The translations under genes were made by a program, and so were the position numbers. 64,000 nucleotides of DNA from Kaistia geumhonensis (GTDB lineage: Bacteria; Pseudomonadota; Alphaproteobacteria; Rhizobiales; Kaistiaceae), in contig NZ_JAUSWJ010000001.1 in assembly GCF_030815145.1 (NCBI RefSeq), positions 806,001 to 870,000 of the forward strand, in the 5' to 3' direction. This document shows, piece by piece, positions 1-64,000 of this stretch. The notes beneath the pieces are model-generated. The model searched no databases. It saw only the letters and a program-made list of their open reading frames with translations, and was not told where the DNA came from. How positions within the stretch are numbered: the first letter of the stretch is position 1; every line of letters starts with the position of its first letter.

Positions 1-11
1 AAGTGCCGCCC

Positions 12-824
12 TCAGTCCTCGTCGCCGGCATGTTCGGCAGCAGCGCGGGGAACGGTGATGCGCCGCTTGCCGCGCTGGCGGATGAACTCGACGATGTGCA
101 TGACATTCTCGTCGTCGCCATAGCGCTCGGCCACAGCCTCGACGCGGTCGACGAGGTAGCCCGGCGCGAAGAACAGGTCGCGATAGGCTGCGCGGAGGCG
201 CTGGATCGCCGCCCGCGTGAAGCCGCGCCGCTTCATGCCGATGATGTTGAGACCGCCGAGGCCCTCGGCGCCCTCGCGAATCGCGCCGAAAGGAATGATG
301 TCGCGCCAGACGGGCACGAGCCCGCCGACGATCGCATGGTCGCCGATGCGCACGAACTGGTGCAGCGCGCAGAGGCCACCCATGAAGACGTTGTCGCCGA
401 TGGTCACATGGCCGCCCATCGTGGCGCAATTGGCGAGAATGACGTCGTTGCCGAGCGTGCAGTCATGCGCGACATGGACGCCGGTCATCAGGAAGCAGCG
501 ATCGCCGATGCGTGTTTCACGCGCGCCGACCGAACCGAAATTGATCGTGACGTTCTCGCGGATGACGCAGGCCTCGCCGATCACGATCGTGCCCGGCTCG
601 CCCTTGTAATGCACCGACTGCGGCGTGCCGCCGATCGAGGCGAAGGGGCTGACCACGGTGCGCGCGCCGATGGTGGTGTGCGCCGTCACCGAGGCGTGGT
701 TTCTGATCTCGACGCCATCGCCGAGCACGACATCGCGGCCGACAAAGGCGAAGGCGCCGATCGTGACGTCAGCGCCGAGCTGCGCGCCGTCCTCGATCAC
801 CGCCGATGGATGGATGTTGGACAT
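12..824 (-). CDS. lpxA: UDP-N-acetylglucosamine O-acyltransferase LpxA
   Basis: First committed step of lipid A synthesis: transfers a 3-hydroxyacyl chain from ACP to O3 of UDP-GlcNAc in the cytosol. The 270-residue product is usual for LpxA (about 260-270). The N-terminal two thirds is a left-handed beta-helix of hexapeptide repeats (for example IGDNVF and IGDHAIVGG near residues 140-170), followed by a helical C-terminus. HVAHDCTLG near residue 117 carries the histidine expected at the active site. It is the last gene in the window of the lpxD-fabZ-lpxA run, 9 bp after fabZ. In relatives lpxI and lpxB usually follow, which would lie left of the window edge. Identification is firm. Confidence 0.97.
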   Translation of the reverse strand: MSNIHPSAVIEDGAQLGADVTIGAFAFVGRDVVLGDGVEIRNHASVTAHTTIGARTVVSPFASIGGTPQSVHYKGEPGTIVIGEACVIRENVTINFGSVGARETRIGDRCFLMTGVHVAHDCTLGNDVILANCATMGGHVTIGDNVFMGGLCALHQFVRIGDHAIVGGLVPVWRDIIPFGAIREGAEGLGGLNIIGMKRRGFTRAAIQRLRAAYRDLFFAPGYLVDRVEAVAERYGDDENVMHIVEFIRQRGKRRITVPRAAAEHAGDED

Positions 825-833
825 GGAACTCCG

Positions 834-1289
834 TTACTGCCCCACCAGCATGGCGCTGATGTCGGCTTCGGCAACCTTGACGCCGGCGACCTTGGCCTCG
901 CTCTGGAATCGCCAGAGATTGCCACGGTTCTTGACCTTGCGGACGTGATATTCGAGCACGTCGCCGGGTTCCACGGGCTTGCGGAACTTGGCGTTGTCGA
1001 TGGTGAGGAAATAGACGAGCTGCGGCTTGCCGGGCCGCGCGGCGAGGCAGATCGCCCCGGCCGTCTGCGCCATCCCCTCGATGATCAGCACGCCCGGCAT
1101 CACCGGCTTGCCCGGGAAATGGCCCTGGAAGTGCGGCTCGTTGAACGTGACGTTCTTGATGCCGATCGCGCTTTCATCGCCGTTGATCTCGATGATGCGA
1201 TCGACCAGCAGGAACGGATAACGGTGCGGCAGAAGCTCGAGGATCCGCGCGATATCCGCCGATCCGAGGCTGTTGTCGCCTTCGCTCAT
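834..1289 (-). CDS. fabZ: 3-hydroxyacyl-ACP dehydratase FabZ
   Basis: Dehydrates 3-hydroxyacyl-ACP in type II fatty acid synthesis and competes with LpxA/LpxD for the same substrate pool. The hot-dog fold is recognisable: [14 protein letters not shown] near residues 20-33 and [19 protein letters not shown] near residues 56-74, with the catalytic His and Glu. I chose the start MSEGDNSLG because it gives 151 residues, the family length, and its ATG overlaps the lpxD stop as ATGA. An upstream in-frame ATG at 1373 would add 28 Arg-rich residues read from inside lpxD and is unlikely. Translational coupling to lpxD is probable. Confidence 0.96.
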
Positions 1290-2356
1290 GACACCTCTTT
1301 CCCCTCGTCTTCCTTCTGACGCGCGCTGGCGCGCTGCGCGAGGCGGCGGATCGCCAGCTCCTCGCGGTACCACTCCTTTATCGGACGCGCCGGGGCTCCG
1401 CCATAGCGCCCCCCGGCGGCGAGATCGTCCTTCACGCTGGCCGTCGCGGCGACCTGCGCCCCGTGTCCGATGGTGACGTGACCGTTGACGCCGACCTGGC
1501 CGCCGAGCACGACGAAGTCGCCGAGCGTCGCGCTGCCCGAGATACCGACCTGCGAGACGATCACGCAGTGGCGACCGATCGCAACGTTATGGCCGATCTG
1601 CACGAGATTATCGATCTTCGTGCCCTCGCCGATCACCGTGTCGCGGTTGGCGCCGCGATCGATGGTCGTGTTGGCACCGACCTCGACATCGTCCTGGATC
1701 ACGACGCGGCCGATCTGCGGCACCTTCGCATGGCCCTGGCCGCCCATCTGGTAGCCGAAGCCGTCCTGCCCTATACGCACGCCGGGATGCAGGATCACGC
1801 GATTGCCGACCAGCGCATGCGTCACGGAGGCGCCGGCGCCGATATGGCAGTCGCGGCCGATCCGGACATGCGCGCCGATCACCGCGGCGGGGCCGACGAA
1901 CGTCCCGCGGCCGATCTCGGCTCCGGGTCCGATCACCGCGCCGGGCTCGACCGTGACGCCCTCCTCCAGCCGCGCCTCGGCATGGACATGCGCGCCCGGT
2001 GAAACGCCCGGTCCGAACACGGGCTGGGGCCGCATCGCCGCGGGAAAGAGCAGGCGCAGCACGCTGACATAGCCGTCATGCGGACGCGGGCTTTCCAGCG
2101 CGACGACGCCGGCGGGCACCGCGTCCAGATGCTTCGCCGTCACGAGGCATGCCGCCGCGCGCGTCGCGGCGAGCAGCGGCAGGTAGCGCGGGCTGTCGAT
2201 GAAGGTGAGGTCGTTCGTCCCGGCCGAATCGAGCGCCGCAACGCCGGTGATCCGCCGCTCGGGATCGGCGCCCTCTGCAAGCTTCGCTCCGGTCAGGGCA
2301 GCGATCTCGGCCAGCGTCGGCGAAGCCGCCGGCAGGAAGAAGACGGGGTCGCCCAT
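1286..2356 (-). CDS. lpxD: UDP-3-O-acylglucosamine N-acyltransferase LpxD
   Basis: Third enzyme of lipid A synthesis; adds the N-linked 3-hydroxyacyl chain to UDP-3-O-acyl-GlcN. The 356-residue protein has the LpxD layout: an N-terminal uridine-binding domain (residues 1-100, with [11 protein letters not shown]), a long hexapeptide beta-helix, and a short C-terminal helix. IGHNVAIG near residue 255 contains the histidine of the active-site region. It lies 85 bp downstream of bamA and a hairpin separates them, so it may have a promoter of its own or depend on read-through. Its stop overlaps the fabZ start. Confidence 0.96.
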
Positions 2357-2394
2357 GGCGCAGCTCTCGGAATAGGCCGGTCCAGAAACGCGAA

Positions 2395-2419
2395 GGACCG
2401 CCGGTGAGCCCGGCGGTCC
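2395..2419 (-). terminator. Hairpin after bamA
   Basis: A perfect 10-bp stem (GGACCGCCGG at 2395-2404 with CCGGCGGTCC at 2410-2419) and a 5-nt loop, 23 bp past the bamA stop. On the minus strand the 3' side reads TTCGCGTTTC, which is only weakly U-rich, so termination may be partial and lpxD-fabZ-lpxA could still receive read-through. Confidence 0.55.
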
Positions 2420-2441
2420 CTCGCTGCTTCTATAGGAGATA

Positions 2442-4787
2442 TCAGAACTGCGTGCCAGCGCTGAAGCGGAACATCTGCGTCTGGTCGAAATTCGCCTTGG
2501 TCAGCCACTGGCCGAAGTCGCCGCGCAGCGGGCCGAAGGGCGAATTCCAGATGATCGAGACACCGACCGAGGTGCGGATCATCGAGCTGTCCTCGATGTC
2601 GAGATTCTCGAGGCCGTCATAGCCGAACAGCGTGCCGGCATCGGCGAACACGGCGCCGCGCAGGCCGAACTCCTCCGGCAGGACCGGCAGCGGGAATTGA
2701 ACCTCGAGCGAGGCGTTGTAGTAGGTCGTGCCGCCGATGGCATAGGTGTCCTCGACGCCGACATAGCGCGGGCCGTAGCCGTAGGACGCGAAGCCACGCA
2801 CCGTTTCGCCACCGCGGTAGAAGTTGTCGAGCACCTGGACCGGCTCGCCGCCAAGGCTGGTGATGTTACCGGCCGCGGCGCGAACGAGACCCACCACGTC
2901 GGAGTCCGGCAGGATCTCCTTGTAGTAGCGTGCATCGGCCTGCGTGCGGACGAACTGGCCGTCGCCACCGACACCGGCGAAGTCCTGGCTGAGGCGCAGG
3001 AACGTACCGTTGCGCGGGGTCTGGTAGTTGTCGATCGTCGAGTAGGTCAGCACGTAACCGATGGACGAGTTGATCCAGCTGCCCTGCGGGTAGAGCTCGG
3101 CGAAAGCCGGCCAGTCGAGGATGTACTGGGAGCCCCAGGACGTCACGTCGCGCTGGTAGAGCTTGTAGTTGAACTGGACGTCGAAGTCGTCGGTGATCGG
3201 CAGGCCGAGCCGGATCGTGCCACCGGCCGTGTTCATGTTGTACGGACGGTAGTCGGTCTCCTGCGCCTGGTTGTACAGGACGTCGAAGCCGAGCGACATG
3301 CGGCGACCGAGGAAGAAGGGCTCGGTGAAGGCCAGGTTGAAGGTACGGTCGCTCTGGCCACCGCCGAGCGAGACCTTCAGGTACTGGCCGCGACCGAGGA
3401 AATTCTTCTCGGTGAGCGCCACGGTGGCGATGAAGCCGCCGCCATTGTCCGTCGTGTAGCCGCCGCCGACCGAGAACGAACCGGTCGACTGGTCCTCGAC
3501 ATTGACCACGATGACGACGCGGTCGGGCGAGCTGCCGGGCTGGGTCGTGACATTGACGGTCTTGAAGTAGCCGAGATTCTTCAGACGGCGCTCCGCCTGG
3601 TCGACGAGCACGCGGTTGTAGGCGTCGCCTTCCGAAAGCTCGAACTCGCGGCGGATGACGTAGTCGCGGGTGCGGGTGTTTCCGCGGATCTCGAGGCGCT
3701 CGACATAGAGGCGCGGACCTTCGTCAACCAGATAGGTCAGGTTGATCGTGTGGTTCTCGTAGTTGCGGTCGCCGCGGGGACGGACCTGGGCGAAGGACTT
3801 GCCCTCCTCGAGGAGAGCCACGCTGACGGCCTCGGTCGACTTCTCGACCTGCGTCGCGTTGAAGATCTTGCCCGGCTTGGTCGTCACATAGCGCATCAGC
3901 GCGTTGCCATCGACATCGGGGATCGAGGAATCGACCATCACGGTGCCGAAGCGATAGCGCGCACCCTCGTCGAGGGTGATCGTGATCGAGTAGCGGTTCT
4001 TCGCCTCGTCGAACGCAACGTCGGTGCCGACGATGCGGAAGTCGGCAAAGCCGTTGCGCATGTAGAAGCGCCGAATCAGCTCCTCGTCCGACTGGATCTT
4101 CGCGTCGTCGAACTGGTCGCGCTTCGACAGCCAGGACGTGAAGTTCGTCTTCTTGATCGTCATGATGTTGCGCAGGCGACCCGACGAGAAGGTCTTGTTG
4201 CCCACGAAATTGATCGAAGAGATGCCGGTGCGCGTGCCTTCGTTGATCTTGAAGACCACGTCGGTGCGGCCGGTGTCGCGCGGGAAGGTCTCGACGCTGA
4301 CCTCGGCCTCGGCACGGCCATTGCGCTTGTAGAGCTCCTTGAGGCGCTCGACGTCGCTCTGCAGGCGATCCTCGGAGAGAACCCCGCGCGGCTTGGTCTC
4401 GACGACGGCCGTCAGCATGTCGTCCTTGAGCTTCTTGTTGCCCTCGAACTTCACGCTGCCGACGATGTTGTTCTCGCTGACCGACACGACAAGCTGGTTG
4501 CCGCGGCGGGCGATCTTCACATCGGAGAAGAGGCCGGTCGCATAGAGCGCCTTCACCGAGGCATTGATGTCCTCGGAGGTGAAGTTCTTGCCCGGCTCGA
4601 TCGTGATGTAGTTGCGGACGGTTTCAGAATCGATGCGGGAGCCACCCTGCACGACGATGCTGTTCACCACCTCGGCATGGGCAGCAGGGGCGCCCACCAG
4701 CGAGATCTGAACCAACAGGGCGAAGGCTGCGATCGCCAGATACGCGGCGCGGGCGCCCTTCCGGGTGAAAGCCTTGAACAGATACAT
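2442..4787 (-). CDS. bamA: Outer membrane protein assembly factor BamA
   Basis: Omp85-family core of the BAM complex, which folds beta-barrel proteins into the outer membrane. About 781 residues: a signal peptide with a hydrophobic core and an AHA-like cleavage site (roughly 1-40), five POTRA repeats (about 40-360; for example [10 protein letters not shown] and GNKKLKDDM), and a C-terminal barrel ending in an aromatic residue (FSAGTQF), as expected for BAM substrates. The barrel includes the family motif GGETVRGF, carrying the VRGF arginine. I prefer ATG at 4787; a TTG nine bases upstream (4796) is an alternative because both are poorly spaced from AAGGG. It follows rseP after a 204-bp gap, the usual alphaproteobacterial order. 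Confidence 0.97.
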
Positions 4788-4832
4788 TGGGTTCAAACGC
4801 CCTTTTCGATTCCGACTTTCCAGCCTTAAGCG

Positions 4833-4891
4833 GGGGTCAAAGACCCCTCAAGACTGAACCACTCTCAAAGTTTGTGGCAGGCTTTGACCCC
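4833..4891 (-). promoter_or_regulatory. Inverted repeat in the bamA leader
   Basis: The 204-bp rseP-bamA gap holds an exact 10-bp inverted repeat, GGGGTCAAAG at 4833-4842 and CTTTGACCCC at 4882-4891. Inside it GGGGTC-AAA-GACCCC (4833-4847) can form a smaller, mutually exclusive hairpin. The arrangement lies 46-105 bp upstream of the start codon, so it would be in the mRNA leader if a promoter lies in the gap. No convincing -35/-10 pair was found. A regulatory role is inference. Confidence 0.35.
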
Positions 4892-4991
4892 AATCGCAAG
4901 CCAAGGGCCAGTGTGCCACGGGAGAATTTAATCGTCCGTTGCTGGGCTGCCACGCAGGCTGCTGCGATGCACAAACACCGGACCCGGCGCC

Positions 4992-6131
4992 TCAGATGAG
5001 GCGCCAGATATCATTGAAGGTAGTGAACAACATCAGCATGATGATCGCCGCGAGGCCGATCCTGAAGCCGACATCCTGCACCCGGGGACTCAGCGGACGG
5101 CCGCGGATGGCCTCGATGAGGTAGAAAAGCAGATGCCCGCCGTCCAGCATCGGCACCGGGAAGAGATTGAGCAGCCCGATGCTGACCGAGAGGATGGCTG
5201 CGAGATTGACGAGCGCGACGAAGCCGAGCGTCGCCACCTGGCCCGAGACCTGCGCGACGCGAATCGGCCCGCCGAGTTCGTCGGTCGATTCGCGACCGGC
5301 GAAGAGACCGCCGATATAGGCGAAGGTGCGGTCGACGACCATCCAGGTCTCCTCCGCGCCCATCACCACCGCCTCGGGGAGCGAATAACGCTCGACGGTC
5401 ACGTTGCCGCCCGACGTATCGCGCGACAGGCCGAGCTGGCCGATGCGATGGATATTGCCGAAGCGGTCCGTCACCTCGCGCCGCTCCGGCGTCGCCTCCA
5501 GCGTCACGGGAGCGCCGTCGCGCTCGACCACGATGGTCAGCGGCCGGTCGGCGCTCGTCGAGACGATGCGCTGCAGGTCGTTGAAGGTCTCGATCCGGCT
5601 GCCGTCGATGGTGCGGATCAGGTCGCCCGGGCGGAAACCCGCCTTCTCGGCGACGCTGCCGGCGACCACCTGGTCGACGCGGGCCGTCGTCACCTCGCGG
5701 CCGTAGAGCGTGAAGATGGCGGCGAAGATGGCGATGGCGAGGATGAAGTTGGCGATCGGCCCGGCCGCGACGATGGCCGCCCGCTGCCAGACGGACTTGC
5801 CGAAGAAGGTCGTGCTCCGCTCTTCCTCGGTCAGCGCGTCGAGCGCCGCGCGGTCCGGCGTCGATGCCGCATCCTCGTCTCCGAAGAAGCGCACATAGCC
5901 GCCGAGCGGGATGGCGGAGAGCTTCCAGCGCGTGCCATGGCGGTCGTCGAACCCGAAGAGCTCGGGCCCAAAGCCGATCGAGAACGCCTTGACGCGGACA
6001 CCGCACCAGCGCGCGACGAGGAAATGGCCGAGCTCGTGGACAAAGACGACGGTGGTGAGAACGAACAGGAAGGGAATGAGATAGCCGAGCGCTCCCGTTC
6101 CGAAATGCCCGATCTGGCCGAGTGATTCCAT
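4992..6131 (-). CDS. rseP: RIP metalloprotease RseP (site-2 protease)
   Basis: Inner-membrane zinc protease that cuts membrane-bound substrates such as anti-sigma factors after a first cut in the periplasm. The 379-residue protein has HELGH at about residues 32-36 in the first membrane helix, a PDZ domain (about 130-220, with AEKAGFRPGDLI), and MLDGGH near residue 330 in a later helix, supplying the third zinc ligand. It sits between dxr (28 bp) and bamA, as in most Proteobacteria, tying envelope stress sensing to outer-membrane biogenesis. Which anti-sigma factor it cuts cannot be told from this window. Confidence 0.95.
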   Translation of the reverse strand: MESLGQIGHFGTGALGYLIPFLFVLTTVVFVHELGHFLVARWCGVRVKAFSIGFGPELFGFDDRHGTRWKLSAIPLGGYVRFFGDEDAASTPDRAALDALTEEERSTTFFGKSVWQRAAIVAAGPIANFILAIAIFAAIFTLYGREVTTARVDQVVAGSVAEKAGFRPGDLIRTIDGSRIETFNDLQRIVSTSADRPLTIVVERDGAPVTLEATPERREVTDRFGNIHRIGQLGLSRDTSGGNVTVERYSLPEAVVMGAEETWMVVDRTFAYIGGLFAGRESTDELGGPIRVAQVSGQVATLGFVALVNLAAILSVSIGLLNLFPVPMLDGGHLLFYLIEAIRGRPLSPRVQDVGFRIGLAAIIMLMLFTTFNDIWRLI

Positions 6132-6159
6132 CCGCCTTCCGTCCTTCTCCGCTCGGGCC

Positions 6160-7389
6160 TCAGCCCGTCCTCAACGCCCGCCGCCCGCCGAGGACCGCGC
6201 GCGCGACGCGCCGTCCCTCGCCGTCGACCGCGAGCGCCGCAGCCACCGAATCGATGTCCGGCAGCCCGCTTCCGCCCGCAAGCCTGTCGAGCGTCTCTGC
6301 GACACAGGCCGCGATGTCGAGGAAGCCGATCCCGCCCTTCAGGAAGGCATCGACCGCGACCTCGTTGGCGGCGTTCAGAATATTGGTTGCCCGGTCGCCG
6401 CCCGACAAGGCGCCTCGCGCCAGCGCCAATGCGGGAAAGCGCTCCAAATCCGGCTTTTCGAAGGTGAGCGTACCGATCGAGACGAGATCGAAGGGCTTGG
6501 TCTCGGTCGCGTAGCGGCGCGGCCAGGCGAGGCAATGGGCGATCGGGATGCGCATGTCGGCGGCGCCGAGCTGCGCGAGGATCGATCCATCGGCATAGGT
6601 GATCCAGCCATGCACGACCGATTGCGGGTGCACGACGACCTCGAGCCGGTCGGCATCGAGCCCGAACAGGTGATGCGCCTCGATGACCTCCAGGCCCTTG
6701 TTCATCATCGTCGCCGAATCGATGGTGATCTTGGGTCCCATCGACCAGCGCGGATGGTTGAGCGCTTCCGCGACGCTCGCCCGCTGCATCGCCTCGCGCG
6801 TCCATGAGCGGAACGGCCCGCCGGATGCGGTGATCGTGATGCTGCGCACGGCCGGCATGTTCTCGGCCTCGAGCGCCTGGAAGATGGCGTTGTGCTCGGA
6901 ATCGACCGGCAGCACATGCACGCCCGCCGCCTCGGCGCGGCCGAGAAACAGCGAACCGGCGCAGACGAGGCATTCCTTGTTGGCGAGCGCGATGTCGGAG
7001 CCGGCCTCGATCGCCGCCATGGTCGGCGCGAGCCCGGCGGCGCCCACGATGGCAGCCACCACGAGATCGACCGGCCGCGCCGCCGCCTCGATCAGCGCCG
7101 CCTCGCCGGCGGCGGCGGCGATGCCGGTGCCGGCGAGAGCCTCGACGAGCGCGCCATGGCAGGACGGGTCGGCCACGACCGCGATGCGGGCCTTGAGACG
7201 GATCGCGATCTCGGCCAGTTCGGCAGCGCGCGTGCCCGCGGTCACCGCCTCGACCTCGAAGGCGCCCGGCCGGCCGAGAATGACATCGACCGTGCTGGTG
7301 CCGACCGAGCCGGTGGCGCCGAGGATCGAGATGCGGCGCGGCGCATCGCCGGTGCGAACCGGACGCGTCAGGGAAACGGGACTTTTCAC
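6160..7389 (-). CDS. dxr: 1-deoxy-D-xylulose 5-phosphate reductoisomerase
   Basis: Converts DXP to 2-C-methyl-D-erythritol 4-phosphate with NADPH, the first committed step of the MEP isoprenoid pathway. The 409-residue protein begins with the Rossmann motif GATGSVGTSTVDVI and carries NKECLVCAG and VDSEHNAIFQ, which hold metal and substrate ligands. I chose a GTG start at 7389 because it overlaps the cdsA stop as GTGA and gives the family length; longer frames run back through cdsA out of frame and are not coding. Its product feeds undecaprenyl phosphate synthesis through UppS, encoded just upstream. Confidence 0.95.
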   Translation of the reverse strand: MKSPVSLTRPVRTGDAPRRISILGATGSVGTSTVDVILGRPGAFEVEAVTAGTRAAELAEIAIRLKARIAVVADPSCHGALVEALAGTGIAAAAGEAALIEAAARPVDLVVAAIVGAAGLAPTMAAIEAGSDIALANKECLVCAGSLFLGRAEAAGVHVLPVDSEHNAIFQALEAENMPAVRSITITASGGPFRSWTREAMQRASVAEALNHPRWSMGPKITIDSATMMNKGLEVIEAHHLFGLDADRLEVVVHPQSVVHGWITYADGSILAQLGAADMRIPIAHCLAWPRRYATETKPFDLVSIGTLTFEKPDLERFPALALARGALSGGDRATNILNAANEVAVDAFLKGGIGFLDIAACVAETLDRLAGGSGLPDIDSVAAALAVDGEGRRVARAVLGGRRALRTG

Positions 7390-8246
7390 CAGATCAGGAC
7401 TCCGGCAGCGATCGCATCGCCACCGCCATGCAGCCAGCCGACGAAAAGCGCAAGCGCGCCGGCGAAGACGAGACCATCGACGCGGTCCATCATGCCGCCA
7501 TGGCCGGGGATGATTCCGCTCGAATCCTTCTTGGCGAAGCGGCGCTTCACGGCGGATTCGAAAAGGTCGCCCGCCTGGCTCGCAAGCGACAGCGCGACGA
7601 GCAGCATGGCGAGGCCGAGCGAAAGCGGCACCCCGAACAGCGACGCCGCGACGAGGCCGGAGGCGACGCCGCCGATCAGGCCGCCTATCGAGCCGGACCA
7701 GGTCTTCTTCGGCGAGATGCGCGGCCAGAGCTTCGGTCCGCCGAGCGAGCGGCCGGCGAAGAAGGCGAAACTGTCGGTCGCCCAGACCACGACGAGAAGG
7801 ACGATCAGCGCCGCCAGCCCGAATTCGGCATCGGCGCGGATCGCCGGCATCGGAATCGCCAGGGCGGCCGCATAGAGGGAGCCGGCCGTCAGCCAGGCCG
7901 ACCGCGACAGCAGCGCGACGCCGAGGGCTCCGGCGAGCGCGACCGCGCAGCCCGCCGCCGCGCCGGCCGAGCCGGCGATCAGGCCAGCGAGCCCGGCGAA
8001 CACGGCGCCCGTGACGACAGCCGGGGTGCGGGGCACCAGCGTGCGCGAGCAATCCACGACCAGCGCCCATTCGCAGAACACGAGGGTCGCGCCGATCGCG
8101 ACGAGACCGTAGGTCGGCCAGGATCCGAACCAGGCGCAGGCGAGCGCCAGCGGCAGCAGCACCGCCGAGGATGCGATGCGCACGCCGAGATCGGCGTTGC
8201 GCTGCGCCGGCGAAGCCGCTCTGTCGCGCCCGTCCTGCTCGCTCAA
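7386..8246 (-). CDS. cdsA: Phosphatidate cytidylyltransferase (CDP-diglyceride synthase)
   Basis: Makes CDP-diacylglycerol from phosphatidic acid and CTP at the inner membrane, the branch point of phospholipid synthesis. The 286-residue protein is mostly hydrophobic with several membrane helices and carries the C-terminal CDS signature around [14 protein letters not shown] and [12 protein letters not shown], including conserved Lys and acidic residues. It overlaps uppS by 4 bp (ATGA) and dxr by 4 bp (GTGA), so uppS-cdsA-dxr is very likely translationally coupled. Confidence 0.95.
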
Positions 8247-9025
8247 GGGCTTCTCCGCGCGGCGATGCCGCCGAAGCGGCGCGCGCGGCTGGAAAACTCC
8301 CTCACGGCCTCGAGATAGGCGGCGCGGTCGAAATCCGGCCAGTAGAGCGGCAGGAAGACGAGCTCGGCATAGGCCGCCTGCCAGAGGAGGAAGTTGGAAA
8401 GACGCATCTCGCCGCTGGTGCGGATGACGAGATCGGGGTCCGGCATGAAGGACGTGTCGAGCCGGGAGGAAATCAGCTGCTCGTCGATGGCCGAGGCGGG
8501 GAGCCGGCCCGCGGCGACGTCCTCGCCGATGGCGCGCATCGTCCGCGTGAGCTCGTCGCGGCCGCCATAGTTGAAGGCGATCACGAGCGTCAGCCCGCGA
8601 TTGCGCATCGTCAGCGTCTCGGCCTTGTCGAGCAGGCCCTTGATGTCCGACGTCAGCCGCTCGCGGCTGCCGATGACACGAACGCGGACGTTCTTGGCGT
8701 TGAGATCGGCGAGGTCGCGCTGGATGAACAGGCGGAGCAGGCCGAACAGGAACTGGATCTCGAGCGGCGGCCGCGTCCAGTTCTCGGAGGAAAAGGAAAA
8801 GAGCGTCAGATAGGAGACGCCGAGCTCGCGCGAGGTCTCGACGGCATTGCGCACCGCCTCCATGCCGCGACGATGGCCCTCGGTCCGCGAAAGCCCCCTG
8901 CCCTGCGCCCAGCGGCCGTTGCCGTCCATGATGATGGCGACATGCCGCGGGACGCTGAGCCCCTCGGTATCTGTCGCCGGCGTCGCCAGGATCTCGGCGC
9001 CCGAATCATTGGCCTTCGAGTTCAT
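8243..9025 (-). CDS. uppS: Isoprenyl (undecaprenyl) diphosphate synthase
   Basis: Cis-prenyltransferase that lengthens farnesyl-PP to the C55 lipid carrier for peptidoglycan and O-antigen. The 260-residue protein shows [13 protein letters not shown] near residues 31-44, with the catalytic Asp, followed by [18 protein letters not shown], and the C-terminal [15 protein letters not shown] signature. It begins 16 bp after the frr stop and overlaps cdsA. All hallmarks of the family are intact. Confidence 0.96.
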
Positions 9026-9041
9026 GGCATCGCCGGGTTGT

Positions 9042-9587
9042 TCAGACCTGCAGGATTTCCGCTTCCTTCGCGGCGAGCACCGAATCGATCTCGGCGATCG
9101 TGTCGTCGGTCAGCTTCTGGATCTTCTCCGTCAGCCGCCGCGCCTCGTCCTCGCCGAGGCCGTCGGCCTCGCTCTTCTTCAGGCTGTCCATGCCGTCGCG
9201 CCGTACATGGCGGACCGCCACGCGCGCGCCCTCGGCATATTTGTGGGCAGCCTTCACGAATTCCTTGCGCCGGTCGGCGTTGAGTTCGGGGATCGGGATG
9301 CGGAACACCGCGCCCTCGACGATCGGGTTGAGCCCGAGGCTCGACTCGCGGATCGCCTTCTCGACAGCCTGCGCCGTGCCGCGGTCCCAGACCGTGACGG
9401 TGATCAGGCGCGGCTCGGGCACGTTGATCGTCGCGAGCTGGTTGATCGGCATGACCGATCCATAGACGTTGACGGTGATGGGATCGAGCATGGTGGCCGA
9501 AGCGCGGCCGGTGCGCAGGCCCGACAGATCCGACTTGAACGCGGTGACTGCGCCCTGCATGCGGCGGCTCAGATCGTCGAAGTTCAT
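9042..9587 (-). CDS. frr: Ribosome recycling factor
   Basis: Splits post-termination ribosomes together with EF-G. At 181 residues it matches the usual length, about 185. Recognisable segments are [27 protein letters not shown], and [17 protein letters not shown], which forms the hinge to the second domain. It lies 48 bp after pyrH in the conserved order rpsB-tsf-pyrH-frr. Confidence 0.97.
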
Positions 9588-9635
9588 GACGTCCTCTTGT
9601 TCTTGGTGCCGGCGAGCATCCGCAGCAGGATGACG

Positions 9636-10358
9636 CTATTCATCAGAAACGATCGTGGCGCGACCTTCGCCGCGCAGAACCTCGATGAAGCCGTTCGGCG
9701 ACCGGATTGAAAACACGATTAGCGGAATATGGTTGTCGCGGGCAAGCGCCACGGCGGCGGCGTCCATGACCTGCAGCCCGCGCGACAGCACCTCGGCATG
9801 GGTGATCCGCTCGAAGCGGACCGCCGAGGGGTCCTTCTTGGGATCGGCCGAATAGACGCCGTCGACATTGGTGCCCTTGAAGAGGGCATCGCAGCCCATC
9901 TCGGCGGCGCGCAGCGCGGCGCCCGAATCGGTCGTGAAGAAGGGGTTGCCGGTGCCGCCGGCGAAGAGCACGACGCGGCCGCGCTTCAACGCCCGCTCGG
10001 CGCGCTGCTGCGAGAAGCTCTCGCAGATCGTCGGCATCGGCACGGCCGAGAAGATGCGCGAGGCGATGCCGCGGCGCTCGAACGCCTCGTGCATGCCGAT
10101 GCAGTTCATGACCGTCGCGAGCATGCCCATATGGTCGCCGGCGACGCGGTTGCCGCCCGCTTTCGCGATCGTCATGCCGCGGAAGATGTTGCCGCCGCCG
10201 ATAACGACCGCGACCTCGACGCCCAGTTCGACGGCCTGCCCGACCTCGCCGGCGATGCGGTCGACGACCGCTTCGTCGATGCCGAAGGGTTGGGATCCAA
10301 GGAGGGCTTCGCCCGAAACTTTCAAGAGCACGCGTCGATACCGGGCGGGAGCCGCCAT
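9636..10358 (-). CDS. pyrH: UMP kinase
   Basis: Phosphorylates UMP to UDP for RNA, DNA and cell-wall precursor synthesis; bacterial hexameric amino-acid-kinase fold. The 240-residue protein starts MAAPARYRRVLLKVSGEALLG and has IGGGNIFRG and ALFKGTNVDGVYSADPKK, all hallmarks. I chose ATG 10358, preceded by GAGGA with an 8-nt spacer, over an ATG at 10421 that adds 21 non-conserved residues and lies in the tsf terminator hairpin. Confidence 0.97.
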   Translation of the reverse strand: MAAPARYRRVLLKVSGEALLGSQPFGIDEAVVDRIAGEVGQAVELGVEVAVVIGGGNIFRGMTIAKAGGNRVAGDHMGMLATVMNCIGMHEAFERRGIASRIFSAVPMPTICESFSQQRAERALKRGRVVLFAGGTGNPFFTTDSGAALRAAEMGCDALFKGTNVDGVYSADPKKDPSAVRFERITHAEVLSRGLQVMDAAAVALARDNHIPLIVFSIRSPNGFIEVLRGEGRATIVSDE

Positions 10359-10400
10359 GCCGATGTCCTCGCTGTCGTGAATGGGCACGCTCCCGATACA

Positions 10401-10434
10401 CGAAGGGCGCCGGAATGTCATCCGGCGCCCTTCG
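10401..10434 (-). terminator. Strong hairpin between tsf and pyrH
   Basis: A perfect 14-bp stem, CGAAGGGCGCCGGA at 10401-10414 and its complement at 10421-10434, with a 6-nt loop. It lies 34 bp past the tsf stop on the minus strand. There is no clear U-tract after it (TGTATCGGGA), so it may act as a Rho-independent-like terminator of rpsB-tsf or as a 3' stabiliser with a partial stop before pyrH. Confidence 0.6.
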
Positions 10435-10467
10435 CTAATGTCTCGGGGAAGCGCTTGTTTCCAGAAC

Positions 10468-11394
10468 TTATTTCGTTCCGGCCGCGGCCGCGACCTCGGC
10501 GGCGAAGTCGGTCTCTTCCTTCTCGACGCCGTCGCCGAGGCGGAACATGACGAACTCCGTCAGCTTGATCGGCGCGCCGACATCGGCCTCGGCTGCCTTC
10601 AGCGCCTTCTCGACCGTCAGGTCGGGATTGATCACGAAGGCCTGCAGAAGGAGGACGACCTCCTCGTAATACTTGCGCACGCGGCCCTCGACCATCTTCT
10701 CGATGATCGCCTCGGGCTTGCCGGACTCGCGGGCCTGCTCGGCATAGACGGCGCGCTCGCGGGCGACGACCGCCGGGTCGAGCGCATCGGTCGAGACCGA
10801 AAGCGGGCTGGTCGCGGCGATGTGCATCGCGATCTGGCGGCCGAGCGCGGCGAGCTTCTCCTTGTCGCCGGTCGACTCGAGCGCGACGAGCACGCCGATC
10901 TTGCCGAGGCCCGGAGCGGTCGCCGAGTGGACATAGGTCGCCACGACGCCGTCGCTGACGCCGATGGCGGCCGAGCGGCGGAGGTTCATGTTCTCGCCGA
11001 TGGTGGCGACGGCCTCGGTGATCGTGTCCTTGACCGACTTCTCCGAACCCGGGAAGGCAGCGGCGGCAACGGCCTCGACCGAGCCGTCGGTCTCGAGCGC
11101 CGCCTTGGCGACGTTGAGCACCAACTGCTGGAATTCGGCATTGCGGGCGACGAAGTCGGTCTCGGAGTTGAGCTCGACGACGACGGCGCGCGGACCCGAG
11201 GCGGCGACGCCGACAAGGCCCTCGGACGCGACGCGGCCGGCCTTCTTGGCGGCCTTGGCGAGGCCCTTGGTGCGCAGCCAGTCGATCGCCGCCTCGATAT
11301 CGCCGGCGGTCTCGGTCAGCGCGGCCTTGCAGTCCATCATGCCCGCGCCGGTCTTCTCGCGCAGGTCCTTCACCATCGAAGCGGAAATCGTCAT
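10468..11394 (-). CDS. tsf: Elongation factor Ts
   Basis: Guanine nucleotide exchange factor for EF-Tu. The 308-residue protein opens with [19 protein letters not shown], the UBA-like N-terminal domain, and contains the core motif [15 protein letters not shown] chose ATG 11394, which begins [11 protein letters not shown]; an upstream frame adds 82 residues of low-complexity Arg/Pro/Ser read from antisense of rpsB and the gap. It follows rpsB after a 109-bp gap that contains a hairpin. Confidence 0.97.
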
Positions 11395-11428
11395 CGTCTG
11401 CCTCGTCAATCTCTTGTTTTCTAACGAA

Positions 11429-11453
11429 CAGCCGGGCGATGGGCGCCCGGCTG
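11429..11453 (-). promoter_or_regulatory. rpsB-tsf intergenic hairpin (attenuator candidate)
   Basis: A 10-bp perfect stem, CAGCCGGGCG at 11429-11438 and CGCCCGGCTG at 11444-11453, with a 5-nt loop, 50 bp after the rpsB stop and 34 bp before tsf. The minus-strand 3' side reads TTCGTTAGAAAAC, not a true U-tract. In other bacteria a partial terminator here sets the S2 to EF-Ts ratio; that role is inferred by position. Confidence 0.5.
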
Positions 11454-11503
11454 CGTCGTTTCGATCGTCAGGGACGCCGCCGGAAAGGGCGGCGCAGCTT
11501 GGG

Positions 11504-12280
11504 TCAGGCGGCCGCGACTTCGCCGGCTTCCTCGGGAAGAGCCTCTTCGTAGATCTCTTCCTGGGCGCCGAGGTCGAGGCCGGCCGAGCCGGCGGCACGC
11601 GAGATGCCGTCGAGCGCGGCGCGGGCGACCAGGTCGCCATAGAGCGTCAGCGCACGGCCGGCGTCGTCATTGCCCGGAATCGGATAGGTGATGCCATCCG
11701 GGTCCGAATTGGAATCGATGATTGCCGCGACAGGAATATGAAGCCGGCGGGCTTCCTGGATCGCGAGCGCTTCCTTGTTGGTGTCGATCACGAACAGGAG
11801 GTCGGGGATGCCGCCCATGTCCTTGATGCCGCCGAGCGCGTTCTCGAGCTTGTCGCGCTCGCGCGACAGCGTCAGGCGCTCCTTCTTCGTCAGGCCCTGC
11901 ACGTCCGACGAGAGCAGTTCGTCGAGGTGGCGAAGGCGCTGGATCGAATGCGAGATCGTCTTCCAGTTGGTCAGCATGCCGCCGAGCCAGCGGGAATTCA
12001 CATAATACTGCGCGCAGCGCTTGGCGGCATCGGCCACCGGCTCGGAAGCCTGGCGCTTCGTGCCGACGAACAGGACGCGGCCACCGCCGGCCACCGTGTC
12101 GCTCACCGCCTGGAGGGCGCGATGCAGCAGCGGAACCGTCTGCGCGAGGTCGATGATGTGGATGTTGTTGCGCACGCCATAGAGATACGGCGCCATCTTC
12201 GGGTTCCAGCGATGCTTCTGGTGGCCGAAATGGACGCCCGCCTCGAGAAGCTGGCGCATGGAGTAATCAGGAAGAGCCAT
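11504..12280 (-). CDS. rpsB: 30S ribosomal protein S2
   Basis: Assembles late into the 30S subunit and helps anchor S1. The 258-residue protein has the family signatures [15 protein letters not shown] near residue 18 and [14 protein letters not shown] near residue 180. The C-terminus ends in an acidic Ala/Glu-rich tail typical of alphaproteobacteria. It is the first gene of the long minus-strand housekeeping run, with a recognisable promoter about 120 bp upstream. Confidence 0.98.
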
Positions 12281-12402
12281 CTAAACGGTATCCTTCACCG
12301 GTTGAACCTCCGTGGGGAAAGCCAATCCTCGATCGGCACCGGTGGGTCCCGACAAACGCAAAAGCGCCGCCGGAGCCCGAGCCCCACGTGTGGAATGCGC
12401 GC

Positions 12403-12431
12403 CTTATAGGCGGCGAAGCGGAAGAACGCAA
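12403..12431 (-). promoter_or_regulatory. Probable sigma-70 promoter of rpsB
   Basis: On the minus strand TTGCGT (12431-12426) and TATAAG (12408-12403) are separated by exactly 17 bp, a strong alphaproteobacterial housekeeping pair. Transcription would start near 12396 and leave a leader of about 115 nt before the rpsB ATG, long enough for S2 autoregulation. The promoter call is from spacing and sequence only. Confidence 0.7.
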
Positions 12432-12521
12432 GCGATCGGCCGGGTCTGGACGCCGGATCTGCCGCATGCGATGCGCTCATATGGCGTCCGCCGGGGTGCC
12501 GCGCAAGGTTCGGGAGAGCGC

Positions 12522-13085
12522 ATGGACACGTTCCGCTGGATGTCGACAGTGTTCTCGATGATCCTCGGTCTCGGCGTCGCCCGGATCCTCGCCTCCGCCG
12601 TGGCCGCGCTCAGGGCGCGCCGGCGGGCCCGACTCGACTGGGTCCCGCTCGCCTGGGCGTTCTTCATCTTCGCGCAACAATTGACGCTCTGGTGGAGCCT
12701 TGAGGATCTCGCCAACCTTTCGGCCCACTGGACCTATTTCCAGTTCCTCATCCTCGTCACGCTTGTGCTGACGCTGTTCATAGCCGCCGCGTCGGTCCTG
12801 CCGCCGAACGAGATCGCGGCGGGCGAGAGCATGCGTGACTTCTTCGAACAGGACGGGCGCTTCGGCCTGCTTGCGCTCGCCGCCTTCAACGTCACCGCGC
12901 TTGCCGTCAACCACGTCTTCTGGTCACCCGGAACCATCTCGCTTTCCGATGCGATCAACGTCGTGCTCATCGCCCTTCCGATCATCGGCTTCGTCGGAAC
13001 GCGGCGGGTCCAGGTCGTCGCGACCCTCGCCTATGCCGTCGCCATGGTCGTCGCGATCACGCTGCTCTCTCCGGCGAGCTACTGA
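12522..13085 (+). CDS. Uncharacterised multi-pass membrane protein
   Basis: I do not recognise a named family. The 187-residue product is very hydrophobic, with about five or six predicted membrane helices (for example residues 8-28, 42-60, 70-92, 110-130, 140-155 and 163-182) and a basic cytoplasmic loop RARRRARLDW after the first. The start ATG at 12522 is preceded by GGGAG at 5-6 bp; longer upstream frames read into the rpsB leader and look non-coding. It stands alone between two minus-strand blocks, 110 bp from the convergent dnaE. Coding character is good but the function is unknown. Confidence 0.75.
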   Translation: MDTFRWMSTVFSMILGLGVARILASAVAALRARRRARLDWVPLAWAFFIFAQQLTLWWSLEDLANLSAHWTYFQFLILVTLVLTLFIAAASVLPPNEIAAGESMRDFFEQDGRFGLLALAAFNVTALAVNHVFWSPGTISLSDAINVVLIALPIIGFVGTRRVQVVATLAYAVAMVVAITLLSPASY

Positions 13086-13195
13086 CCCCAGTTCACAAAG
13101 CGAATCCGGAAAGGCCAGGAACGGCCTGATCCGCCATGCCTCTGCTGCTTGGCCGGCACGGCCCGCGGGAGGTCGGGAGCGCGTTCCGGCCCTCG

Positions 13196-16100
13196 TCAGA
13201 CGAGTTCGACATGCTCGATGCCGTTCACCGCGCGCAGCGCTCCGGCGATCTGCGGCGTGAGCTGGTAGCGGCCGGGCAACTGCACCTCGACCTCGCGCTG
13301 CCCCTCGTCGAGCAGCAGCACGAGGCTGACATCGCCGTCGCCGCCGCGCGAGAGATGGCGCTCTATGCTTCGGAGCGGCTCCTCGGCCCGGAGGAAGACG
13401 CGGAGCTGCTTCAGTCCCGACACCATGTCGTCGAGCGGCTTCACCGAGACGACACGCACGCTGATGCCCTCCGGCCGGTCCTCGGCCGCCACCTGCACGA
13501 CCACCGAGCGACCCGGCTCCAGCTGGTCGCGGAACTCGTTCAGCGCCTCGGAGAAGAGGATCGCCTCGAACTGTCCCGTCGGATCGGAGAACTGGACGAT
13601 GCCCATGCGGTTGCCGGACTTCGTCTTGCGCTCCTGCCGCGCGGTGACCGTTCCGGCGAGACGGCCGGCCGCCGCGCCGCGCCGCACCGCCTCCGAGAAG
13701 TCCGCCCAGTTCTGCACGCGCTGCTTCTTCAGCACCGGCGCATATTCGTCGAGCGGATGCGCGGAAAGATAGAATCCGACGACGGCAAATTCCTTCTGCA
13801 GCCGCTCCGCCGGCAGCCAGGAATCGACCATCGGCAGCACCAGCGGCTCCCCCGCCCCTGCCCCGCCGAAGTTGAAGCCGTCCTGCCCGGCGGTCTGGTC
13901 CTCGACCAGACGGTTGCCGATGCCCATGATCCGCTCGATGCCGGCGAAGACGCGCGCCCGGTCGCGCTCGAGATCGTCGAAGGCGCCAGCGGCGACGAGG
14001 CTCTCCAGAGTCCGCTTGTTCAGGATGCGGGGATTGATGCGGGCCGCAAAATCGGCGAGGTCGCGGAAGGCTCGCCCGCCGCGGGCCTCGACGAGGTGCT
14101 CCACCGCCTGCGCGCCGACGCCCTTGATGGCCGCCAGCGAATAGAGGATGCGCCCGTCCTCGACGTCGAACACGGCGCCGGATCGGTTGACCGAGGGCAA
14201 GTCGACCTGAATGTTGAGTCTTATTGCTTCACGTCGAAAATCGTTGATTTTGTCGGTGTTGCCCATGTCGAGCGTCATCGACGCCGCCAGGAACTCCGTC
14301 GGGTAGTTCGCCTTGAGATAGGCCGTGTGATAGGAGACGAGCGCGTATGCGGCGGCATGACTCTTGTTGAAGCCGTAATCCGCGAACTTCGCCAGAAGGT
14401 CGAAGATCATGTCGGCCCGTTCCTTGGCGAGCCCCCGCTCGACGGCGCCGTCGACGAAGCGCACGCGCTGCGCATCCATCTCCGCCTTGATCTTCTTGCC
14501 CATCGCGCGGCGCAACAGGTCGGCCTCGCCGAGCGAGTAGCCCGACAGGATCTGCGCGATCTGCATCACCTGTTCCTGATAGATGATGACGCCGTGCGTC
14601 TCCTTGAGCACCGGCTCGAGCAGCGGGTGCAGGAAGTCCGGTTTCTCCTCGCCATGCTTGCGCGCGTTGTAGACCGGGATGTTGTCCATCGGGCCAGGAC
14701 GATAGAGCGCGACGAGCGCGATGATGTCCTCGAAGCGGTCGGGCCGCATGCCGACCAGGGCCTTGCGCATGCCCTGGCTTTCCAGCTGGAACACGCCGAC
14801 CGTCTCGCCGCGCGTCAGCATGTCGTAAGTCGGCTTGTCGTCCAGTGGCAGCGCCGAAAGATCGAGTCTTATCCCGCGCTTGGCGATGAGCGCTAATGCG
14901 GTTTCGAGGACGGTGAGCGTCTTCAGGCCGAGAAAGTCGAACTTCACCAGCCCCGCGCTCTCGACCCATTTCATGTTGAACTGGGTGACGGGCATCGAGG
15001 AGCGCGGATCGCGATAGAGCGGCACGAGCGCGTCGAGCCGGCGGTCGCCGATCACGATGCCGGCGGCGTGGGTCGAGGCATGGCGATAGAGCCCCTCGAG
15101 CTTCTGCGCCATGGCGAGCAGCCGGGCCACGGTCGGGTCCTCGTCGCGGGCGGCGCGCAGGCGCGGCTCGTCCTCGATCGCCTTGTCCAGGGTCACCGGA
15201 TTGGCCGGGTTCTGCGGCACGAGCTTGCAGAGCCGGTCGACCTGGCCATAGGGCATCTGCAGCACGCGGCCGACGTCGCGCAGCACCGCGCGCGCCTGCA
15301 GCGTTCCGAAGGTGATGATCTGGGCCACCTGGTCGGTGCCGTATTTCTGCTGGACGTAGCGGATGACCTCGTCGCGCCGGTCCTGGCAGAAGTCGATGTC
15401 GAAGTCCGGCATCGAGACGCGTTCCGGGTTGAGGAAGCGTTCGAAGAGCAGCGCGAAGCGCATCGGATCGAGATCGGTGATGGTGAGCGACCAGGCGACG
15501 AGGGAGCCGGCGCCCGAGCCGCGGCCTGGACCCACCGGAATCCCTTGCGATTTCGCCCACTGGATGAAGTCGGCGACGATGAGGAAATAGCCGGGGAACT
15601 TCATCTTCACGATGACGCCGAGCTCGAATTCGAGCCTTTCGGCGTAGTCCTCCGGGGAGAGTCCCGGCGCGGTGCCATGGGCGGCAAGACGCCGTGCCAG
15701 GCCTTCGCGCGCCATCTGGCGGAGCGCCTCGACCTCCGCCGCCTCCGCTTCGGCCGGATCGGCGTCGGCCCCGGCGAAGCGCGGCAGGATCGGCTTGCGC
15801 TTCACCGGCCGGTAGTGGCAGCGCAGCGCGATCTCGACCGTATTGTCCACGGCCTCGGGCAGGTCGGCGAACAGCGCCACCATCTCGCCGCGCGTCTTGA
15901 AATAGTGTTCCGGAGTCAGGCGCCGGCGCTTCTCCTCAGCGATCACCGCGCCCTCGGCGATTGCGATCAGAGCGTCATGCGCCTCGTAGTCGTCACGCTT
16001 CGGGAAGAAGGGCTCGTTTGTGGCGACGAGCGGCAGCCCGAGCCGATAGGCGAGCGCGACGAGATCGGCCTCGCAGCGCTCGCTGTCGGGGCCATGGCGC

Positions 16101-16675
16101 TGCAGTTCGACATAGAGGCGATCGCCGAAGGCCGCCGCGAGCCGCACCAGCCGCGCCTCGGCCACGACGCCCTGCCCTGCGCGGAACGCCTGATCTGCGG
16201 GACCGGCCGGGCCACCGGTGAGCAGGATCAGCCCGGCGGCCGCAGCCTCGAGGTCAGCGATCGAGACATGGGGCCGCTCGCCGGCGTCGGTTTCCATGAA
16301 GGCGCGGGAAACGAGGCGAACGAGATTCCAGTAGCCAGTCTCGTCGGCTGCCAGAGCGACGACGTCGGCCAGCGGTTTCGCGCCCGCTTGCGGCTTGCGG
16401 GCCGGCTCGAAGCCATCGTCGAACCAGACGGCGAGCTGGCAGCCGATGATCGGCTGGATGCCCTGCTCGGCCATCTTCTCGGAGAATTCCAGCGCGCCAA
16501 ACAGATTGCCGGTGTCGGTCAGCGCGAGCGCCGGCTGCTTGTCGGCAATGGCGAGCTTGCCGAGAGCCTTCAGCGGCAGCGCACCTTCGAGCAGCGAATA
16601 GGCGGAATGCACCCGAAGATGCACGAAACCGACACCGCCCGCCGCCAGGGACCGCCGCTCGCCCGTTACGCTCAT
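13196..16675 (-). CDS. dnaE: DNA polymerase III alpha subunit, DnaE1 type
   Basis: Replicative C-family polymerase. About 1159 residues, the length of DnaE1 rather than the shorter DnaE2 mutator. In order: an N-terminal PHP domain (FVHLRVHSAYSLLEGALPL), the polymerase core with PDFDIDFCQDRRDEV holding catalytic aspartates and GPGRGSGAGSLVAW before it, the GYGFNKSHAAAYA-like segment (FADYGFNKSHAAAYALVSY), an HhH region, and an OB domain (GTVTARQERKTKSG). I prefer ATG 16675, with GAGG 5 bp upstream, to GTG 16681. A short AT-rich, rare-codon patch occurs near 14206-14260. The upstream neighbour is an SOS-box microprotein, so dnaE may be partly LexA-controlled. Confidence 0.97.
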   Translation of the reverse strand: MSVTGERRSLAAGGVGFVHLRVHSAYSLLEGALPLKALGKLAIADKQPALALTDTGNLFGALEFSEKMAEQGIQPIIGCQLAVWFDDGFEPARKPQAGAKPLADVVALAADETGYWNLVRLVSRAFMETDAGERPHVSIADLEAAAAGLILLTGGPAGPADQAFRAGQGVVAEARLVRLAAAFGDRLYVELQRHGPDSERCEADLVALAYRLGLPLVATNEPFFPKRDDYEAHDALIAIAEGAVIAEEKRRRLTPEHYFKTRGEMVALFADLPEAVDNTVEIALRCHYRPVKRKPILPRFAGADADPAEAEAAEVEALRQMAREGLARRLAAHGTAPGLSPEDYAERLEFELGVIVKMKFPGYFLIVADFIQWAKSQGIPVGPGRGSGAGSLVAWSLTITDLDPMRFALLFERFLNPERVSMPDFDIDFCQDRRDEVIRYVQQKYGTDQVAQIITFGTLQARAVLRDVGRVLQMPYGQVDRLCKLVPQNPANPVTLDKAIEDEPRLRAARDEDPTVARLLAMAQKLEGLYRHASTHAAGIVIGDRRLDALVPLYRDPRSSMPVTQFNMKWVESAGLVKFDFLGLKTLTVLETALALIAKRGIRLDLSALPLDDKPTYDMLTRGETVGVFQLESQGMRKALVGMRPDRFEDIIALVALYRPGPMDNIPVYNARKHGEEKPDFLHPLLEPVLKETHGVIIYQEQVMQIAQILSGYSLGEADLLRRAMGKKIKAEMDAQRVRFVDGAVERGLAKERADMIFDLLAKFADYGFNKSHAAAYALVSYHTAYLKANYPTEFLAASMTLDMGNTDKINDFRREAIRLNIQVDLPSVNRSGAVFDVEDGRILYSLAAIKGVGAQAVEHLVEARGGRAFRDLADFAARINPRILNKRTLESLVAAGAFDDLERDRARVFAGIERIMGIGNRLVEDQTAGQDGFNFGGAGAGEPLVLPMVDSWLPAERLQKEFAVVGFYLSAHPLDEYAPVLKKQRVQNWADFSEAVRRGAAAGRLAGTVTARQERKTKSGNRMGIVQFSDPTGQFEAILFSEALNEFRDQLEPGRSVVVQVAAEDRPEGISVRVVSVKPLDDMVSGLKQLRVFLRAEEPLRSIERHLSRGGDGDVSLVLLLDEGQREVEVQLPGRYQLTPQIAGALRAVNGIEHVELV

Positions 16676-16738
16676 AGCCACCTCGCTCGAAGGTCCATCG
16701 CCAGACCTTATCCCGCGAGTCGTCTCCGCCCGTCCACC

Positions 16739-16754
16739 GCCGCGGACCCGCGGC
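16739..16754 (-). repeat. Short GC palindrome after the microprotein
   Basis: GCCGCGG (16739-16745) and CCGCGGC (16748-16754) form a compact hairpin 6 bp after the stop of the 32-residue gene and 63 bp before dnaE. There is no U-tract on the minus strand, so it may weakly stop transcription or simply sit in a transcript that continues into dnaE. Confidence 0.35.
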
Positions 16755-16760
16755 AGCCGG

Positions 16761-16859
16761 CTAGACGACGTGGGCGATCAGCTCCGACCAGAGGGTGATC
16801 ATGGCGACGAACGAGGCGAGCGCGGCAAGGGCAGCGAGATCACGGATCAGCATGGACAT
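16761..16859 (-). CDS. SOS-box-preceded 32-residue membrane microprotein
   Basis: A 33-codon frame from ATG 16859 to TAG, reading MSMLIRDLAALAALA then SFVAMITLWSELIAHVV. Residues 8-24 form one hydrophobic helix, with Arg6/Asp7 before and Glu26 after, so a single-pass inner-membrane protein is predicted. The Shine-Dalgarno GGAGG lies 8 bp upstream, the strongest seen here. Its promoter holds a perfect LexA operator (see the regulatory entry). Size, topology and control resemble SidA, the 29-residue SOS-induced division inhibitor of Caulobacter; the resemblance is by architecture, not by shown homology. dnaE follows 85 bp downstream on the same strand. Confidence 0.7.
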   Translation of the reverse strand: MSMLIRDLAALAALASFVAMITLWSELIAHVV

Positions 16860-16892
16860 CGTCTTATCCTCCGAAACCACCAAGATATCCCC

Positions 16893-16921
16893 ATATGTTC
16901 ACGTTCTGTTCTACTCGTCAA
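16893..16921 (-). promoter_or_regulatory. LexA-type SOS promoter
   Basis: On the minus strand TTGACG (16921-16916) and ACATAT (16898-16893) are spaced by 17 bp. Between and overlapping them lies GAAC-N7-GAAC, seen on the plus strand as GTTCACGTTCTGTTC at 16897-16911, a perfect match to the alphaproteobacterial LexA site GTTC-N7-GTTC. An operator in the promoter spacer would block RNA polymerase until LexA is cleaved. The -10 is weak, so the exact start site is uncertain; the operator itself is clear. Confidence 0.75.
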
Positions 16922-17169
16922 GTTTGTTGCCGCCTCCTCGGGCCGGTCCAACAGCGTGCTCTTCCGGCGATCACCGGCGCGGGCGGCAGCGGCATAGGAA
17001 ATCCAGCCGCGAGAGGGGGACGCCCAGCACCAGCTGGGCATCCCTCGCATCGAGATGGAGCGAGGCCAAGACAGGCGTTGGCGCACCCGCCATCACGCTG
17101 ACGGGGCAATCGCGCAGCAGACAGGCATCTGATGTCCGGCGGCGCCACCGGGCCCGATGGCGTTGCTCG
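16922..17169. other. Non-coding gap, no gene recognised
   Basis: With the SOS promoter and leader this forms about 310 bp without a gene. I see one small stem, GCCCAGC-ACCA-GCTGGGC at 17022-17039, and no frame with convincing codon use or ribosome binding site. The far end abuts the stop of a zinc alcohol dehydrogenase. Confidence 0.5.
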
Positions 17170-18180
17170 TCAGTTGCGATCGTCGTCCTGAGGGAAGATC
17201 AGCAACTTGCCGGTGCCGGGTGCATTGGCGGCGAGCGCGGCGTACGCAGCCGCCGCCTCGCGAAGCGGATAGCGCCCGGTCACGAGAGCCGACGGTTTCA
17301 GCCGGCCTCGGCCCAGCAGGGAGAGCATGGTTTGCCAGACGCCGGGGCTGCCGAGGGAGCCGGTCAACGTGTGATCGCTGACCACGATGTGGTCGACATC
17401 GACCGGCAAGTGCGGCTGCCCGAAGAGGCCCACCACCACGAGCCTGCCGCCGGGCGCGAGGACGGCGAGCGCCTGCTGCAGGGCGGCGGGATGGCCACTC
17501 GCCTCGATGACGATGTCGAAGCGCTCGTCCGGCTGAGGTCGACGCGCGCCCATCGCTTCTGCGCGGGCGACCCTGTCGTCATCGACCTCCATGATCGCGA
17601 CATCCGCGCCGTGATAATCGAGCGCGATGGCAGCGACGAGCCAGCCGATGGTGCCTGCGCCCACGACCAGGATCGACCGCCCCGGCCGCCAGTCGGCGCG
17701 CTGGACGGCGCGAAGCGCCACGGCCGCCGGCTCGGCGAAGGCCGCGTCCTCTATCGCGACATCGGACGGCACGCGATGCGCCGCGCGAGCGGGAAAGGCA
17801 AGAAGCCCGCTCATGGCGCCGGCCTGGCGAAGGATGCCCGTTTCTGCCCTGTCGGGACATTGGTGATAGCTGCCGGAAAGGCAGAGGCGGCAATGGCTGC
17901 AGCCGATGCTGCATTCGCCGACGACGAGATCACCCGGCGCGAAGCCGAGCACCCCCTCACCGTGACAGACCACGCGGGCGACCCACTCATGGCCCGGCGT
18001 CAGCGGGAAGGTCGCGAGGCCCTGGCGGAGATAGACCATGCTGCCGTCGGACAGCTCAAGGTCGGTCCGGCAGAGCCCGACGGCGAGCGGCGCCAGCAGA
18101 AGCTCGCCCGGCCCAGGCTCCGGGGACGGCCGCTCGGAAAGTTCTACCCTGCCGGGACCGGCGATGACGATGGAGCGCAT
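17170..18180 (-). CDS. Zinc-dependent medium-chain alcohol dehydrogenase
   Basis: MDR-superfamily NAD(P)-dependent dehydrogenase, 336 residues from ATG 18180. The catalytic domain carries CRTDLE near residue 35 and GHEWVARV near residue 65; the structural-zinc cysteines lie in CSIGCSHCRLCLSG (about residues 90-103). The Rossmann motif VVGAGTIGWLVA is near residue 170. The catalytic zinc ligands Cys and His are present. Substrate is not evident; threonine or polyol dehydrogenase relatives are possible. A TTG at 18195 would extend it by five residues but lies inside a palindromic operator, so I prefer 18180. No ribosome binding site is obvious at that ATG. Confidence 0.88.
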   Translation of the reverse strand: MRSIVIAGPGRVELSERPSPEPGPGELLLAPLAVGLCRTDLELSDGSMVYLRQGLATFPLTPGHEWVARVVCHGEGVLGFAPGDLVVGECSIGCSHCRLCLSGSYHQCPDRAETGILRQAGAMSGLLAFPARAAHRVPSDVAIEDAAFAEPAAVALRAVQRADWRPGRSILVVGAGTIGWLVAAIALDYHGADVAIMEVDDDRVARAEAMGARRPQPDERFDIVIEASGHPAALQQALAVLAPGGRLVVVGLFGQPHLPVDVDHIVVSDHTLTGSLGSPGVWQTMLSLLGRGRLKPSALVTGRYPLREAAAAYAALAANAPGTGKLLIFPQDDDRN

Positions 18181-18183
18181 AAG

Positions 18184-18196
18184 CTTGTCCGACAAG
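18184..18196. promoter_or_regulatory. GntR-like operator palindrome
   Basis: CTTGTC-C-GACAAG is a perfect odd palindrome ending 3 bp upstream of the alcohol dehydrogenase ATG. The TTGTC...GACAA form is typical of GntR-family (FadR/FCD subfamily) operators in alphaproteobacteria. No GntR gene lies in the window, so the regulator would be elsewhere. Confidence 0.55.
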
Positions 18197-18524
18197 TGGC
18201 GGTGACGTGCGAAGCTAACGGTCCCTTCCGGTCACCGCTACGCCGATTTCGGATGATTTCGATCGAAACCGCAGCATTTTCCGGACGGCCAACGGTTCCC
18301 CGCGGCGCTTCTACCCGTATCGATGGCACGCAGGTCATCGCCGATATCAAGACCGGCGCGGACGATCGACATGGGCCCCGTCGCCGTCGCCGCTCGCGGC
18401 GACCAGTTTCGGCACGCTCCCCTTGCGCCGATGGCGGCGCACCAACGTCATCTGCACTGCACAATCCGCGACTATTCTCGCCCCATTCGGTCTGCGCGTC
18501 CGGCGCGGGTGACGGAGCATCACG
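18197..18524. other. Non-coding divergent gap
   Basis: About 340 bp, counting the operator, between the divergent dehydrogenase and esterase genes. Apart from the palindrome at 18184-18196 I see no repeat, RNA or convincing small gene. Open frames on either strand here have Arg-rich, low-complexity translations and no ribosome binding sites. Confidence 0.45.
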
Positions 18525-19253
18525 GTGCGGCGCGATTATCACCGCTGGTATTCGCCGCGGCTCGGCCGCGACATGGAACTGCTCATTTTCGGCCATGCCG
18601 GGCAGAGGGTGCTGGTCTTCCCGACCCGCGACGGCCGCTTCCACGAATACGAAGATATCGGCCTCGTCGGCAGCCTCACCGAGCGGATCGAGGCCGGCGA
18701 CCTGCAGCTCTACTGCCTCGACGGCTTCGCGGGCGAGAGCTTCTATTGCTTCTGGCGAGATCCGCCGAACAGGGTCCGCCGGCACCTTGCCTATGAGGAC
18801 TATGTCCTCTCAGAGGTGCTTCCGTTCGCCGACAGCCTCAACGCCGATCCACGGACCGTGGCGCATGGATGCAGCCTCGGCGCGTTTCATGCCGCCAGCA
18901 TCGCTTTCCGCAAGCCGGCGCGCTTCAGCCGCCTCGTCGCCTTCTCCGGCCGCTACGACCTGACGCTGAAGGTCGAGTGCTTCGCGGACCTTCTCGACGG
19001 CCACTATGACGAGGACGTCTATTTCTGCATGCCGTCTCATTTCCTGCCGCGGCTGGACTGCCCGGAACAGCTGGCGGTGCTGCGGCGGCTCGACATCGTG
19101 CTGACGATCGGCGCCGAGGATCCCTTCCTCGACAACAACCGCGCGCTCAGCCGCGTCCTGGGCGGCAAGGGCGTCGGCCATGCGCTCCATGTCTGGGACC
19201 GGCGGGCGCATAGCGCCCGCTCGTGGCGACAGATGGCGCCGCTCTACCTCTAG
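18525..19253 (+). CDS. Esterase-like alpha/beta hydrolase
   Basis: A 242-residue protein with the look of the putative esterase (esterase D-like) family: it opens MRRDYHRWYSPRLGRDMELL, and GCSLGAFHA near residue 115 is a nucleophile elbow with the serine in GxSxG. IGAEDPFLDNN near residue 198 and the HVWDRRAHSARSW segment near the end could supply the Asp and His of the triad. No signal peptide is visible, so it is probably cytosolic. Divergent from the alcohol dehydrogenase and convergent with another; no substrate can be named. Confidence 0.8.
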   Translation: MRRDYHRWYSPRLGRDMELLIFGHAGQRVLVFPTRDGRFHEYEDIGLVGSLTERIEAGDLQLYCLDGFAGESFYCFWRDPPNRVRRHLAYEDYVLSEVLPFADSLNADPRTVAHGCSLGAFHAASIAFRKPARFSRLVAFSGRYDLTLKVECFADLLDGHYDEDVYFCMPSHFLPRLDCPEQLAVLRRLDIVLTIGAEDPFLDNNRALSRVLGGKGVGHALHVWDRRAHSARSWRQMAPLYL

Positions 19254-19259
19254 ATGCGG

Positions 19260-19291
19260 CGGGCCGGACGCCTCCCCAAGCGCCCGGCCCG
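19260..19291. terminator. Hairpin between convergent genes
   Basis: CGGGCCGG (19260-19267) pairs with CCGGCCCG (19284-19291), with a further CGC/GCG pairing after one mismatch. It sits 6 bp after the esterase stop in a 100-bp convergent gap, so it could end transcription from both sides. No T-tract is visible. Confidence 0.4.
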
Positions 19292-19353
19292 GCCTCCGGA
19301 CCACCATCGATGCGGCCGTTTCGGGCGCGGACGGCAGTTCGGATCGGAAGTGA

Positions 19354-20427
19354 TCAGGGGGTGATCGCGACTTTCAGCACGCCGTCGCGCTGATGGGAAA
19401 AGAGATCGTATGCGGCCTCGATGTCGTCGAGGTTGAAGCGATGGGTGACGAGCGGCGTCAGGTCGATGCGTCCCGAGCCGACGACGTTCATCAGCCGGCG
19501 CATCCGCTCCTTGCCGCCCGGGCAGAGCGAGGTAACGATCTTGTTGTCGCCGAGACCGGCCGAGAAGGCGGCGAGCGGGATCTTGAGATCGGTCGAATAG
19601 ACGCCGAGGCTCGACAGCGTGCCGCCCGGACGCAGCACCTTCAGCGCCGATTCGAAGGTCGGCTGCGTGCCGAGCGCCTCGATCGCGACGTCGACGCCGC
19701 GGCCGTCCGTCAGCGCCATGATCTGCTCGACCGGGTCGCCGGCCTTGAAGTCGACCACGTCATCGCAGCCGAGCTTCTTGGCCACTTCAAGGCGCGCGGG
19801 CACGGTGTCGACGCCGATGATGCGCGTTGCACCCATGAGCTTGGCGCCCGCGACCGCGCAGAGGCCGATCGGACCGAGCGCGAACACCGCGACCGTGTCG
19901 CCGATGCGGATGCCGCCGCTTTCGGCGCCGGAGAAGCCCGTCGACATGATGTCGGGGCACATCAGCACCTGCTCGTCGGTCAAATGGTCGGGGACGGGCG
20001 AGAGATTGGCGACCGCGTCCGGGACGAGAACATATTCGGCCTGCGCGCCATCAATCGTATTGCCGAAGCGCCAGCCGCCCATGGCCTTGAAGCCGTGCTT
20101 GGTGCCCGCCCCGTCCTGCGAGGAGCAGCCGCAGAGGCAGGCATAGGAGGTGCCGCTCGGCGTGATGGCGCCGGCGATGACGCGCTGGCCTTCGCGGTAG
20201 CCGGTGACGGCCGAGCCGAGCTTCTCAATGACGCCGACGGGCTCGTGGCCGATCGTCAGCCCCCGCTCGACCGGATACTCGCCCTTCAGGATGTGGACGT
20301 CGGTTCCGCAGATGGTCGTCGTGGTGATGCGGACCAGCGCGTCGAGCGGCCCGATCTCGGGGACCGGCTTCTCGTCGAGCACGATCCTGCCGGGCTCCAC
20401 GAAAATGGCGGCTTTCATCCTGGCCAT
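19354..20427 (-). CDS. Zinc-dependent alcohol dehydrogenase (secondary-alcohol type)
   Basis: Medium-chain dehydrogenase of 357 residues. Catalytic zinc ligands are in ICGTDVHILKGEYP and GHEPVGVIEKLGS; the nucleotide-binding motif is VFALGPIGLCAVAG near residue 175. The lobe that usually binds structural zinc is unusual: ACLCGCSSQDGAGTKHG keeps fewer cysteines than the classic CxxCxxC set. MCPDIMSTGF matches thermophilic isopropanol/secondary alcohol dehydrogenases. I chose ATG 20427, with GAGGAG 7 bp upstream, over 20418 and an upstream frame at 20481. Physiological substrate unknown. Confidence 0.88.
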   Translation of the reverse strand: MARMKAAIFVEPGRIVLDEKPVPEIGPLDALVRITTTTICGTDVHILKGEYPVERGLTIGHEPVGVIEKLGSAVTGYREGQRVIAGAITPSGTSYACLCGCSSQDGAGTKHGFKAMGGWRFGNTIDGAQAEYVLVPDAVANLSPVPDHLTDEQVLMCPDIMSTGFSGAESGGIRIGDTVAVFALGPIGLCAVAGAKLMGATRIIGVDTVPARLEVAKKLGCDDVVDFKAGDPVEQIMALTDGRGVDVAIEALGTQPTFESALKVLRPGGTLSSLGVYSTDLKIPLAAFSAGLGDNKIVTSLCPGGKERMRRLMNVVGSGRIDLTPLVTHRFNLDDIEAAYDLFSHQRDGVLKVAITP

Positions 20428-20653
20428 GGCACGTCTCCTCTTGCGGGGCGCCGGGAGGGGGTCGGGGCGGCGCCGTCCCATCGAGCAATCCCAGCATGAC
20501 CCGTCGTCTCGAAGTGGGTGTTGACCTCGATCAAGAGCCAGCGGGGATGGAAATGGCGCGCCGGGCCTTGTCGTCCGGCAGACTGCGGGCTACGCCGAAG
20601 CCGCAGACTGAAAAAACCGCTGCAAGCAAGCCGCATAGCGGAAAGCCGAACCG

Positions 20654-22699
20654 ATGAAGCCCTTCGCCTCGCTCTACAGCCACGACTTCGTCCGCATCGC
20701 CGCCGTGGTGCCTCGCGCGCGCGTCGCCGATACGCAATTCGCCGTGGAGGAGACACTGCGGCTCGCCGCGCTCGGCGAGGCCTCCGGCACGGCGCTGATG
20801 CTCTTTCCGGAGCTCGGAATATCGTCCTATTCCATCGACGATCTCGTCATGCAGGACGCGCTGCTGGATGCGGTCGAAAGCGCGCTCGGCACGATCGCGA
20901 GCGCCTCCGAGACGCTCCATCCGATGCTCGTCGTCGGCGCCCCGCTCCGCCACAAGGGCCGGCTCTACAACAGCGCAGTCGTCATTCATCGCGGCGCCAT
21001 CCTGGGGGCTGTGCCGAAAACCTATTTGCCGAACTATCGCGAATTCTATGAGCGGCGCACCTTCACCTCGGGCGCCGGCCTCGTCGGAGAAACCGTCGAG
21101 ATCGACGGCTGTTCCGCGCCGTTCGGCACCGATCTCCTGTTCCGCTCGACGGGCAGCGTGCGCTTCACGATGCATGCCGAGATCTGCGAGGATTTCTGGG
21201 TGCCGCTTCCGCCCTCGACCCACGCGGCCCTCGCGGGCGCCGAGATCCTGCTCAATCTCTCGGCCTCCAACATCACCATCGGCAAGGCCGATACGCGGCG
21301 CCTGCTCTGCGCCAGCCATTCGGCACGCACCGCCTCGGCCTATGCCTACTCGGCGGCGGGGCCCGGCGAGTCCACGACCGACCTCGCCTGGGACGGCCAG
21401 GCCGCGGTGTTCGAAAATGGCACCCTGCTCGCCGAGACCGAGCGCTTTCCGGCGGACGCGACCCTTGCGACCGCGGATGTCGATCTCGGGCGCCTCAGGC
21501 AGGAGCGGCTTCGCCTCAACACCTATGGCGATTGCGTCGCGCTCCATCGCGGAGATGGCCCACGCTTCCGGACGGTCGATTTCGTCATGGACGCGCCGGA
21601 GCAGCCCGTCGCCCTCGACAGGATCGTCGAGCGTTTTCCGTTCGTGCCAGCCGATCCGGCGCGGCTGCGCGAAGATTGCTACGAAGCCTTCAACATCCAG
21701 ATCCAGGGCCTTGCCAAGCGCCTCGCCGCAACCGGGCTGAAGCACTGCGTGATCGGCGTCTCGGGCGGCCTCGACTCGACACAGGCGCTGATCGTCGCCG
21801 TTCGGGCCATGGACCGGCTGGGACTGCCGCGCGAGAACGTGCGCGCCTATACCCTGCCGGGCTTCGCTACCTCCGATCACACCAAGTCGAACGCCTGGGC
21901 GCTGATGCGCGCGCTCGGGGTATCCGCGGAGGAGATCGACATACGGCCGGCCGCGCGGCAGATGCTGGCCGATCTCGGCCATCCCTTCGCAGGGGGCGAG
22001 CCGGTCTATGACGTCACTTTCGAGAACGTGCAGGCCGGCCTTCGGACGGACTATCTCTTCCGCCTCGCCAACCAGCACCGCGCGCTCGTCGTCGGTACGG
22101 GCGATCTCTCGGAGCTGGCGCTCGGCTGGTGCACCTTCGGCGTCGGCGATCACATGTCGCACTACAACGTCAACGCGTCGGTCTCGAAGACGCTGATCCA
22201 GCATCTGATCCGCTTCGTCGCCGCCTCGGGTGACGTCAGCGCCGAGACGGCAACCATCCTCTACGCGATCCTCGCGACCGAAATCTCGCCCGAACTGGTA
22301 CCCGTGGCCGATGGCAAGCCGATCCAGTCGACGCAGGCGATCGTCGGCCCCTACGCGCTTCAGGACTTCACCCTCTACTACCTGACGCGCTTCGGCTTCC
22401 GGCCCTCGAAGATCGCCTATCTGGCGCTTCGGGCCTGGGGCGACGCGGCGTCCGGGCCTTGGCCGCAGGACATGCCCGAGGCCGAGAAGCGTGCCTATTC
22501 GCTCGCCGAGATCCGGCACTGGATGCAGGTCTTCATCCGCCGGTTCTTCGCCAACCAGTTCAAGCGCTCGACGCTGCCCAACGGTCCGAAGATGTCGTCG
22601 GGCGGGTCGCTCTCGCCTCGCGGCGACTGGCGCATGCCGTCGGACGCCGAGGCCAAGGTCTGGCTGGACGAGCTGCTCGCCAACGTACCGGAGGCCTGA
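20654..22699 (+). CDS. nadE: Glutamine-dependent NAD+ synthetase
   Basis: Last step of NAD+ synthesis: amidates nicotinic acid adenine dinucleotide using ammonia released from glutamine. The 681-residue protein is the two-domain form. The N-terminal nitrilase-type glutaminase (about 1-300) has the Glu in [11 protein letters not shown], the Lys in [14 protein letters not shown] and the Cys in HAEICEDFW. The synthetase domain follows, with the P-loop-like ISGG equivalent [12 protein letters not shown] near residue 372. It overlaps nothing and converges with lhgO, leaving a 3-bp gap. Confidence 0.96.
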
Positions 22700-22702
22700 G
22701 CC

Positions 22703-23908
22703 TCAGCCGAGATCCGCGCGCTTCGCTTCGATTCGATCGACGATGCGCGCGGCGATCGGCAGGGCCGAGGTCGCGGCAGGCGACGGCGCATTGCAGACAT
22801 GCAGCATGCGCGCGCTTTCGAGCATCAGGAAATCGTCGACCATGCGGCCGTCCGCTTCCACGGCCTGCGCCCTGACGCCGGCCGGATAGGGCTTCAGATC
22901 GGCGAGTTCGAGCGGCGGATAGTATTTCCGGCACTGGTCGAGATAGCCGCGGCGCCAGATCGAATTCAGAAACTCCGTCGCGCCCGTCCGCCAGTTGCGC
23001 TGCGCCATGCGCCAGAAGCCGGGAAAGCCCGCCATCGCGCCGAGATCGGCGAGATCGGCCGACCACTTGGCCTCCCGCTCGCGCGAGAGACCGAGGACGG
23101 CATTCGGCCCCACGGTCACGGAACCGTCGATCATCAGCGTCAGGTGAATGCCGAGGAAGGGCAGCGCCGGATCCGGCACGGGATAGATGAGATGACGAAT
23201 GCGCCCTTCGTGCTTCTTGTCGAGCACGAAATACTCGCCGCGGAACGGCACGATGCGGTGGGTAATGGGCAGTCCGGCGAGCCGTGCCAGCCGGTCGGAC
23301 TGGAGGCCGGCACAGGCGACGAGCATGCGCGCATTGATGGTGGTGCGGTCGGTATCGACCTCGATTCCCCTCGCCGTCTCGCGGATCGCGGTGACGGGCG
23401 AAGCGAGACGGATCTCGCCGCCGCTCGCCCGGATGCGTTCGCCGAATGCGGCGGCAACGCGCTTGTAGTCGACGATCGCCGAGGCCGGCACATGCAGAGC
23501 GCCGAGCCCCTCGATTTCGGGCTCGGCTTCGGCAAGCCCTGCGCGGTCGAGCCGCGTCAGCTCGATGCCGTTGCGCCGAGCCCGCTCCTCGAGCGCGCCC
23601 ATGCGCTCCAGTTCGGCCGCGTTGGTCGCGACAATCAGCTTGCCGCAGGTGCGGAACGGGATGTCGTTGTCGCGGCAGAAAGCCTTGGTCGCCGCGGCGC
23701 CGGCACGGCAGAGTTCGGCCTTGAGACTGCCCGGCGCATAGTAGACGCCGGCATGGATGACGCCGCTGTTGTGACCCGTCTGGTGGGCGGCGAGACGGCC
23801 TTCCTTTTCCAGCAGGACGACGGACGCGCCAGGACGGCGCTCCAGAAGCTGCATCGCGGTCGCCAGGCCGACGATTCCCCCGCCGATGACGCAATAATCG
23901 TAAGACAC
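22703..23908 (-). CDS. lhgO: L-2-hydroxyglutarate oxidase, LhgO type
   Basis: FAD-dependent DAO-family enzyme that oxidises L-2-hydroxyglutarate to 2-oxoglutarate, passing electrons to the quinone pool. 401 residues from a GTG at 23908, with the FAD motif VIGGGIVGLATAM at residue 7 onward and the family segment TGHNSGVIHAGVYY near residue 50. GPNAVLGL and the LHVCNAPSPAATSALPI tail match LhgO. The long frame upstream of the GTG is Arg-rich and not coding. It ends the minus-strand run led by the LysR gene, 80 bp after the aldo/keto reductase. A different hydroxyacid substrate is possible. Confidence 0.88.
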   Translation of the reverse strand: MSYDYCVIGGGIVGLATAMQLLERRPGASVVLLEKEGRLAAHQTGHNSGVIHAGVYYAPGSLKAELCRAGAAATKAFCRDNDIPFRTCGKLIVATNAAELERMGALEERARRNGIELTRLDRAGLAEAEPEIEGLGALHVPASAIVDYKRVAAAFGERIRASGGEIRLASPVTAIRETARGIEVDTDRTTINARMLVACAGLQSDRLARLAGLPITHRIVPFRGEYFVLDKKHEGRIRHLIYPVPDPALPFLGIHLTLMIDGSVTVGPNAVLGLSREREAKWSADLADLGAMAGFPGFWRMAQRNWRTGATEFLNSIWRRGYLDQCRKYYPPLELADLKPYPAGVRAQAVEADGRMVDDFLMLESARMLHVCNAPSPAATSALPIAARIVDRIEAKRADLG

Positions 23909-23988
23909 GCTCGCTCCGCTGCCGAAACCCGCCGGCGCCAGTGTTTCACTACGGGCGGCCGGCGGAAAGGGCGAAGATCGGATAGGGT

Positions 23989-24843
23989 TCAGCTGCCGAG
24001 CGCCGCGAACTGGGCGTCGCTGAGGCGAAGGCTCGCCGCCGCGACATTCTGCTCGAGATGGGCGACCTTGGAGGTGCCGGGGATCGGCAGCATCACGGGG
24101 CTGCGCTTCAGAGCCCAGGCCAGCGCCACCTGCGATGGCGTGGCGCCGAGTTCGCGCGCGACCTTGTCGACGGCCGAACCCGCCCGCGCCAACGCGCCGT
24201 TGCCGAGCGGCGACCAGGGAATGAAGCCGATCTTCTCGCGCTCGCAATGCTCCAGCACTGCCTCGCTGCCGCGATCCGTCGGGTTGTAGCGGTTTTGCAC
24301 CGTCGCAACGGGGAAGACGGCGCTGGCCGCCTTGATCTCGTCGACCGAGACCTCGCTGAGGCCGGCGTGGCGGATCAGCCCCTCGTCGATCATCCGCCGG
24401 ATGACGCCGAACTGCTCGTCACGCGGCACCTTGGGATCGATGCGGTGCAGCTGCCAGAGATCGATGCGCTCGACGCCGAGCTTCTTCAGGCTGCGCTTCG
24501 TCTCCTCCAGGAGACGGTCCGGCCGGCCGTTCATCACCCAGTTGTCAGGTCCGGGGCGCTCGAGCCCGGCCTTGGTGGCGATCAGGAGGCCGGAATAGGG
24601 ATGCAGTGCCTCCTTGAGCAGTTCTTCCGAGACATCGGGACCATAGGAATTGGCCGTGTCGATGAAGTTGACGCCGAGCTCGGGCAGACGCTTCAGCGTG
24701 CGCAGCGCTTCGGGGCGGTCGGCCGGCGGTCCCCAGATGCCCTGGCCGGTGACGCGCATGGCGCCGAAGCCGAGGCGATGGACCTCGATATCGCCGCCGA
24801 CGGCGAAGGTGCCGGAAGCGGCTGCATTGGGTGTATCGGTCAT
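23989..24843 (-). CDS. Aldo/keto reductase
   Basis: NADPH-dependent carbonyl reductase of 284 residues with a TIM-barrel fold. FIDTANSYG near residue 60 holds the catalytic Asp and Tyr, IATKAGLER the Lys, and LWQLHRID the His. The C-terminal [16 protein letters not shown] is the cofactor-binding segment. I chose ATG 24843 with GGAG 6 bp upstream. It lies 99 bp after the mannitol dehydrogenase-family gene on the same strand, so a shared role in sugar or polyol interconversion is plausible but not shown. Confidence 0.9.
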
Positions 24844-24942
24844 GGAAGGCTCCGCGAGGGAAAGACTGCGGCGGACCATCGGCCACGTCGCTCGCTCCAA
24901 GCAGCTAGGTCCGGGAGGAGCGCGCCGCAAGGCTCGCGGCGC

Positions 24943-26388
24943 TCACAGCCCTGCGAGGGCGGCCGCAACACCGTCGCGCCTTATGGCCGCCAGAGCGCGA
25001 GCCGTCGCCTCGATGAGTTCTTCGCGATGGCTGCTGCCGGCCGCGAGACCCGCCGCCTTGAAGACGGCCGCGACCGTCGCTTCCTCCGGGCCACCCGCTG
25101 ACAGGATCGGCGTCAAGGCGCTGTCGAGCGGATCGGTGAACGCGGGCGGCGTTCCGCGCGCCTGGAGCGCCGTGATCCAGGCCGCGAGCACGAAGGCCGA
25201 TCGGTCGACAGGCAGGCCTCGCTCCATCCGCTCCAGCGTCGCCGCGACGATCCGCTGCGGCAGCTTCTGCGAGCCGTCATTCGCGATCTGCGCTGTGCGA
25301 TGGCGAAGCGCCGTATTGGCGTAGCGTTCGGCGAGGCGCGCGGTGTAGTCCGACGTATCGAGCCCCGCATCCGCGGGCAGCGTCACGATGAAATCCTCCC
25401 ACAGCACCTCGACGAAACGGCGGATGGCCGGATCGGCGAAGGCTTCTGCAACCGTCTCGCGGCCGAGAAGCTGGCCGAGATAGGCGATGGACGAATGCGT
25501 GCCGTTGAGAAGGCGGAGCTTCATCTCCTCATAGGGCGTGACGTCGGCGACCATGGTGACGCCGAAGCGCTCCCAATCCGGCCGACCGGCGGGAAAATGG
25601 TCCTCGACCACCCATTGCATGAAGGGCTCGGTCATCACCGGCCAGGCGTCGTCCATGCCGAGCGTCGCGGCGACGCGGGAACGATCCGCGTCGGTCGTCG
25701 CGGGCACGATGCGATCGACCATGCTGGACGGAAAGGCCACCTCCTCCTCGACGAAGCGACCGAGATCGGCATCGCGCAGCCTGGCGAAGGCGGCGATCAC
25801 GCGGCGCGTCGTGCGACCATTGTTCGGGAGGTTGTCGCAGGAAAGGACCGTGAAGGGCGCGACGCCGGCCGCGCGGCGTCGCGCGAGAGCCTCCACGATG
25901 AAACCGTGCAGCGTGCGCGGACGGGCCGAGTCTGCGAGATCGGCCGCGATCTCGGGATGCGCGGCATCGAGACCTCCCTCGGCGTTCCGGAGATAGGCCT
26001 TCTCGGTGACGGTCAGCGTGACGATGCGGACGGCCGGATCGGCCATCGCCGTGACCAGCGCCTCCGGATCTTCGGGAGCGACGACAAGGCGGGTGATCGA
26101 GCCGATGACGTCAAGCCGCTCGGTCTCGCCAGAGCGGATGGCGAGGGTGTAGAGCCCGTCCTGGGGCTCCAGCGCGTCGCGCGTATCACCGCGGCGCAGC
26201 GATGCACCGAGGATCGCCCAACCACGCTCGCCCGCTGCCAGGCATTCCTCCATATAGGCCGCCTGATGCGCGCGATGGAACGCGCCGACGCCCAGGTGAA
26301 CGATGCCGGGCGTCGTGGCGCTTCGGTCATAGCCAGGACGGCGCACGGTCGCCGGCAGCTGCGCGAGTGTTACTTCCGAAAGCCGCAT
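24943..26388 (-). CDS. Mannitol dehydrogenase / fructuronate reductase family protein
   Basis: Polyol-specific long-chain dehydrogenase of 481 residues, the length of MtlK/UxuB-type enzymes. The Rossmann segment GIVHLGVGAFHRAHQAAYM is near residue 30; the catalytic region EEMKLRLLNGTHSSIAYLG near residue 290 carries the K-N-H signature. Candidate activities are D-mannitol or D-arabinitol 2-dehydrogenase and fructuronate reductase; sequence alone does not separate them. ATG 26388 has GGAGGAG 5 bp upstream. The LysR gene lies 65 bp upstream on the same strand. Confidence 0.9.
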   Translation of the reverse strand: MRLSEVTLAQLPATVRRPGYDRSATTPGIVHLGVGAFHRAHQAAYMEECLAAGERGWAILGASLRRGDTRDALEPQDGLYTLAIRSGETERLDVIGSITRLVVAPEDPEALVTAMADPAVRIVTLTVTEKAYLRNAEGGLDAAHPEIAADLADSARPRTLHGFIVEALARRRAAGVAPFTVLSCDNLPNNGRTTRRVIAAFARLRDADLGRFVEEEVAFPSSMVDRIVPATTDADRSRVAATLGMDDAWPVMTEPFMQWVVEDHFPAGRPDWERFGVTMVADVTPYEEMKLRLLNGTHSSIAYLGQLLGRETVAEAFADPAIRRFVEVLWEDFIVTLPADAGLDTSDYTARLAERYANTALRHRTAQIANDGSQKLPQRIVAATLERMERGLPVDRSAFVLAAWITALQARGTPPAFTDPLDSALTPILSAGGPEEATVAAVFKAAGLAAGSSHREELIEATARALAAIRRDGVAAALAGL

Positions 26389-26453
26389 CGTCTCTCCTCC
26401 GCCTCTGCGGCCTCCATAGCCGAGCGGTGGACCCCGGCCAAGCGCAGGCCGGT

Positions 26454-27350
26454 TCACGCGGCCGAGTGCAGCATGAATTCGGCCCGGGCGGTCCTGACGC
26501 TCTCGGTGATGAAATCGGCGACCGAGGTAACGCGCCGCACGCCTTGCGTATCGGGATGCGTGGTCAGCCAGTAGCTGCGTTCGGCAGCGAGTTCGGGCAG
26601 CAGTCGCACGAGCCGCTCATCGCGAGCGGCGGCATAGTCGTGCAGGAAGCCGATGCCGATTCCGGCGCGAACCGCCTCGACTTGCGCGACGACGCTGCCG
26701 CACTCGTAATGGTGCGTGCTGGCACCGGCGAGCCGCGCCTGATAGTCGAGCGCGCGGCTGTAGACGAGATCCTCGATCTGAGTCACGAGCAGCCGCCCGG
26801 CGAGGTCGGCTTCCGTCCGCACCGGACCGGTCCGCGCGAGATAGTCCTCCGACGCATAGACGCCGAGGCTGTAGTCGGTCAGCTTGCGCACCATCAGCCG
26901 TCCGCTCGAGGGCCGGTCGAGCGTGATGACGATGTCGGCCTCGCGCCGCGACAGCGAAAAGGTGCGCGGCAGCGGCACGAGCTGGATGACCAGTTCGGGA
27001 TGCTCGGCGGCGAGGCGGCCGAGCGCGGAGGCGAGGAAATAGTTGCCGAGCCCGTCCGGCGCTCCGACGCGAACCGTTCCGGAGATGCCGGCATCGGCGC
27101 CGGTCAGCCCCGCCTCGACCCTTAGGAACTCGGACTCGGCCCGTTCGGCCGCCACCATCAGCTGCTCGCCGGCCGGCGTCAGAACGCAGCCCGTAGTGCG
27201 TCGCTCCACGAGCCTTGTGTTCGCCTCGTCCTCGAGCGCCGTGAGCTGGCGCGAGACCGTCGCGTGATTGAGGCCGAGTTGGCGGGCGGCGCCGAGAATC
27301 TGCCCGGTGCGGGCGACGGCCAGGAAGATGCGGATGCGATCCCAATCCAT
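26454..27350 (-). CDS. LysR-family transcriptional regulator
   Basis: The 298-residue protein has an N-terminal winged helix-turn-helix (residues 1-60, with [20 protein letters not shown]) and a periplasmic-binding-like effector domain from about residue 90. It is divergent from mmsA across a 108-bp gap with an ATCGTT-N11-AACGAT dyad, and upstream of a dehydrogenase set on its own strand. By the usual LysR logic it should control itself and mmsA, with a semialdehyde or hydroxyacid as effector. That target assignment is inference. Confidence 0.92.
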
Positions 27351-27390
27351 GCCGCGACTTTAATTTCTGCACAACGGAGCCGCAAGACTG

Positions 27391-27413
27391 ATCGTTGCTG
27401 TGCACGGAACGAT
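27391..27413. promoter_or_regulatory. LysR-type operator (T-N11-A dyad)
   Basis: ATCGTT (27391-27396), 11 bp, then AACGAT (27408-27413): a perfect dyad with T-N11-A at its core, in the gap between the divergent LysR and mmsA genes. A second overlapping inverted repeat, TGCACA (27368-27373) and TGTGCA (27399-27404), could serve as an activation subsite. Confidence 0.6.
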
Positions 27414-27458
27414 GCGGCATCACCCTGCTGCCACCTTGGCAGCGACGCGGGAGAAACG

Positions 27459-28967
<1,509 letters not shown>

Positions 28968-29077
28968 GGACGCGCCGCCGATTGGATTTGCCATCGGCCT
29001 GTTCCCGACTAAGCTTGGGCCATTGGGAGACGACCGGACGCAGAGCCGGCACTCCCGGGGAACAGGGAGCAGCAACC

Positions 29078-30226
29078 GTGAGAACCATCCTCAACACGAC
29101 GGTCGCCTTCGCGGCGATGGCCGCGTTCTGCGGCCAGGCCTTCGCGCAGGCGACCTCCGTCGGTCCCGGCGAAGGCGCGGTCAACATCGTCGCCTGGCCC
29201 GGCTATATCGAGCGGGGCGAGACCGACAAGGCCTATGACTGGGTCACCGATTTCGAGAAGGCGACCGGCTGCAAGGTCTCGGTGAAGACGGCCGCCACCT
29301 CGGACGAGATGGTGACGCTGATGAACCAGGGCGGGTTCGACCTCGTCACCGCCTCGGGCGACGCCTCGCTCCGCCTCGTCGCCGGCAAGAAAGTGGTCCC
29401 GATCGACACGGCGCTTGTTCCGAGCTGGTCGACGCTTGACGACCGCCTCAAGGACGGCGCCTGGTTCACGGTCGACGGCCAGCATTACGGCACGCCCTAT
29501 CAGTGGGGCCCCAACGTGCTGATGTACAACACCAATGTCTTCAAGGAGGCGCCGAAGAGCTGGAGCGTCGTCTTCGAGAAGCAGGATTTCCCGGACGGCA
29601 AGCCGAATGCCGGCCGCGTGCAGGCCTATGACGGGCCGATCTACATCGCCGACGCCGCCACCTATCTCATGGCCACGAAGCCGGAGCTCGGCATCAAGGA
29701 CCCGTACGAACTCAACGAAAATCAATATTCTGCGGTGTTGGAATTGTTGAAAGGACAACGCCAGCTCGTCGGCCGCTACTGGCACGACGCGGCCGTGCAG
29801 GTCGACGACTTCAAGACCGAAGGCGTCGTCGCCTCCTCGTCCTGGCCGTTCCAGGTCAACACGCTGCAGGCCGACAAGCAGCCGATCGCCTCGACCGTTC
29901 CCGACGAGGGCGCCACCGGCTGGGCCGACACCACCATGCTCGCCGCCGACGCCGCGCATCCGAACTGCGCCTATCTGTGGATGGAGCATTCCCTGTCGCC
30001 GAAGGTGCAGGGCGACGTCGCGGCCTGGTTCGGATCGGTGCCGGTCGTACCGGCCGCCTGCAAGGGCAATGCGCTGCTCGGCGACGGCGGCTGCGCGACC
30101 AATGGCTTCGACAATTTCTCGAAGATCCATTTCTGGAAGACACCCGTCGCCAAATGCGCCAGCCAGGGCACCTGCGTCCCCTATTCGCGCTGGGTGACCG
30201 ACTACATCGCGGTCATGGGCGGCTGA
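29078..30226 (+). CDS. Polyamine-type ABC transporter substrate-binding protein
   Basis: Periplasmic binding protein of the spermidine/putrescine (PotD/YdcS) class. From a GTG at 29078 with GGGAG upstream it has 382 residues: a signal peptide ending GQAFAQA, then NIVAWPGYIERG. The YQWGPNVLMYNTNVF segment near residue 150 fits the class. In E. coli the ydcSTUVW set pairs such a protein with an aminobutyraldehyde dehydrogenase, exactly as here. A 45-bp AT-rich stretch (29714-29758) encodes NENQYSAVLELLKGQ with codons unlike the rest of the gene. Ligand: putrescine or a relative, by inference. Confidence 0.88.
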   Translation: MRTILNTTVAFAAMAAFCGQAFAQATSVGPGEGAVNIVAWPGYIERGETDKAYDWVTDFEKATGCKVSVKTAATSDEMVTLMNQGGFDLVTASGDASLRLVAGKKVVPIDTALVPSWSTLDDRLKDGAWFTVDGQHYGTPYQWGPNVLMYNTNVFKEAPKSWSVVFEKQDFPDGKPNAGRVQAYDGPIYIADAATYLMATKPELGIKDPYELNENQYSAVLELLKGQRQLVGRYWHDAAVQVDDFKTEGVVASSSWPFQVNTLQADKQPIASTVPDEGATGWADTTMLAADAAHPNCAYLWMEHSLSPKVQGDVAAWFGSVPVVPAACKGNALLGDGGCATNGFDNFSKIHFWKTPVAKCASQGTCVPYSRWVTDYIAVMGG

Positions 30227-30228
30227 GC

Positions 30229-30383
30229 GTGAAAGACCCCCTCGCCAGCTCTCCCCCGCTTTGCGGGAGAGAGGGCCGCTCGCGCCCGACGACAGGCCTG
30301 CTCGCGCCACGTGACGCCCTCGGCGACATGAACCGGAACGGCCCCCTATCCCGCAAAGCGGGCGAGGGTTCGGGAGGGGGCAC
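30229..30383 (+). repeat. Palindromic intergenic repeat carrying the next gene's ribosome binding site
   Basis: The whole 157-bp gap looks like a rhizobial-type dispersed palindrome. CCCGCTTTGCGGGA (30255-30268) and TCCCGCAAAGCGGG (30349-30362) are exact inverted copies, and each arm is itself a CCCGC/GCGGG hairpin. The flanks CCCCCTCGCC and GGGAGGGGGC extend the imperfect symmetry. The right flank ends 1-3 bp before the ATPase TTG start and supplies its Shine-Dalgarno-like GGAGGGGG. Dispersed status must be tested in the genome. Confidence 0.65.
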
Positions 30384-31391
30384 TTGAGCAGATCAGCCGT
30401 CTCGCTTCGCGGCGTCTCGCGCCATTTCGGCAGCGTGAAGGCGCTCGATGCAGTCGATCTCGAGATCGCGGAGGGCGAGTTCTTCGCGATGCTCGGCCCA
30501 TCCGGCTCGGGCAAGACGACATGCCTTCGCCTCATCGCCGGCTTCGAGCAGCCGAGCGCCGGCCATATCGAGATCTTCGGCGAGCGCGTGGAGGGCGTGC
30601 CGCCCTATCGCCGCAACGTCAACACCGTCTTCCAGGATTACGCTCTGTTCCCGCACATGAATGTCGCGGAGAACGTCGCCTATTCGCTGATGCTGAAGAG
30701 GGTGCCGAAGGCCGAACGCGCCCGAACGGCCGAAGCTGCGCTGGAAATGGTCAAGCTCGGCGGGTATGGCGCGCGGCGGCCGGGCCAGCTTTCCGGTGGC
30801 CAGCGCCAGCGCGTGGCACTCGCCCGCGCCATCGTCAACAATCCGCGCGTGCTGCTGCTTGACGAGCCGCTCGGCGCGCTCGACCTCAAGCTGCGCGAGA
30901 GCATGCAGGAGGAACTGAAGAGCCTCCAGAAGCGGCTCGGCATCACGTTCATCTTCGTGACGCACGACCAGGGCGAGGCGCTGTCGATGGCGGACCGCGT
31001 GGCCGTGTTCAGCGAAGGGCGCATCCGCCAGGTCGGCACGCCGGAGACGATCTACCGCGCGCCGAACTCGCCCTTCGTCGCCGATTTCGTCGGATCGTCC
31101 AATGTCCTGCCGCCCGAACTCGTCGAGACGTTCACCGGCGAGCGGCGCTGGGCCAGCCTGCGACCCGAGGCGATCCGTGTCGACGGAGGCGAGATCGGCG
31201 GCGGCGAGCGCCTCAGCGGAACGGTGGTCGCGCGCAGCTATCTCGGCCCCGTGACACGCCTCGCGATCGAGGCAGCCGGTCTCCGCCTCCATGCCGCCCT
31301 CCCCTCGACATCGGCACTGCCGGCCGAAGGCGAGACGGTGACGATAATGTTCGATCGCGACGCGCTGCATCTCATGGAGAGCGACGCGTGA
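30384..31391 (+). CDS. Polyamine-type ABC transporter ATPase
   Basis: 335-residue PotA-like ATPase. Walker A GPSGSGKTT at about residues 38-46, the Q-loop in NTVFQDYALFPHM, signature LSGGQRQRVAL, Walker B VLLLDEPLGALD, and a C-terminal TOBE domain from about residue 245. The start appears to be TTG at 30384, placed directly after the repeat element; no ATG in a useful position exists near it. Its stop overlaps the next permease start as GTGA. Confidence 0.93.
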   Translation: MSRSAVSLRGVSRHFGSVKALDAVDLEIAEGEFFAMLGPSGSGKTTCLRLIAGFEQPSAGHIEIFGERVEGVPPYRRNVNTVFQDYALFPHMNVAENVAYSLMLKRVPKAERARTAEAALEMVKLGGYGARRPGQLSGGQRQRVALARAIVNNPRVLLLDEPLGALDLKLRESMQEELKSLQKRLGITFIFVTHDQGEALSMADRVAVFSEGRIRQVGTPETIYRAPNSPFVADFVGSSNVLPPELVETFTGERRWASLRPEAIRVDGGEIGGGERLSGTVVARSYLGPVTRLAIEAAGLRLHAALPSTSALPAEGETVTIMFDRDALHLMESDA

Positions 31392-32326
31392 CCGCCTCTG
31401 CGGAGCCCATGCGCTCTTCGGGCGGCAGCCGGCTCGGCGACGTGTTCTGGCGGCGGCCGGGCCTGCCCGTGCTCGTGATGCTGACACCGCCGGTTCTGTG
31501 GCTCGGCATCGTCTATGTCGGCTCGCTGCTGACGCTGTTGATGCAGAGCTTCTATTCGCTCGACGACTTTTCCGGCCTCGTGGTGCCGGAATTCACGCTC
31601 TCGACCTATGCGCAGCTGCTGACACCGGCCAATTTCGACATCATACGCCGCACGGTGGTCATGGCGGCGCTGGTCACTGTGGCGGACGCGATCATCGCGT
31701 TCCCGATCGCCTATATGGCGGCGCGCTATGCGCGGGGACACTGGAAAGCCCTGTTCTACCTCGCCGTCATGCTGCCTCTCTGGTCGAGCTATCTGGTCAA
31801 GGTCTATGCGTGGAAGCTGATCCTCGCGAAGGAAGGCATCCTCAACTGGCTTTTCGAGACGCTGCACCTGACGCCGCTGCTCGATCTCGTGCTCGCCATC
31901 CCCGGCGTCGGCGGCAACTCGCTGTCGGTGAGTTCCATCGGCACCTTCCTCGTCTTCGTCTATGTCTGGCTGCCCTACATGATCCTGCCGACGCAGGCGG
32001 CGCTGGAGCGGGTGCCGGCCAATCTCGTCGACGCCAGTTCCGACCTCGGCGGGCGCCCTTCGGCGACGTTCCGGCATGTGATCCTGCCCCTCGCCTTCCC
32101 CGGCATCGTCGCGGGCTCGATCTTCACCTTCTCGCTGACGCTCGGCGACTACATCATCCCGCAGATCGTCGGCACCTCGCGCCTCTTTATCGGCCAGGCG
32201 GTCTATGCGCAGCAGGGCACGGCAGGCAACATCCCGCTCGCCGCCGCCTTCACCGTCGTGCCGGTGGTGATCATGGGCATCTATCTCACCATCGCAAAAC
32301 GGCTCGGAGCGTTCGATGCGCTCTGA
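31388..32326 (+). CDS. ABC transporter permease (PotB-like)
   Basis: 312-residue inner-membrane permease with six or so helices. The cytoplasmic EAA loop is seen as [21 protein letters not shown] near residue 215. GTG start overlapping the ATPase stop by 4 bp. Together with the next gene it would form the heterodimeric channel for the binding protein encoded upstream. Confidence 0.92.
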
Positions 32327-33128
32327 GGACGGCCGCGCCCCGCTCTTCCTGCGCCTCGCCGCGGCGGGCGGGCTCGTCTATCTGCTCGGGCCGCTGCTAA
32401 TCATCTTCGTCTACGCCTTCACCACCGAGGAACGGAGTTTCGTCTGGCCGCCGCCGGGGCTGACGCTGAAATGGTTCGCCGTCGCCTGGAACAGGCCCGA
32501 CGTGACCGCGGCGATCGTCCTCTCGCTGCAGGTCGCGGCGGTCGCGACCGTGATCGCCATGGTCCTCGGCACGCTCTGCGCCGCAGCCGTGAGCCGCAGC
32601 CGCTTCTTCGGCCGCGAAACCATTTCGCTGCTGGTCATCCTGCCGATCGCGCTTCCGGGCATCATCACCGGCATCGCGCTGCGCTCGGCCTTCGCGACCT
32701 TCGAGATCCCGTTCTCGTTCTGGACGATCGTGCTCGGTCACGCGACCTTCTGCATCGTCGTCGTCTACAACAACGCCGTCGCACGCTTTCGCCGGACCTC
32801 GCAATCGCTCGTCGAGGCGTCGATGGATCTCGGCGCCGACGGCTTCCAGACCTTCCGCCACGTGATCCTGCCGAACATCGCGACGGCCCTTCTGGCCGGC
32901 GGCATGCTCGCCTTCGCGCTCTCCTTCGACGAAGTGATCGTCACCACCTTCACGGCGGGGCAGCAGCAGACGCTGCCGCTCTGGATGCTGGAAGAATTGA
33001 TCCGGCCGCGCCAGCGCCCGGTCACCAATGTCGTCGCGCTCTTCGTGGTGGCGGCGACCTTCCTGCCCATCCTCGCGGCCTTCTATCTCACGCGTGACGG
33101 CGAACATGTCGCCGGCGCCGGCAAATAG
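32316..33128 (+). CDS. ABC transporter permease (PotC-like)
   Basis: 270-residue permease, second half of the channel. EAA loop at [21 protein letters not shown] near residue 165. Overlaps the previous permease by 11 bp, so translational coupling is expected. The order binding protein, ATPase, permease, permease, dehydrogenase matches the ydcSTUVW set. Confidence 0.92.
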
Positions 33129-33142
33129 CATCGGAGACAATC

Positions 33143-34570
33143 ATGCAGACCAGCATGCTGATCGGATCACGCTTCGAGGACGGCAAGGGCGCGGAGGAAG
33201 CGATCCTCAACCCACGCACGGGCGGCACGATCGTCACCATTCCCGAGGCGACAACCGAACAGGTCGACGCCGCCGTCGCCGCGGCGCGCGCCGCCTTCCC
33301 GTCCTGGTCGCGCACGACGCCGGCACAGCGTGCGACCTATCTCCTCAAGATCGCCGACGCGATCGAGCATGACGCGCTCGCCTTCGCGACGCTCGAGGCG
33401 GAGAATTGCGGCAAGCCGATCAATGCGATGCTGAACGACGAGATTCCGGCGATCGCCGATTGCTACCGCTTCTTCGCCGGCGCGGCGCGGACCCTCTCCG
33501 GCCAGGTGGCGGGCGAGTATCTGCCGGGGCATACCTCGATGATCCGGCGCGACCCGGTCGGCGTCGTCGGCTCGATCGCGCCCTGGAACTATCCGATGAT
33601 GATGATGGCCTGGAAGCTGGCGCCGGCGCTCGCCGGCGGCAACACGGTCGTCTTCAAGCCTTCCGAGCAAACGCCGCTGACCGCGCTGCGTTTCGCCGAG
33701 ACGCTGGCGGCGATCCTGCCCGAGGGCGTCGTGAACATCGTCTTCGGCCGCGGCGCCAGTGTCGGCGATGCGCTCATCAACCATCCGGGCATCGACATGG
33801 TCTCGGTCACCGGCGCGATCACGACAGGCCAGAAGGTCATCCAGGCCGCCGCCGGAACCGTGAAGCGGACGCATCTCGAGCTCGGCGGCAAGGCGCCCGT
33901 CATCGTCTTCGACGACGCCGATATCGACGCCGTCGTGAACGGCCTGCGCGCCTTCGGCTACTACAATGCCGGGCAGGACTGCACCGCCGCCTGCCGCATC
34001 TATGCCGCGCCGAAGATCCACGACCGTCTCGTGGCCGACCTCGCCTCGGCGGCGTCCTCGCTCGTCTTCAACGATGCCGACGACACGAAGAACGAGCTCG
34101 GGCCGTTGATCTCGGCGCGCCAGCGAGACCGTGTCGCGGGCTTCGTCGACCGGGCCAAGGCCGAGAAGCACATCGAGATTGCGACCGGCGGCAACACGGT
34201 CGGCGGCGGCGGCTTCTATTACGAGCCGACCGTGATCGCGGGCGCGCTGCAGAGCGACGAAATCGTGCGCCGCGAGGTGTTCGGCCCGGTCGTCTCGGTG
34301 ACGCGCTTCACCGACACCGAAGAGGCGATCGCCTGGGCGAATGACAGCGACTACGGCCTCGCCTCATCCGTCTGGACGAAGGATGTCGGCCGCGCCATGA
34401 AGGTCGCCGCCGAGCTGCGCTATGGCTGCACCTGGGTGAACACGCATTTCATGCTGGTCAGCGAGATGCCGCATGGCGGCCTTAAGCATTCCGGCTACGG
34501 CAAGGACCTCTCGGCCTATGCGCTGGAGGACTACACTGTCGTGCGCCATGTGATGGTGGCGCATGGCTGA
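33143..34570 (+). CDS. Gamma-aminobutyraldehyde-type dehydrogenase
   Basis: NAD-dependent aldehyde dehydrogenase of 475 residues, closest in look to YdcW/PatD, which oxidises 4-aminobutanal from putrescine to GABA. Motifs: [27 protein letters not shown] with the catalytic Glu near residue 252, and [11 protein letters not shown] with the catalytic Cys near residue 286. It begins 14 bp after the permease, so it belongs to the transport operon. Betaine aldehyde or other aminoaldehydes are alternative substrates. It converges with the MAPEG-type gene, leaving 3 bp. Confidence 0.88.
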
Positions 34571-34573
34571 TGC

Positions 34574-34945
34574 TCAGCCGAAGGCGACGAGGCCTGCTCC
34601 CCCGAGAAGCGCCGCGTAAGTCGCAAGCATGCCGGCCCCGCGCAGCGGCAGGAAGCCGCCAAGCATGCCGGCGGCGTGAAGCGCGCGGCCTCCCGCGAGC
34701 AGCAGGGCCACGATCCAGAGCCCTGTTGCCCATGCGCCTCGATATTCGGAGATCCCGATCAGGATCAGCACCAGCGGCACATATTCGGTGAAGTTTCCCT
34801 GCGCGCGGATCCGGCGCAGAAGGTCCTCGTCATGACCGAAGCCGACGGTGACGCCGGTCTTCATACGACCGAGGCTCACATAGAAGCTGAGGCCCAGGAG
34901 CAGCAGTGCGCAGTAGACCGTGACGGCGCTGGTGATCGGCAGCAT
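34574..34945 (-). CDS. MAPEG-family membrane protein
   Basis: 123 residues with about four membrane helices, starting MLPITSAVTVYCALLLLGL. The RRIRAQGNFTEYVPLVLILI segment (about residues 45-64) is the family core, with the RAQxNxxEY pattern. MAPEG proteins in eukaryotes are glutathione transferases or leukotriene synthases; bacterial roles are poorly known. ATG 34945 has AGGGGG a few bases upstream. Alone on its strand. Confidence 0.88.
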   Translation of the reverse strand: MLPITSAVTVYCALLLLGLSFYVSLGRMKTGVTVGFGHDEDLLRRIRAQGNFTEYVPLVLILIGISEYRGAWATGLWIVALLLAGGRALHAAGMLGGFLPLRGAGMLATYAALLGGAGLVAFG

Positions 34946-35184
34946 GGTTTCCCCCTTCAGGATCGAGTGGTCTCGACGGCGGCGATCTTCCGGCCAAGGC
35001 GACATCCTGTCGATCCCCTGAGCCTCGCGACCAGCTTTCCGCCGACTGGCGGCTTCGGGCGGGTTCCATCGATGCCGCCCGACACGCGCGTTTGCCCGAT
35101 GATCACCTCTTGCACCGGCCGCTTGGTCCGTGGATGATTGAATCGATTTAGCGCCATCCCCGGGCGCCCCAACGAGGATCATCC

Positions 35185-36024
35185 ATGGCATCGCTCGAAA
35201 GCACCGTCGCGGTCGTCACAGGCGCTGGCCGCGGCATCGGCCGCGAGATCGCGCGGCATCAGGCCGCCGCCGGCGCCAAGGTCGGGCTTCTCGCCCGCAC
35301 CGCCCGCGAGATCGAGGAGACGGCAGCGCTCATCGCGGCCGAGGGCGGCACCGCCCTGCCCCTTCCCGTCGATCTCGTCGATCGCGTTGCCGTGGAGGGC
35401 GTTCTGGCGCGTGTCGCCGTCGAACTCGGCCCGATCGACACGCTGGTCAACAATCACGGCTCGTTCCGCGCCTTCGGCCCGATCTGGGACTGCGATCCCG
35501 AGACATGGTGGTCGGACGTCGAGATCAATCTGCGGGGTACGTTCCACACCTGCCGCGTGGTGGCGCCGGACATGCTGAAGCGCGGTCGCGGCCGGATCGT
35601 CAATCTGGTCGGCGGCGGCACGGGCAACAGCTTCCCGCACGGCTCGGGCTATGCTTCGAGCAAGGCGGCGATCATGCGCTTCACAGAGTGCCTCAACGAT
35701 ACGACCATCGACGGCGGCGTCCGCGCCTTCGCGGTCGATCCGGGCCTCGTCCGGACCTCGATGACCGAGTTGCAGCTCAATTCCCCGGAGGGCCAGGCCT
35801 GGCTTCCCGGCATCCAGCAGCTCTTCGACGAGGGCATCAATGTTCCGCCGACCCGTGCCGCAGCGCTGATCGCCGACATCGCCGCCGGCCGCTTCGACCC
35901 TCTTGCGGGGCGGCTGCTGCGCGGCGTCGACGATCGCGACCAGCTCGAGGCCGAGATGCACGCGCTCGCGGCCGAAGACGGCCGCGCGCTGCGCTTCACC
36001 GGCGTCGAGCAGCGGAAGCTCTGA
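35185..36024 (+). CDS. SDR-family oxidoreductase
   Basis: Short-chain dehydrogenase of 279 residues: cofactor motif TGAGRGIGREI near residue 12, NNHG (usually NNAG) near residue 88, the serine replaced by a Gly-rich NLVGGGTGN segment near residue 144, and YASSK near residue 158. The serine of the Ser-Tyr-Lys triad is not obvious, so catalysis may be altered or the serine lies one position off. Substrate unknown. Followed after 90 bp by a universal stress gene. Confidence 0.85.
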   Translation: MASLESTVAVVTGAGRGIGREIARHQAAAGAKVGLLARTAREIEETAALIAAEGGTALPLPVDLVDRVAVEGVLARVAVELGPIDTLVNNHGSFRAFGPIWDCDPETWWSDVEINLRGTFHTCRVVAPDMLKRGRGRIVNLVGGGTGNSFPHGSGYASSKAAIMRFTECLNDTTIDGGVRAFAVDPGLVRTSMTELQLNSPEGQAWLPGIQQLFDEGINVPPTRAAALIADIAAGRFDPLAGRLLRGVDDRDQLEAEMHALAAEDGRALRFTGVEQRKL

Positions 36025-36114
36025 CCGCCGCAATCGACCGGAGCTTGATGCGGGTCAACGGCCGCCCAAGGATCGGGGTGCATGCTCCTTTCGTGCAATC
36101 ACGGGAGGAACCCG

Positions 36115-36552
36115 ATGTTCAAGCATATCCTGGTGCCCACCGACGGCTCGCCGCTGGCGACGATCGCCCTCGACAATGCGATCGCGCTGGCGAGAGAGAC
36201 GGACGCGCGGATCACGGCTCTCTCCGTCGTGGAGCCGTTCCATACATTTTCGCTCAATCCCGACCAGCTCGGCGAGACGCAGAAGAGCTATGAGGCGCAC
36301 GCCGTCCATTGGGCCGACGACATCCTCGCCAATGCCGCCGGCAAGGCCCTGGCCGCCGGCGTGCGGTGCGAGACCGTTCGGGTCGTCGCCGAGGAGCCCT
36401 ATCGCGCCATCATCGAGACCGCGATGGACCGCGGCGCGGACCTGATCGCCATGGCCTCGCACGGCCGGCGGGGCCTCGATGCGGTTCTCCTCGGCAGCCA
36501 AACGCAGAAGGTGCTGACCCATTCCGGCATTCCGGTTCTCGTCTATCGCTGA
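36115..36552 (+). CDS. Universal stress protein UspA-family
   Basis: 145-residue single Usp domain. It opens FKHILVPTDGSPLA, and the C-terminal ATP-binding motif appears as ASHGRRGLDAVLLGSQTQKVL then SGIPVLVY (G-2x-G-9x-G(S/T) type). Probably cytosolic and ATP-binding. ATG 36115 has GGGAGGA upstream. Converges with the reductase gene with a 10-bp gap. Confidence 0.92.
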   Translation: MFKHILVPTDGSPLATIALDNAIALARETDARITALSVVEPFHTFSLNPDQLGETQKSYEAHAVHWADDILANAAGKALAAGVRCETVRVVAEEPYRAIIETAMDRGADLIAMASHGRRGLDAVLLGSQTQKVLTHSGIPVLVYR

Positions 36553-36562
36553 GCCGGCCCTG

Positions 36563-37204
36563 CTATCGCGCCAGCACGACATGCATCGCGAGCGGGGTCG
36601 TGTCGTGCTTGACGACGCGGTATCCGAGGCCGGGCAGGTCGATACCGGCGAACATCGCCTCGCCGCGACCGAGCAGGACCGGCGAGACGGCGAAATGCAG
36701 CTCGTCGATCAGGCCGGCTTCGAGATACTGGCGGACGGTGCTGACGCCGCCGCCGATCTTCACATCCAGATCGCCAGCCGCCTGCTGCGCGCGCCGGAGC
36801 GCCTCATGGATGCCGCCCGTCACGAAATGGAAGGTCGTGCCGCCCTCCATCACGATCGGCGCGCGGGCATGATGGGTGAGGACGAAGGTCGGCGCATGAT
36901 AGGGCGGATTGGGACCCCACCAGCCCTTCCATTCCTCGTCGGGCCATTCGCCGCGGATCGGCCCGAACATGTTGCGGCCGAGGATAAAGGCGCCGAAGCC
37001 GGACATCGAACGATCGGCATAGTCGGCGTCGATGCCGGGGGTGCCACCCTCCTTGCCGATCATGGCCCGGAAGAAGGGCGTATCGAAGAACCAGCGATGC
37101 AGATCGCGGCCGCCTTTCCCCAGCGGGTCGTCGAGGCTCTGCTCGGCGCCCGCACCATAACCGTCGATCGACACTGAAAAGGCGCCGACGCGAACCTTGC
37201 CCAT
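36563..37204 (-). CDS. Dihydrofolate reductase-fold (RibD C-terminal-like) protein
   Basis: 213 residues, starting MGKVRVGAFSVSIDGYGAG. The RibD-C/DHFR-like fold is suggested by FILGRNMFGPIRGEW, the VLTHHARAPIVMEGGTTFHFV segment and GGGVSTVRQYLEAGLIDELH, where the cofactor-binding Gly-rich loop sits. Such proteins are often called dihydrofolate reductase but the substrate is usually unknown. Divergent from an HxlR regulator over twin operators, which probably control it. Confidence 0.85.
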   Translation of the reverse strand: MGKVRVGAFSVSIDGYGAGAEQSLDDPLGKGGRDLHRWFFDTPFFRAMIGKEGGTPGIDADYADRSMSGFGAFILGRNMFGPIRGEWPDEEWKGWWGPNPPYHAPTFVLTHHARAPIVMEGGTTFHFVTGGIHEALRRAQQAAGDLDVKIGGGVSTVRQYLEAGLIDELHFAVSPVLLGRGEAMFAGIDLPGLGYRVVKHDTTPLAMHVVLAR

Positions 37205-37222
37205 GATCGATTCCTCCCGGCA

Positions 37223-37284
37223 AACCGATTGCATTGTGCAACTGGTTGTCTTGTCCCATAACCGATCCTATTTTGCAACCGGTT
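37223..37284. promoter_or_regulatory. Twin dyad operators for the HxlR regulator
   Basis: Two 25-bp sites of the same build, 11-3-11, lie 37 bp apart between the divergent genes. Site 1 (37223-37247): AACCGATTGCA then TGCAACTGGTT. Site 2 (37260-37284): AACCGATCCTA then TGCAACCGGTT. The right arms differ by one base. Two half-site pairs on one face spacing suit a dimeric winged-helix repressor such as HxlR. Confidence 0.6.
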
Positions 37285-37300
37285 TCGCTGGAGAATGATC

Positions 37301-37825
37301 ATGGAAATCGAGCGCCGCTCGGGATGCCCGATCAATCTCGCCATGGAAGTGCTGGGCGACCGGTGGAGCCTGGTCATCATCCGCGACATGATGTTCGGCA
37401 ACCGCCGCCATTTCCGCGACCTGCTCAACCGGTCCGACGAGGGCATCGCCTCCAACATCCTCGCGGCGCGGCTGAAGCGCCTCGTGGCGCTCGGCCTCAT
37501 CGACCGGCAGGACGACCCGAGCCACAGCCAGAAGGCGATCTACAGCCTGACGGAGGTCGCGATCGAACTCGTGCCCGTGCTCGCCGCGCTCGGCGCCTGG
37601 GGCCGCCGGCACCTGCCGGTGAGCGAGGACCTCAGCATCCGCGCCGAGCTCCTGGAAAAGGGCGGCCCGCCGATGTGGGAGGCCTTCATGGACGATTTGA
37701 GACAGATCCATGTCGAGGACCCGATCCGCGGCGCCAATCGCGAGATCCGGTCGGAGGTGCTGGCGGAACTGACGGCCGCTTTCCTCGAGACGCGCGCGCG
37801 GATGGAAGGCGATCGGCGCGGCTGA
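37301..37825 (+). CDS. HxlR-family winged-helix regulator
   Basis: 174 residues. RSGCPINLAMEVLGDRWS then LVIIRDMMFGNRRHFRDLL is the HxlR signature, with the wing after it. A C-terminal extension of about 70 residues beyond the usual 110 is present. I chose ATG 37301, 7 bp after GGAG, over 37295, which is too close to it. Likely controls the divergent reductase gene and itself. Confidence 0.9.
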   Translation: MEIERRSGCPINLAMEVLGDRWSLVIIRDMMFGNRRHFRDLLNRSDEGIASNILAARLKRLVALGLIDRQDDPSHSQKAIYSLTEVAIELVPVLAALGAWGRRHLPVSEDLSIRAELLEKGGPPMWEAFMDDLRQIHVEDPIRGANREIRSEVLAELTAAFLETRARMEGDRRG

Positions 37826-37948
37826 TGCCCGCTCATTCGGCAGGGGGTGGCGCAGCATGCGGCTTGACGCTCCCCCACCGCCTCGCGAGACTTTGTGCGC
37901 CCCGCATCAGCGCTTTCGCGCGCCCTCCCCAAGGACCCTCCCTCCGCC

Positions 37949-38917
37949 ATGGCCAGGAAGCTCATACTCGACGTCGATACCGGTACGGACGACGCGATCG
38001 CGATCATGCTCGCCGCGCTGCATCCCTCGCTGGAGCTCGTCGGCTGCACGACGGTCAACGGCAACACGGCGGTCGAGAACTGCACCGACAATACGCTGCG
38101 AGTCCTCGAGCATATCGGGCGGCCGGAGATACCGGTCCATCAGGGCATGGCGCGGCCACTGGTGCGCTGGACCTTCCCGACGCCGCGCAAGGAGGGCGAC
38201 CAGAGCAGCCGCATCCACGGGCCGCATCTGCCGCTGCCAAAAACGTCGCTGAAGGCGCGGTCGAGCGGAGCGGTGGAGTTCCTGATCGAGACATATCGCG
38301 CCGCGACCGACGAGATCGCGCTGGTTCCGGTCGGGCCGCTCAGCAACATCGCGGCGGCGCTGGCGCTCGACCCAGGCTTCGCCGACCGTGTGCCGGAAGT
38401 CGTGATCATGGGCGGCTCGCATGGCTGGGGCAACGTCACCGCCGCAGCGGAATTCAACATCTGGGCCGACCCCGAAGCGGCGGCGATGGTGTTCCAGGCC
38501 GGCTTCCGCAAGGTGACGCTGGTGCCGCTCGACGCGACCTATCAGGCATCGCTCTCCCATGCCGACAGCGCGTCCTTCGAGGCGCTGGGCACGCCGGCCG
38601 GCCATGCGGCATCGCTCTTCGTCAAGCATCGCATCGCGGCCTATGACGCGGTGCAGCCGCTGCCGGGGGGCGGCCATGCGCCGATCCACGATGCGCTCGC
38701 CGTCGCCTCGCTCATCCGGCCGGAGGTGATCACGACCGAGTTCCTGCATGTCGATGTCGAGACCGTCGGCACATTGACCGTCGGCCGCACCGTCATCGAC
38801 ACGCAGGTGCGCACGGAAGCATTCCGCAGGAAGGCGCCGAACTGCCATGTGGCGTTCGGCGCCGACAGGGCGCTGTTCCTCTCGCTGCTGACGGAGGCCT
38901 TCGCGCGCAGGGGCTGA
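37949..38917 (+). CDS. Inosine-uridine preferring nucleoside hydrolase family
   Basis: 322 residues. DVDTGTDDA near residue 7 is the calcium-binding DxDxxxDD signature of nucleoside N-ribohydrolases; AAEFNIWADPEAAAMVF near residue 165 and the C-terminal HDALAVA carry further ligands. Splits purine or pyrimidine ribosides into base and ribose. It is 4 kb from a second, divergent paralogue in the transporter locus. ATG 37949 is inferred from the conserved start MARKLILDVD. Confidence 0.93.
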   Translation: MARKLILDVDTGTDDAIAIMLAALHPSLELVGCTTVNGNTAVENCTDNTLRVLEHIGRPEIPVHQGMARPLVRWTFPTPRKEGDQSSRIHGPHLPLPKTSLKARSSGAVEFLIETYRAATDEIALVPVGPLSNIAAALALDPGFADRVPEVVIMGGSHGWGNVTAAAEFNIWADPEAAAMVFQAGFRKVTLVPLDATYQASLSHADSASFEALGTPAGHAASLFVKHRIAAYDAVQPLPGGGHAPIHDALAVASLIRPEVITTEFLHVDVETVGTLTVGRTVIDTQVRTEAFRRKAPNCHVAFGADRALFLSLLTEAFARRG

Positions 38918-38928
38918 GCCGCCGGGCG

Positions 38929-39588
38929 TCAGACCGTATCGTCGCCGCCGCCGAAGAAGTCGTCGAAGAAGCCGCCACCACCGTCATCGGCAGGCCCCGT
39001 ATCGGCGTCGGCGACCGACTGGTTGTCGTCGTTCACCGTCACGTCCTCGTTCACGGTATTGTTCTCCTCGACGACGCGCTCGCCGCCGCCGAAGCCTCCG
39101 AAACCGCCGCCGAACATGGAACCGATGGCGTTGCCGAGCAGAACGCCGCCGGCGACGCCCATCGCCGTCTGCGCCGCGCCGGCCAGGAAGCCGCCGCCGC
39201 CGAAGCGCGAGCCCTGCGGGGCCGCGTTCTGCGACCATGGGCCCGCCGGCGGCGCGGCGGGCGCCTGCGACCAGGGTCCACCCTGCGCGGCCGGCTGCGC
39301 CGCCGCCTGCCCCTGCGCGCCGAAGCCCGACGGATAGAGGCTGCCGGGCTGGTCGCGCGCCGAGAGCCGGCTCTCCAGATCGGCGATGCGCTTCTCCGCA
39401 TCCTTCAGCGCGTAGTCCTGCATAACGATGGTCTGCGCCATGAAATAGGGCGCGCCGGGCTGGCGGCCGACATGATCACGGATGAAGGCCTCGGCCTCGG
39501 CATCGCGCGGCGGCGCGTGCCGCTCGGTCTCCGCGAGCCGCCCGAACAGCCGATCGATCGCGGCGCGGTCTTCGTTGCTCATGCTCAT
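38929..39588 (-). CDS. DUF2076-family protein
   Basis: 219 residues. The N-terminal half is a short helical domain with EDRAAIDRLFGRLAETE and DAEAEAFIRDHVGRQ, matching DUF2076; the middle is Pro/Ala/Gln-rich with repeated GPWSQ; then a Gly-rich hydrophobic stretch (GGVLLGNAIGSMFGGGF) and an acidic Asp/Gly-rich tail. Function is unknown. The tail FFDDFFGGGDDTV is unusual and low in complexity. Converges with the nucleoside hydrolase, 11 bp apart. Confidence 0.85.
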   Translation of the reverse strand: MSMSNEDRAAIDRLFGRLAETERHAPPRDAEAEAFIRDHVGRQPGAPYFMAQTIVMQDYALKDAEKRIADLESRLSARDQPGSLYPSGFGAQGQAAAQPAAQGGPWSQAPAAPPAGPWSQNAAPQGSRFGGGGFLAGAAQTAMGVAGGVLLGNAIGSMFGGGFGGFGGGERVVEENNTVNEDVTVNDDNQSVADADTGPADDGGGGFFDDFFGGGDDTV

Positions 39589-39738
39589 CAGGTCGTCTCC
39601 CGTTCATCGCTCCTCGCGGAGCACAGGGAGGAGATGGAGAGCGAAAATGGCGGTGTCGAGAACTGGCGAGACAAATCGGCGTGGGTCGGCGGGCGCGAGA
39701 CTCGCGTCCTTGCCGCTGGCGTCGGCTCCCGCCCACGG

Positions 39739-40752
39739 CTACGCGCGTTTCCCGAGTTCCTTCATGCCGCAGCTCTCGCGGATCACGAGTTGCGGCGTCA
39801 GCAGGCGCATGCCGAAGGTCCGCGTGATCTGGCCCTCGACGAGACCGATGAGATGCCGCGTCGCCAGCGTGCCGAGTTCCTCGGTCGGCTGGCTCATGGT
39901 GGTGAGGCGCGGCGTCGAATAGAGGCCTTCCTGGATATTGTCGTAGCCGATGACGGCCATGTCGCGCGGGATCTGCATGCCGCAATCGGTGGCGGCGCGG
40001 ATGACGCTGATGCCGGCGAGATCGAAGGTCGCGAAGAGCGCGGTGGGGCGATCCTCGTCGCCGAGGATGACCTTGGCCAGCTCATAGGTCGAGGCGCGAT
40101 CGAAATCGGCGCTGTGATAGAGCCTCGGCTCCAGCCCCGCCTCGCGCATCGCCTCGATATAGCCCTTGGCGCGCTCGCTCGGCATCTTCGCAGGGCCGCA
40201 GAGCGCCGCGATCCGGCGATGGCCGAGGTCCAGAAGGTGCCGAGTCGCCGTCTTGGCACCGGCGACACCATCGGTCGCGATCAGATAGGCGTTGGGCGCG
40301 TAATTGATACGCCGGTCGAGCAGAACGAAGGGAATGGCGACCTCGGAGGAGAGCGTCATCAGCTCTTCCGAACTCGAGCCGCTGATCAGGAAGAGACCGT
40401 CGACCTGACGGTCGAGGAAGGTGCGGACATAGCGCAGCTCGCGCTGCGCATCCTGCTCGCTGTTGCCGAGAACCAGCGTATAGCCGAGGAGGTCGGCCGA
40501 GTTCTCGATGACGCGCGCCAGCTCGGCATAGAACGGATTGGAGATGTCCGGCACGATGAGGCCAAGCACGCGCGAGCGCTGGCCGCGCAGCGCCTGCGCA
40601 ACGCGGTTCGGCCTGTAGCCGAGCTCGGCAATGGCATCGAGGACGCGCTGGCGCGTTTCGGCCGCCACCGGCCTCGGCCCGTCATTGACGACGTAGCTGA
40701 CGACGGCGGTCGACGTCCCTGCCCTTCTGGCGACGTCCGCGCGCGTGACCAT
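39739..40752 (-). CDS. LacI-family transcriptional regulator
   Basis: 337 residues. The N-terminal helix-turn-helix starts MVTRADVARRAGTSTAVVSYV, with hinge helix residues near 50, and a ribose-binding-like effector domain (about 60-337; GLIVPDISNPFYAEL, DLGHRRIAAL). It leads the minus strand upstream of the arylformamidase-like gene in the opposite sense, and a LacI-type palindrome lies in the nearby divergent gap. It probably represses the nucleoside-uptake locus; the effector could be a base or ribose. That link is inference. Confidence 0.92.
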   Translation of the reverse strand: MVTRADVARRAGTSTAVVSYVVNDGPRPVAAETRQRVLDAIAELGYRPNRVAQALRGQRSRVLGLIVPDISNPFYAELARVIENSADLLGYTLVLGNSEQDAQRELRYVRTFLDRQVDGLFLISGSSSEELMTLSSEVAIPFVLLDRRINYAPNAYLIATDGVAGAKTATRHLLDLGHRRIAALCGPAKMPSERAKGYIEAMREAGLEPRLYHSADFDRASTYELAKVILGDEDRPTALFATFDLAGISVIRAATDCGMQIPRDMAVIGYDNIQEGLYSTPRLTTMSQPTEELGTLATRHLIGLVEGQITRTFGMRLLTPQLVIRESCGMKELGKRA

Positions 40753-40828
40753 TCCCCGCTCCCTGTCGCGTTCTCGTTCCGCCGGTTTGCCGCCGCTCCG
40801 GATGGAGGACGGGTCGAGCGCAGCCCTA

Positions 40829-41710
40829 TCACCAGCAGGCGCGCATGTGATCCATCACCATGCCGAGGAAGGCGCTGTCCGGATCGACGAAGCCCTCGAT
40901 CGCCGTGAAGTGGTCGCAACCGGACTGCGCATGCAGAATGGCGCTGTTTCCGCGCGAACGCCATGCGGCGCCGAAATCCTCGGACTGGCGATGGAATTCC
41001 GCGCTTTCATTGCCACCCCAGCTGATCAGGAGCGGAATGCCACCCTCTGGCACGTTCAGAATCGGGCTGTTGCGGCGAATCTGCTGGCCGGTCAGCTGAA
41101 TCTTCGGCTGCAGCCATGTGTAGGGAAACGGCTCGAGATCGTAGAGGCCGCTGATCGGGCAGCAGCCCTTGATAACATCGGCGGGGAGCATGTAGTCGCC
41201 CACCCAGTCGGTGATCGCCATCATCGCGGTCAGATGGCCGCCGGCCGAATTGCCGGTCACATAGAGCCGCTCGCGGTCGCCGCCGAAGGTCTCGGCGTTC
41301 TTGTAGACCCAGGCGACCGCCGCGCGGCACTGGCGCACGATCTCGTCGATCGTGACCTTCGGGCAGACGTCATAGTCGATGACGACGGTCGTCACGCCGC
41401 GCGCAACGAAGCCTTTGGCGACCCAGACATAGTTCTCCTTCTTCAGGCGGCCGTCGAACCAGTAGCCGCCATGGATGAAGACCACGATCGGCGCGTTCGG
41501 CTCGGCAGCCGGATAAATGTCGAGCTTCTCCATCCGCGTCGGGCCGTAATAGACGTCCGCCGTCCGCTCCAGGACCGCGAGCGCCGCCTTCGCGGTGGCG
41601 ATGCGGCCGGCGATGATCTTCTCGAAGGCCTTGGGGTCCTCGATGCGGATCTCGGGCTTGTATTCCCAGTCGAGTTCTTCCTGGGTTTCGAACGCTCGAT
41701 ATAGCGGCAT
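40829..41710 (-). CDS. Arylformamidase (kynurenine formamidase)-like alpha/beta hydrolase
   Basis: 293 residues from ATG 41710. HGGYWFDG near residue 80 is the oxyanion-hole signature typical of the arylformamidase/KynB-like group, and GNSAGGHLTAMM near residue 150 is the nucleophile elbow. A late SGCDHFTAIE may give the His. Real KynB substrates arise in tryptophan breakdown, but no other kynurenine genes are near; a formamide made from purine or nucleoside catabolism is an alternative. Divergent from the GATase-like gene. Confidence 0.85.
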   Translation of the reverse strand: MPLYRAFETQEELDWEYKPEIRIEDPKAFEKIIAGRIATAKAALAVLERTADVYYGPTRMEKLDIYPAAEPNAPIVVFIHGGYWFDGRLKKENYVWVAKGFVARGVTTVVIDYDVCPKVTIDEIVRQCRAAVAWVYKNAETFGGDRERLYVTGNSAGGHLTAMMAITDWVGDYMLPADVIKGCCPISGLYDLEPFPYTWLQPKIQLTGQQIRRNSPILNVPEGGIPLLISWGGNESAEFHRQSEDFGAAWRSRGNSAILHAQSGCDHFTAIEGFVDPDSAFLGMVMDHMRACW

Positions 41711-41830
41711 GACGGTGCTCGTGCTCTCGCTGGGCGGGGAATGATCGGTAGATCGGATCGACCGGATTCCGCAACACCGCGCCTCCGGCATCGCGGCGGA
41801 CAATCGCTCCGTTCGGCTTGCGAGGCAAAA

Positions 41831-41844
41831 TCTACTCGTGTAGA
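41831..41844. promoter_or_regulatory. LacI-type operator candidate
   Basis: TCTACTCGTGTAGA is a near-perfect even palindrome with a central CG, the hallmark of LacI-family operators (two symmetric mismatches). It lies in the 277-bp divergent gap between the arylformamidase-like and GATase-like genes, next to a LacI regulator gene. Confidence 0.5.
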
Positions 41845-41987
41845 ATGCTCTCCGCACGGCATATTGCGCATTCTCGCAGTTGTCCAGTCCACCAGAGAGC
41901 CGGGACGGTCCTGTCCGATCCGGGGGCGCTGCCGCGCACTCGTGCGGAGGCGGACGAGCGCGCGGCTCCAGAAGAGCGAAGGGCGTC

Positions 41988-42770
41988 ATGAAGGGAAGAA
42001 TTCTCATCGCCGGGGAGACCTGGGTCACGACGGCGATGCACACCAAAGGCTTCGACACCTTCGTCACGACCACGTTTGGCGAGGGCTATTCCTCGTTGAA
42101 GGCGGCGCTGGAGGAGAGCGGCTACGAGGTGGACGTGATCGAGAACCACGTCGCGCCGACACGCTTCCCCGATACGGCGGAGGCTCTCTCCCGTTATTCG
42201 ACGATCATCCTCAGCGATATCGGCGCCAACACGCTGCTGCTGCACCCCAACACTTGGCTGAACGCGCAGAAGTCCGCCAACAAGCTCGATGCGATTGCCG
42301 AATATGTGCGCAACGGCGGCGGGCTGATCATGGTCGGTGGCTATCTGACCTTCACCGGCATCGAGGGGAAGGGCTGCTGGAAGGATACGGCGGTCGAGGC
42401 CTGCCTGCCGGTACGCCTTCAGGCGACCGACGACCGCCGCGAGCATCCCGAAGGCGTCGTCGGCACGATCGTGGAACCTGGCCATCCGGTGATGGCGGGC
42501 ATCGAGGGTCCGCTTCCGGCCCTTCTCGGCTACAACCGCGTGACGCTCGCACCGAATGCCGCGCTCGTCGCCACTGTCGCCGGTGACCCGCTTCTCGCTT
42601 TGACCGAGACCGGCACCGGCCGCGCGGCCGCCTTCATGTCGGATTGCAGCCCGCATTGGTGCCCGACCGACTTTGTGAACTGGCCCGGCTACCGCACGCT
42701 CTGGTCCAATCTCTGCGCCTGGACCGGTCGCCTGCCCTTGGGCGCCGACGCATCCGGTGGGCGCACGTGA
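41988..42770 (+). CDS. GATase1-like protein (PF07090-type)
   Basis: 260 residues, starting MKGRILIAGETWVTT. The fold resembles class I glutamine amidotransferases, with GGGLIMVGGYLTFTG where a nucleophile elbow would stand, but the catalytic Cys is replaced by Tyr, so it should not be a working glutaminase. A PF07090-type assignment is by recalled look. Role in the nucleoside locus unknown. Its stop overlaps the nucleoside hydrolase start as GTGA. Confidence 0.8.
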   Translation: MKGRILIAGETWVTTAMHTKGFDTFVTTTFGEGYSSLKAALEESGYEVDVIENHVAPTRFPDTAEALSRYSTIILSDIGANTLLLHPNTWLNAQKSANKLDAIAEYVRNGGGLIMVGGYLTFTGIEGKGCWKDTAVEACLPVRLQATDDRREHPEGVVGTIVEPGHPVMAGIEGPLPALLGYNRVTLAPNAALVATVAGDPLLALTETGTGRAAAFMSDCSPHWCPTDFVNWPGYRTLWSNLCAWTGRLPLGADASGGRT

Positions 42771-43714
42771 TCGATCTCCTGCATGACTGCGACCCCGGCA
42801 ACGACGATGCCGTCGGCATCCTCGCTGCGCTCGGCCACCCGGCGGTCAATCTCGTCGCGGTGACGACCGGCGCCGGCCATCTCGCGTTCGACCGGACAGC
42901 GGAAAATGCCGCCATCACCGTCGCTGCGGCGCGCCCGAGGACGGTACCGGTCTCGAGGGGCGCCGAGGGGCCGCTACTCAGGGAACGCATGATCGCTCGG
43001 ATCCTCGATTTCGAGAGCGGGCTCGACTCCGACCGGCCGGATCTCGACCGAGTCGCGCTCGACCCGCTGCATTCGGTCGACCAGATCGCCGCCGCCGCGA
43101 GGGCCCATCCGGGGCTCACGATCGTGATGACCGGCCCCTTCACCAATCTCGCGCTCGCGCTCCGCCGCCATCCTCAGGTGAAGGATGGCATCGGCCGCAT
43201 CGTGACGCTCGGTGGGGCTTGGGGTCTCGGCACGAAGACGGCCGCGGCGGAGTGGAACATCCTCTGCGATCCCGAAGCGGCGGCGATCGTCTATGGCTCC
43301 GGCATCCCGGTCACCATGGTGCCTGTCGATGCGAGCGCCACGGTGCCGATCGACGATCCGCTGGTCGCGCGGGTCGCCGCGCTGCCCGGGCCGGCCGCGG
43401 CGCTCGCAGCCGAGTTGCTTGCCTCGCTGCGGACAACGCATCGGCCGGGCGTCTTCGCCCCGGCGGAGATGCCGCTGCACGACCCGTGCGCGATCCTCGC
43501 CGCCGCCGATCCCGCGCTCGTCACGACGGTTCCGGCGCGCGTCGATATCGAGACGACCAGCGGGCTCAACTACGGGCGGACCGTGGTCGACTTTGCCGGC
43601 CGCACCGACAGACCGAACAATTGCGACGTCGTCATCGCCTTCGATGTCGCGGCAACCCAGGACGCGCTGGTCGGCGCGATCGCGGCGCTGTCGCGACTTC
43701 AGCAGGGAGCCTGA
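42767..43714 (+). CDS. Nucleoside hydrolase, second copy
   Basis: 315 residues from GTG 42767. DCDPGNDDA near residue 7 is the DxDxxxDD calcium motif; TAAAEWNILCDPEAAAIVY near residue 155 and HDPCAIL near residue 240 match the family. It is diverged from the copy at 37949. Translationally coupled to the GATase-like gene and upstream of the BMP transporter, so it likely acts on the imported nucleoside. Confidence 0.93.
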   Translation: MIDLLHDCDPGNDDAVGILAALGHPAVNLVAVTTGAGHLAFDRTAENAAITVAAARPRTVPVSRGAEGPLLRERMIARILDFESGLDSDRPDLDRVALDPLHSVDQIAAAARAHPGLTIVMTGPFTNLALALRRHPQVKDGIGRIVTLGGAWGLGTKTAAAEWNILCDPEAAAIVYGSGIPVTMVPVDASATVPIDDPLVARVAALPGPAAALAAELLASLRTTHRPGVFAPAEMPLHDPCAILAAADPALVTTVPARVDIETTSGLNYGRTVVDFAGRTDRPNNCDVVIAFDVAATQDALVGAIAALSRLQQGA

Positions 43715-43723
43715 GGCCGGGCG

Positions 43724-43787
43724 GCCGCGCGCAAGCGCGCGGCATCCGGGCGTTCACCACGAAGACCGCCGGCCTCAAGGCCGGCGG
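43724..43787 (+). repeat. Two hairpins between nucleoside hydrolase and binding protein
   Basis: GCCGCGCGC and GCGCGCGGC (43724-43743), then CCGCCGGCC-TCAA-GGCCGGCGG (43766-43787), both perfect. They may end the GATase/hydrolase transcript or shield the 5' end of the transporter mRNA. No T-tract is present. Confidence 0.5.
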
Positions 43788-43813
43788 CTGAAGACAAAAG
43801 AAGGGAACTCATC

Positions 43814-44824
43814 ATGACTTTGCTATCGAGGGGAATGGCGGGCCTGGCTGCAGGCATCGTCTCGGTGATGCTGCTGGGCGGTGCCGCCCTGGCAGAGGAT
43901 AAGTTCAGCGCCGTCTATGTCATGAGCGACAATCTCGGCGACATGGGCTTCAACGACAATGCCAAGACCGGTTTCGACCGCGCGGCGAAGGACGGCGTCA
44001 AGGTCAAGCTCTTGCAGGCCTCGCCGACCGATCCGCAGCTCTGGCGCCAGAATCTCGAAGCCGTTTCCAATTCCGGCGACTGGAGCGTGATCTTCACCGG
44101 CCCGAACATGCACGACAATCTGGCCGCCGTCGCGCCGCAGCATCCCGAGCAGAAATACGTCTTCTTCGACGACGAGCTCGCGCTGCCGAACGTGCTCTCC
44201 GTCAAATATGCGCAGAACGAGGGCTCCTATCTCGCCGGCGTCCTAGCGGCGATCGCCGCGACCGACAAGACGGACTTCCCGCTCTCCTCGGGCGAACCGA
44301 AGATCGCCGTCGTGGCCGGCATGGACCTGCCCGTCATCCAGGACTTCATCCTCGGCTTCAAGCAGGGCGCGGCGACGATTGCCCCGGATGTCCAGGTACA
44401 GGTGATCTTCATCGGCAACTTCAACGACGCCCAGAAGGCCTATGACCTGACCAAGACCGCGATCGAGAACGGCGCCAACGTCGTCTACAACGTCGCGGGT
44501 CCGGCCGGCCTCGGCATCCTCAAGGGCGCGGCCGACTCGAACAAGTATGCGATCGGCGTCGATTCCGATCAGAACGGCCTGCATCCGAAGAACGTCATCG
44601 CCTCGATGACCAAGCAGATCGGCAACTCGATCTACGATTCGATCGAGCAGATCCGCGCCGGCAAGGCGGAGTTCGGCAAACTTAAGATCTACGGCCTCGC
44701 CAATGAAGGCGTCGGCCTCATCTACAACGACGCCCTCGTTCCGGCCGCCGTCAAGGCGAAGGTCGACGAGGCCAAGGCCAAGGTCGTCGATGGCCAGCTG
44801 AAGGTCGACACCGCCTTCAAATGA
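43814..44824 (+). CDS. BMP-family nucleoside-type ABC substrate-binding protein
   Basis: 336 residues with a signal peptide ending LLGGAALAEDKF. AVYVMSDNLGDMGFNDNAKTGF and GSYLAGVLAAI are typical of the BMP (basic membrane protein, PF02608) group, whose members bind nucleosides such as guanosine or purines. It lies directly before an ATPase and two permeases of the matching type. Ligand specificity cannot be read. Confidence 0.92.
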   Translation: MTLLSRGMAGLAAGIVSVMLLGGAALAEDKFSAVYVMSDNLGDMGFNDNAKTGFDRAAKDGVKVKLLQASPTDPQLWRQNLEAVSNSGDWSVIFTGPNMHDNLAAVAPQHPEQKYVFFDDELALPNVLSVKYAQNEGSYLAGVLAAIAATDKTDFPLSSGEPKIAVVAGMDLPVIQDFILGFKQGAATIAPDVQVQVIFIGNFNDAQKAYDLTKTAIENGANVVYNVAGPAGLGILKGAADSNKYAIGVDSDQNGLHPKNVIASMTKQIGNSIYDSIEQIRAGKAEFGKLKIYGLANEGVGLIYNDALVPAAVKAKVDEAKAKVVDGQLKVDTAFK

Positions 44825-44835
44825 GACGATCCCTT

Positions 44836-44865
44836 TGCGGGGGCGGCCGCCCGGCCGTTCCCGCA
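44836..44865 (+). repeat. Hairpin between binding protein and ATPase
   Basis: A 30-base hairpin: TGCGGG, GG, CGGCCG, then CGGCCG, TT, CCCGCA, fully paired if the two G-U pairs are counted. Such structures after binding-protein genes raise mRNA stability and lower read-through, giving excess binding protein. It lies 11 bp past the stop. Confidence 0.55.
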
Positions 44866-44894
44866 TCCTTTTCGCCCCGCCGGCGGACCAGCGC

Positions 44895-46436
44895 ATGAAC
44901 GAGCACGACGAAATCCTTACCCTGTCGGCGATCGCCAAGAACTTCGGCGACAAGGTCGCGCTGAAGCATGTCGACCTTTCGGTCCGGCGCGGCGCGGTGC
45001 ATGTCATCTGCGGGGAGAACGGCGCCGGCAAGTCGACGCTCATGAACATCCTCGCCGGCATCCATCAGCCGAGCGCCGGCACGATCCAGCTGAACGGCCG
45101 CGCGGTGACCATCCCCGATCCGATCACCGCCAGCCGGCTCGGCATCGGCATGGTCCACCAGCATTTCACGCTCGTGCCGTCGATGACGGTCGCCGAGAAC
45201 ATCTATCTCGGGCGCCACATCCGGAAATACGGCTTCTTCTCCGACCGCAAGGCGATGACCGAGCGGGCCGGGGAACTGATCGAGCGCTTCAATTTCCGCC
45301 TCGACGCGGAGGCGCCGGTGCGCAGCCTATCAGTCGGCCAGCGGCAGCGCGTCGAGATCCTGAAGGCGCTGGCCTTCGACGCGGAGTTGCTGATCCTCGA
45401 CGAGCCGACGGCCGTGCTGACGCCGCCCGAAGTCGACGAACTCATCGGCATCATCGACGGACTGCGGGCCCGCGGCCGGACGATCCTCTTCATCACCCAC
45501 AAGCTGCGCGAGGTGAAAGCCGTCTCCGACGTCGTCACCGTCATCCGGCGCGGCGAGAGCATCTCGACCTATCCGACGGCCACTGTTTCCGAGACCGACA
45601 TCGCCCGCGACATGGTCGGGCGCAACGTCTTCCTGGTCGGCCGCGGCGATAGCGCCGAGCCGCGCCGCTTTGGCGCGCCCGTGCTGTCGCTCGAAGGCGT
45701 CAGCGTCACCAATTCAACCGGGCGCCTGCTGCTTGATGCCGTCTCGCTCGATATCCGCGCCGGCGAGATCGTCGGCATCGCCGGGGTCGACGGCAACGGC
45801 CAGACCGAACTCGCCGAGGCGATCGTCGGGCTGATCGAGACGCAGGCCGGCACGATCACCCTCAACGGGCGCGATATCACGACTGCCTCCGTTCCCGAGC
45901 GTCTGCAGGCCGGCATGGGCTTCGTTCCCGAGGACCGGCTCGATCGCGGCCTCAGCATCACCATGTCGGTGGCGGAGAACCTCGCCGCGACCAACTACAC
46001 ACGCTCCGGGCTCACGCGTTCGGGCCTCGTCGATGTCGCGCGGCGCGATGCCTTTGCGTCAGAGAAGATCGCCGAGTTCGACGTGCGCGGCGCAGCGCCC
46101 GCGACGCCGGCCGGCCAGCTTTCGGGCGGCAACATGCAGAAGCTCGTCATCGCCCGCGAGCTCAACCGCGATCCCGACCTTCTCGTCATCTGCCAGCCGA
46201 CGCGCGGGCTCGATATCGGCGCGGCCGAGTTCATCTATGCGCGGATGATGGCCGCCGCCGATCGCGGCCGCGCCGTCCTCCTGATCTCCTCGGAGCTCTC
46301 CGAGATCTTCGCGCTCTCCGACCGGATCGGCGTCATGTATTCCGGACAGTTGCTCAAGGTGCTCGACCGCAAGGATGCTGACGAGATCGGCGTCGGCCAG
46401 CTCATGAATGGCGGCGTCACGGCGGAGGCTGCGTGA
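44895..46436 (+). CDS. Nucleoside ABC transporter ATPase, fused tandem
   Basis: 513 residues with two ATPase halves. Half 1: GENGAGKST near residue 40, signature LSVGQRQRVEI, Walker B LLILDEPTAVL. Half 2: degenerate Walker A GVDGNGQTEL near residue 285, signature LSGGNMQKLVI and ICQPTRGLDIG, where Glu is replaced by Gln. This asymmetric pattern is usual for the nucleoside/BMP group. ATG 44895 chosen over frames that start in the intergenic hairpin. Confidence 0.93.
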   Translation: MNEHDEILTLSAIAKNFGDKVALKHVDLSVRRGAVHVICGENGAGKSTLMNILAGIHQPSAGTIQLNGRAVTIPDPITASRLGIGMVHQHFTLVPSMTVAENIYLGRHIRKYGFFSDRKAMTERAGELIERFNFRLDAEAPVRSLSVGQRQRVEILKALAFDAELLILDEPTAVLTPPEVDELIGIIDGLRARGRTILFITHKLREVKAVSDVVTVIRRGESISTYPTATVSETDIARDMVGRNVFLVGRGDSAEPRRFGAPVLSLEGVSVTNSTGRLLLDAVSLDIRAGEIVGIAGVDGNGQTELAEAIVGLIETQAGTITLNGRDITTASVPERLQAGMGFVPEDRLDRGLSITMSVAENLAATNYTRSGLTRSGLVDVARRDAFASEKIAEFDVRGAAPATPAGQLSGGNMQKLVIARELNRDPDLLVICQPTRGLDIGAAEFIYARMMAAADRGRAVLLISSELSEIFALSDRIGVMYSGQLLKVLDRKDADEIGVGQLMNGGVTAEAA

Positions 46437-47464
46437 TGGCCGGCGTCTTCATCGACACGCTGAAGGCCGTGCGGGCACCGCTTGCGGCGATCTTGCTGAC
46501 ACTGGCGCTCGGCTTCGTGCTCGTTGCCTGCATCACCGACGACCCGGTCCAGGCCTATCGCGATCTCTTGTTCGCCAATTTCGATTCGGTCGGCAATTTC
46601 GCGCTGTTTCTCAACCGCGCCACACCGCTGCTCCTGATCGCGCTCGGGGTCATCTTCTCGTTCCGGGCCGGCATCTTCAATGTCGGCGGCGAGGGCCAGC
46701 TCTATGCGGGGGCAATCGCGACGACGGTGATCGGTGTCATGCTGGGCGGCCTTTCGCCGGTCATCCTATTCCCGCTCGCCGTCGCGGGCGGCATCCTAGC
46801 CGGCGCGTTCCTCGGCTGGATCCCGGCGACGCTCAAGATCCGCCTCGGCGTCGACGAGGTGGTGACGACGCTGATGCTCAACATCATCGTGCTGCTCTTC
46901 ACCTCCTATCTCTCCAACCAGGTGATCCGCGACACGGCGAGCTATGGCGCGGTCAGCCAGATGCTGCCGGCGTCCATCTGGCTGCCCGATCTGCCGGGCG
47001 TGCGCGGCGCGACGAGCGGCATCATCGTCGCGCTGGTGCTCGCGGGCGTCACCTGGCTGGTGCTCTTCCGCACCGAGTGGGGCGCGCAGCTTCGCGCCTC
47101 GGGCACCAATCTCCGCTTCGCGAAATCCGTGGGCATCCCGGCCGATCGGCGCATCATCACCGCCATGCTGGTAGCGGGCGGGTTCGGCGGGCTCGCCGGC
47201 GCGCTCTATGTGCTCGGCATCGGCCACCGCTTCGAGCAGAACTTCTCGCCCGACTACGGCCTCGTCGGCCTCACCTGCGCGCTGCTGGCACGGGTGCATC
47301 CGATCGGCGCGGTGGCGACCTCGATCTTCTACGCGATGATGATCAACGGCGCCGCCTATATGCAGATCTCGACAGACGTGCCGCGATCGCTTGTCGACCT
47401 CCTGACCGGCCTGCTCGTCCTCCTGATGACCGCGCGGCCAAAGCTGAAGTGGGGGCGGAGCTGA
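46436..47464 (+). CDS. Nucleoside ABC transporter permease 1
   Basis: 342 residues, about nine membrane helices; FRAGIFNVGGEGQLYAGAI near residue 77 is the conserved motif of BMP-type permeases. The ATG at 46436 overlaps the ATPase stop (TGATG); GTG 46433 is an alternative. Forms a heterodimer with the next permease. Confidence 0.92.
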   Translation: MAGVFIDTLKAVRAPLAAILLTLALGFVLVACITDDPVQAYRDLLFANFDSVGNFALFLNRATPLLLIALGVIFSFRAGIFNVGGEGQLYAGAIATTVIGVMLGGLSPVILFPLAVAGGILAGAFLGWIPATLKIRLGVDEVVTTLMLNIIVLLFTSYLSNQVIRDTASYGAVSQMLPASIWLPDLPGVRGATSGIIVALVLAGVTWLVLFRTEWGAQLRASGTNLRFAKSVGIPADRRIITAMLVAGGFGGLAGALYVLGIGHRFEQNFSPDYGLVGLTCALLARVHPIGAVATSIFYAMMINGAAYMQISTDVPRSLVDLLTGLLVLLMTARPKLKWGRS

Positions 47465-47466
47465 CC

Positions 47467-48384
47467 ATGGCCACCACCGCCCTTCTCGCCGCCATCCTCG
47501 AGCAGACCGCGCCGATCCTGCTGGCGGCGCTCGCCGCGATGATCACGCTGCGCGCCAATATCCTGAACGTCGCGGTCGAGGGGATGATGCTCGTCGGCGC
47601 CTTCGTTGCCATCGCGGTCGGTGCAGCGACCGACAGCGCGCCGCTTGCGCTTCTGGCGGCGCTCGTCGCGTCCGTGCTGATGTCGCAGCTGCTGGCGCTC
47701 ATGACCCTCGGCTTCTCGGCCGATTTCATCGTCGCCGGCCTCGGCATCAACCTGCTCGCGGCCGGCGGTAGCCTGTTCGCGCTCGAATGGTTCTACCAGA
47801 GTCCCGGCGGCCTCCGCCCCCTCGCCTTCCCCGATATCTGGCATGTCCCGGCCGGCAGCCTCTCCTTCCTGCCCGTCATCGGCCCGGCGCTCGAAGGACA
47901 GAGCATCATCGTGCTCGCCGCCTTCCTCGCCGTTCCGCTGCTTGCCGTCTTCCTCTACCGGACGCCGCTCGGCGCCTATCTCAGGGCCGCCGGCGAGGAC
48001 GAGCATGCAGCACGGTCGGCCGGCATCGACGTCGCGCGGATGAAGGCGCTGTCGCTGGCCATCAGCGGGCTCCTCGCCGGTCTCGCCGGCGCGCAGCTCT
48101 CGATGGACAAGCTGCATTTCTTCCTGCCCGACATGACGAGCGGGCGCGGCTTCATCGGCCTCGCCGCGACCCTGTTCGGCGGCGGCCAGCCATGGATCAC
48201 GGCGGCAGCCTCGCTTCTGTTCGGTTTTTTCGGTGCCCTTGGCGACCGGCTGCAGGCCTTCTCGATTCCCTCGCAGTTCGTGCTGATGTTGCCCTATCTC
48301 GCCGCGATCATCGGCCTCGCGGTGGCGCGCTGGCGCACGCATCTGCGCAGCCGCCCGGCGAAACTCAACACAAGGCGAGGCTGA
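47467..48384 (+). CDS. Nucleoside ABC transporter permease 2
   Basis: 305 residues, mostly hydrophobic; RANILNVAVEGMMLVGAF near residue 28 parallels the motif in permease 1. The start ATG at 47467 lies 2 bp after the permease 1 stop; longer open frames upstream are out of register with its conserved N-terminus. Confidence 0.92.
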   Translation: MATTALLAAILEQTAPILLAALAAMITLRANILNVAVEGMMLVGAFVAIAVGAATDSAPLALLAALVASVLMSQLLALMTLGFSADFIVAGLGINLLAAGGSLFALEWFYQSPGGLRPLAFPDIWHVPAGSLSFLPVIGPALEGQSIIVLAAFLAVPLLAVFLYRTPLGAYLRAAGEDEHAARSAGIDVARMKALSLAISGLLAGLAGAQLSMDKLHFFLPDMTSGRGFIGLAATLFGGGQPWITAAASLLFGFFGALGDRLQAFSIPSQFVLMLPYLAAIIGLAVARWRTHLRSRPAKLNTRRG

Positions 48385-48387
48385 GGT

Positions 48388-49410
48388 ATGGCCGATAGCG
48401 ACACCGACGATTTCGTCTTCCAGATCGGTGGCCACACGCCGCGCGTCACCATTGCCTGCCGCGAGCGGTTGACGGTCTTCACCGAGGACTGCTTCTCTGG
48501 AAAGCTCACCGGCGTCGACGGCAGGCCGCGCGAGGTCGCGCCCTTCCCGCGCGTCAACCCGCTCACGGGTCCGATTGCGATCGAAGGCGTCGCGGCGGGC
48601 GATATCGTCGCAGTGCATCTCGCCGCGCTGGAGCCGGCGCGGGACTGGGGTGTTGCCACCATCTCCCCCGATTTCGGGCTGCTCTCGGGCACGCGTGTTA
48701 CGCCGAACCTGCAGGCGCCGCAGGAGGAGCGGGTCTGGATCTGGCGTTTCGATGATGGCGAGCGGCGCAGCCTTGCGACAGTCGCCGAGAACGGCACTTC
48801 GTTACGTGTGCCCTATCGGCCGTTCCACGGCACGGTCGGTGTCGCTCCGGCGCATGGCGAAGTACGGCTTGGGCTCGTCCCCGGCGATTTCGGCGGCAAT
48901 CTCGATATTCCGGATCTCGGCCCGGGCGCCACGCTCTATCTCAAGGCGAATGTCGACGGCGCCCATCTTTATATCGGCGACGGGCACTATGCGCAGGGTG
49001 ACGGCGAGATCGCCGGCACGGCGATCGAGGGCGCGTTCCATACGACCCTCGTCTGCGATCGCCTGCCGATGGAACCGAACTTCGATTGGCCGCGGCTCGA
49101 GACAGACGGAGAAATCGGCGTGATCGGCAGCGCACGGCCATTGGAAGACGCTTGCCGGATCGCAGTCGCAGGGCTGGTTCGCTGGGTTGCCGGCATCACC
49201 GGCCTTTCCTTGGCGGACGCCCACCAACTCACAAGCCAGAGCTGCCGATTGCGGATCGGCAATCTCGTCAATCCGTCATTCTCGGTTTTGTGCGCACTCG
49301 ACAAATCCCTGCTCGGCGCCGGGGCGATCATCCATGGCGGGATGCACATGGCCTTGCGGAAGGCGGGCGAATCACCGTCCCCGGTCGCTCGGCCTCGGCC
49401 TCGGCGCTGA
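48388..49410 (+). CDS. Acetamidase/formamidase-family protein
   Basis: 340 residues of the FmdA/AmdA family, which hydrolyse formamide or small amides to ammonia and acid. NPLTGPIAIEGVAAGDIV near residue 52 and DGHYAQGDGEIAGTAIE near residue 200 are the hallmarks. It starts 3 bp after permease 2, so it is in the transport operon. It may remove a formyl or amide group from a product of the imported nucleoside. That substrate is inference. Confidence 0.93.
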   Translation: MADSDTDDFVFQIGGHTPRVTIACRERLTVFTEDCFSGKLTGVDGRPREVAPFPRVNPLTGPIAIEGVAAGDIVAVHLAALEPARDWGVATISPDFGLLSGTRVTPNLQAPQEERVWIWRFDDGERRSLATVAENGTSLRVPYRPFHGTVGVAPAHGEVRLGLVPGDFGGNLDIPDLGPGATLYLKANVDGAHLYIGDGHYAQGDGEIAGTAIEGAFHTTLVCDRLPMEPNFDWPRLETDGEIGVIGSARPLEDACRIAVAGLVRWVAGITGLSLADAHQLTSQSCRLRIGNLVNPSFSVLCALDKSLLGAGAIIHGGMHMALRKAGESPSPVARPRPRR

Positions 49411-49454
49411 GCGACGCGCCGCCATCGAGAATGACGGCCCCACCGGGACAATAA

Positions 49455-50183
49455 TCAGCCCGAGATGGCTCGGGCGCCGGCGATGAGCTTCGCGCCGATA
49501 TCGGGAATGGTGGCCTCGTCGAATTCCTTGCGCGGGACGACGAGGACGAGGCATCCGAGCGAACGCTTCTCGGGGCTGAGGATCGGCGCGGCGATGCCGG
49601 CATTGCGCTCGTCGACCTCGCCGACGCTCACGGCATAGCCCTGCTTGCGGATTGCCTTCAGCGTCTTGCGGAACTCGGCCCAATCCCTGCCGAGGCCGGC
49701 GGCGGCGATCTCCGCGGCATTGGCGAGCATCAGGCTTCGCAAGCGGTGATCCGGGAGATTCGCGAGGATGGCCTTGCCGGCGGCGCCGCGAAGCAGCGGC
49801 ATCGGCCGGCCGCGATCATAGCTCGTCAGCACCGTCCGGTCGGGCCAGGCCTGGGCGATGCAGACGACGTTCTTGCCGTAGGAGGCGCAGACCATCAGGT
49901 TGCCGCGCACTTCTCCGATCAGCCGCTCCATGACATCGCCGGCGCGGTGCAGCAGCGGATCGTTGAGGCGAATCTGGCGATCGAGCTGGATGATGCGCGC
50001 GCCGAGGCCGAAGCCGCCCTCGATTCCCGGCGCGATGAGGCCCGCCGTGCTCAGGGTCTTCAGATAGCGGTAGGCCGTCGGAACCGAGCAGTCGAGCGCG
50101 GCCGCGACCTCTTCGACGGTCACGACGGTGCGCTCGCCTTCGAAGAGATCGAAGATGCCGATCATGCGGCTCAGGCTGTCCAT
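49455..50183 (-). CDS. IclR-family transcriptional regulator
   Basis: 242 residues. The N-terminal winged helix starts with SRMIGIFDLFEGERTVVT and contains ALDCSVPTAYRYLKTL; the C-terminal effector domain ends with the LVVPRKEFDEATIPDIG segment. Close to the divergent sugar transporter and SDR, it is the best candidate to control them. Convergent with the amidase, 44 bp apart. Confidence 0.9.
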   Translation of the reverse strand: MDSLSRMIGIFDLFEGERTVVTVEEVAAALDCSVPTAYRYLKTLSTAGLIAPGIEGGFGLGARIIQLDRQIRLNDPLLHRAGDVMERLIGEVRGNLMVCASYGKNVVCIAQAWPDRTVLTSYDRGRPMPLLRGAAGKAILANLPDHRLRSLMLANAAEIAAAGLGRDWAEFRKTLKAIRKQGYAVSVGEVDERNAGIAAPILSPEKRSLGCLVLVVPRKEFDEATIPDIGAKLIAGARAISG

Positions 50184-50276
50184 CCGCCGATATCCTCTCG
50201 CAAGATCAACGTCATACGCCGCGCTGCAGCATTCAGAACCTTGGAGCCCTGCCCCGCGACGGTCAAGCGAAGCCGA

Positions 50277-51047
50277 TCAATGGATGTGCATACCGCCATT
50301 GATGTCGATCGCCGTACCAGTCAGGTAGCCCGACTGTGCCGAAGCGAGGAAGAGGCAGACATCGGCGACGTCCTGGGGCGTGCCGAAGCGGCCGAGCGGA
50401 ATCTGATCGAGCAGGCGCTGACGGGTCGCGTCGTCGAAGGCCGTCGCGTTCATTCCCGTGATGATCACGCCCGGATTGACGCAGTTGACCCGGATGCCGC
50501 GCGGTCCGAACTCCCGCGCCATGCTCTTCGCAAGCGACAGGACGCCCCCTTTCGAGGCCGCGTAGTGCGGCCCCCCGAGCAGCCCGCCGCCACGCTGCGC
50601 CGCGATCGAGGCGATCGCCACGATCCGCCCGCTATCGGCGAGATGCGGCAGGGCCGCCTGGGTCAGGTTCAGCATCCCGCGCAGGTTGATGTCGAGTGTG
50701 GCCGACCAGTCTTCGTCGCTGATGTCCATGATCTTGCGCGGCTGCGCGATGCCGGCATTGCTGACGAGGACGTCGAGGCCGCCGAAGCGTTCGACCGTCT
50801 TCGCGACCACTGACTCTAGCGCGGCGCGGTCACGGACATCGGCCGCCATGGCGAGCGGCGGTTCGTGCCGCGTCCCCTTCTCCGACAGCGCGGCGGTCAG
50901 GCTCCGCGCCGCCGCGTCGCATGCCTCCTGCCCGAGATCGACAATCGTCACCGCGGCACCGGCCGCCAGCAATGTGCGGGCAATCGCGAATCCGATCCCC
51001 GCCGGATGTGCGGCGCCGGTGATGAGCGCAACCTGTCCGTTCAGCAT
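50277..51047 (-). CDS. SDR-family oxidoreductase
   Basis: 256 residues from ATG 51047 (51074 is an in-frame alternative adding nine). TGAAHPAGIGFA near residue 10 is the cofactor loop, a little longer than TGxxxGIG; NAGIA near residue 88, IASIAAQRG near residue 140 and YAASK near residue 158 give Ser-Tyr-Lys. The product is like 3-ketoacyl or sugar dehydrogenases. Same strand as IclR, divergent from the sugar transporter. Confidence 0.9.
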   Translation of the reverse strand: MLNGQVALITGAAHPAGIGFAIARTLLAAGAAVTIVDLGQEACDAAARSLTAALSEKGTRHEPPLAMAADVRDRAALESVVAKTVERFGGLDVLVSNAGIAQPRKIMDISDEDWSATLDINLRGMLNLTQAALPHLADSGRIVAIASIAAQRGGGLLGGPHYAASKGGVLSLAKSMAREFGPRGIRVNCVNPGVIITGMNATAFDDATRQRLLDQIPLGRFGTPQDVADVCLFLASAQSGYLTGTAIDINGGMHIH

Positions 51048-51270
51048 TCTGATTTCTCTCTGATTTATCGCCATCTGACTATTTATCGATCATTGGGAGC
51101 CGAAGGATGTTCTGGCGGCGGGCGGCGAAGCCTGTCACCTCGGATCAGCTCGGAGCAGCCGCAGCACGAACCCTTCGCAGATGCAGCATTCCTCGCGACG
51201 AGAACCCGATCCTCCGCTTACCGCCCCTCCCTCTCCTCGAAACCCGGAAATCGCCTCCTCACGACCCGAC

Positions 51271-51310
51271 TTGACAGTTCGATAATTGAGATTTTATTGG
51301 ATAGCAATAA
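51271..51310 (+). promoter_or_regulatory. Promoter with overlapping operator for the sugar transporter
   Basis: TTGACA (51271-51276), 17 bp, then TTATTG (51294-51299). The -10 hexamer is also the left arm of an inverted repeat TTATTG-GATAG-CAATAA (51294-51310), so a bound regulator would block it; IclR is the candidate. Two direct copies of ATTTATCG (51063-51070 and 51081-51088) lie near the divergent SDR start. The region is notably AT-rich for this genome. Confidence 0.55.
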
Positions 51311-51339
51311 TTCATAGCTTTCTGACGGGAGGAGACCCA

Positions 51340-52602
51340 ATGAGCGATCAAGAGCGCAACATCGTTGCGACCGGCCTTGCGCTGCCGTCCGGCCTGAGCC
51401 GGCGCGTGTTCCTGCAACTTGCCGGAGCCGCCGGCGTCTCGCTGGCAATGACACCGGCCGTCAGCCGCATGGCCGAGGCGGCGGAGATCGTCCGCGGCAA
51501 GATCGCCAATCAGGTCTCGACGCCGGCCAACGACTACTGGTCGGTCTGGACACGTGCCTTCGGCGACGCTGCCAAGGCGCTCGACCTGCCCACCCAGGAG
51601 CTGTTCCACCAGAACGACACCGCCAGGCAGCTGGCGCAGGTGCGCAGCCTGCCGGCGAGCCAGGCCAAGATGCTGATCGGCTGCGTCGAGCCGGCCGGTT
51701 CACTGCCGACGGTCGCGCGCTTCTGCCAGGACAGCAGCATCTTCTACGTGCCGAGCTGGGAGTCGCCGGCCTGGTTCACGCCGCCGGACATCGGCGACTA
51801 CTATGTGTCCTTCGTGACCCCTAACTCGATCGAAGGCGCCTATGAGGTGGCCAAGGCGCTGTTCGAGAGCATCGGCGGCGAGGGCAAGGTCGTCCACATC
51901 GCCGGCATGGCCACGCCGACCGACACCTACCGCACGCTCGGCCTGATGCAGGCGGCCAAGGAATTCCCCGGAATCCAGATCGTCGGCGGCCTGCGTGCCA
52001 ACTGGGACCGCGAGCAGGCGCGCAAGGTGATGCTGTCGATGGTCACCGCTCACCCGGACATGAAGGCGGTGTTCGCGCAGAACGACAACATGGCGCTCGG
52101 CGTGCTCAGCGTCCTGCGCGAGCGCAAGCTGACCAATGTGAAGGTGTCGGGCGTCGACGGCCTGCCTGAGGGCCTCAAGGAGGTCGCCAAGGGCGAGCAG
52201 ATGGTCGCGACCCACACCTCGCTGCCGCCCTATGGCGCCGGCTTCACGACGGTGCTCGCCTTCGACGCGCTGAACGGCTGGAAGCCGACGCTCGGCGAGC
52301 GGCTCCTCTTCACCGGTTCGGCCCTCGCGACGGCCGAGAACGCAGCGAAGATCGAGGCCGCGATCTACGGCAAGGATTCGAAGCCGTTCGACTGGGCGCT
52401 CATGAGCCGCGCGCTCAATCCCGAGACCTGGGATCCGCAGAACAAGATCACGGCCATCGACCCCGACACCTACTGGGCGCCCTTCCCCGACGGAAAAGAC
52501 CGCCTCAACCCGGTCTACAAGGGCGCGGCCGAGCGCGGCGAGTTCTCCAAGATCGATGCCCTGTATGCGGCGCACTACAAGACCGGCCCGGTCAAAGCCT
52601 GA
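51340..52602 (+). CDS. Ribose-type ABC transporter substrate-binding protein
   Basis: 420 residues from ATG 51340. The N-terminus carries LSRRVFLQLAGAAG, a twin-arginine signal, so the protein may be exported folded. The rest is a PBP type 1 sugar-binding fold (MVTAHPDMKAVFAQNDNMALG near residue 245 and VSGVDGLPEGL). It is longer than RbsB (about 290), with an insert and a C-terminal extension. Operon with the ATPase and permease. Sugar unknown. Confidence 0.88.
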   Translation: MSDQERNIVATGLALPSGLSRRVFLQLAGAAGVSLAMTPAVSRMAEAAEIVRGKIANQVSTPANDYWSVWTRAFGDAAKALDLPTQELFHQNDTARQLAQVRSLPASQAKMLIGCVEPAGSLPTVARFCQDSSIFYVPSWESPAWFTPPDIGDYYVSFVTPNSIEGAYEVAKALFESIGGEGKVVHIAGMATPTDTYRTLGLMQAAKEFPGIQIVGGLRANWDREQARKVMLSMVTAHPDMKAVFAQNDNMALGVLSVLRERKLTNVKVSGVDGLPEGLKEVAKGEQMVATHTSLPPYGAGFTTVLAFDALNGWKPTLGERLLFTGSALATAENAAKIEAAIYGKDSKPFDWALMSRALNPETWDPQNKITAIDPDTYWAPFPDGKDRLNPVYKGAAERGEFSKIDALYAAHYKTGPVKA

Positions 52603-52614
52603 CGCGCTGCCCGC

Positions 52615-54144
52615 ATGACCAGCCTCCCCCCTCCAGCCCTGGAACTGAAGGCCGTCACCAAGCGCTACGGCCCTGTGACGGCCCTCGGCGGCGTCGATCT
52701 CCGTCTCGACCGTCACAGCGTTCTGGGGCTGGTCGGGGAGAACGGCGCCGGCAAGTCGAGCATCATCTCCGTGATCAACGGCACCGCGCGGCCGAGCGAG
52801 GGCCAGGTGCTCGTCGCCGGCCGTCCGGTCACTCTCGGCAGCCCCGCCGAGGCCGCCCGCGCGGGCATCGCGACGGTCTTCCAGGAACAGGGACTCGTCG
52901 CCAATCTGCTCGTCTACGAGAACATCCTGCTGGGTCGCGAGCGCCAGTTCTCCCGCGCCGGCATTCTCGGCGCCGCCGCGATGCGAAGGTTCGCGGGCAA
53001 CGTGCTTGGAGAGCTCGGCATCGCGATCGATCCCGATGCCGTGACAGGAGCGCTGACTTTCGGCGAGCGGCAGCTCGTCGAGATCGCGAAGGCCTTCGCA
53101 CTCGGGCATCTCTATCCCGTCGAGCCGATCGTTCTGCTCGACGAACCCACCAGCGCGCTCTCCGACCGCGAGACGGAAATCCTCTTCGATTCGATCCGGC
53201 GCTGGCGCAGCAAAGCGTCGATCCTTCTCGTCTCGCATCGTCTTTCCGACGTCTTCGCGGTCTGCGATGCCGTGACGACGTTGAAGGACGGCCGCGTCAG
53301 CGGTCATTGGCCGATCGATAGTGCGACGCCCGACCTCCTGCACGAGGCGATCGTCGGCAGGCCCCGCTCGGCCGGCTACTACAAGGAACACGAGCAGCGG
53401 GAGACTTTCGGCGAGCCGGTGCTCGAACTCGTCGACGTCGAGGTGTCCGGTCAGCTTCGCCCCGTTTCCCTGTCCGTGCGCGCGGGCGAGATCGTCGGCG
53501 TTGCCGGCGTGCTCGGGTCGGGCAAGACGACACTCGGCCACGTCATCACCGGCGCGCTGCGGCCGAGCAGAGGCGCCATCCGCGTTCACGGCCGCCCCCT
53601 TCGCCCGGGCTCACGCGCCGCAGCGCTCGCCGCCGACATCGGTTCCGTCCCGGCCGAGCGCAACGTCGCGGGCGTCATCGGCATGCATTCGGTGCAGTCC
53701 AACCTCGTGCTGCCGAGCATCCGCAGCTTCGCGGGACGCTTCCTGCCGATCCTTTCCGGCCGGCGGCAGGCGCAGACGACCGATCGCTGGATCCAGCGCC
53801 TGCGCATCAAGACCGCGGGGCGCAACCAGCAGATCCGCAACCTTTCCGGCGGCAATGCCCAGAAGGTCGTGTTCGCGAAATGGCTGGCGCGCGGCGTCCG
53901 CGTGTTCGTGCTCGACGATCCGGGCCGCGGCCTTGACGTGGGCGCCAAGGAAGAGATCTACGCGCTCCTGCGCAGCCTCGCCCGCGACGGGGTCGCGATC
54001 GTGCTCATCTCGGAGAATCTCCCCGAGATCATCGGCCTCTCCAATCGCATCATCACCTTTCGAGGCGGCGCCGTATCGGCCGAGATCCCCGCCCCGGCTC
54101 ACGACAAGCCGTCGGAAACCGCCGTCGTCACCAACATGGTCTGA
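52615..54144 (+). CDS. Ribose-type ABC transporter ATPase, fused tandem
   Basis: 509 residues. Half 1: GENGAGKSS near residue 41, signature TFGERQLVEIAKAFA, Walker B IVLLDEPTSALS. Half 2: GVLGSGKTTL, signature LSGGNAQKVVFAKWL and FVLDDPGRGLDVG, where Asp replaces the Glu of Walker B. Similar to RbsA/XylG. Begins 12 bp after the binding-protein gene. Confidence 0.93.
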   Translation: MTSLPPPALELKAVTKRYGPVTALGGVDLRLDRHSVLGLVGENGAGKSSIISVINGTARPSEGQVLVAGRPVTLGSPAEAARAGIATVFQEQGLVANLLVYENILLGRERQFSRAGILGAAAMRRFAGNVLGELGIAIDPDAVTGALTFGERQLVEIAKAFALGHLYPVEPIVLLDEPTSALSDRETEILFDSIRRWRSKASILLVSHRLSDVFAVCDAVTTLKDGRVSGHWPIDSATPDLLHEAIVGRPRSAGYYKEHEQRETFGEPVLELVDVEVSGQLRPVSLSVRAGEIVGVAGVLGSGKTTLGHVITGALRPSRGAIRVHGRPLRPGSRAAALAADIGSVPAERNVAGVIGMHSVQSNLVLPSIRSFAGRFLPILSGRRQAQTTDRWIQRLRIKTAGRNQQIRNLSGGNAQKVVFAKWLARGVRVFVLDDPGRGLDVGAKEEIYALLRSLARDGVAIVLISENLPEIIGLSNRIITFRGGAVSAEIPAPAHDKPSETAVVTNMV

Positions 54145-54165
54145 TCAGCAGAACCGGAGCCCCGC

Positions 54166-55155
54166 TTGTCCACCACCGCGCCCCCAACGGCAGCCGGCGT
54201 CATGAACGGTCAGTCCTTTCTCGCCCGCCACGCCGTCTCGCTCTATCCGCTCCTGGTGATCCTGGCGCTGGTCGCCTTCTTCGCCGTGCAGAACCCCTAT
54301 TTCGCGACCTTCGACAACGCCATGAATATCGGCCGGCAGTCGTCCGTGCTGCTGCTCGTCGCGCTTGCCGGCACCATGGTGATCATGATCGGCTCGATCG
54401 ATCTCTCGGTCGGCTCCATCGTGACGCTGTCGGGGATCGTGACGGCTCTCGCCATCGATCCGTTCGGGCCCGGCATCGCGATCGCGGCCGGGGTCGGCGC
54501 TGGTATCGCCGTCGGGCTCATCAACGGGCTGACGCTGATCGCGCTGAAGGTGCCGTCCTTCCTGGTGACGCTCGGCATGCTCTCGGTGCTTTCCGGCATC
54601 GCCAACATGATCTGCGGCGGCTCGTCGATCATGTTCATGGACCAGGGACTGACGACGTTCGTGAATTCCGAACTCGTTCCGGGCCTTCCCAACATCATCC
54701 TCATCGCCCTCCTGACCGCGGCGCTTCTGAGCTTCGTCGCGTTCAAGACCGTGCTCGGCCGCTACCTCTACGCCATCGGCGGCGGCGAGGTGGTCGCCGC
54801 CAATACTGGCGTTCCTGTCAACCGGTACAAGGTCTACGCCTTCATGCTTTCGGGCGGGCTCTGCGGGCTTGCAGGCGTCCTGCTCACCGCGCAGGTCGGT
54901 GCGGGAACGCCGGCGGCGGGCGCCAACATGCTGCTCGATTCGATCGCGGCGATCGTCATGGGCGGCACCGCCCTCTCCGGCGGCATCGGAGGCCCGCAGC
55001 GCACGATCCTTGGCGTGCTCGTCATCGCCATCCTCTCCAACGGCATGGACGTGACCGAAGTGTCGAGCTTCACGCAGGAGATCGTGAAGGGCCTTGTCAT
55101 CATCCTCGCGGTCGCCTCGACCATCGACCGCAAGAAGTACCTCTTCATCAAGTGA
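54166..55155 (+). CDS. Ribose-type ABC transporter permease
   Basis: 329 residues, eight to ten membrane helices. The conserved GSIDLSVGSIVTLSGIV near residue 78 and GGTALSGGIGG near residue 267 are RbsC family hallmarks. TTG at 54166, 6 bp after GGAG, is preferred; ATG 54202 would drop 12 residues of a hydrophilic start. Confidence 0.92.
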   Translation: MSTTAPPTAAGVMNGQSFLARHAVSLYPLLVILALVAFFAVQNPYFATFDNAMNIGRQSSVLLLVALAGTMVIMIGSIDLSVGSIVTLSGIVTALAIDPFGPGIAIAAGVGAGIAVGLINGLTLIALKVPSFLVTLGMLSVLSGIANMICGGSSIMFMDQGLTTFVNSELVPGLPNIILIALLTAALLSFVAFKTVLGRYLYAIGGGEVVAANTGVPVNRYKVYAFMLSGGLCGLAGVLLTAQVGAGTPAAGANMLLDSIAAIVMGGTALSGGIGGPQRTILGVLVIAILSNGMDVTEVSSFTQEIVKGLVIILAVASTIDRKKYLFIK

Positions 55156-55196
55156 GGCCCGCCGCGCGGCGCCCATCGTCTCCAAGGAGCGAAACC

Positions 55197-55622
55197 ATGT
55201 CTGAGAAAGCCGTTCCAGTCGTCACCCGGTCGGGCCAGGAACACACCGGCACCGGGCAGTCGGGCGGCGCCGTGCGCGTCTCCGGCGTCAGCCCGCAGCA
55301 CACGCCGGCGACAAAAATCTGGTTCGGGCGCGTCTCCAACGAGCCGGGCTATCGCTCCTACCCGCATCACCACGGGGAGGCCGAGACGGGCGGCTATGTG
55401 CTCAAGGGTCGCGGGCGCATCTATTACGGCGAGAACTATGCCGAGTTCGTCGACATGACCGAAGGCGACTTCGTGTTCGTCCCGCCCTTCATGCCGCATG
55501 TCGAGGTCAATATGAGCACGACGGAGGAGCTGGTCTGGCTGACCGCCCGGACGCCGGACAACATCGTCGTCAACCTGCCGGACATCGACGACGCCAGTCT
55601 CGTCGGCTATTCGCGGTCCTGA
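55197..55622 (+). CDS. Cupin-domain protein
   Basis: 141 residues, single conserved beta-barrel. YPHHHGEAETGGYVLKGRG near residue 57 and EGDFVFVPPFMPHVEVN near residue 90 contain the His/Glu metal-binding set of cupin motifs 1 and 2. AAGGAG lies upstream of ATG 55197. Could be an isomerase, epimerase or dioxygenase of the imported sugar; no reaction can be named. Confidence 0.9.
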   Translation: MSEKAVPVVTRSGQEHTGTGQSGGAVRVSGVSPQHTPATKIWFGRVSNEPGYRSYPHHHGEAETGGYVLKGRGRIYYGENYAEFVDMTEGDFVFVPPFMPHVEVNMSTTEELVWLTARTPDNIVVNLPDIDDASLVGYSRS

Positions 55623-55648
55623 AAAACAAGAATTCCGAGGGAGGAAAG

Positions 55649-56437
55649 ATGACCGAGGTTCGCCTCTACATGTTCGATACCGGCATCCTCCAATGCAAGT
55701 ATCACGACATTTATCTCAACCAGGGCGGGGACAGCGATCTCGACATCCCCGTCCCATTCTTCCTGATCACCCATCCCAAGGGCAATGTCGTCGTCGACGG
55801 CGGAACGCCGGTCGAATGCGCGACCGACCCGATCGGGCACTGGGGCAAGGTCGCGGAGTTCTTCAAGCCCGTGCTGACGCCCGAGCAGGGCTGCGTCGCG
55901 CAGCTGGAGAAGCTCGGCGTCGCGCCGGAGAGCGTGCGCTACGTCGTGCTGTCACATCTCCACCTCGACCATGTCGGAGCCGTGGGCCGTTTCCCGAACG
56001 CGACGCATGTCGTCCAGCGCACGGAGTATGAATACGCCTTCACGCCGGACTGGTTCGCCGTCCTCGCCTATGTGCGCAAGGACTTCGACGATCCGTCGCT
56101 GAAGTGGCTGCTGCTCGAGGACGCCTGGGGCGATTTCTACGACCTCTATGGCGACGGCTCGATTGTCCTGATCCGCTCGCCCGGCCACACCTGCGGCCAC
56201 CAGTCGATCCTCGTGCGGACCTCCGCCGGCCAGCATGTGCTCCTCGCCGTCGATGCCGCGGACACGATGGACCACTGGGAGGAGCGCGCCTTGCCCGGCG
56301 CGCTCCACTCGACGATCGACGCGGTCCGCTCGGTTAAGAAGCTGCGCGCCGTGCAGGCGAAGACGGATGCGCTCGTCGTCGCCGGTCATGACGGCCCGCA
56401 ATGGGCGAGCCTGCGCAAGGCGCCCGACTTCTACTGA
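55649..56437 (+). CDS. Metallo-beta-lactamase-fold hydrolase (lactonase-like)
   Basis: 262 residues. VLSHLHLDHVGAVG near residue 107 is the HxHxDH zinc motif; GHTCGHQSILV near residue 178 and a later DAADTMD and GHDGPQ supply further ligands. The arrangement looks like the AHL-lactonase (AttM/AiiA) group. In this operon hydrolysis of a sugar lactone is as likely as quorum quenching. GGGAGGAAAG precedes the ATG. Confidence 0.9.
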   Translation: MTEVRLYMFDTGILQCKYHDIYLNQGGDSDLDIPVPFFLITHPKGNVVVDGGTPVECATDPIGHWGKVAEFFKPVLTPEQGCVAQLEKLGVAPESVRYVVLSHLHLDHVGAVGRFPNATHVVQRTEYEYAFTPDWFAVLAYVRKDFDDPSLKWLLLEDAWGDFYDLYGDGSIVLIRSPGHTCGHQSILVRTSAGQHVLLAVDAADTMDHWEERALPGALHSTIDAVRSVKKLRAVQAKTDALVVAGHDGPQWASLRKAPDFY

Positions 56438-56460
56438 CTGGCCTAGGAGCGCCGACGCCG

Positions 56461-57309
56461 ATGAAACTGCTGCGCTACGGCGCCCCCGGCCAGGAAAGGC
56501 CGGGGCTCAGCCATGACGACGGGACGATCCGCGATCTCGCGGGCATCGTGCCGGACATTGCGGGCGAGACGCTCGGCGCCGCGGGCCTCGCCGCGCTCCG
56601 TGCACTCGATCCGGACAGCCTGCCGATCGTGGCCGGATCGCCGCGCATCGGTCCCTGCGTCGGTTCGGTCGGCAAGTTCATCTGCGTCGGCCTCAACTAT
56701 GCCGACCACGCCCGGGAGACCGGCAAGGCCCCGCCGGAGGAGCCGATCCTCTTCATGAAGGCGACGACCGCCATCAGCGGGCCTTTCGACGAAGTCGAGA
56801 TTCCGAGGGGGTCGGCCAAGACCGACTGGGAGGTCGAGCTCGGCGTCGTCATCGGCACGCGCGCCAAATATGTCGCCGAGGACGAGGCGCTCGCCCATGT
56901 CGCGGGCTACTGCCTCGTCAACGACGTCTCGGAGCGGGCCTTCCAGTCCGAGCGGGGCGGGCAATGGACCAAGGGCAAGAGCCACGACACGTTCGGGCCA
57001 ATCGGCCCGTGGCTCGTCACGCGCGACGAGATCGCCGATCCCCAGGCGCTGTCGATCTGGCTGGAGGTGGATGGGATCCGCCGCCAGGACGGCAGCACGC
57101 GGACAATGATCTTCGGCGTTGCCAAGCTCGTCAGCTACATTTCGCAGTTCATGACGCTACAGCCGGGCGACATCATCGCCACCGGAACGCCGCCGGGCGT
57201 CGGTCTCGGCCACAAGCCGCCGATCTTCCTCGCGCCCGGCCAGACGATGCGTCTCGGCATCGACGGGCTCGGCGTCCAGACCCAGCGCACCGTGGAGGCC
57301 CGCCTGTGA
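56461..57309 (+). CDS. Fumarylacetoacetate hydrolase-family protein
   Basis: 282 residues. Metal ligands are seen in FICVGLNYADHARE near residue 80, DWEVELGVVIG near residue 122 (two Glu) and a later Asp in NDVSER. TGTPPGVGLG near the C-terminus is a family hallmark. Members split C-C bonds in diketo acids (for example 2,4-diketo-3-deoxy-L-fuconate hydrolase) or act on ureidoglycolate. In the operon the sugar-acid reaction fits. Stop overlaps the SDR start as GTGA. Confidence 0.92.
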   Translation: MKLLRYGAPGQERPGLSHDDGTIRDLAGIVPDIAGETLGAAGLAALRALDPDSLPIVAGSPRIGPCVGSVGKFICVGLNYADHARETGKAPPEEPILFMKATTAISGPFDEVEIPRGSAKTDWEVELGVVIGTRAKYVAEDEALAHVAGYCLVNDVSERAFQSERGGQWTKGKSHDTFGPIGPWLVTRDEIADPQALSIWLEVDGIRRQDGSTRTMIFGVAKLVSYISQFMTLQPGDIIATGTPPGVGLGHKPPIFLAPGQTMRLGIDGLGVQTQRTVEARL

Positions 57310-58130
57310 CCAGTCCCACCGGCAATGCAGCCCTCATCGCGGATCTCAGCGGCCGCGTCGCCATCGTCACCGGCGGAAGCCGGGGACAGGGCGAGGCGGA
57401 GGTCCGCCTCCTCGCCCGGGCCGGGGCGGCGGTGCTGATCGCCGACATCCTCGACGAAGAAGGCCATGCGCTCGCGCGGGCGCTGGCGTCGGAAGGCCAT
57501 GAGGCGCGCTTCTTCCATCTCGACGTCGCTCGCCCCGAAAGCTGGTCGGCGGCGCTCGACGCTGCCGGGCGCTGGAGAGGCCGTCTGGATATTCTCGTCA
57601 ACAATGCCGGGATCATCAACCGCAAGTCGACGCACGACACCACGCTCGAGGCATGGAACCGGCTGATCGCCATCAACCTCACCGGGACCTTCCTCGGCAT
57701 GCAGGCGGCAGCGCCGCTGATGCGCGACGGCGGCGGCGGCAGCATCGTCAACATCGCCTCGAACAGCGCCTTCTCGGGGCACTACGACCCGGCCTACACC
57801 GCCAGCAAATGGGGTGTGCGAGGGCTGACGCGAACGGCCGCGATGGAATATGTGACCTGGGGCATTCGCGTGAACAGCGTCTGTCCGGGGCTCATCGTGA
57901 CCGGCCTCAACGCCAACGCGCCGCATCTGAAGCCGATGATCGGCCTGACGCCCATGGCCCGCAGCGGCACGCCGGACGAGGTGGCGCAGCTCGTCCTCTT
58001 CCTCGCCTCCGATGCGTCGTCCTTCATCACGGGCGAGGATTTCACGATCGACGGCGGATTTACGGCCGGCGCCGCGTATCGGCGGGTCGCGGTCGAAAGC
58101 GGCCTCCTGCCATCGGCAGAGCAGGCCTGA
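57306..58130 (+). CDS. SDR-family oxidoreductase (operon-end)
   Basis: 274 residues from GTG 57306. TGGSRGQGEAEV (near residue 23) is the cofactor motif with Gln replacing the usual Ile in GIG; NNAGI near residue 100, ASNSAFSG near residue 152 and YTASK near residue 163 give Ser-Tyr-Lys. C-terminal extension of 20 residues. Paired with the SDR at 50277, two oxidation steps are expected in the pathway. Confidence 0.9.
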   Translation: MTSPTGNAALIADLSGRVAIVTGGSRGQGEAEVRLLARAGAAVLIADILDEEGHALARALASEGHEARFFHLDVARPESWSAALDAAGRWRGRLDILVNNAGIINRKSTHDTTLEAWNRLIAINLTGTFLGMQAAAPLMRDGGGGSIVNIASNSAFSGHYDPAYTASKWGVRGLTRTAAMEYVTWGIRVNSVCPGLIVTGLNANAPHLKPMIGLTPMARSGTPDEVAQLVLFLASDASSFITGEDFTIDGGFTAGAAYRRVAVESGLLPSAEQA

Positions 58131-58168
58131 CGCGAGCAGCTTGCGCGTCCACTCAAACACCAAAAGCA

Positions 58169-58194
58169 AAAGGCCCGCCTTGCGGCGGGCCTTT
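58169..58194. terminator. Bidirectional terminator
   Basis: AAAGGCCCGCC-TTGC-GGCGGGCCTTT, an 11-bp perfect stem with a 4-nt loop, with A-rich left and T-rich right flanks. It lies 39 bp after the SDR stop and 12 bp past the end of the convergent tRNA gene, so it can serve both. Confidence 0.75.
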
Positions 58195-58205
58195 CACATT
58201 CGGTT

Positions 58206-58282
<77 letters not shown>

Positions 58283-58391
58283 TCAAGCGCTCGACTGTCG
58301 TCGTCGCGCGACTGTCATATAGGCGGTCGGACGACGGGTTGGAAGGGCGGCGAGGGACAAATCGCATTTCGTCCACAGGCCTGCCGCCCCA

Positions 58392-60173
<1,782 letters not shown>

Positions 60174-60574
60174 GGTCTGATCCGGTCTTAACGGTGGAGG
60201 CGCGGCGGGTGACCCCGTCGCACGCGCGCGAAAAGCGCATGCGTCCCTTTCGTTGTCAAGGCGAAGGGGCCGGCCAAGGCGGCACCCCTTGCAACGCAGA
60301 AAGCCGACACCATCTATCGCTCATCGCAGTGAGAAACGCGGTGGGCGCGCGATGAGCGCAGCCGCCAGCCGGCCAGGACGGATGTACTCCGGCCGGCTTC
60401 GTTTCCCGGCAAAGGTGCACACGCGCCGGAGACTGCGACATCGATCGCCCAAGCCCGTAGTCGTCGGATGCGCTTTTCTCCAATCAGCGCGGCCGACGCC
60501 GGAGCTTGGGCTTTCCTTTTTGCGACATGCCTCCGCCCCGCGACAAGTTCGCCGGGCTGCGCTATGGAAGGCAT
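60174..60574. other. 401-bp gap with two inverted repeats
   Basis: Between divergent aspS and rnd. No coding frame is convincing. CGCTCATCGC (60318-60327) and GCGATGAGCG (60349-60358) are a 10-bp inverted repeat with a 21-nt loop. AGCCGGCC (60367-60374) and GGCCGGCT (60391-60398) form a second. Adjacent stems of this size could be a structured RNA or leader of rnd, but no promoter or terminator was confirmed. Confidence 0.4.
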
Positions 60575-61747
60575 ATGACGGACATCATCTCGACCACCGA
60601 GGCCCTTGCCGCGGCCTGTTCACGCTTCGCCAGCCACCCTTTCGTCACCGTCGATACCGAGTTCATGCGGGAGACGACCTACTGGCCGAAGCTCTGCATC
60701 ATCCAGATCGCCAGCAGCGACGAAGCCGTGATCATAGACGCGGAAGCGCCGGGGCTGGACCTCGCGCCCTTCTTCGCGCTGATGGCCGACGAGCGCGTGA
60801 TGAAAGTCTTCCACGCCGCCCGGCAGGACATCGAAATCGTCTGGCATCTCGGCGGCATCCTCCCGCATCCGATCTTCGATACCCAGGTCGCGGCGATGGT
60901 CTGCGGCTTCGGCGAATCGATCTCCTATGACCAGCTCGTCGGCCGGATTACCGGCCACTCGATCGACAAGTCGTCGCGCTTCACGGACTGGAGCCACCGC
61001 CCGCTGACCGAGCACCAGATCGCCTATGCCCTCGCCGACGTGACGCACCTGCGCGATGTCTATCTTGCGCTCAGCGGCAAGCTGGAAAGCCAGGGCCGCA
61101 GCGAGTGGGTCGCCGAGGAGATGAGCGTCCTCACTTCGGTCGACACCTACCAGGTGGAGCCGGAGAATGCCTGGAAGCGACTGAAGATGCGGATCAAGAA
61201 GCCGCTGCAGCTCGCCGTGCTGATGGAGCTTGCGGCCTGGCGCGAGCGCGAGGCGCAGGCCCGGGACGTTCCGCGCGGACGCATCCTCAAGGACGACGCC
61301 ATTCACGAGATCGCCGAGCAGCATCCGACGACGCCCGAGGCGCTCGGCCGGCTGCGCACGATCCCCAAGGGCTTCGAACGCTCCCGAACCGGCGAGGACA
61401 TCCTCGCGGCGGTCCGACGCGCGATGGCGATCCCCAAGGAACAGCTCCCGCGCGTCCCGAAGGTGAAGCCGCTCTCCGACGGCAACGGCGCGGCGGTCGA
61501 CCTGCTCAAGGTGCTGCTCAAGATGACGAGCGAAGAGCATGGCGTCGCAGCCCGCGTCATCGCGACCATCGACGAGCTCGAGGCGATCGCCGGCGACGAC
61601 GAGGCGGATGTCGCCCCCCTCGCCGGATGGCGGCGCGACCTTTTTGGCGACAATGCGCTCAAGTTGAAGCGCGGCGAGATCGCGCTCCGGCTGGAAGGCC
61701 GCCGCGTCAGCATCGTCGCGGGCGGGACACCGGAAGGCGGCATGTGA
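60575..61747 (+). CDS. rnd: Ribonuclease D
   Basis: 3'-5' exoribonuclease for tRNA and stable RNA 3' ends. 390 residues: the DEDD exonuclease domain has [10 protein letters not shown] near residue 24 (Exo I), [11 protein letters not shown] near 80 (Exo II) and [13 protein letters not shown] near 160 (Exo III); HRDC domains follow, [11 protein letters not shown] being one. ATG 60575 begins [11 protein letters not shown]; an ATG at 60506 would add 23 non-conserved residues. Divergent from aspS. Confidence 0.95.
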
Positions 61748-61808
61748 AGCACGCCACAGCACGCGGCCGCGGATTGCCGTAGCCTCCGTGTCGTCCTCGG
61801 GAGGCAGG

Positions 61809-62708
61809 ATGCGGAGTATCGTCGTCGTCGTCGGCTATGCGGCGGCAGGCTTGGCTGCCATCGCAGCTGGCGTGCTCGCTTTCGCATGGTTCGGCAGCGA
61901 GGCGCGGCGTAACCGCATCATCCCGGTCAATGTGGCGCCGATCGCCCTGGCCACGTCCCCCGCCGACATCGAGCGCGGCCGCTATCTCTACGAAACGCGC
62001 GGCTGCCAGCAGTGCCACGGACCGAACGGCGCCGGGCGTGTCGTTATCGACGACGACGGGCTGCTCGTTCGCGCCCCGAACATCACGCCGGCGGTCGGAA
62101 CGGCCACATCCTTCTTCGGTCCGCTCGACTGGGTGCGCCTGCTGCGCCATGGCGTGAAGCCCGACGGCCGGCCGGCGCTGATAATGCCCAGCGAAGAATA
62201 TGCCCGGATGACCGACCGCGAGATCGGCCAGCTCATCGGCTATGTTCGCTCGCTCCCCGCGGTCGAAGGCCAGACGGCGGAGATCCAGCTTCCGCTGACG
62301 GCACAGCTTCTCTATGCCACCGGCTTCATGACCGACGCCGCCGCGCGGATCGATCACGACGCCCCGGCGCCGCCACCCATCGAGCCGGCCGTGACGCAGG
62401 CCTATGGCGACCATGTCGCCGATATCTGCCGCAACTGCCACAACGCGGCCCTTTCCGGCGGACCGATCCCGGTCGCGCCCGGCGACTGGCCGGATGCGGC
62501 CAACCTGACGCCCGGCGAGGGCGGCGTCATGGCGCGTTATGCCGACCGCGACGCCTTCGCCGAGATGTTGAAGACGGGGCTCCGGCCTGACGGCACGCCG
62601 ATCAAGGTCATGCCCTTCGGCATGCTGAAGAAGCTGGACGAGACCGACGTCGCGGCCCTGCACCTCTTCCTGACGAGCCTGCCCGCCAAGAAGACGGGCG
62701 ACCTCTAG
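61809..62708 (+). CDS. Diheme cytochrome c
   Basis: 299 residues. An N-terminal signal anchor (residues 4-28, AAAGLAAIAAGVLAFAWFG) is followed by two c-type domains with haem motifs CQQCH near residue 66 and CRNCH near residue 212, and axial Met candidates in LIMPSEEY and VMPFGMLK. Such proteins shuttle electrons from periplasmic dehydrogenases to oxidases. ATG 61809 has GGGAGGCAGG directly upstream. Partner unknown; an alcohol dehydrogenase subunit is possible. Convergent with the phosphatase gene. Confidence 0.9.
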   Translation: MRSIVVVVGYAAAGLAAIAAGVLAFAWFGSEARRNRIIPVNVAPIALATSPADIERGRYLYETRGCQQCHGPNGAGRVVIDDDGLLVRAPNITPAVGTATSFFGPLDWVRLLRHGVKPDGRPALIMPSEEYARMTDREIGQLIGYVRSLPAVEGQTAEIQLPLTAQLLYATGFMTDAAARIDHDAPAPPPIEPAVTQAYGDHVADICRNCHNAALSGGPIPVAPGDWPDAANLTPGEGGVMARYADRDAFAEMLKTGLRPDGTPIKVMPFGMLKKLDETDVAALHLFLTSLPAKKTGDL

Positions 62709-62714
62709 TTCGCC

Positions 62715-64000
62715 TCACTCCAGCTGGATCGCCGGGCTCATGGCGCAGAGCTTCGCGAGCTGGGTCACGCGGCGGCTGAGGCGAGAGCCGACCAGCGGGG
62801 CGAGATCATGCGGCATCACCAGCGTGAGCTGGTCGCCGCGCGCCTCGAAGCGGGTGCGGGGAATGACGCCGCCCATCGAGCCCGAGATCATGTAGGCGAC
62901 GCGCAATGCCATGCCGAGCGCGCGCGCCCGCTCGATCAGCCGCGTCGTCGCCAGCTCGCGGATGCGCGAGGAGATGTTCTCATCGACGATTCCCTCGTGG
63001 CGATAGTAGTTCGCCAGCGCCAGATAGGCGCGGCCGGGATGGTCGATGCCGACAAAGGCGCCGTGCGAAATGAGGTTGAGGCTCTGCTCGCCGCGGTAGT
63101 CGGGATGGCCGCGCCAGCCGATATCTGCGAGGAGGCAGGCGGCAACGCGCAGGCGGACCTCGTCTTCCGTCTCGTCGAGACCCATCGCCGCGAGTGCATG
63201 GGCGGACCATGGGCCCAGCTCGCGGGCGTGGAGCGGTGAGCGGGAGCGCAGCAGCGCCAGCTCCTCGGAGGCGGCGATCAGCGGATCCTCGCCCTTCTCA
63301 GTCTCGGGCAGAAGGTCGTAGAGCAGCCCCTCGCGGACGCCGAGCGCCGACAGAACGATCTGCGACGGCTTCATCACACGGATCACCTCGGCGAGGACGA
63401 TCGCGCCATAGGGGAGAAGCGCGCGACGGCTCTTTGAGACGGCCTCGATTGAATCGAGCGACTCGGCATCGCGACGCGCCACCATGCGGCAGAAGTCGAG
63501 CGCCTCGTCGGCCGGGATGGCGTATTCGTGCATGATATGCAGCGGATAGCCCTTCTGCCGCATATGCAGCCGAGCCAGCGACCGCCACGTGCCGCCGATG
63601 GCATAGAAGGTGCGCCCTGCCCCGCCCGGCAGGACACGGGAGCCGGCGAGCGCCTCCACGACGATCTTCTCCGCCTTGCGGACGGTGCGCTCGGAGGATT
63701 CCTCGAGCCGCAAACCGCCGAGCGGGAACGTCTCACCCGTGCCGATCGTCGAGCCGCGGACATCGACGACCTCGAGGCTGCCGCCGCCGAGATCGCCGGC
63801 GATGCCGTCCGGACGGTGGATGCCGGAGAGGACGCCCATCGCCGACAGACGCGCCTCTTCAGGGCCCGACAGCAGCGAGGGATGGATGCCGGTAATCTCC
63901 TCGACGGCGTCGAGGAACCCCTTGCCGTTGCTGGCATCGCGCGCCGCGGCCGTGGCCAGCACATGCAGTGTCTTCACCCGCATCTGCCGGCAAAGAATCA
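62715..64000 (-). CDS. Exopolyphosphatase / GppA-family phosphatase, 5' end cut off
   Basis: Frame open to the window edge; reading upstream of an internal ATG at 63983 gives ILCRQMRVKTLHVLATAAAR, the expected family sequence around the sugar-kinase fold. The first N-terminal ATPase segment (about 90-100 residues) is missing because it lies right of the window. GDLGGGSLEVVDV, holding the phosphate loop, and AIGGTWRSLARLHM are intact. It hydrolyses polyphosphate or (p)ppGpp. No gene symbol is given because Ppx and GppA cannot be separated here. Confidence 0.93.
   Translation of the reverse strand, partial: ILCRQMRVKTLHVLATAAARDASNGKGFLDAVEEITGIHPSLLSGPEEARLSAMGVLSGIHRPDGIAGDLGGGSLEVVDVRGSTIGTGETFPLGGLRLEESSERTVRKAEKIVVEALAGSRVLPGGAGRTFYAIGGTWRSLARLHMRQKGYPLHIMHEYAIPADEALDFCRMVARRDAESLDSIEAVSKSRRALLPYGAIVLAEVIRVMKPSQIVLSALGVREGLLYDLLPETEKGEDPLIAASEELALLRSRSPLHARELGPWSAHALAAMGLDETEDEVRLRVAACLLADIGWRGHPDYRGEQSLNLISHGAFVGIDHPGRAYLALANYYRHEGIVDENISSRIRELATTRLIERARALGMALRVAYMISGSMGGVIPRTRFEARGDQLTLVMPHDLAPLVGSRLSRRVTQLAKLCAMSPAIQLE

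Follow-up and report, generated by a model that had tools for sequence, protein, structure and literature searches.

A LexA-box microprotein gene upstream of dnaE in Kaistia geumhonensis, most likely a long-diverged counterpart of Caulobacter SidA

What does a frame of only 33 codons do when it lies, behind a LexA-type box, directly upstream of the gene for the replicative polymerase of Kaistia geumhonensis? The original prediction, made from the letters of the 64,000-nucleotide stretch analysed here (the window), was an SOS-controlled membrane microprotein, SidA-like in design. In our best reading, the frame indeed encodes a microprotein that acts in an SOS division checkpoint and goes back to an ancestor shared among alphaproteobacteria.

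The frame, its operator and its promoter

The locus comprises the following features:

16761..16859, minus strand: gene for a SidA-like single-helix microprotein of 32 aa (MSMLIRDLAALAALASFVAMITLWSELIAHVV), ATG to TAG
16868..16872, minus strand: Shine-Dalgarno sequence GGAGG, 8 nt 5' of the microprotein ATG
16893..16898, minus strand: likely -10 element ACATAT, weak; it overlaps the end of the LexA box, and its spacing is kept in the genus
16897..16911, minus strand: LexA operator GAACAGAACGTGAAC (GTTCACGTTCTGTTC, GTTC-N7-GTTC, on the plus strand), conserved in homologues
16916..16921, minus strand: -35 element TTGACG; TTGAC recurs in homologues from the order
13196..16681, minus strand: dnaE (replicative DNA polymerase III alpha), the downstream neighbour, whose adjacency to the microprotein is conserved; the coordinates are those of the longest reading, from GTG, and the true start possibly lies a few codons further in

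The perfect LexA box, the strong Shine-Dalgarno sequence and the 33-codon frame (16859 to 16761, stop included) with one membrane helix were all present as originally described, the end of the box lying 37 nt from the ATG. The homologues of the 32-aa window peptide pass a hydropathy filter for one membrane helix, membrane insertion itself being predicted, and no Pfam, PHROGs, PADLOC, Rfam or PDB match was found at the microprotein. GTTCN7GTTC is the published LexA operator of Caulobacter (PMC9578287). The 17-bp-spaced promoter that had also been proposed stood in part: TTGACG is there, and the 17 nt that separate it from ACATAT are retained in genus relatives, but the -10 element agrees with TATAAT at only 2 of 6 positions, and a strict sigma-70 scan gave no promoter at the microprotein locus.

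The box motif occurs at chance level, about 1.5 copies being expected per 64-kb window, and the genome contains 114; the LexA box alone is unremarkable, so that conservation had to decide on the claim. Elsewhere in the K. geumhonensis genome the same motif stands before ssb and a divergent uvrA-like gene, before an imuA-like gene beside dnaE2, and also before ruvC and a ComM-type gene (ChlI domain). The uvrA and imuA assignments are presumptive, Pfam searches with the fragments giving only an ABC-type match or none. SOS control of ssb, uvrA, imuA, ruvC and ComM-type genes is known in alphaproteobacteria. Near G000 3660006, a gene with the look of a radical-SAM repair-type gene, whose first 110 residues have no Pfam match, is preceded by a perfect LexA box that ends 16 nt away, and near G000 2825832 the gene for a DUF763 protein, possibly an SOS gene, has a LexA-type box at its start region.

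Conservation in the genus and the order, with and without dnaE

When 151 relatives were searched with the 32 residues, the microprotein turned up in 13/13 members of the genus and, at falling similarity, in many families; a dnaE match was also present in all 30 loci fetched from this search. Within the genus the frame is intact in each of the 13 genomes compared, changes fall mostly on third positions (18/11/29 by codon position), and of the other two reading frames one stays open in only 1 genome and the second in only 4. The mean pN/pS over these genomes is 0.42, which points to selection on the microprotein that is only moderate within the genus.

As a control for search bias, dnaE was located first in the same relatives and the upstream DNA of 90 genomes was then read. 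In 53 of these 90 Hyphomicrobiales genomes a small membrane-helix frame follows a perfect LexA box at 8-130 nt. Counted by the box alone, 53 of the 90 have a perfect one no more than 450 nt before dnaE; 100 dinucleotide shuffles gave a mean of 1.33 genomes in 90 and a maximum of 5, so that the place and conservation of the box exceed chance. Among these 53 homologues the box consensus is GAACAAAAC-NN-GAAC, TTGAC stands 8-11 nt ahead of the box in 42, and an SD-like motif precedes the frame in 50. Frame and box are therefore kept across the order, as the original prediction would have them. A chance open frame behind a chance box, for which the expected 1.5 motifs per window might speak, is refuted by the conservation of frame, box, -35 element and SD across the order and in a second one (see below), and we give it practically no weight.

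By profile detection, the peptide precedes dnaE in 59 of the 90 genomes, and no copy was detectable beside dnaE in about a third of them. Agrobacterium, Rhizobium, Roseibium, Stappia, Hoeflea and Pseudovibrio, among others, carry the gene before dnaE, whereas in Nitratireductor and Stella the peptide was not found upstream of dnaE. A profile search over the phylum (189 genomes) gave 19 matches, 18 of them within Hyphomicrobiales. One strongly reduced Hyphomicrobiales genome of 1.4 Mb still has the LexA box, together with the peptide in a form of 37 aa. Other SidA-like frames (including that of Chthonobacter) have N-terminal extensions or are inverted, with no recognisable LexA box at their start, a possible loss of SOS control.

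In most genomes the gene lies about 0.1-0.2 kb ahead of dnaE, a position that would also suit a leader peptide, or an upstream frame belonging to the 5' region of dnaE, that tunes dnaE translation or makes dnaE SOS-inducible, and the authors of a study on S. meliloti raise the uORF idea for 5'-UTR frames including one named sORF25 (PMC10117765). We regard this explanation as very unlikely, since an obligate leader position was not found: (i) In seven genomes of one Rhizobiaceae genus (peptide MTDLVQDVVSLVCMSTFLISMAIWIGAM and kin), the fetched 1.7 kb contain no dnaE, and the relocated copies keep LexA box, SD and frame intact, with TTGAC in nearly all; no LexA box was seen upstream of dnaE in the two genomes of this genus that were checked. 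(ii) In two further genomes the peptide, here too with a box, stands at a distance of 2.5 kb from dnaE or on a different contig. (iii) One copy is inverted, with no recognisable box at its own start. (iv) The gap to dnaE varies from about 30 to over 600 nt. (v) The pattern of conservation is that of a membrane helix. Since box, -35 element and ribosome site moved with the gene, we do not take it for a dnaE leader peptide: operator and peptide behave as a unit, and dnaE is a neighbour.

The S. meliloti frame deserves a comment of its own. In the available text of that Ribo-seq study (PMC10117765), sORF25 is a small translated frame in the dnaE1 5'-UTR, and it resembles our gene in its small size, its place before dnaE1 and the order of its host; it differs in that this text describes it only as a possible uORF and makes no link to SOS or SidA. 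Judged by position, sORF25 is possibly this gene, in which case support for translation of the microprotein may already exist.

Relation to Caulobacter SidA

Caulobacter SidA, encoded by CCNA_02004 (PMC10769358), is an inner-membrane inhibitor with 29 residues that is induced by SOS and interacts with FtsW (PMC4211646). We picked Caulobacteraceae genomes with a flagellin probe, the crescentin family having failed as a marker; the genus label of this set rests on the probe together with the SidA model matches. A SidA-like frame of about 28-32 residues lies directly before dnaE in 48 of these 50 genomes, behind a LexA box that is perfect or has one mismatch, mostly GAAC-N7-GAAT at 32-47 nt. All 29 distinct peptides scanned match the SidA equivalog model, NCBIfam NF033228 (for example at 70.8 bits, the curated cut-off being 35 bits). 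The slot before dnaE is therefore that of sidA, and the Kaistia gene occupies sidA's place. Several sidA promoters of this family have two LexA boxes 18 nt apart and others the GAAC-N7-GAAT variant, and such double boxes or variants possibly tune repression.

The NF033228 model gave no match at E<=10 to the window peptide or to any of 40 other members from the order, which by that definition are not SidA. Direct comparison revealed a relation nonetheless. An hhalign comparison of 41 sequences from the order with 29 SidA sequences gave a probability of 95.5% (E 1.6e-8), over 24 gapless columns from the start Met. With a model built from SidA only, the window peptide scores 21.8 bits, a value reached by none of 2,000 shuffles (maximum 13.2), and its ungapped identities to SidA average 10 of 29, against 4.0 for shuffled sequences (maximum 8.7). 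In the opposite direction, the model of the order scores 26 SidA peptides at 9-36 bits, 23 of them above 16.0, a value that one of 2,600 composition-matched shuffles reaches. What the two groups share is the signature R-[DE]-x-x-A-[LF]-x-[AS]-[LV]-x-x-F, that is, R6-[DE]7 before the helix, A-[LF] at 10-11, [AS]13-[LV]14 and a nearly invariant F17. They differ in the C-terminal third, where the peptides of the order often carry W-[SGA]-[DE], commonly as a W-S-[DE] tail, and are without the FVWM(M/V)C motif of Caulobacteraceae.

The features of the wider SidA family were all found here: common descent by sequence, a LexA operator, about 30 aa (28-32 in the shared range) with one helix, and a position directly upstream of dnaE. 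Given the same place, the same control and a demonstrable sequence relation, we file the gene as a divergent SidA subfamily, and the microprotein is most likely a long-diverged counterpart of Caulobacter SidA. The likeness, first proposed for its design, thus extends to the dnaE-upstream place, the operator layout and ungapped sequence similarity. In the rest of the class, 10 of 60 genomes have a LexA box and a small helix frame before dnaE, so the arrangement may predate both orders; for these frames the sequences themselves give weaker evidence, with about five scoring above the shuffle ceiling.

A division brake and its place in the class

We consider it probable that a SidA-type microprotein is encoded here under SOS control and holds the late divisome until repair. 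In undamaged cells, LexA on the box between the -35 and -10 elements would block transcription; DNA damage would activate RecA, LexA would be cleaved, and transcription would yield a short mRNA whose ribosome site is strong. LexA binding to the box, and induction and translation of the Kaistia microprotein, are predicted. The 32-residue product would insert in the inner membrane as one helix, its N-terminus probably in (R6-D7 stand just before the helix), and, like SidA in Caulobacter, would keep FtsW/FtsI/FtsN of the late divisome from becoming active before repair is complete. Relief of filamentation is reported for Caulobacter delta-lexA delta-sidA cells. It is from the sequence relation to SidA that we infer membrane insertion, FtsW as the target and division arrest.

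We leave a small chance that the product, though a membrane microprotein under LexA control that shares its descent with SidA, has a different job or target in this order, such as a role as a polar-growth brake, in a DinQ/TisB-like action on the membrane or in modulating another part of the late divisome. Hyphomicrobiales typically grow at a pole. The C-terminal third is unlike that of SidA, the SidA model does not reach the peptides of the order, and the membrane itself can be the site of action of short helices induced by SOS, as in the case of DinQ (PMC3567139). Against this, the N-terminal and mid-helix signature is common to both groups, the persistence of the peptide over the order suggests that a protein partner has been kept, and the locus matches no known family of RNAs, antitoxin RNAs for instance.

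As a SidA-type brake, the microprotein would resemble other inhibitors in its mode of action. YneA, ChiZ, SosA and DivS of Gram-positive bacteria are likewise induced by SOS or damage, have one membrane helix and block the late divisome, but they are larger, some have extra domains, their LexA boxes are different, and a relation is not expected. SulA also arrests division under SOS control, although as a soluble FtsZ-binding protein. DidA of Caulobacter is by description alike, being small, membrane-bound, induced by damage and inhibitory to the FtsW/I/N complex, but it is SOS-independent and targets FtsN.

None of the open-access papers searched describes a SidA homologue from a bacterium other than Caulobacter, a mention in the original 2011 SidA paper being possible. 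We lean, with some reserve, towards a broader reading in which LexA box, sidA and dnaE would be an arrangement ancestral to at least Caulobacterales and Hyphomicrobiales (other alphaproteobacterial groups having candidates), the gene would be the SOS division brake of Rhizobium, Agrobacterium and relatives, and its contact surface would have diverged in these often polar-growing cells. If true, a damage brake is physically linked to the gene for the replicative polymerase, and the checkpoint is no Caulobacter speciality but is common to Rhizobium, Agrobacterium and much of their order, whose scanned members all fall outside the current family model and are missed by profile annotation. About 100 natural variants show which residues of SidA are kept, and these bear on how a 30-residue helix stops FtsW. 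If the reading is right, much of the Alphaproteobacteria, with plant symbionts and laboratory models among them, would rely on one small checkpoint protein.
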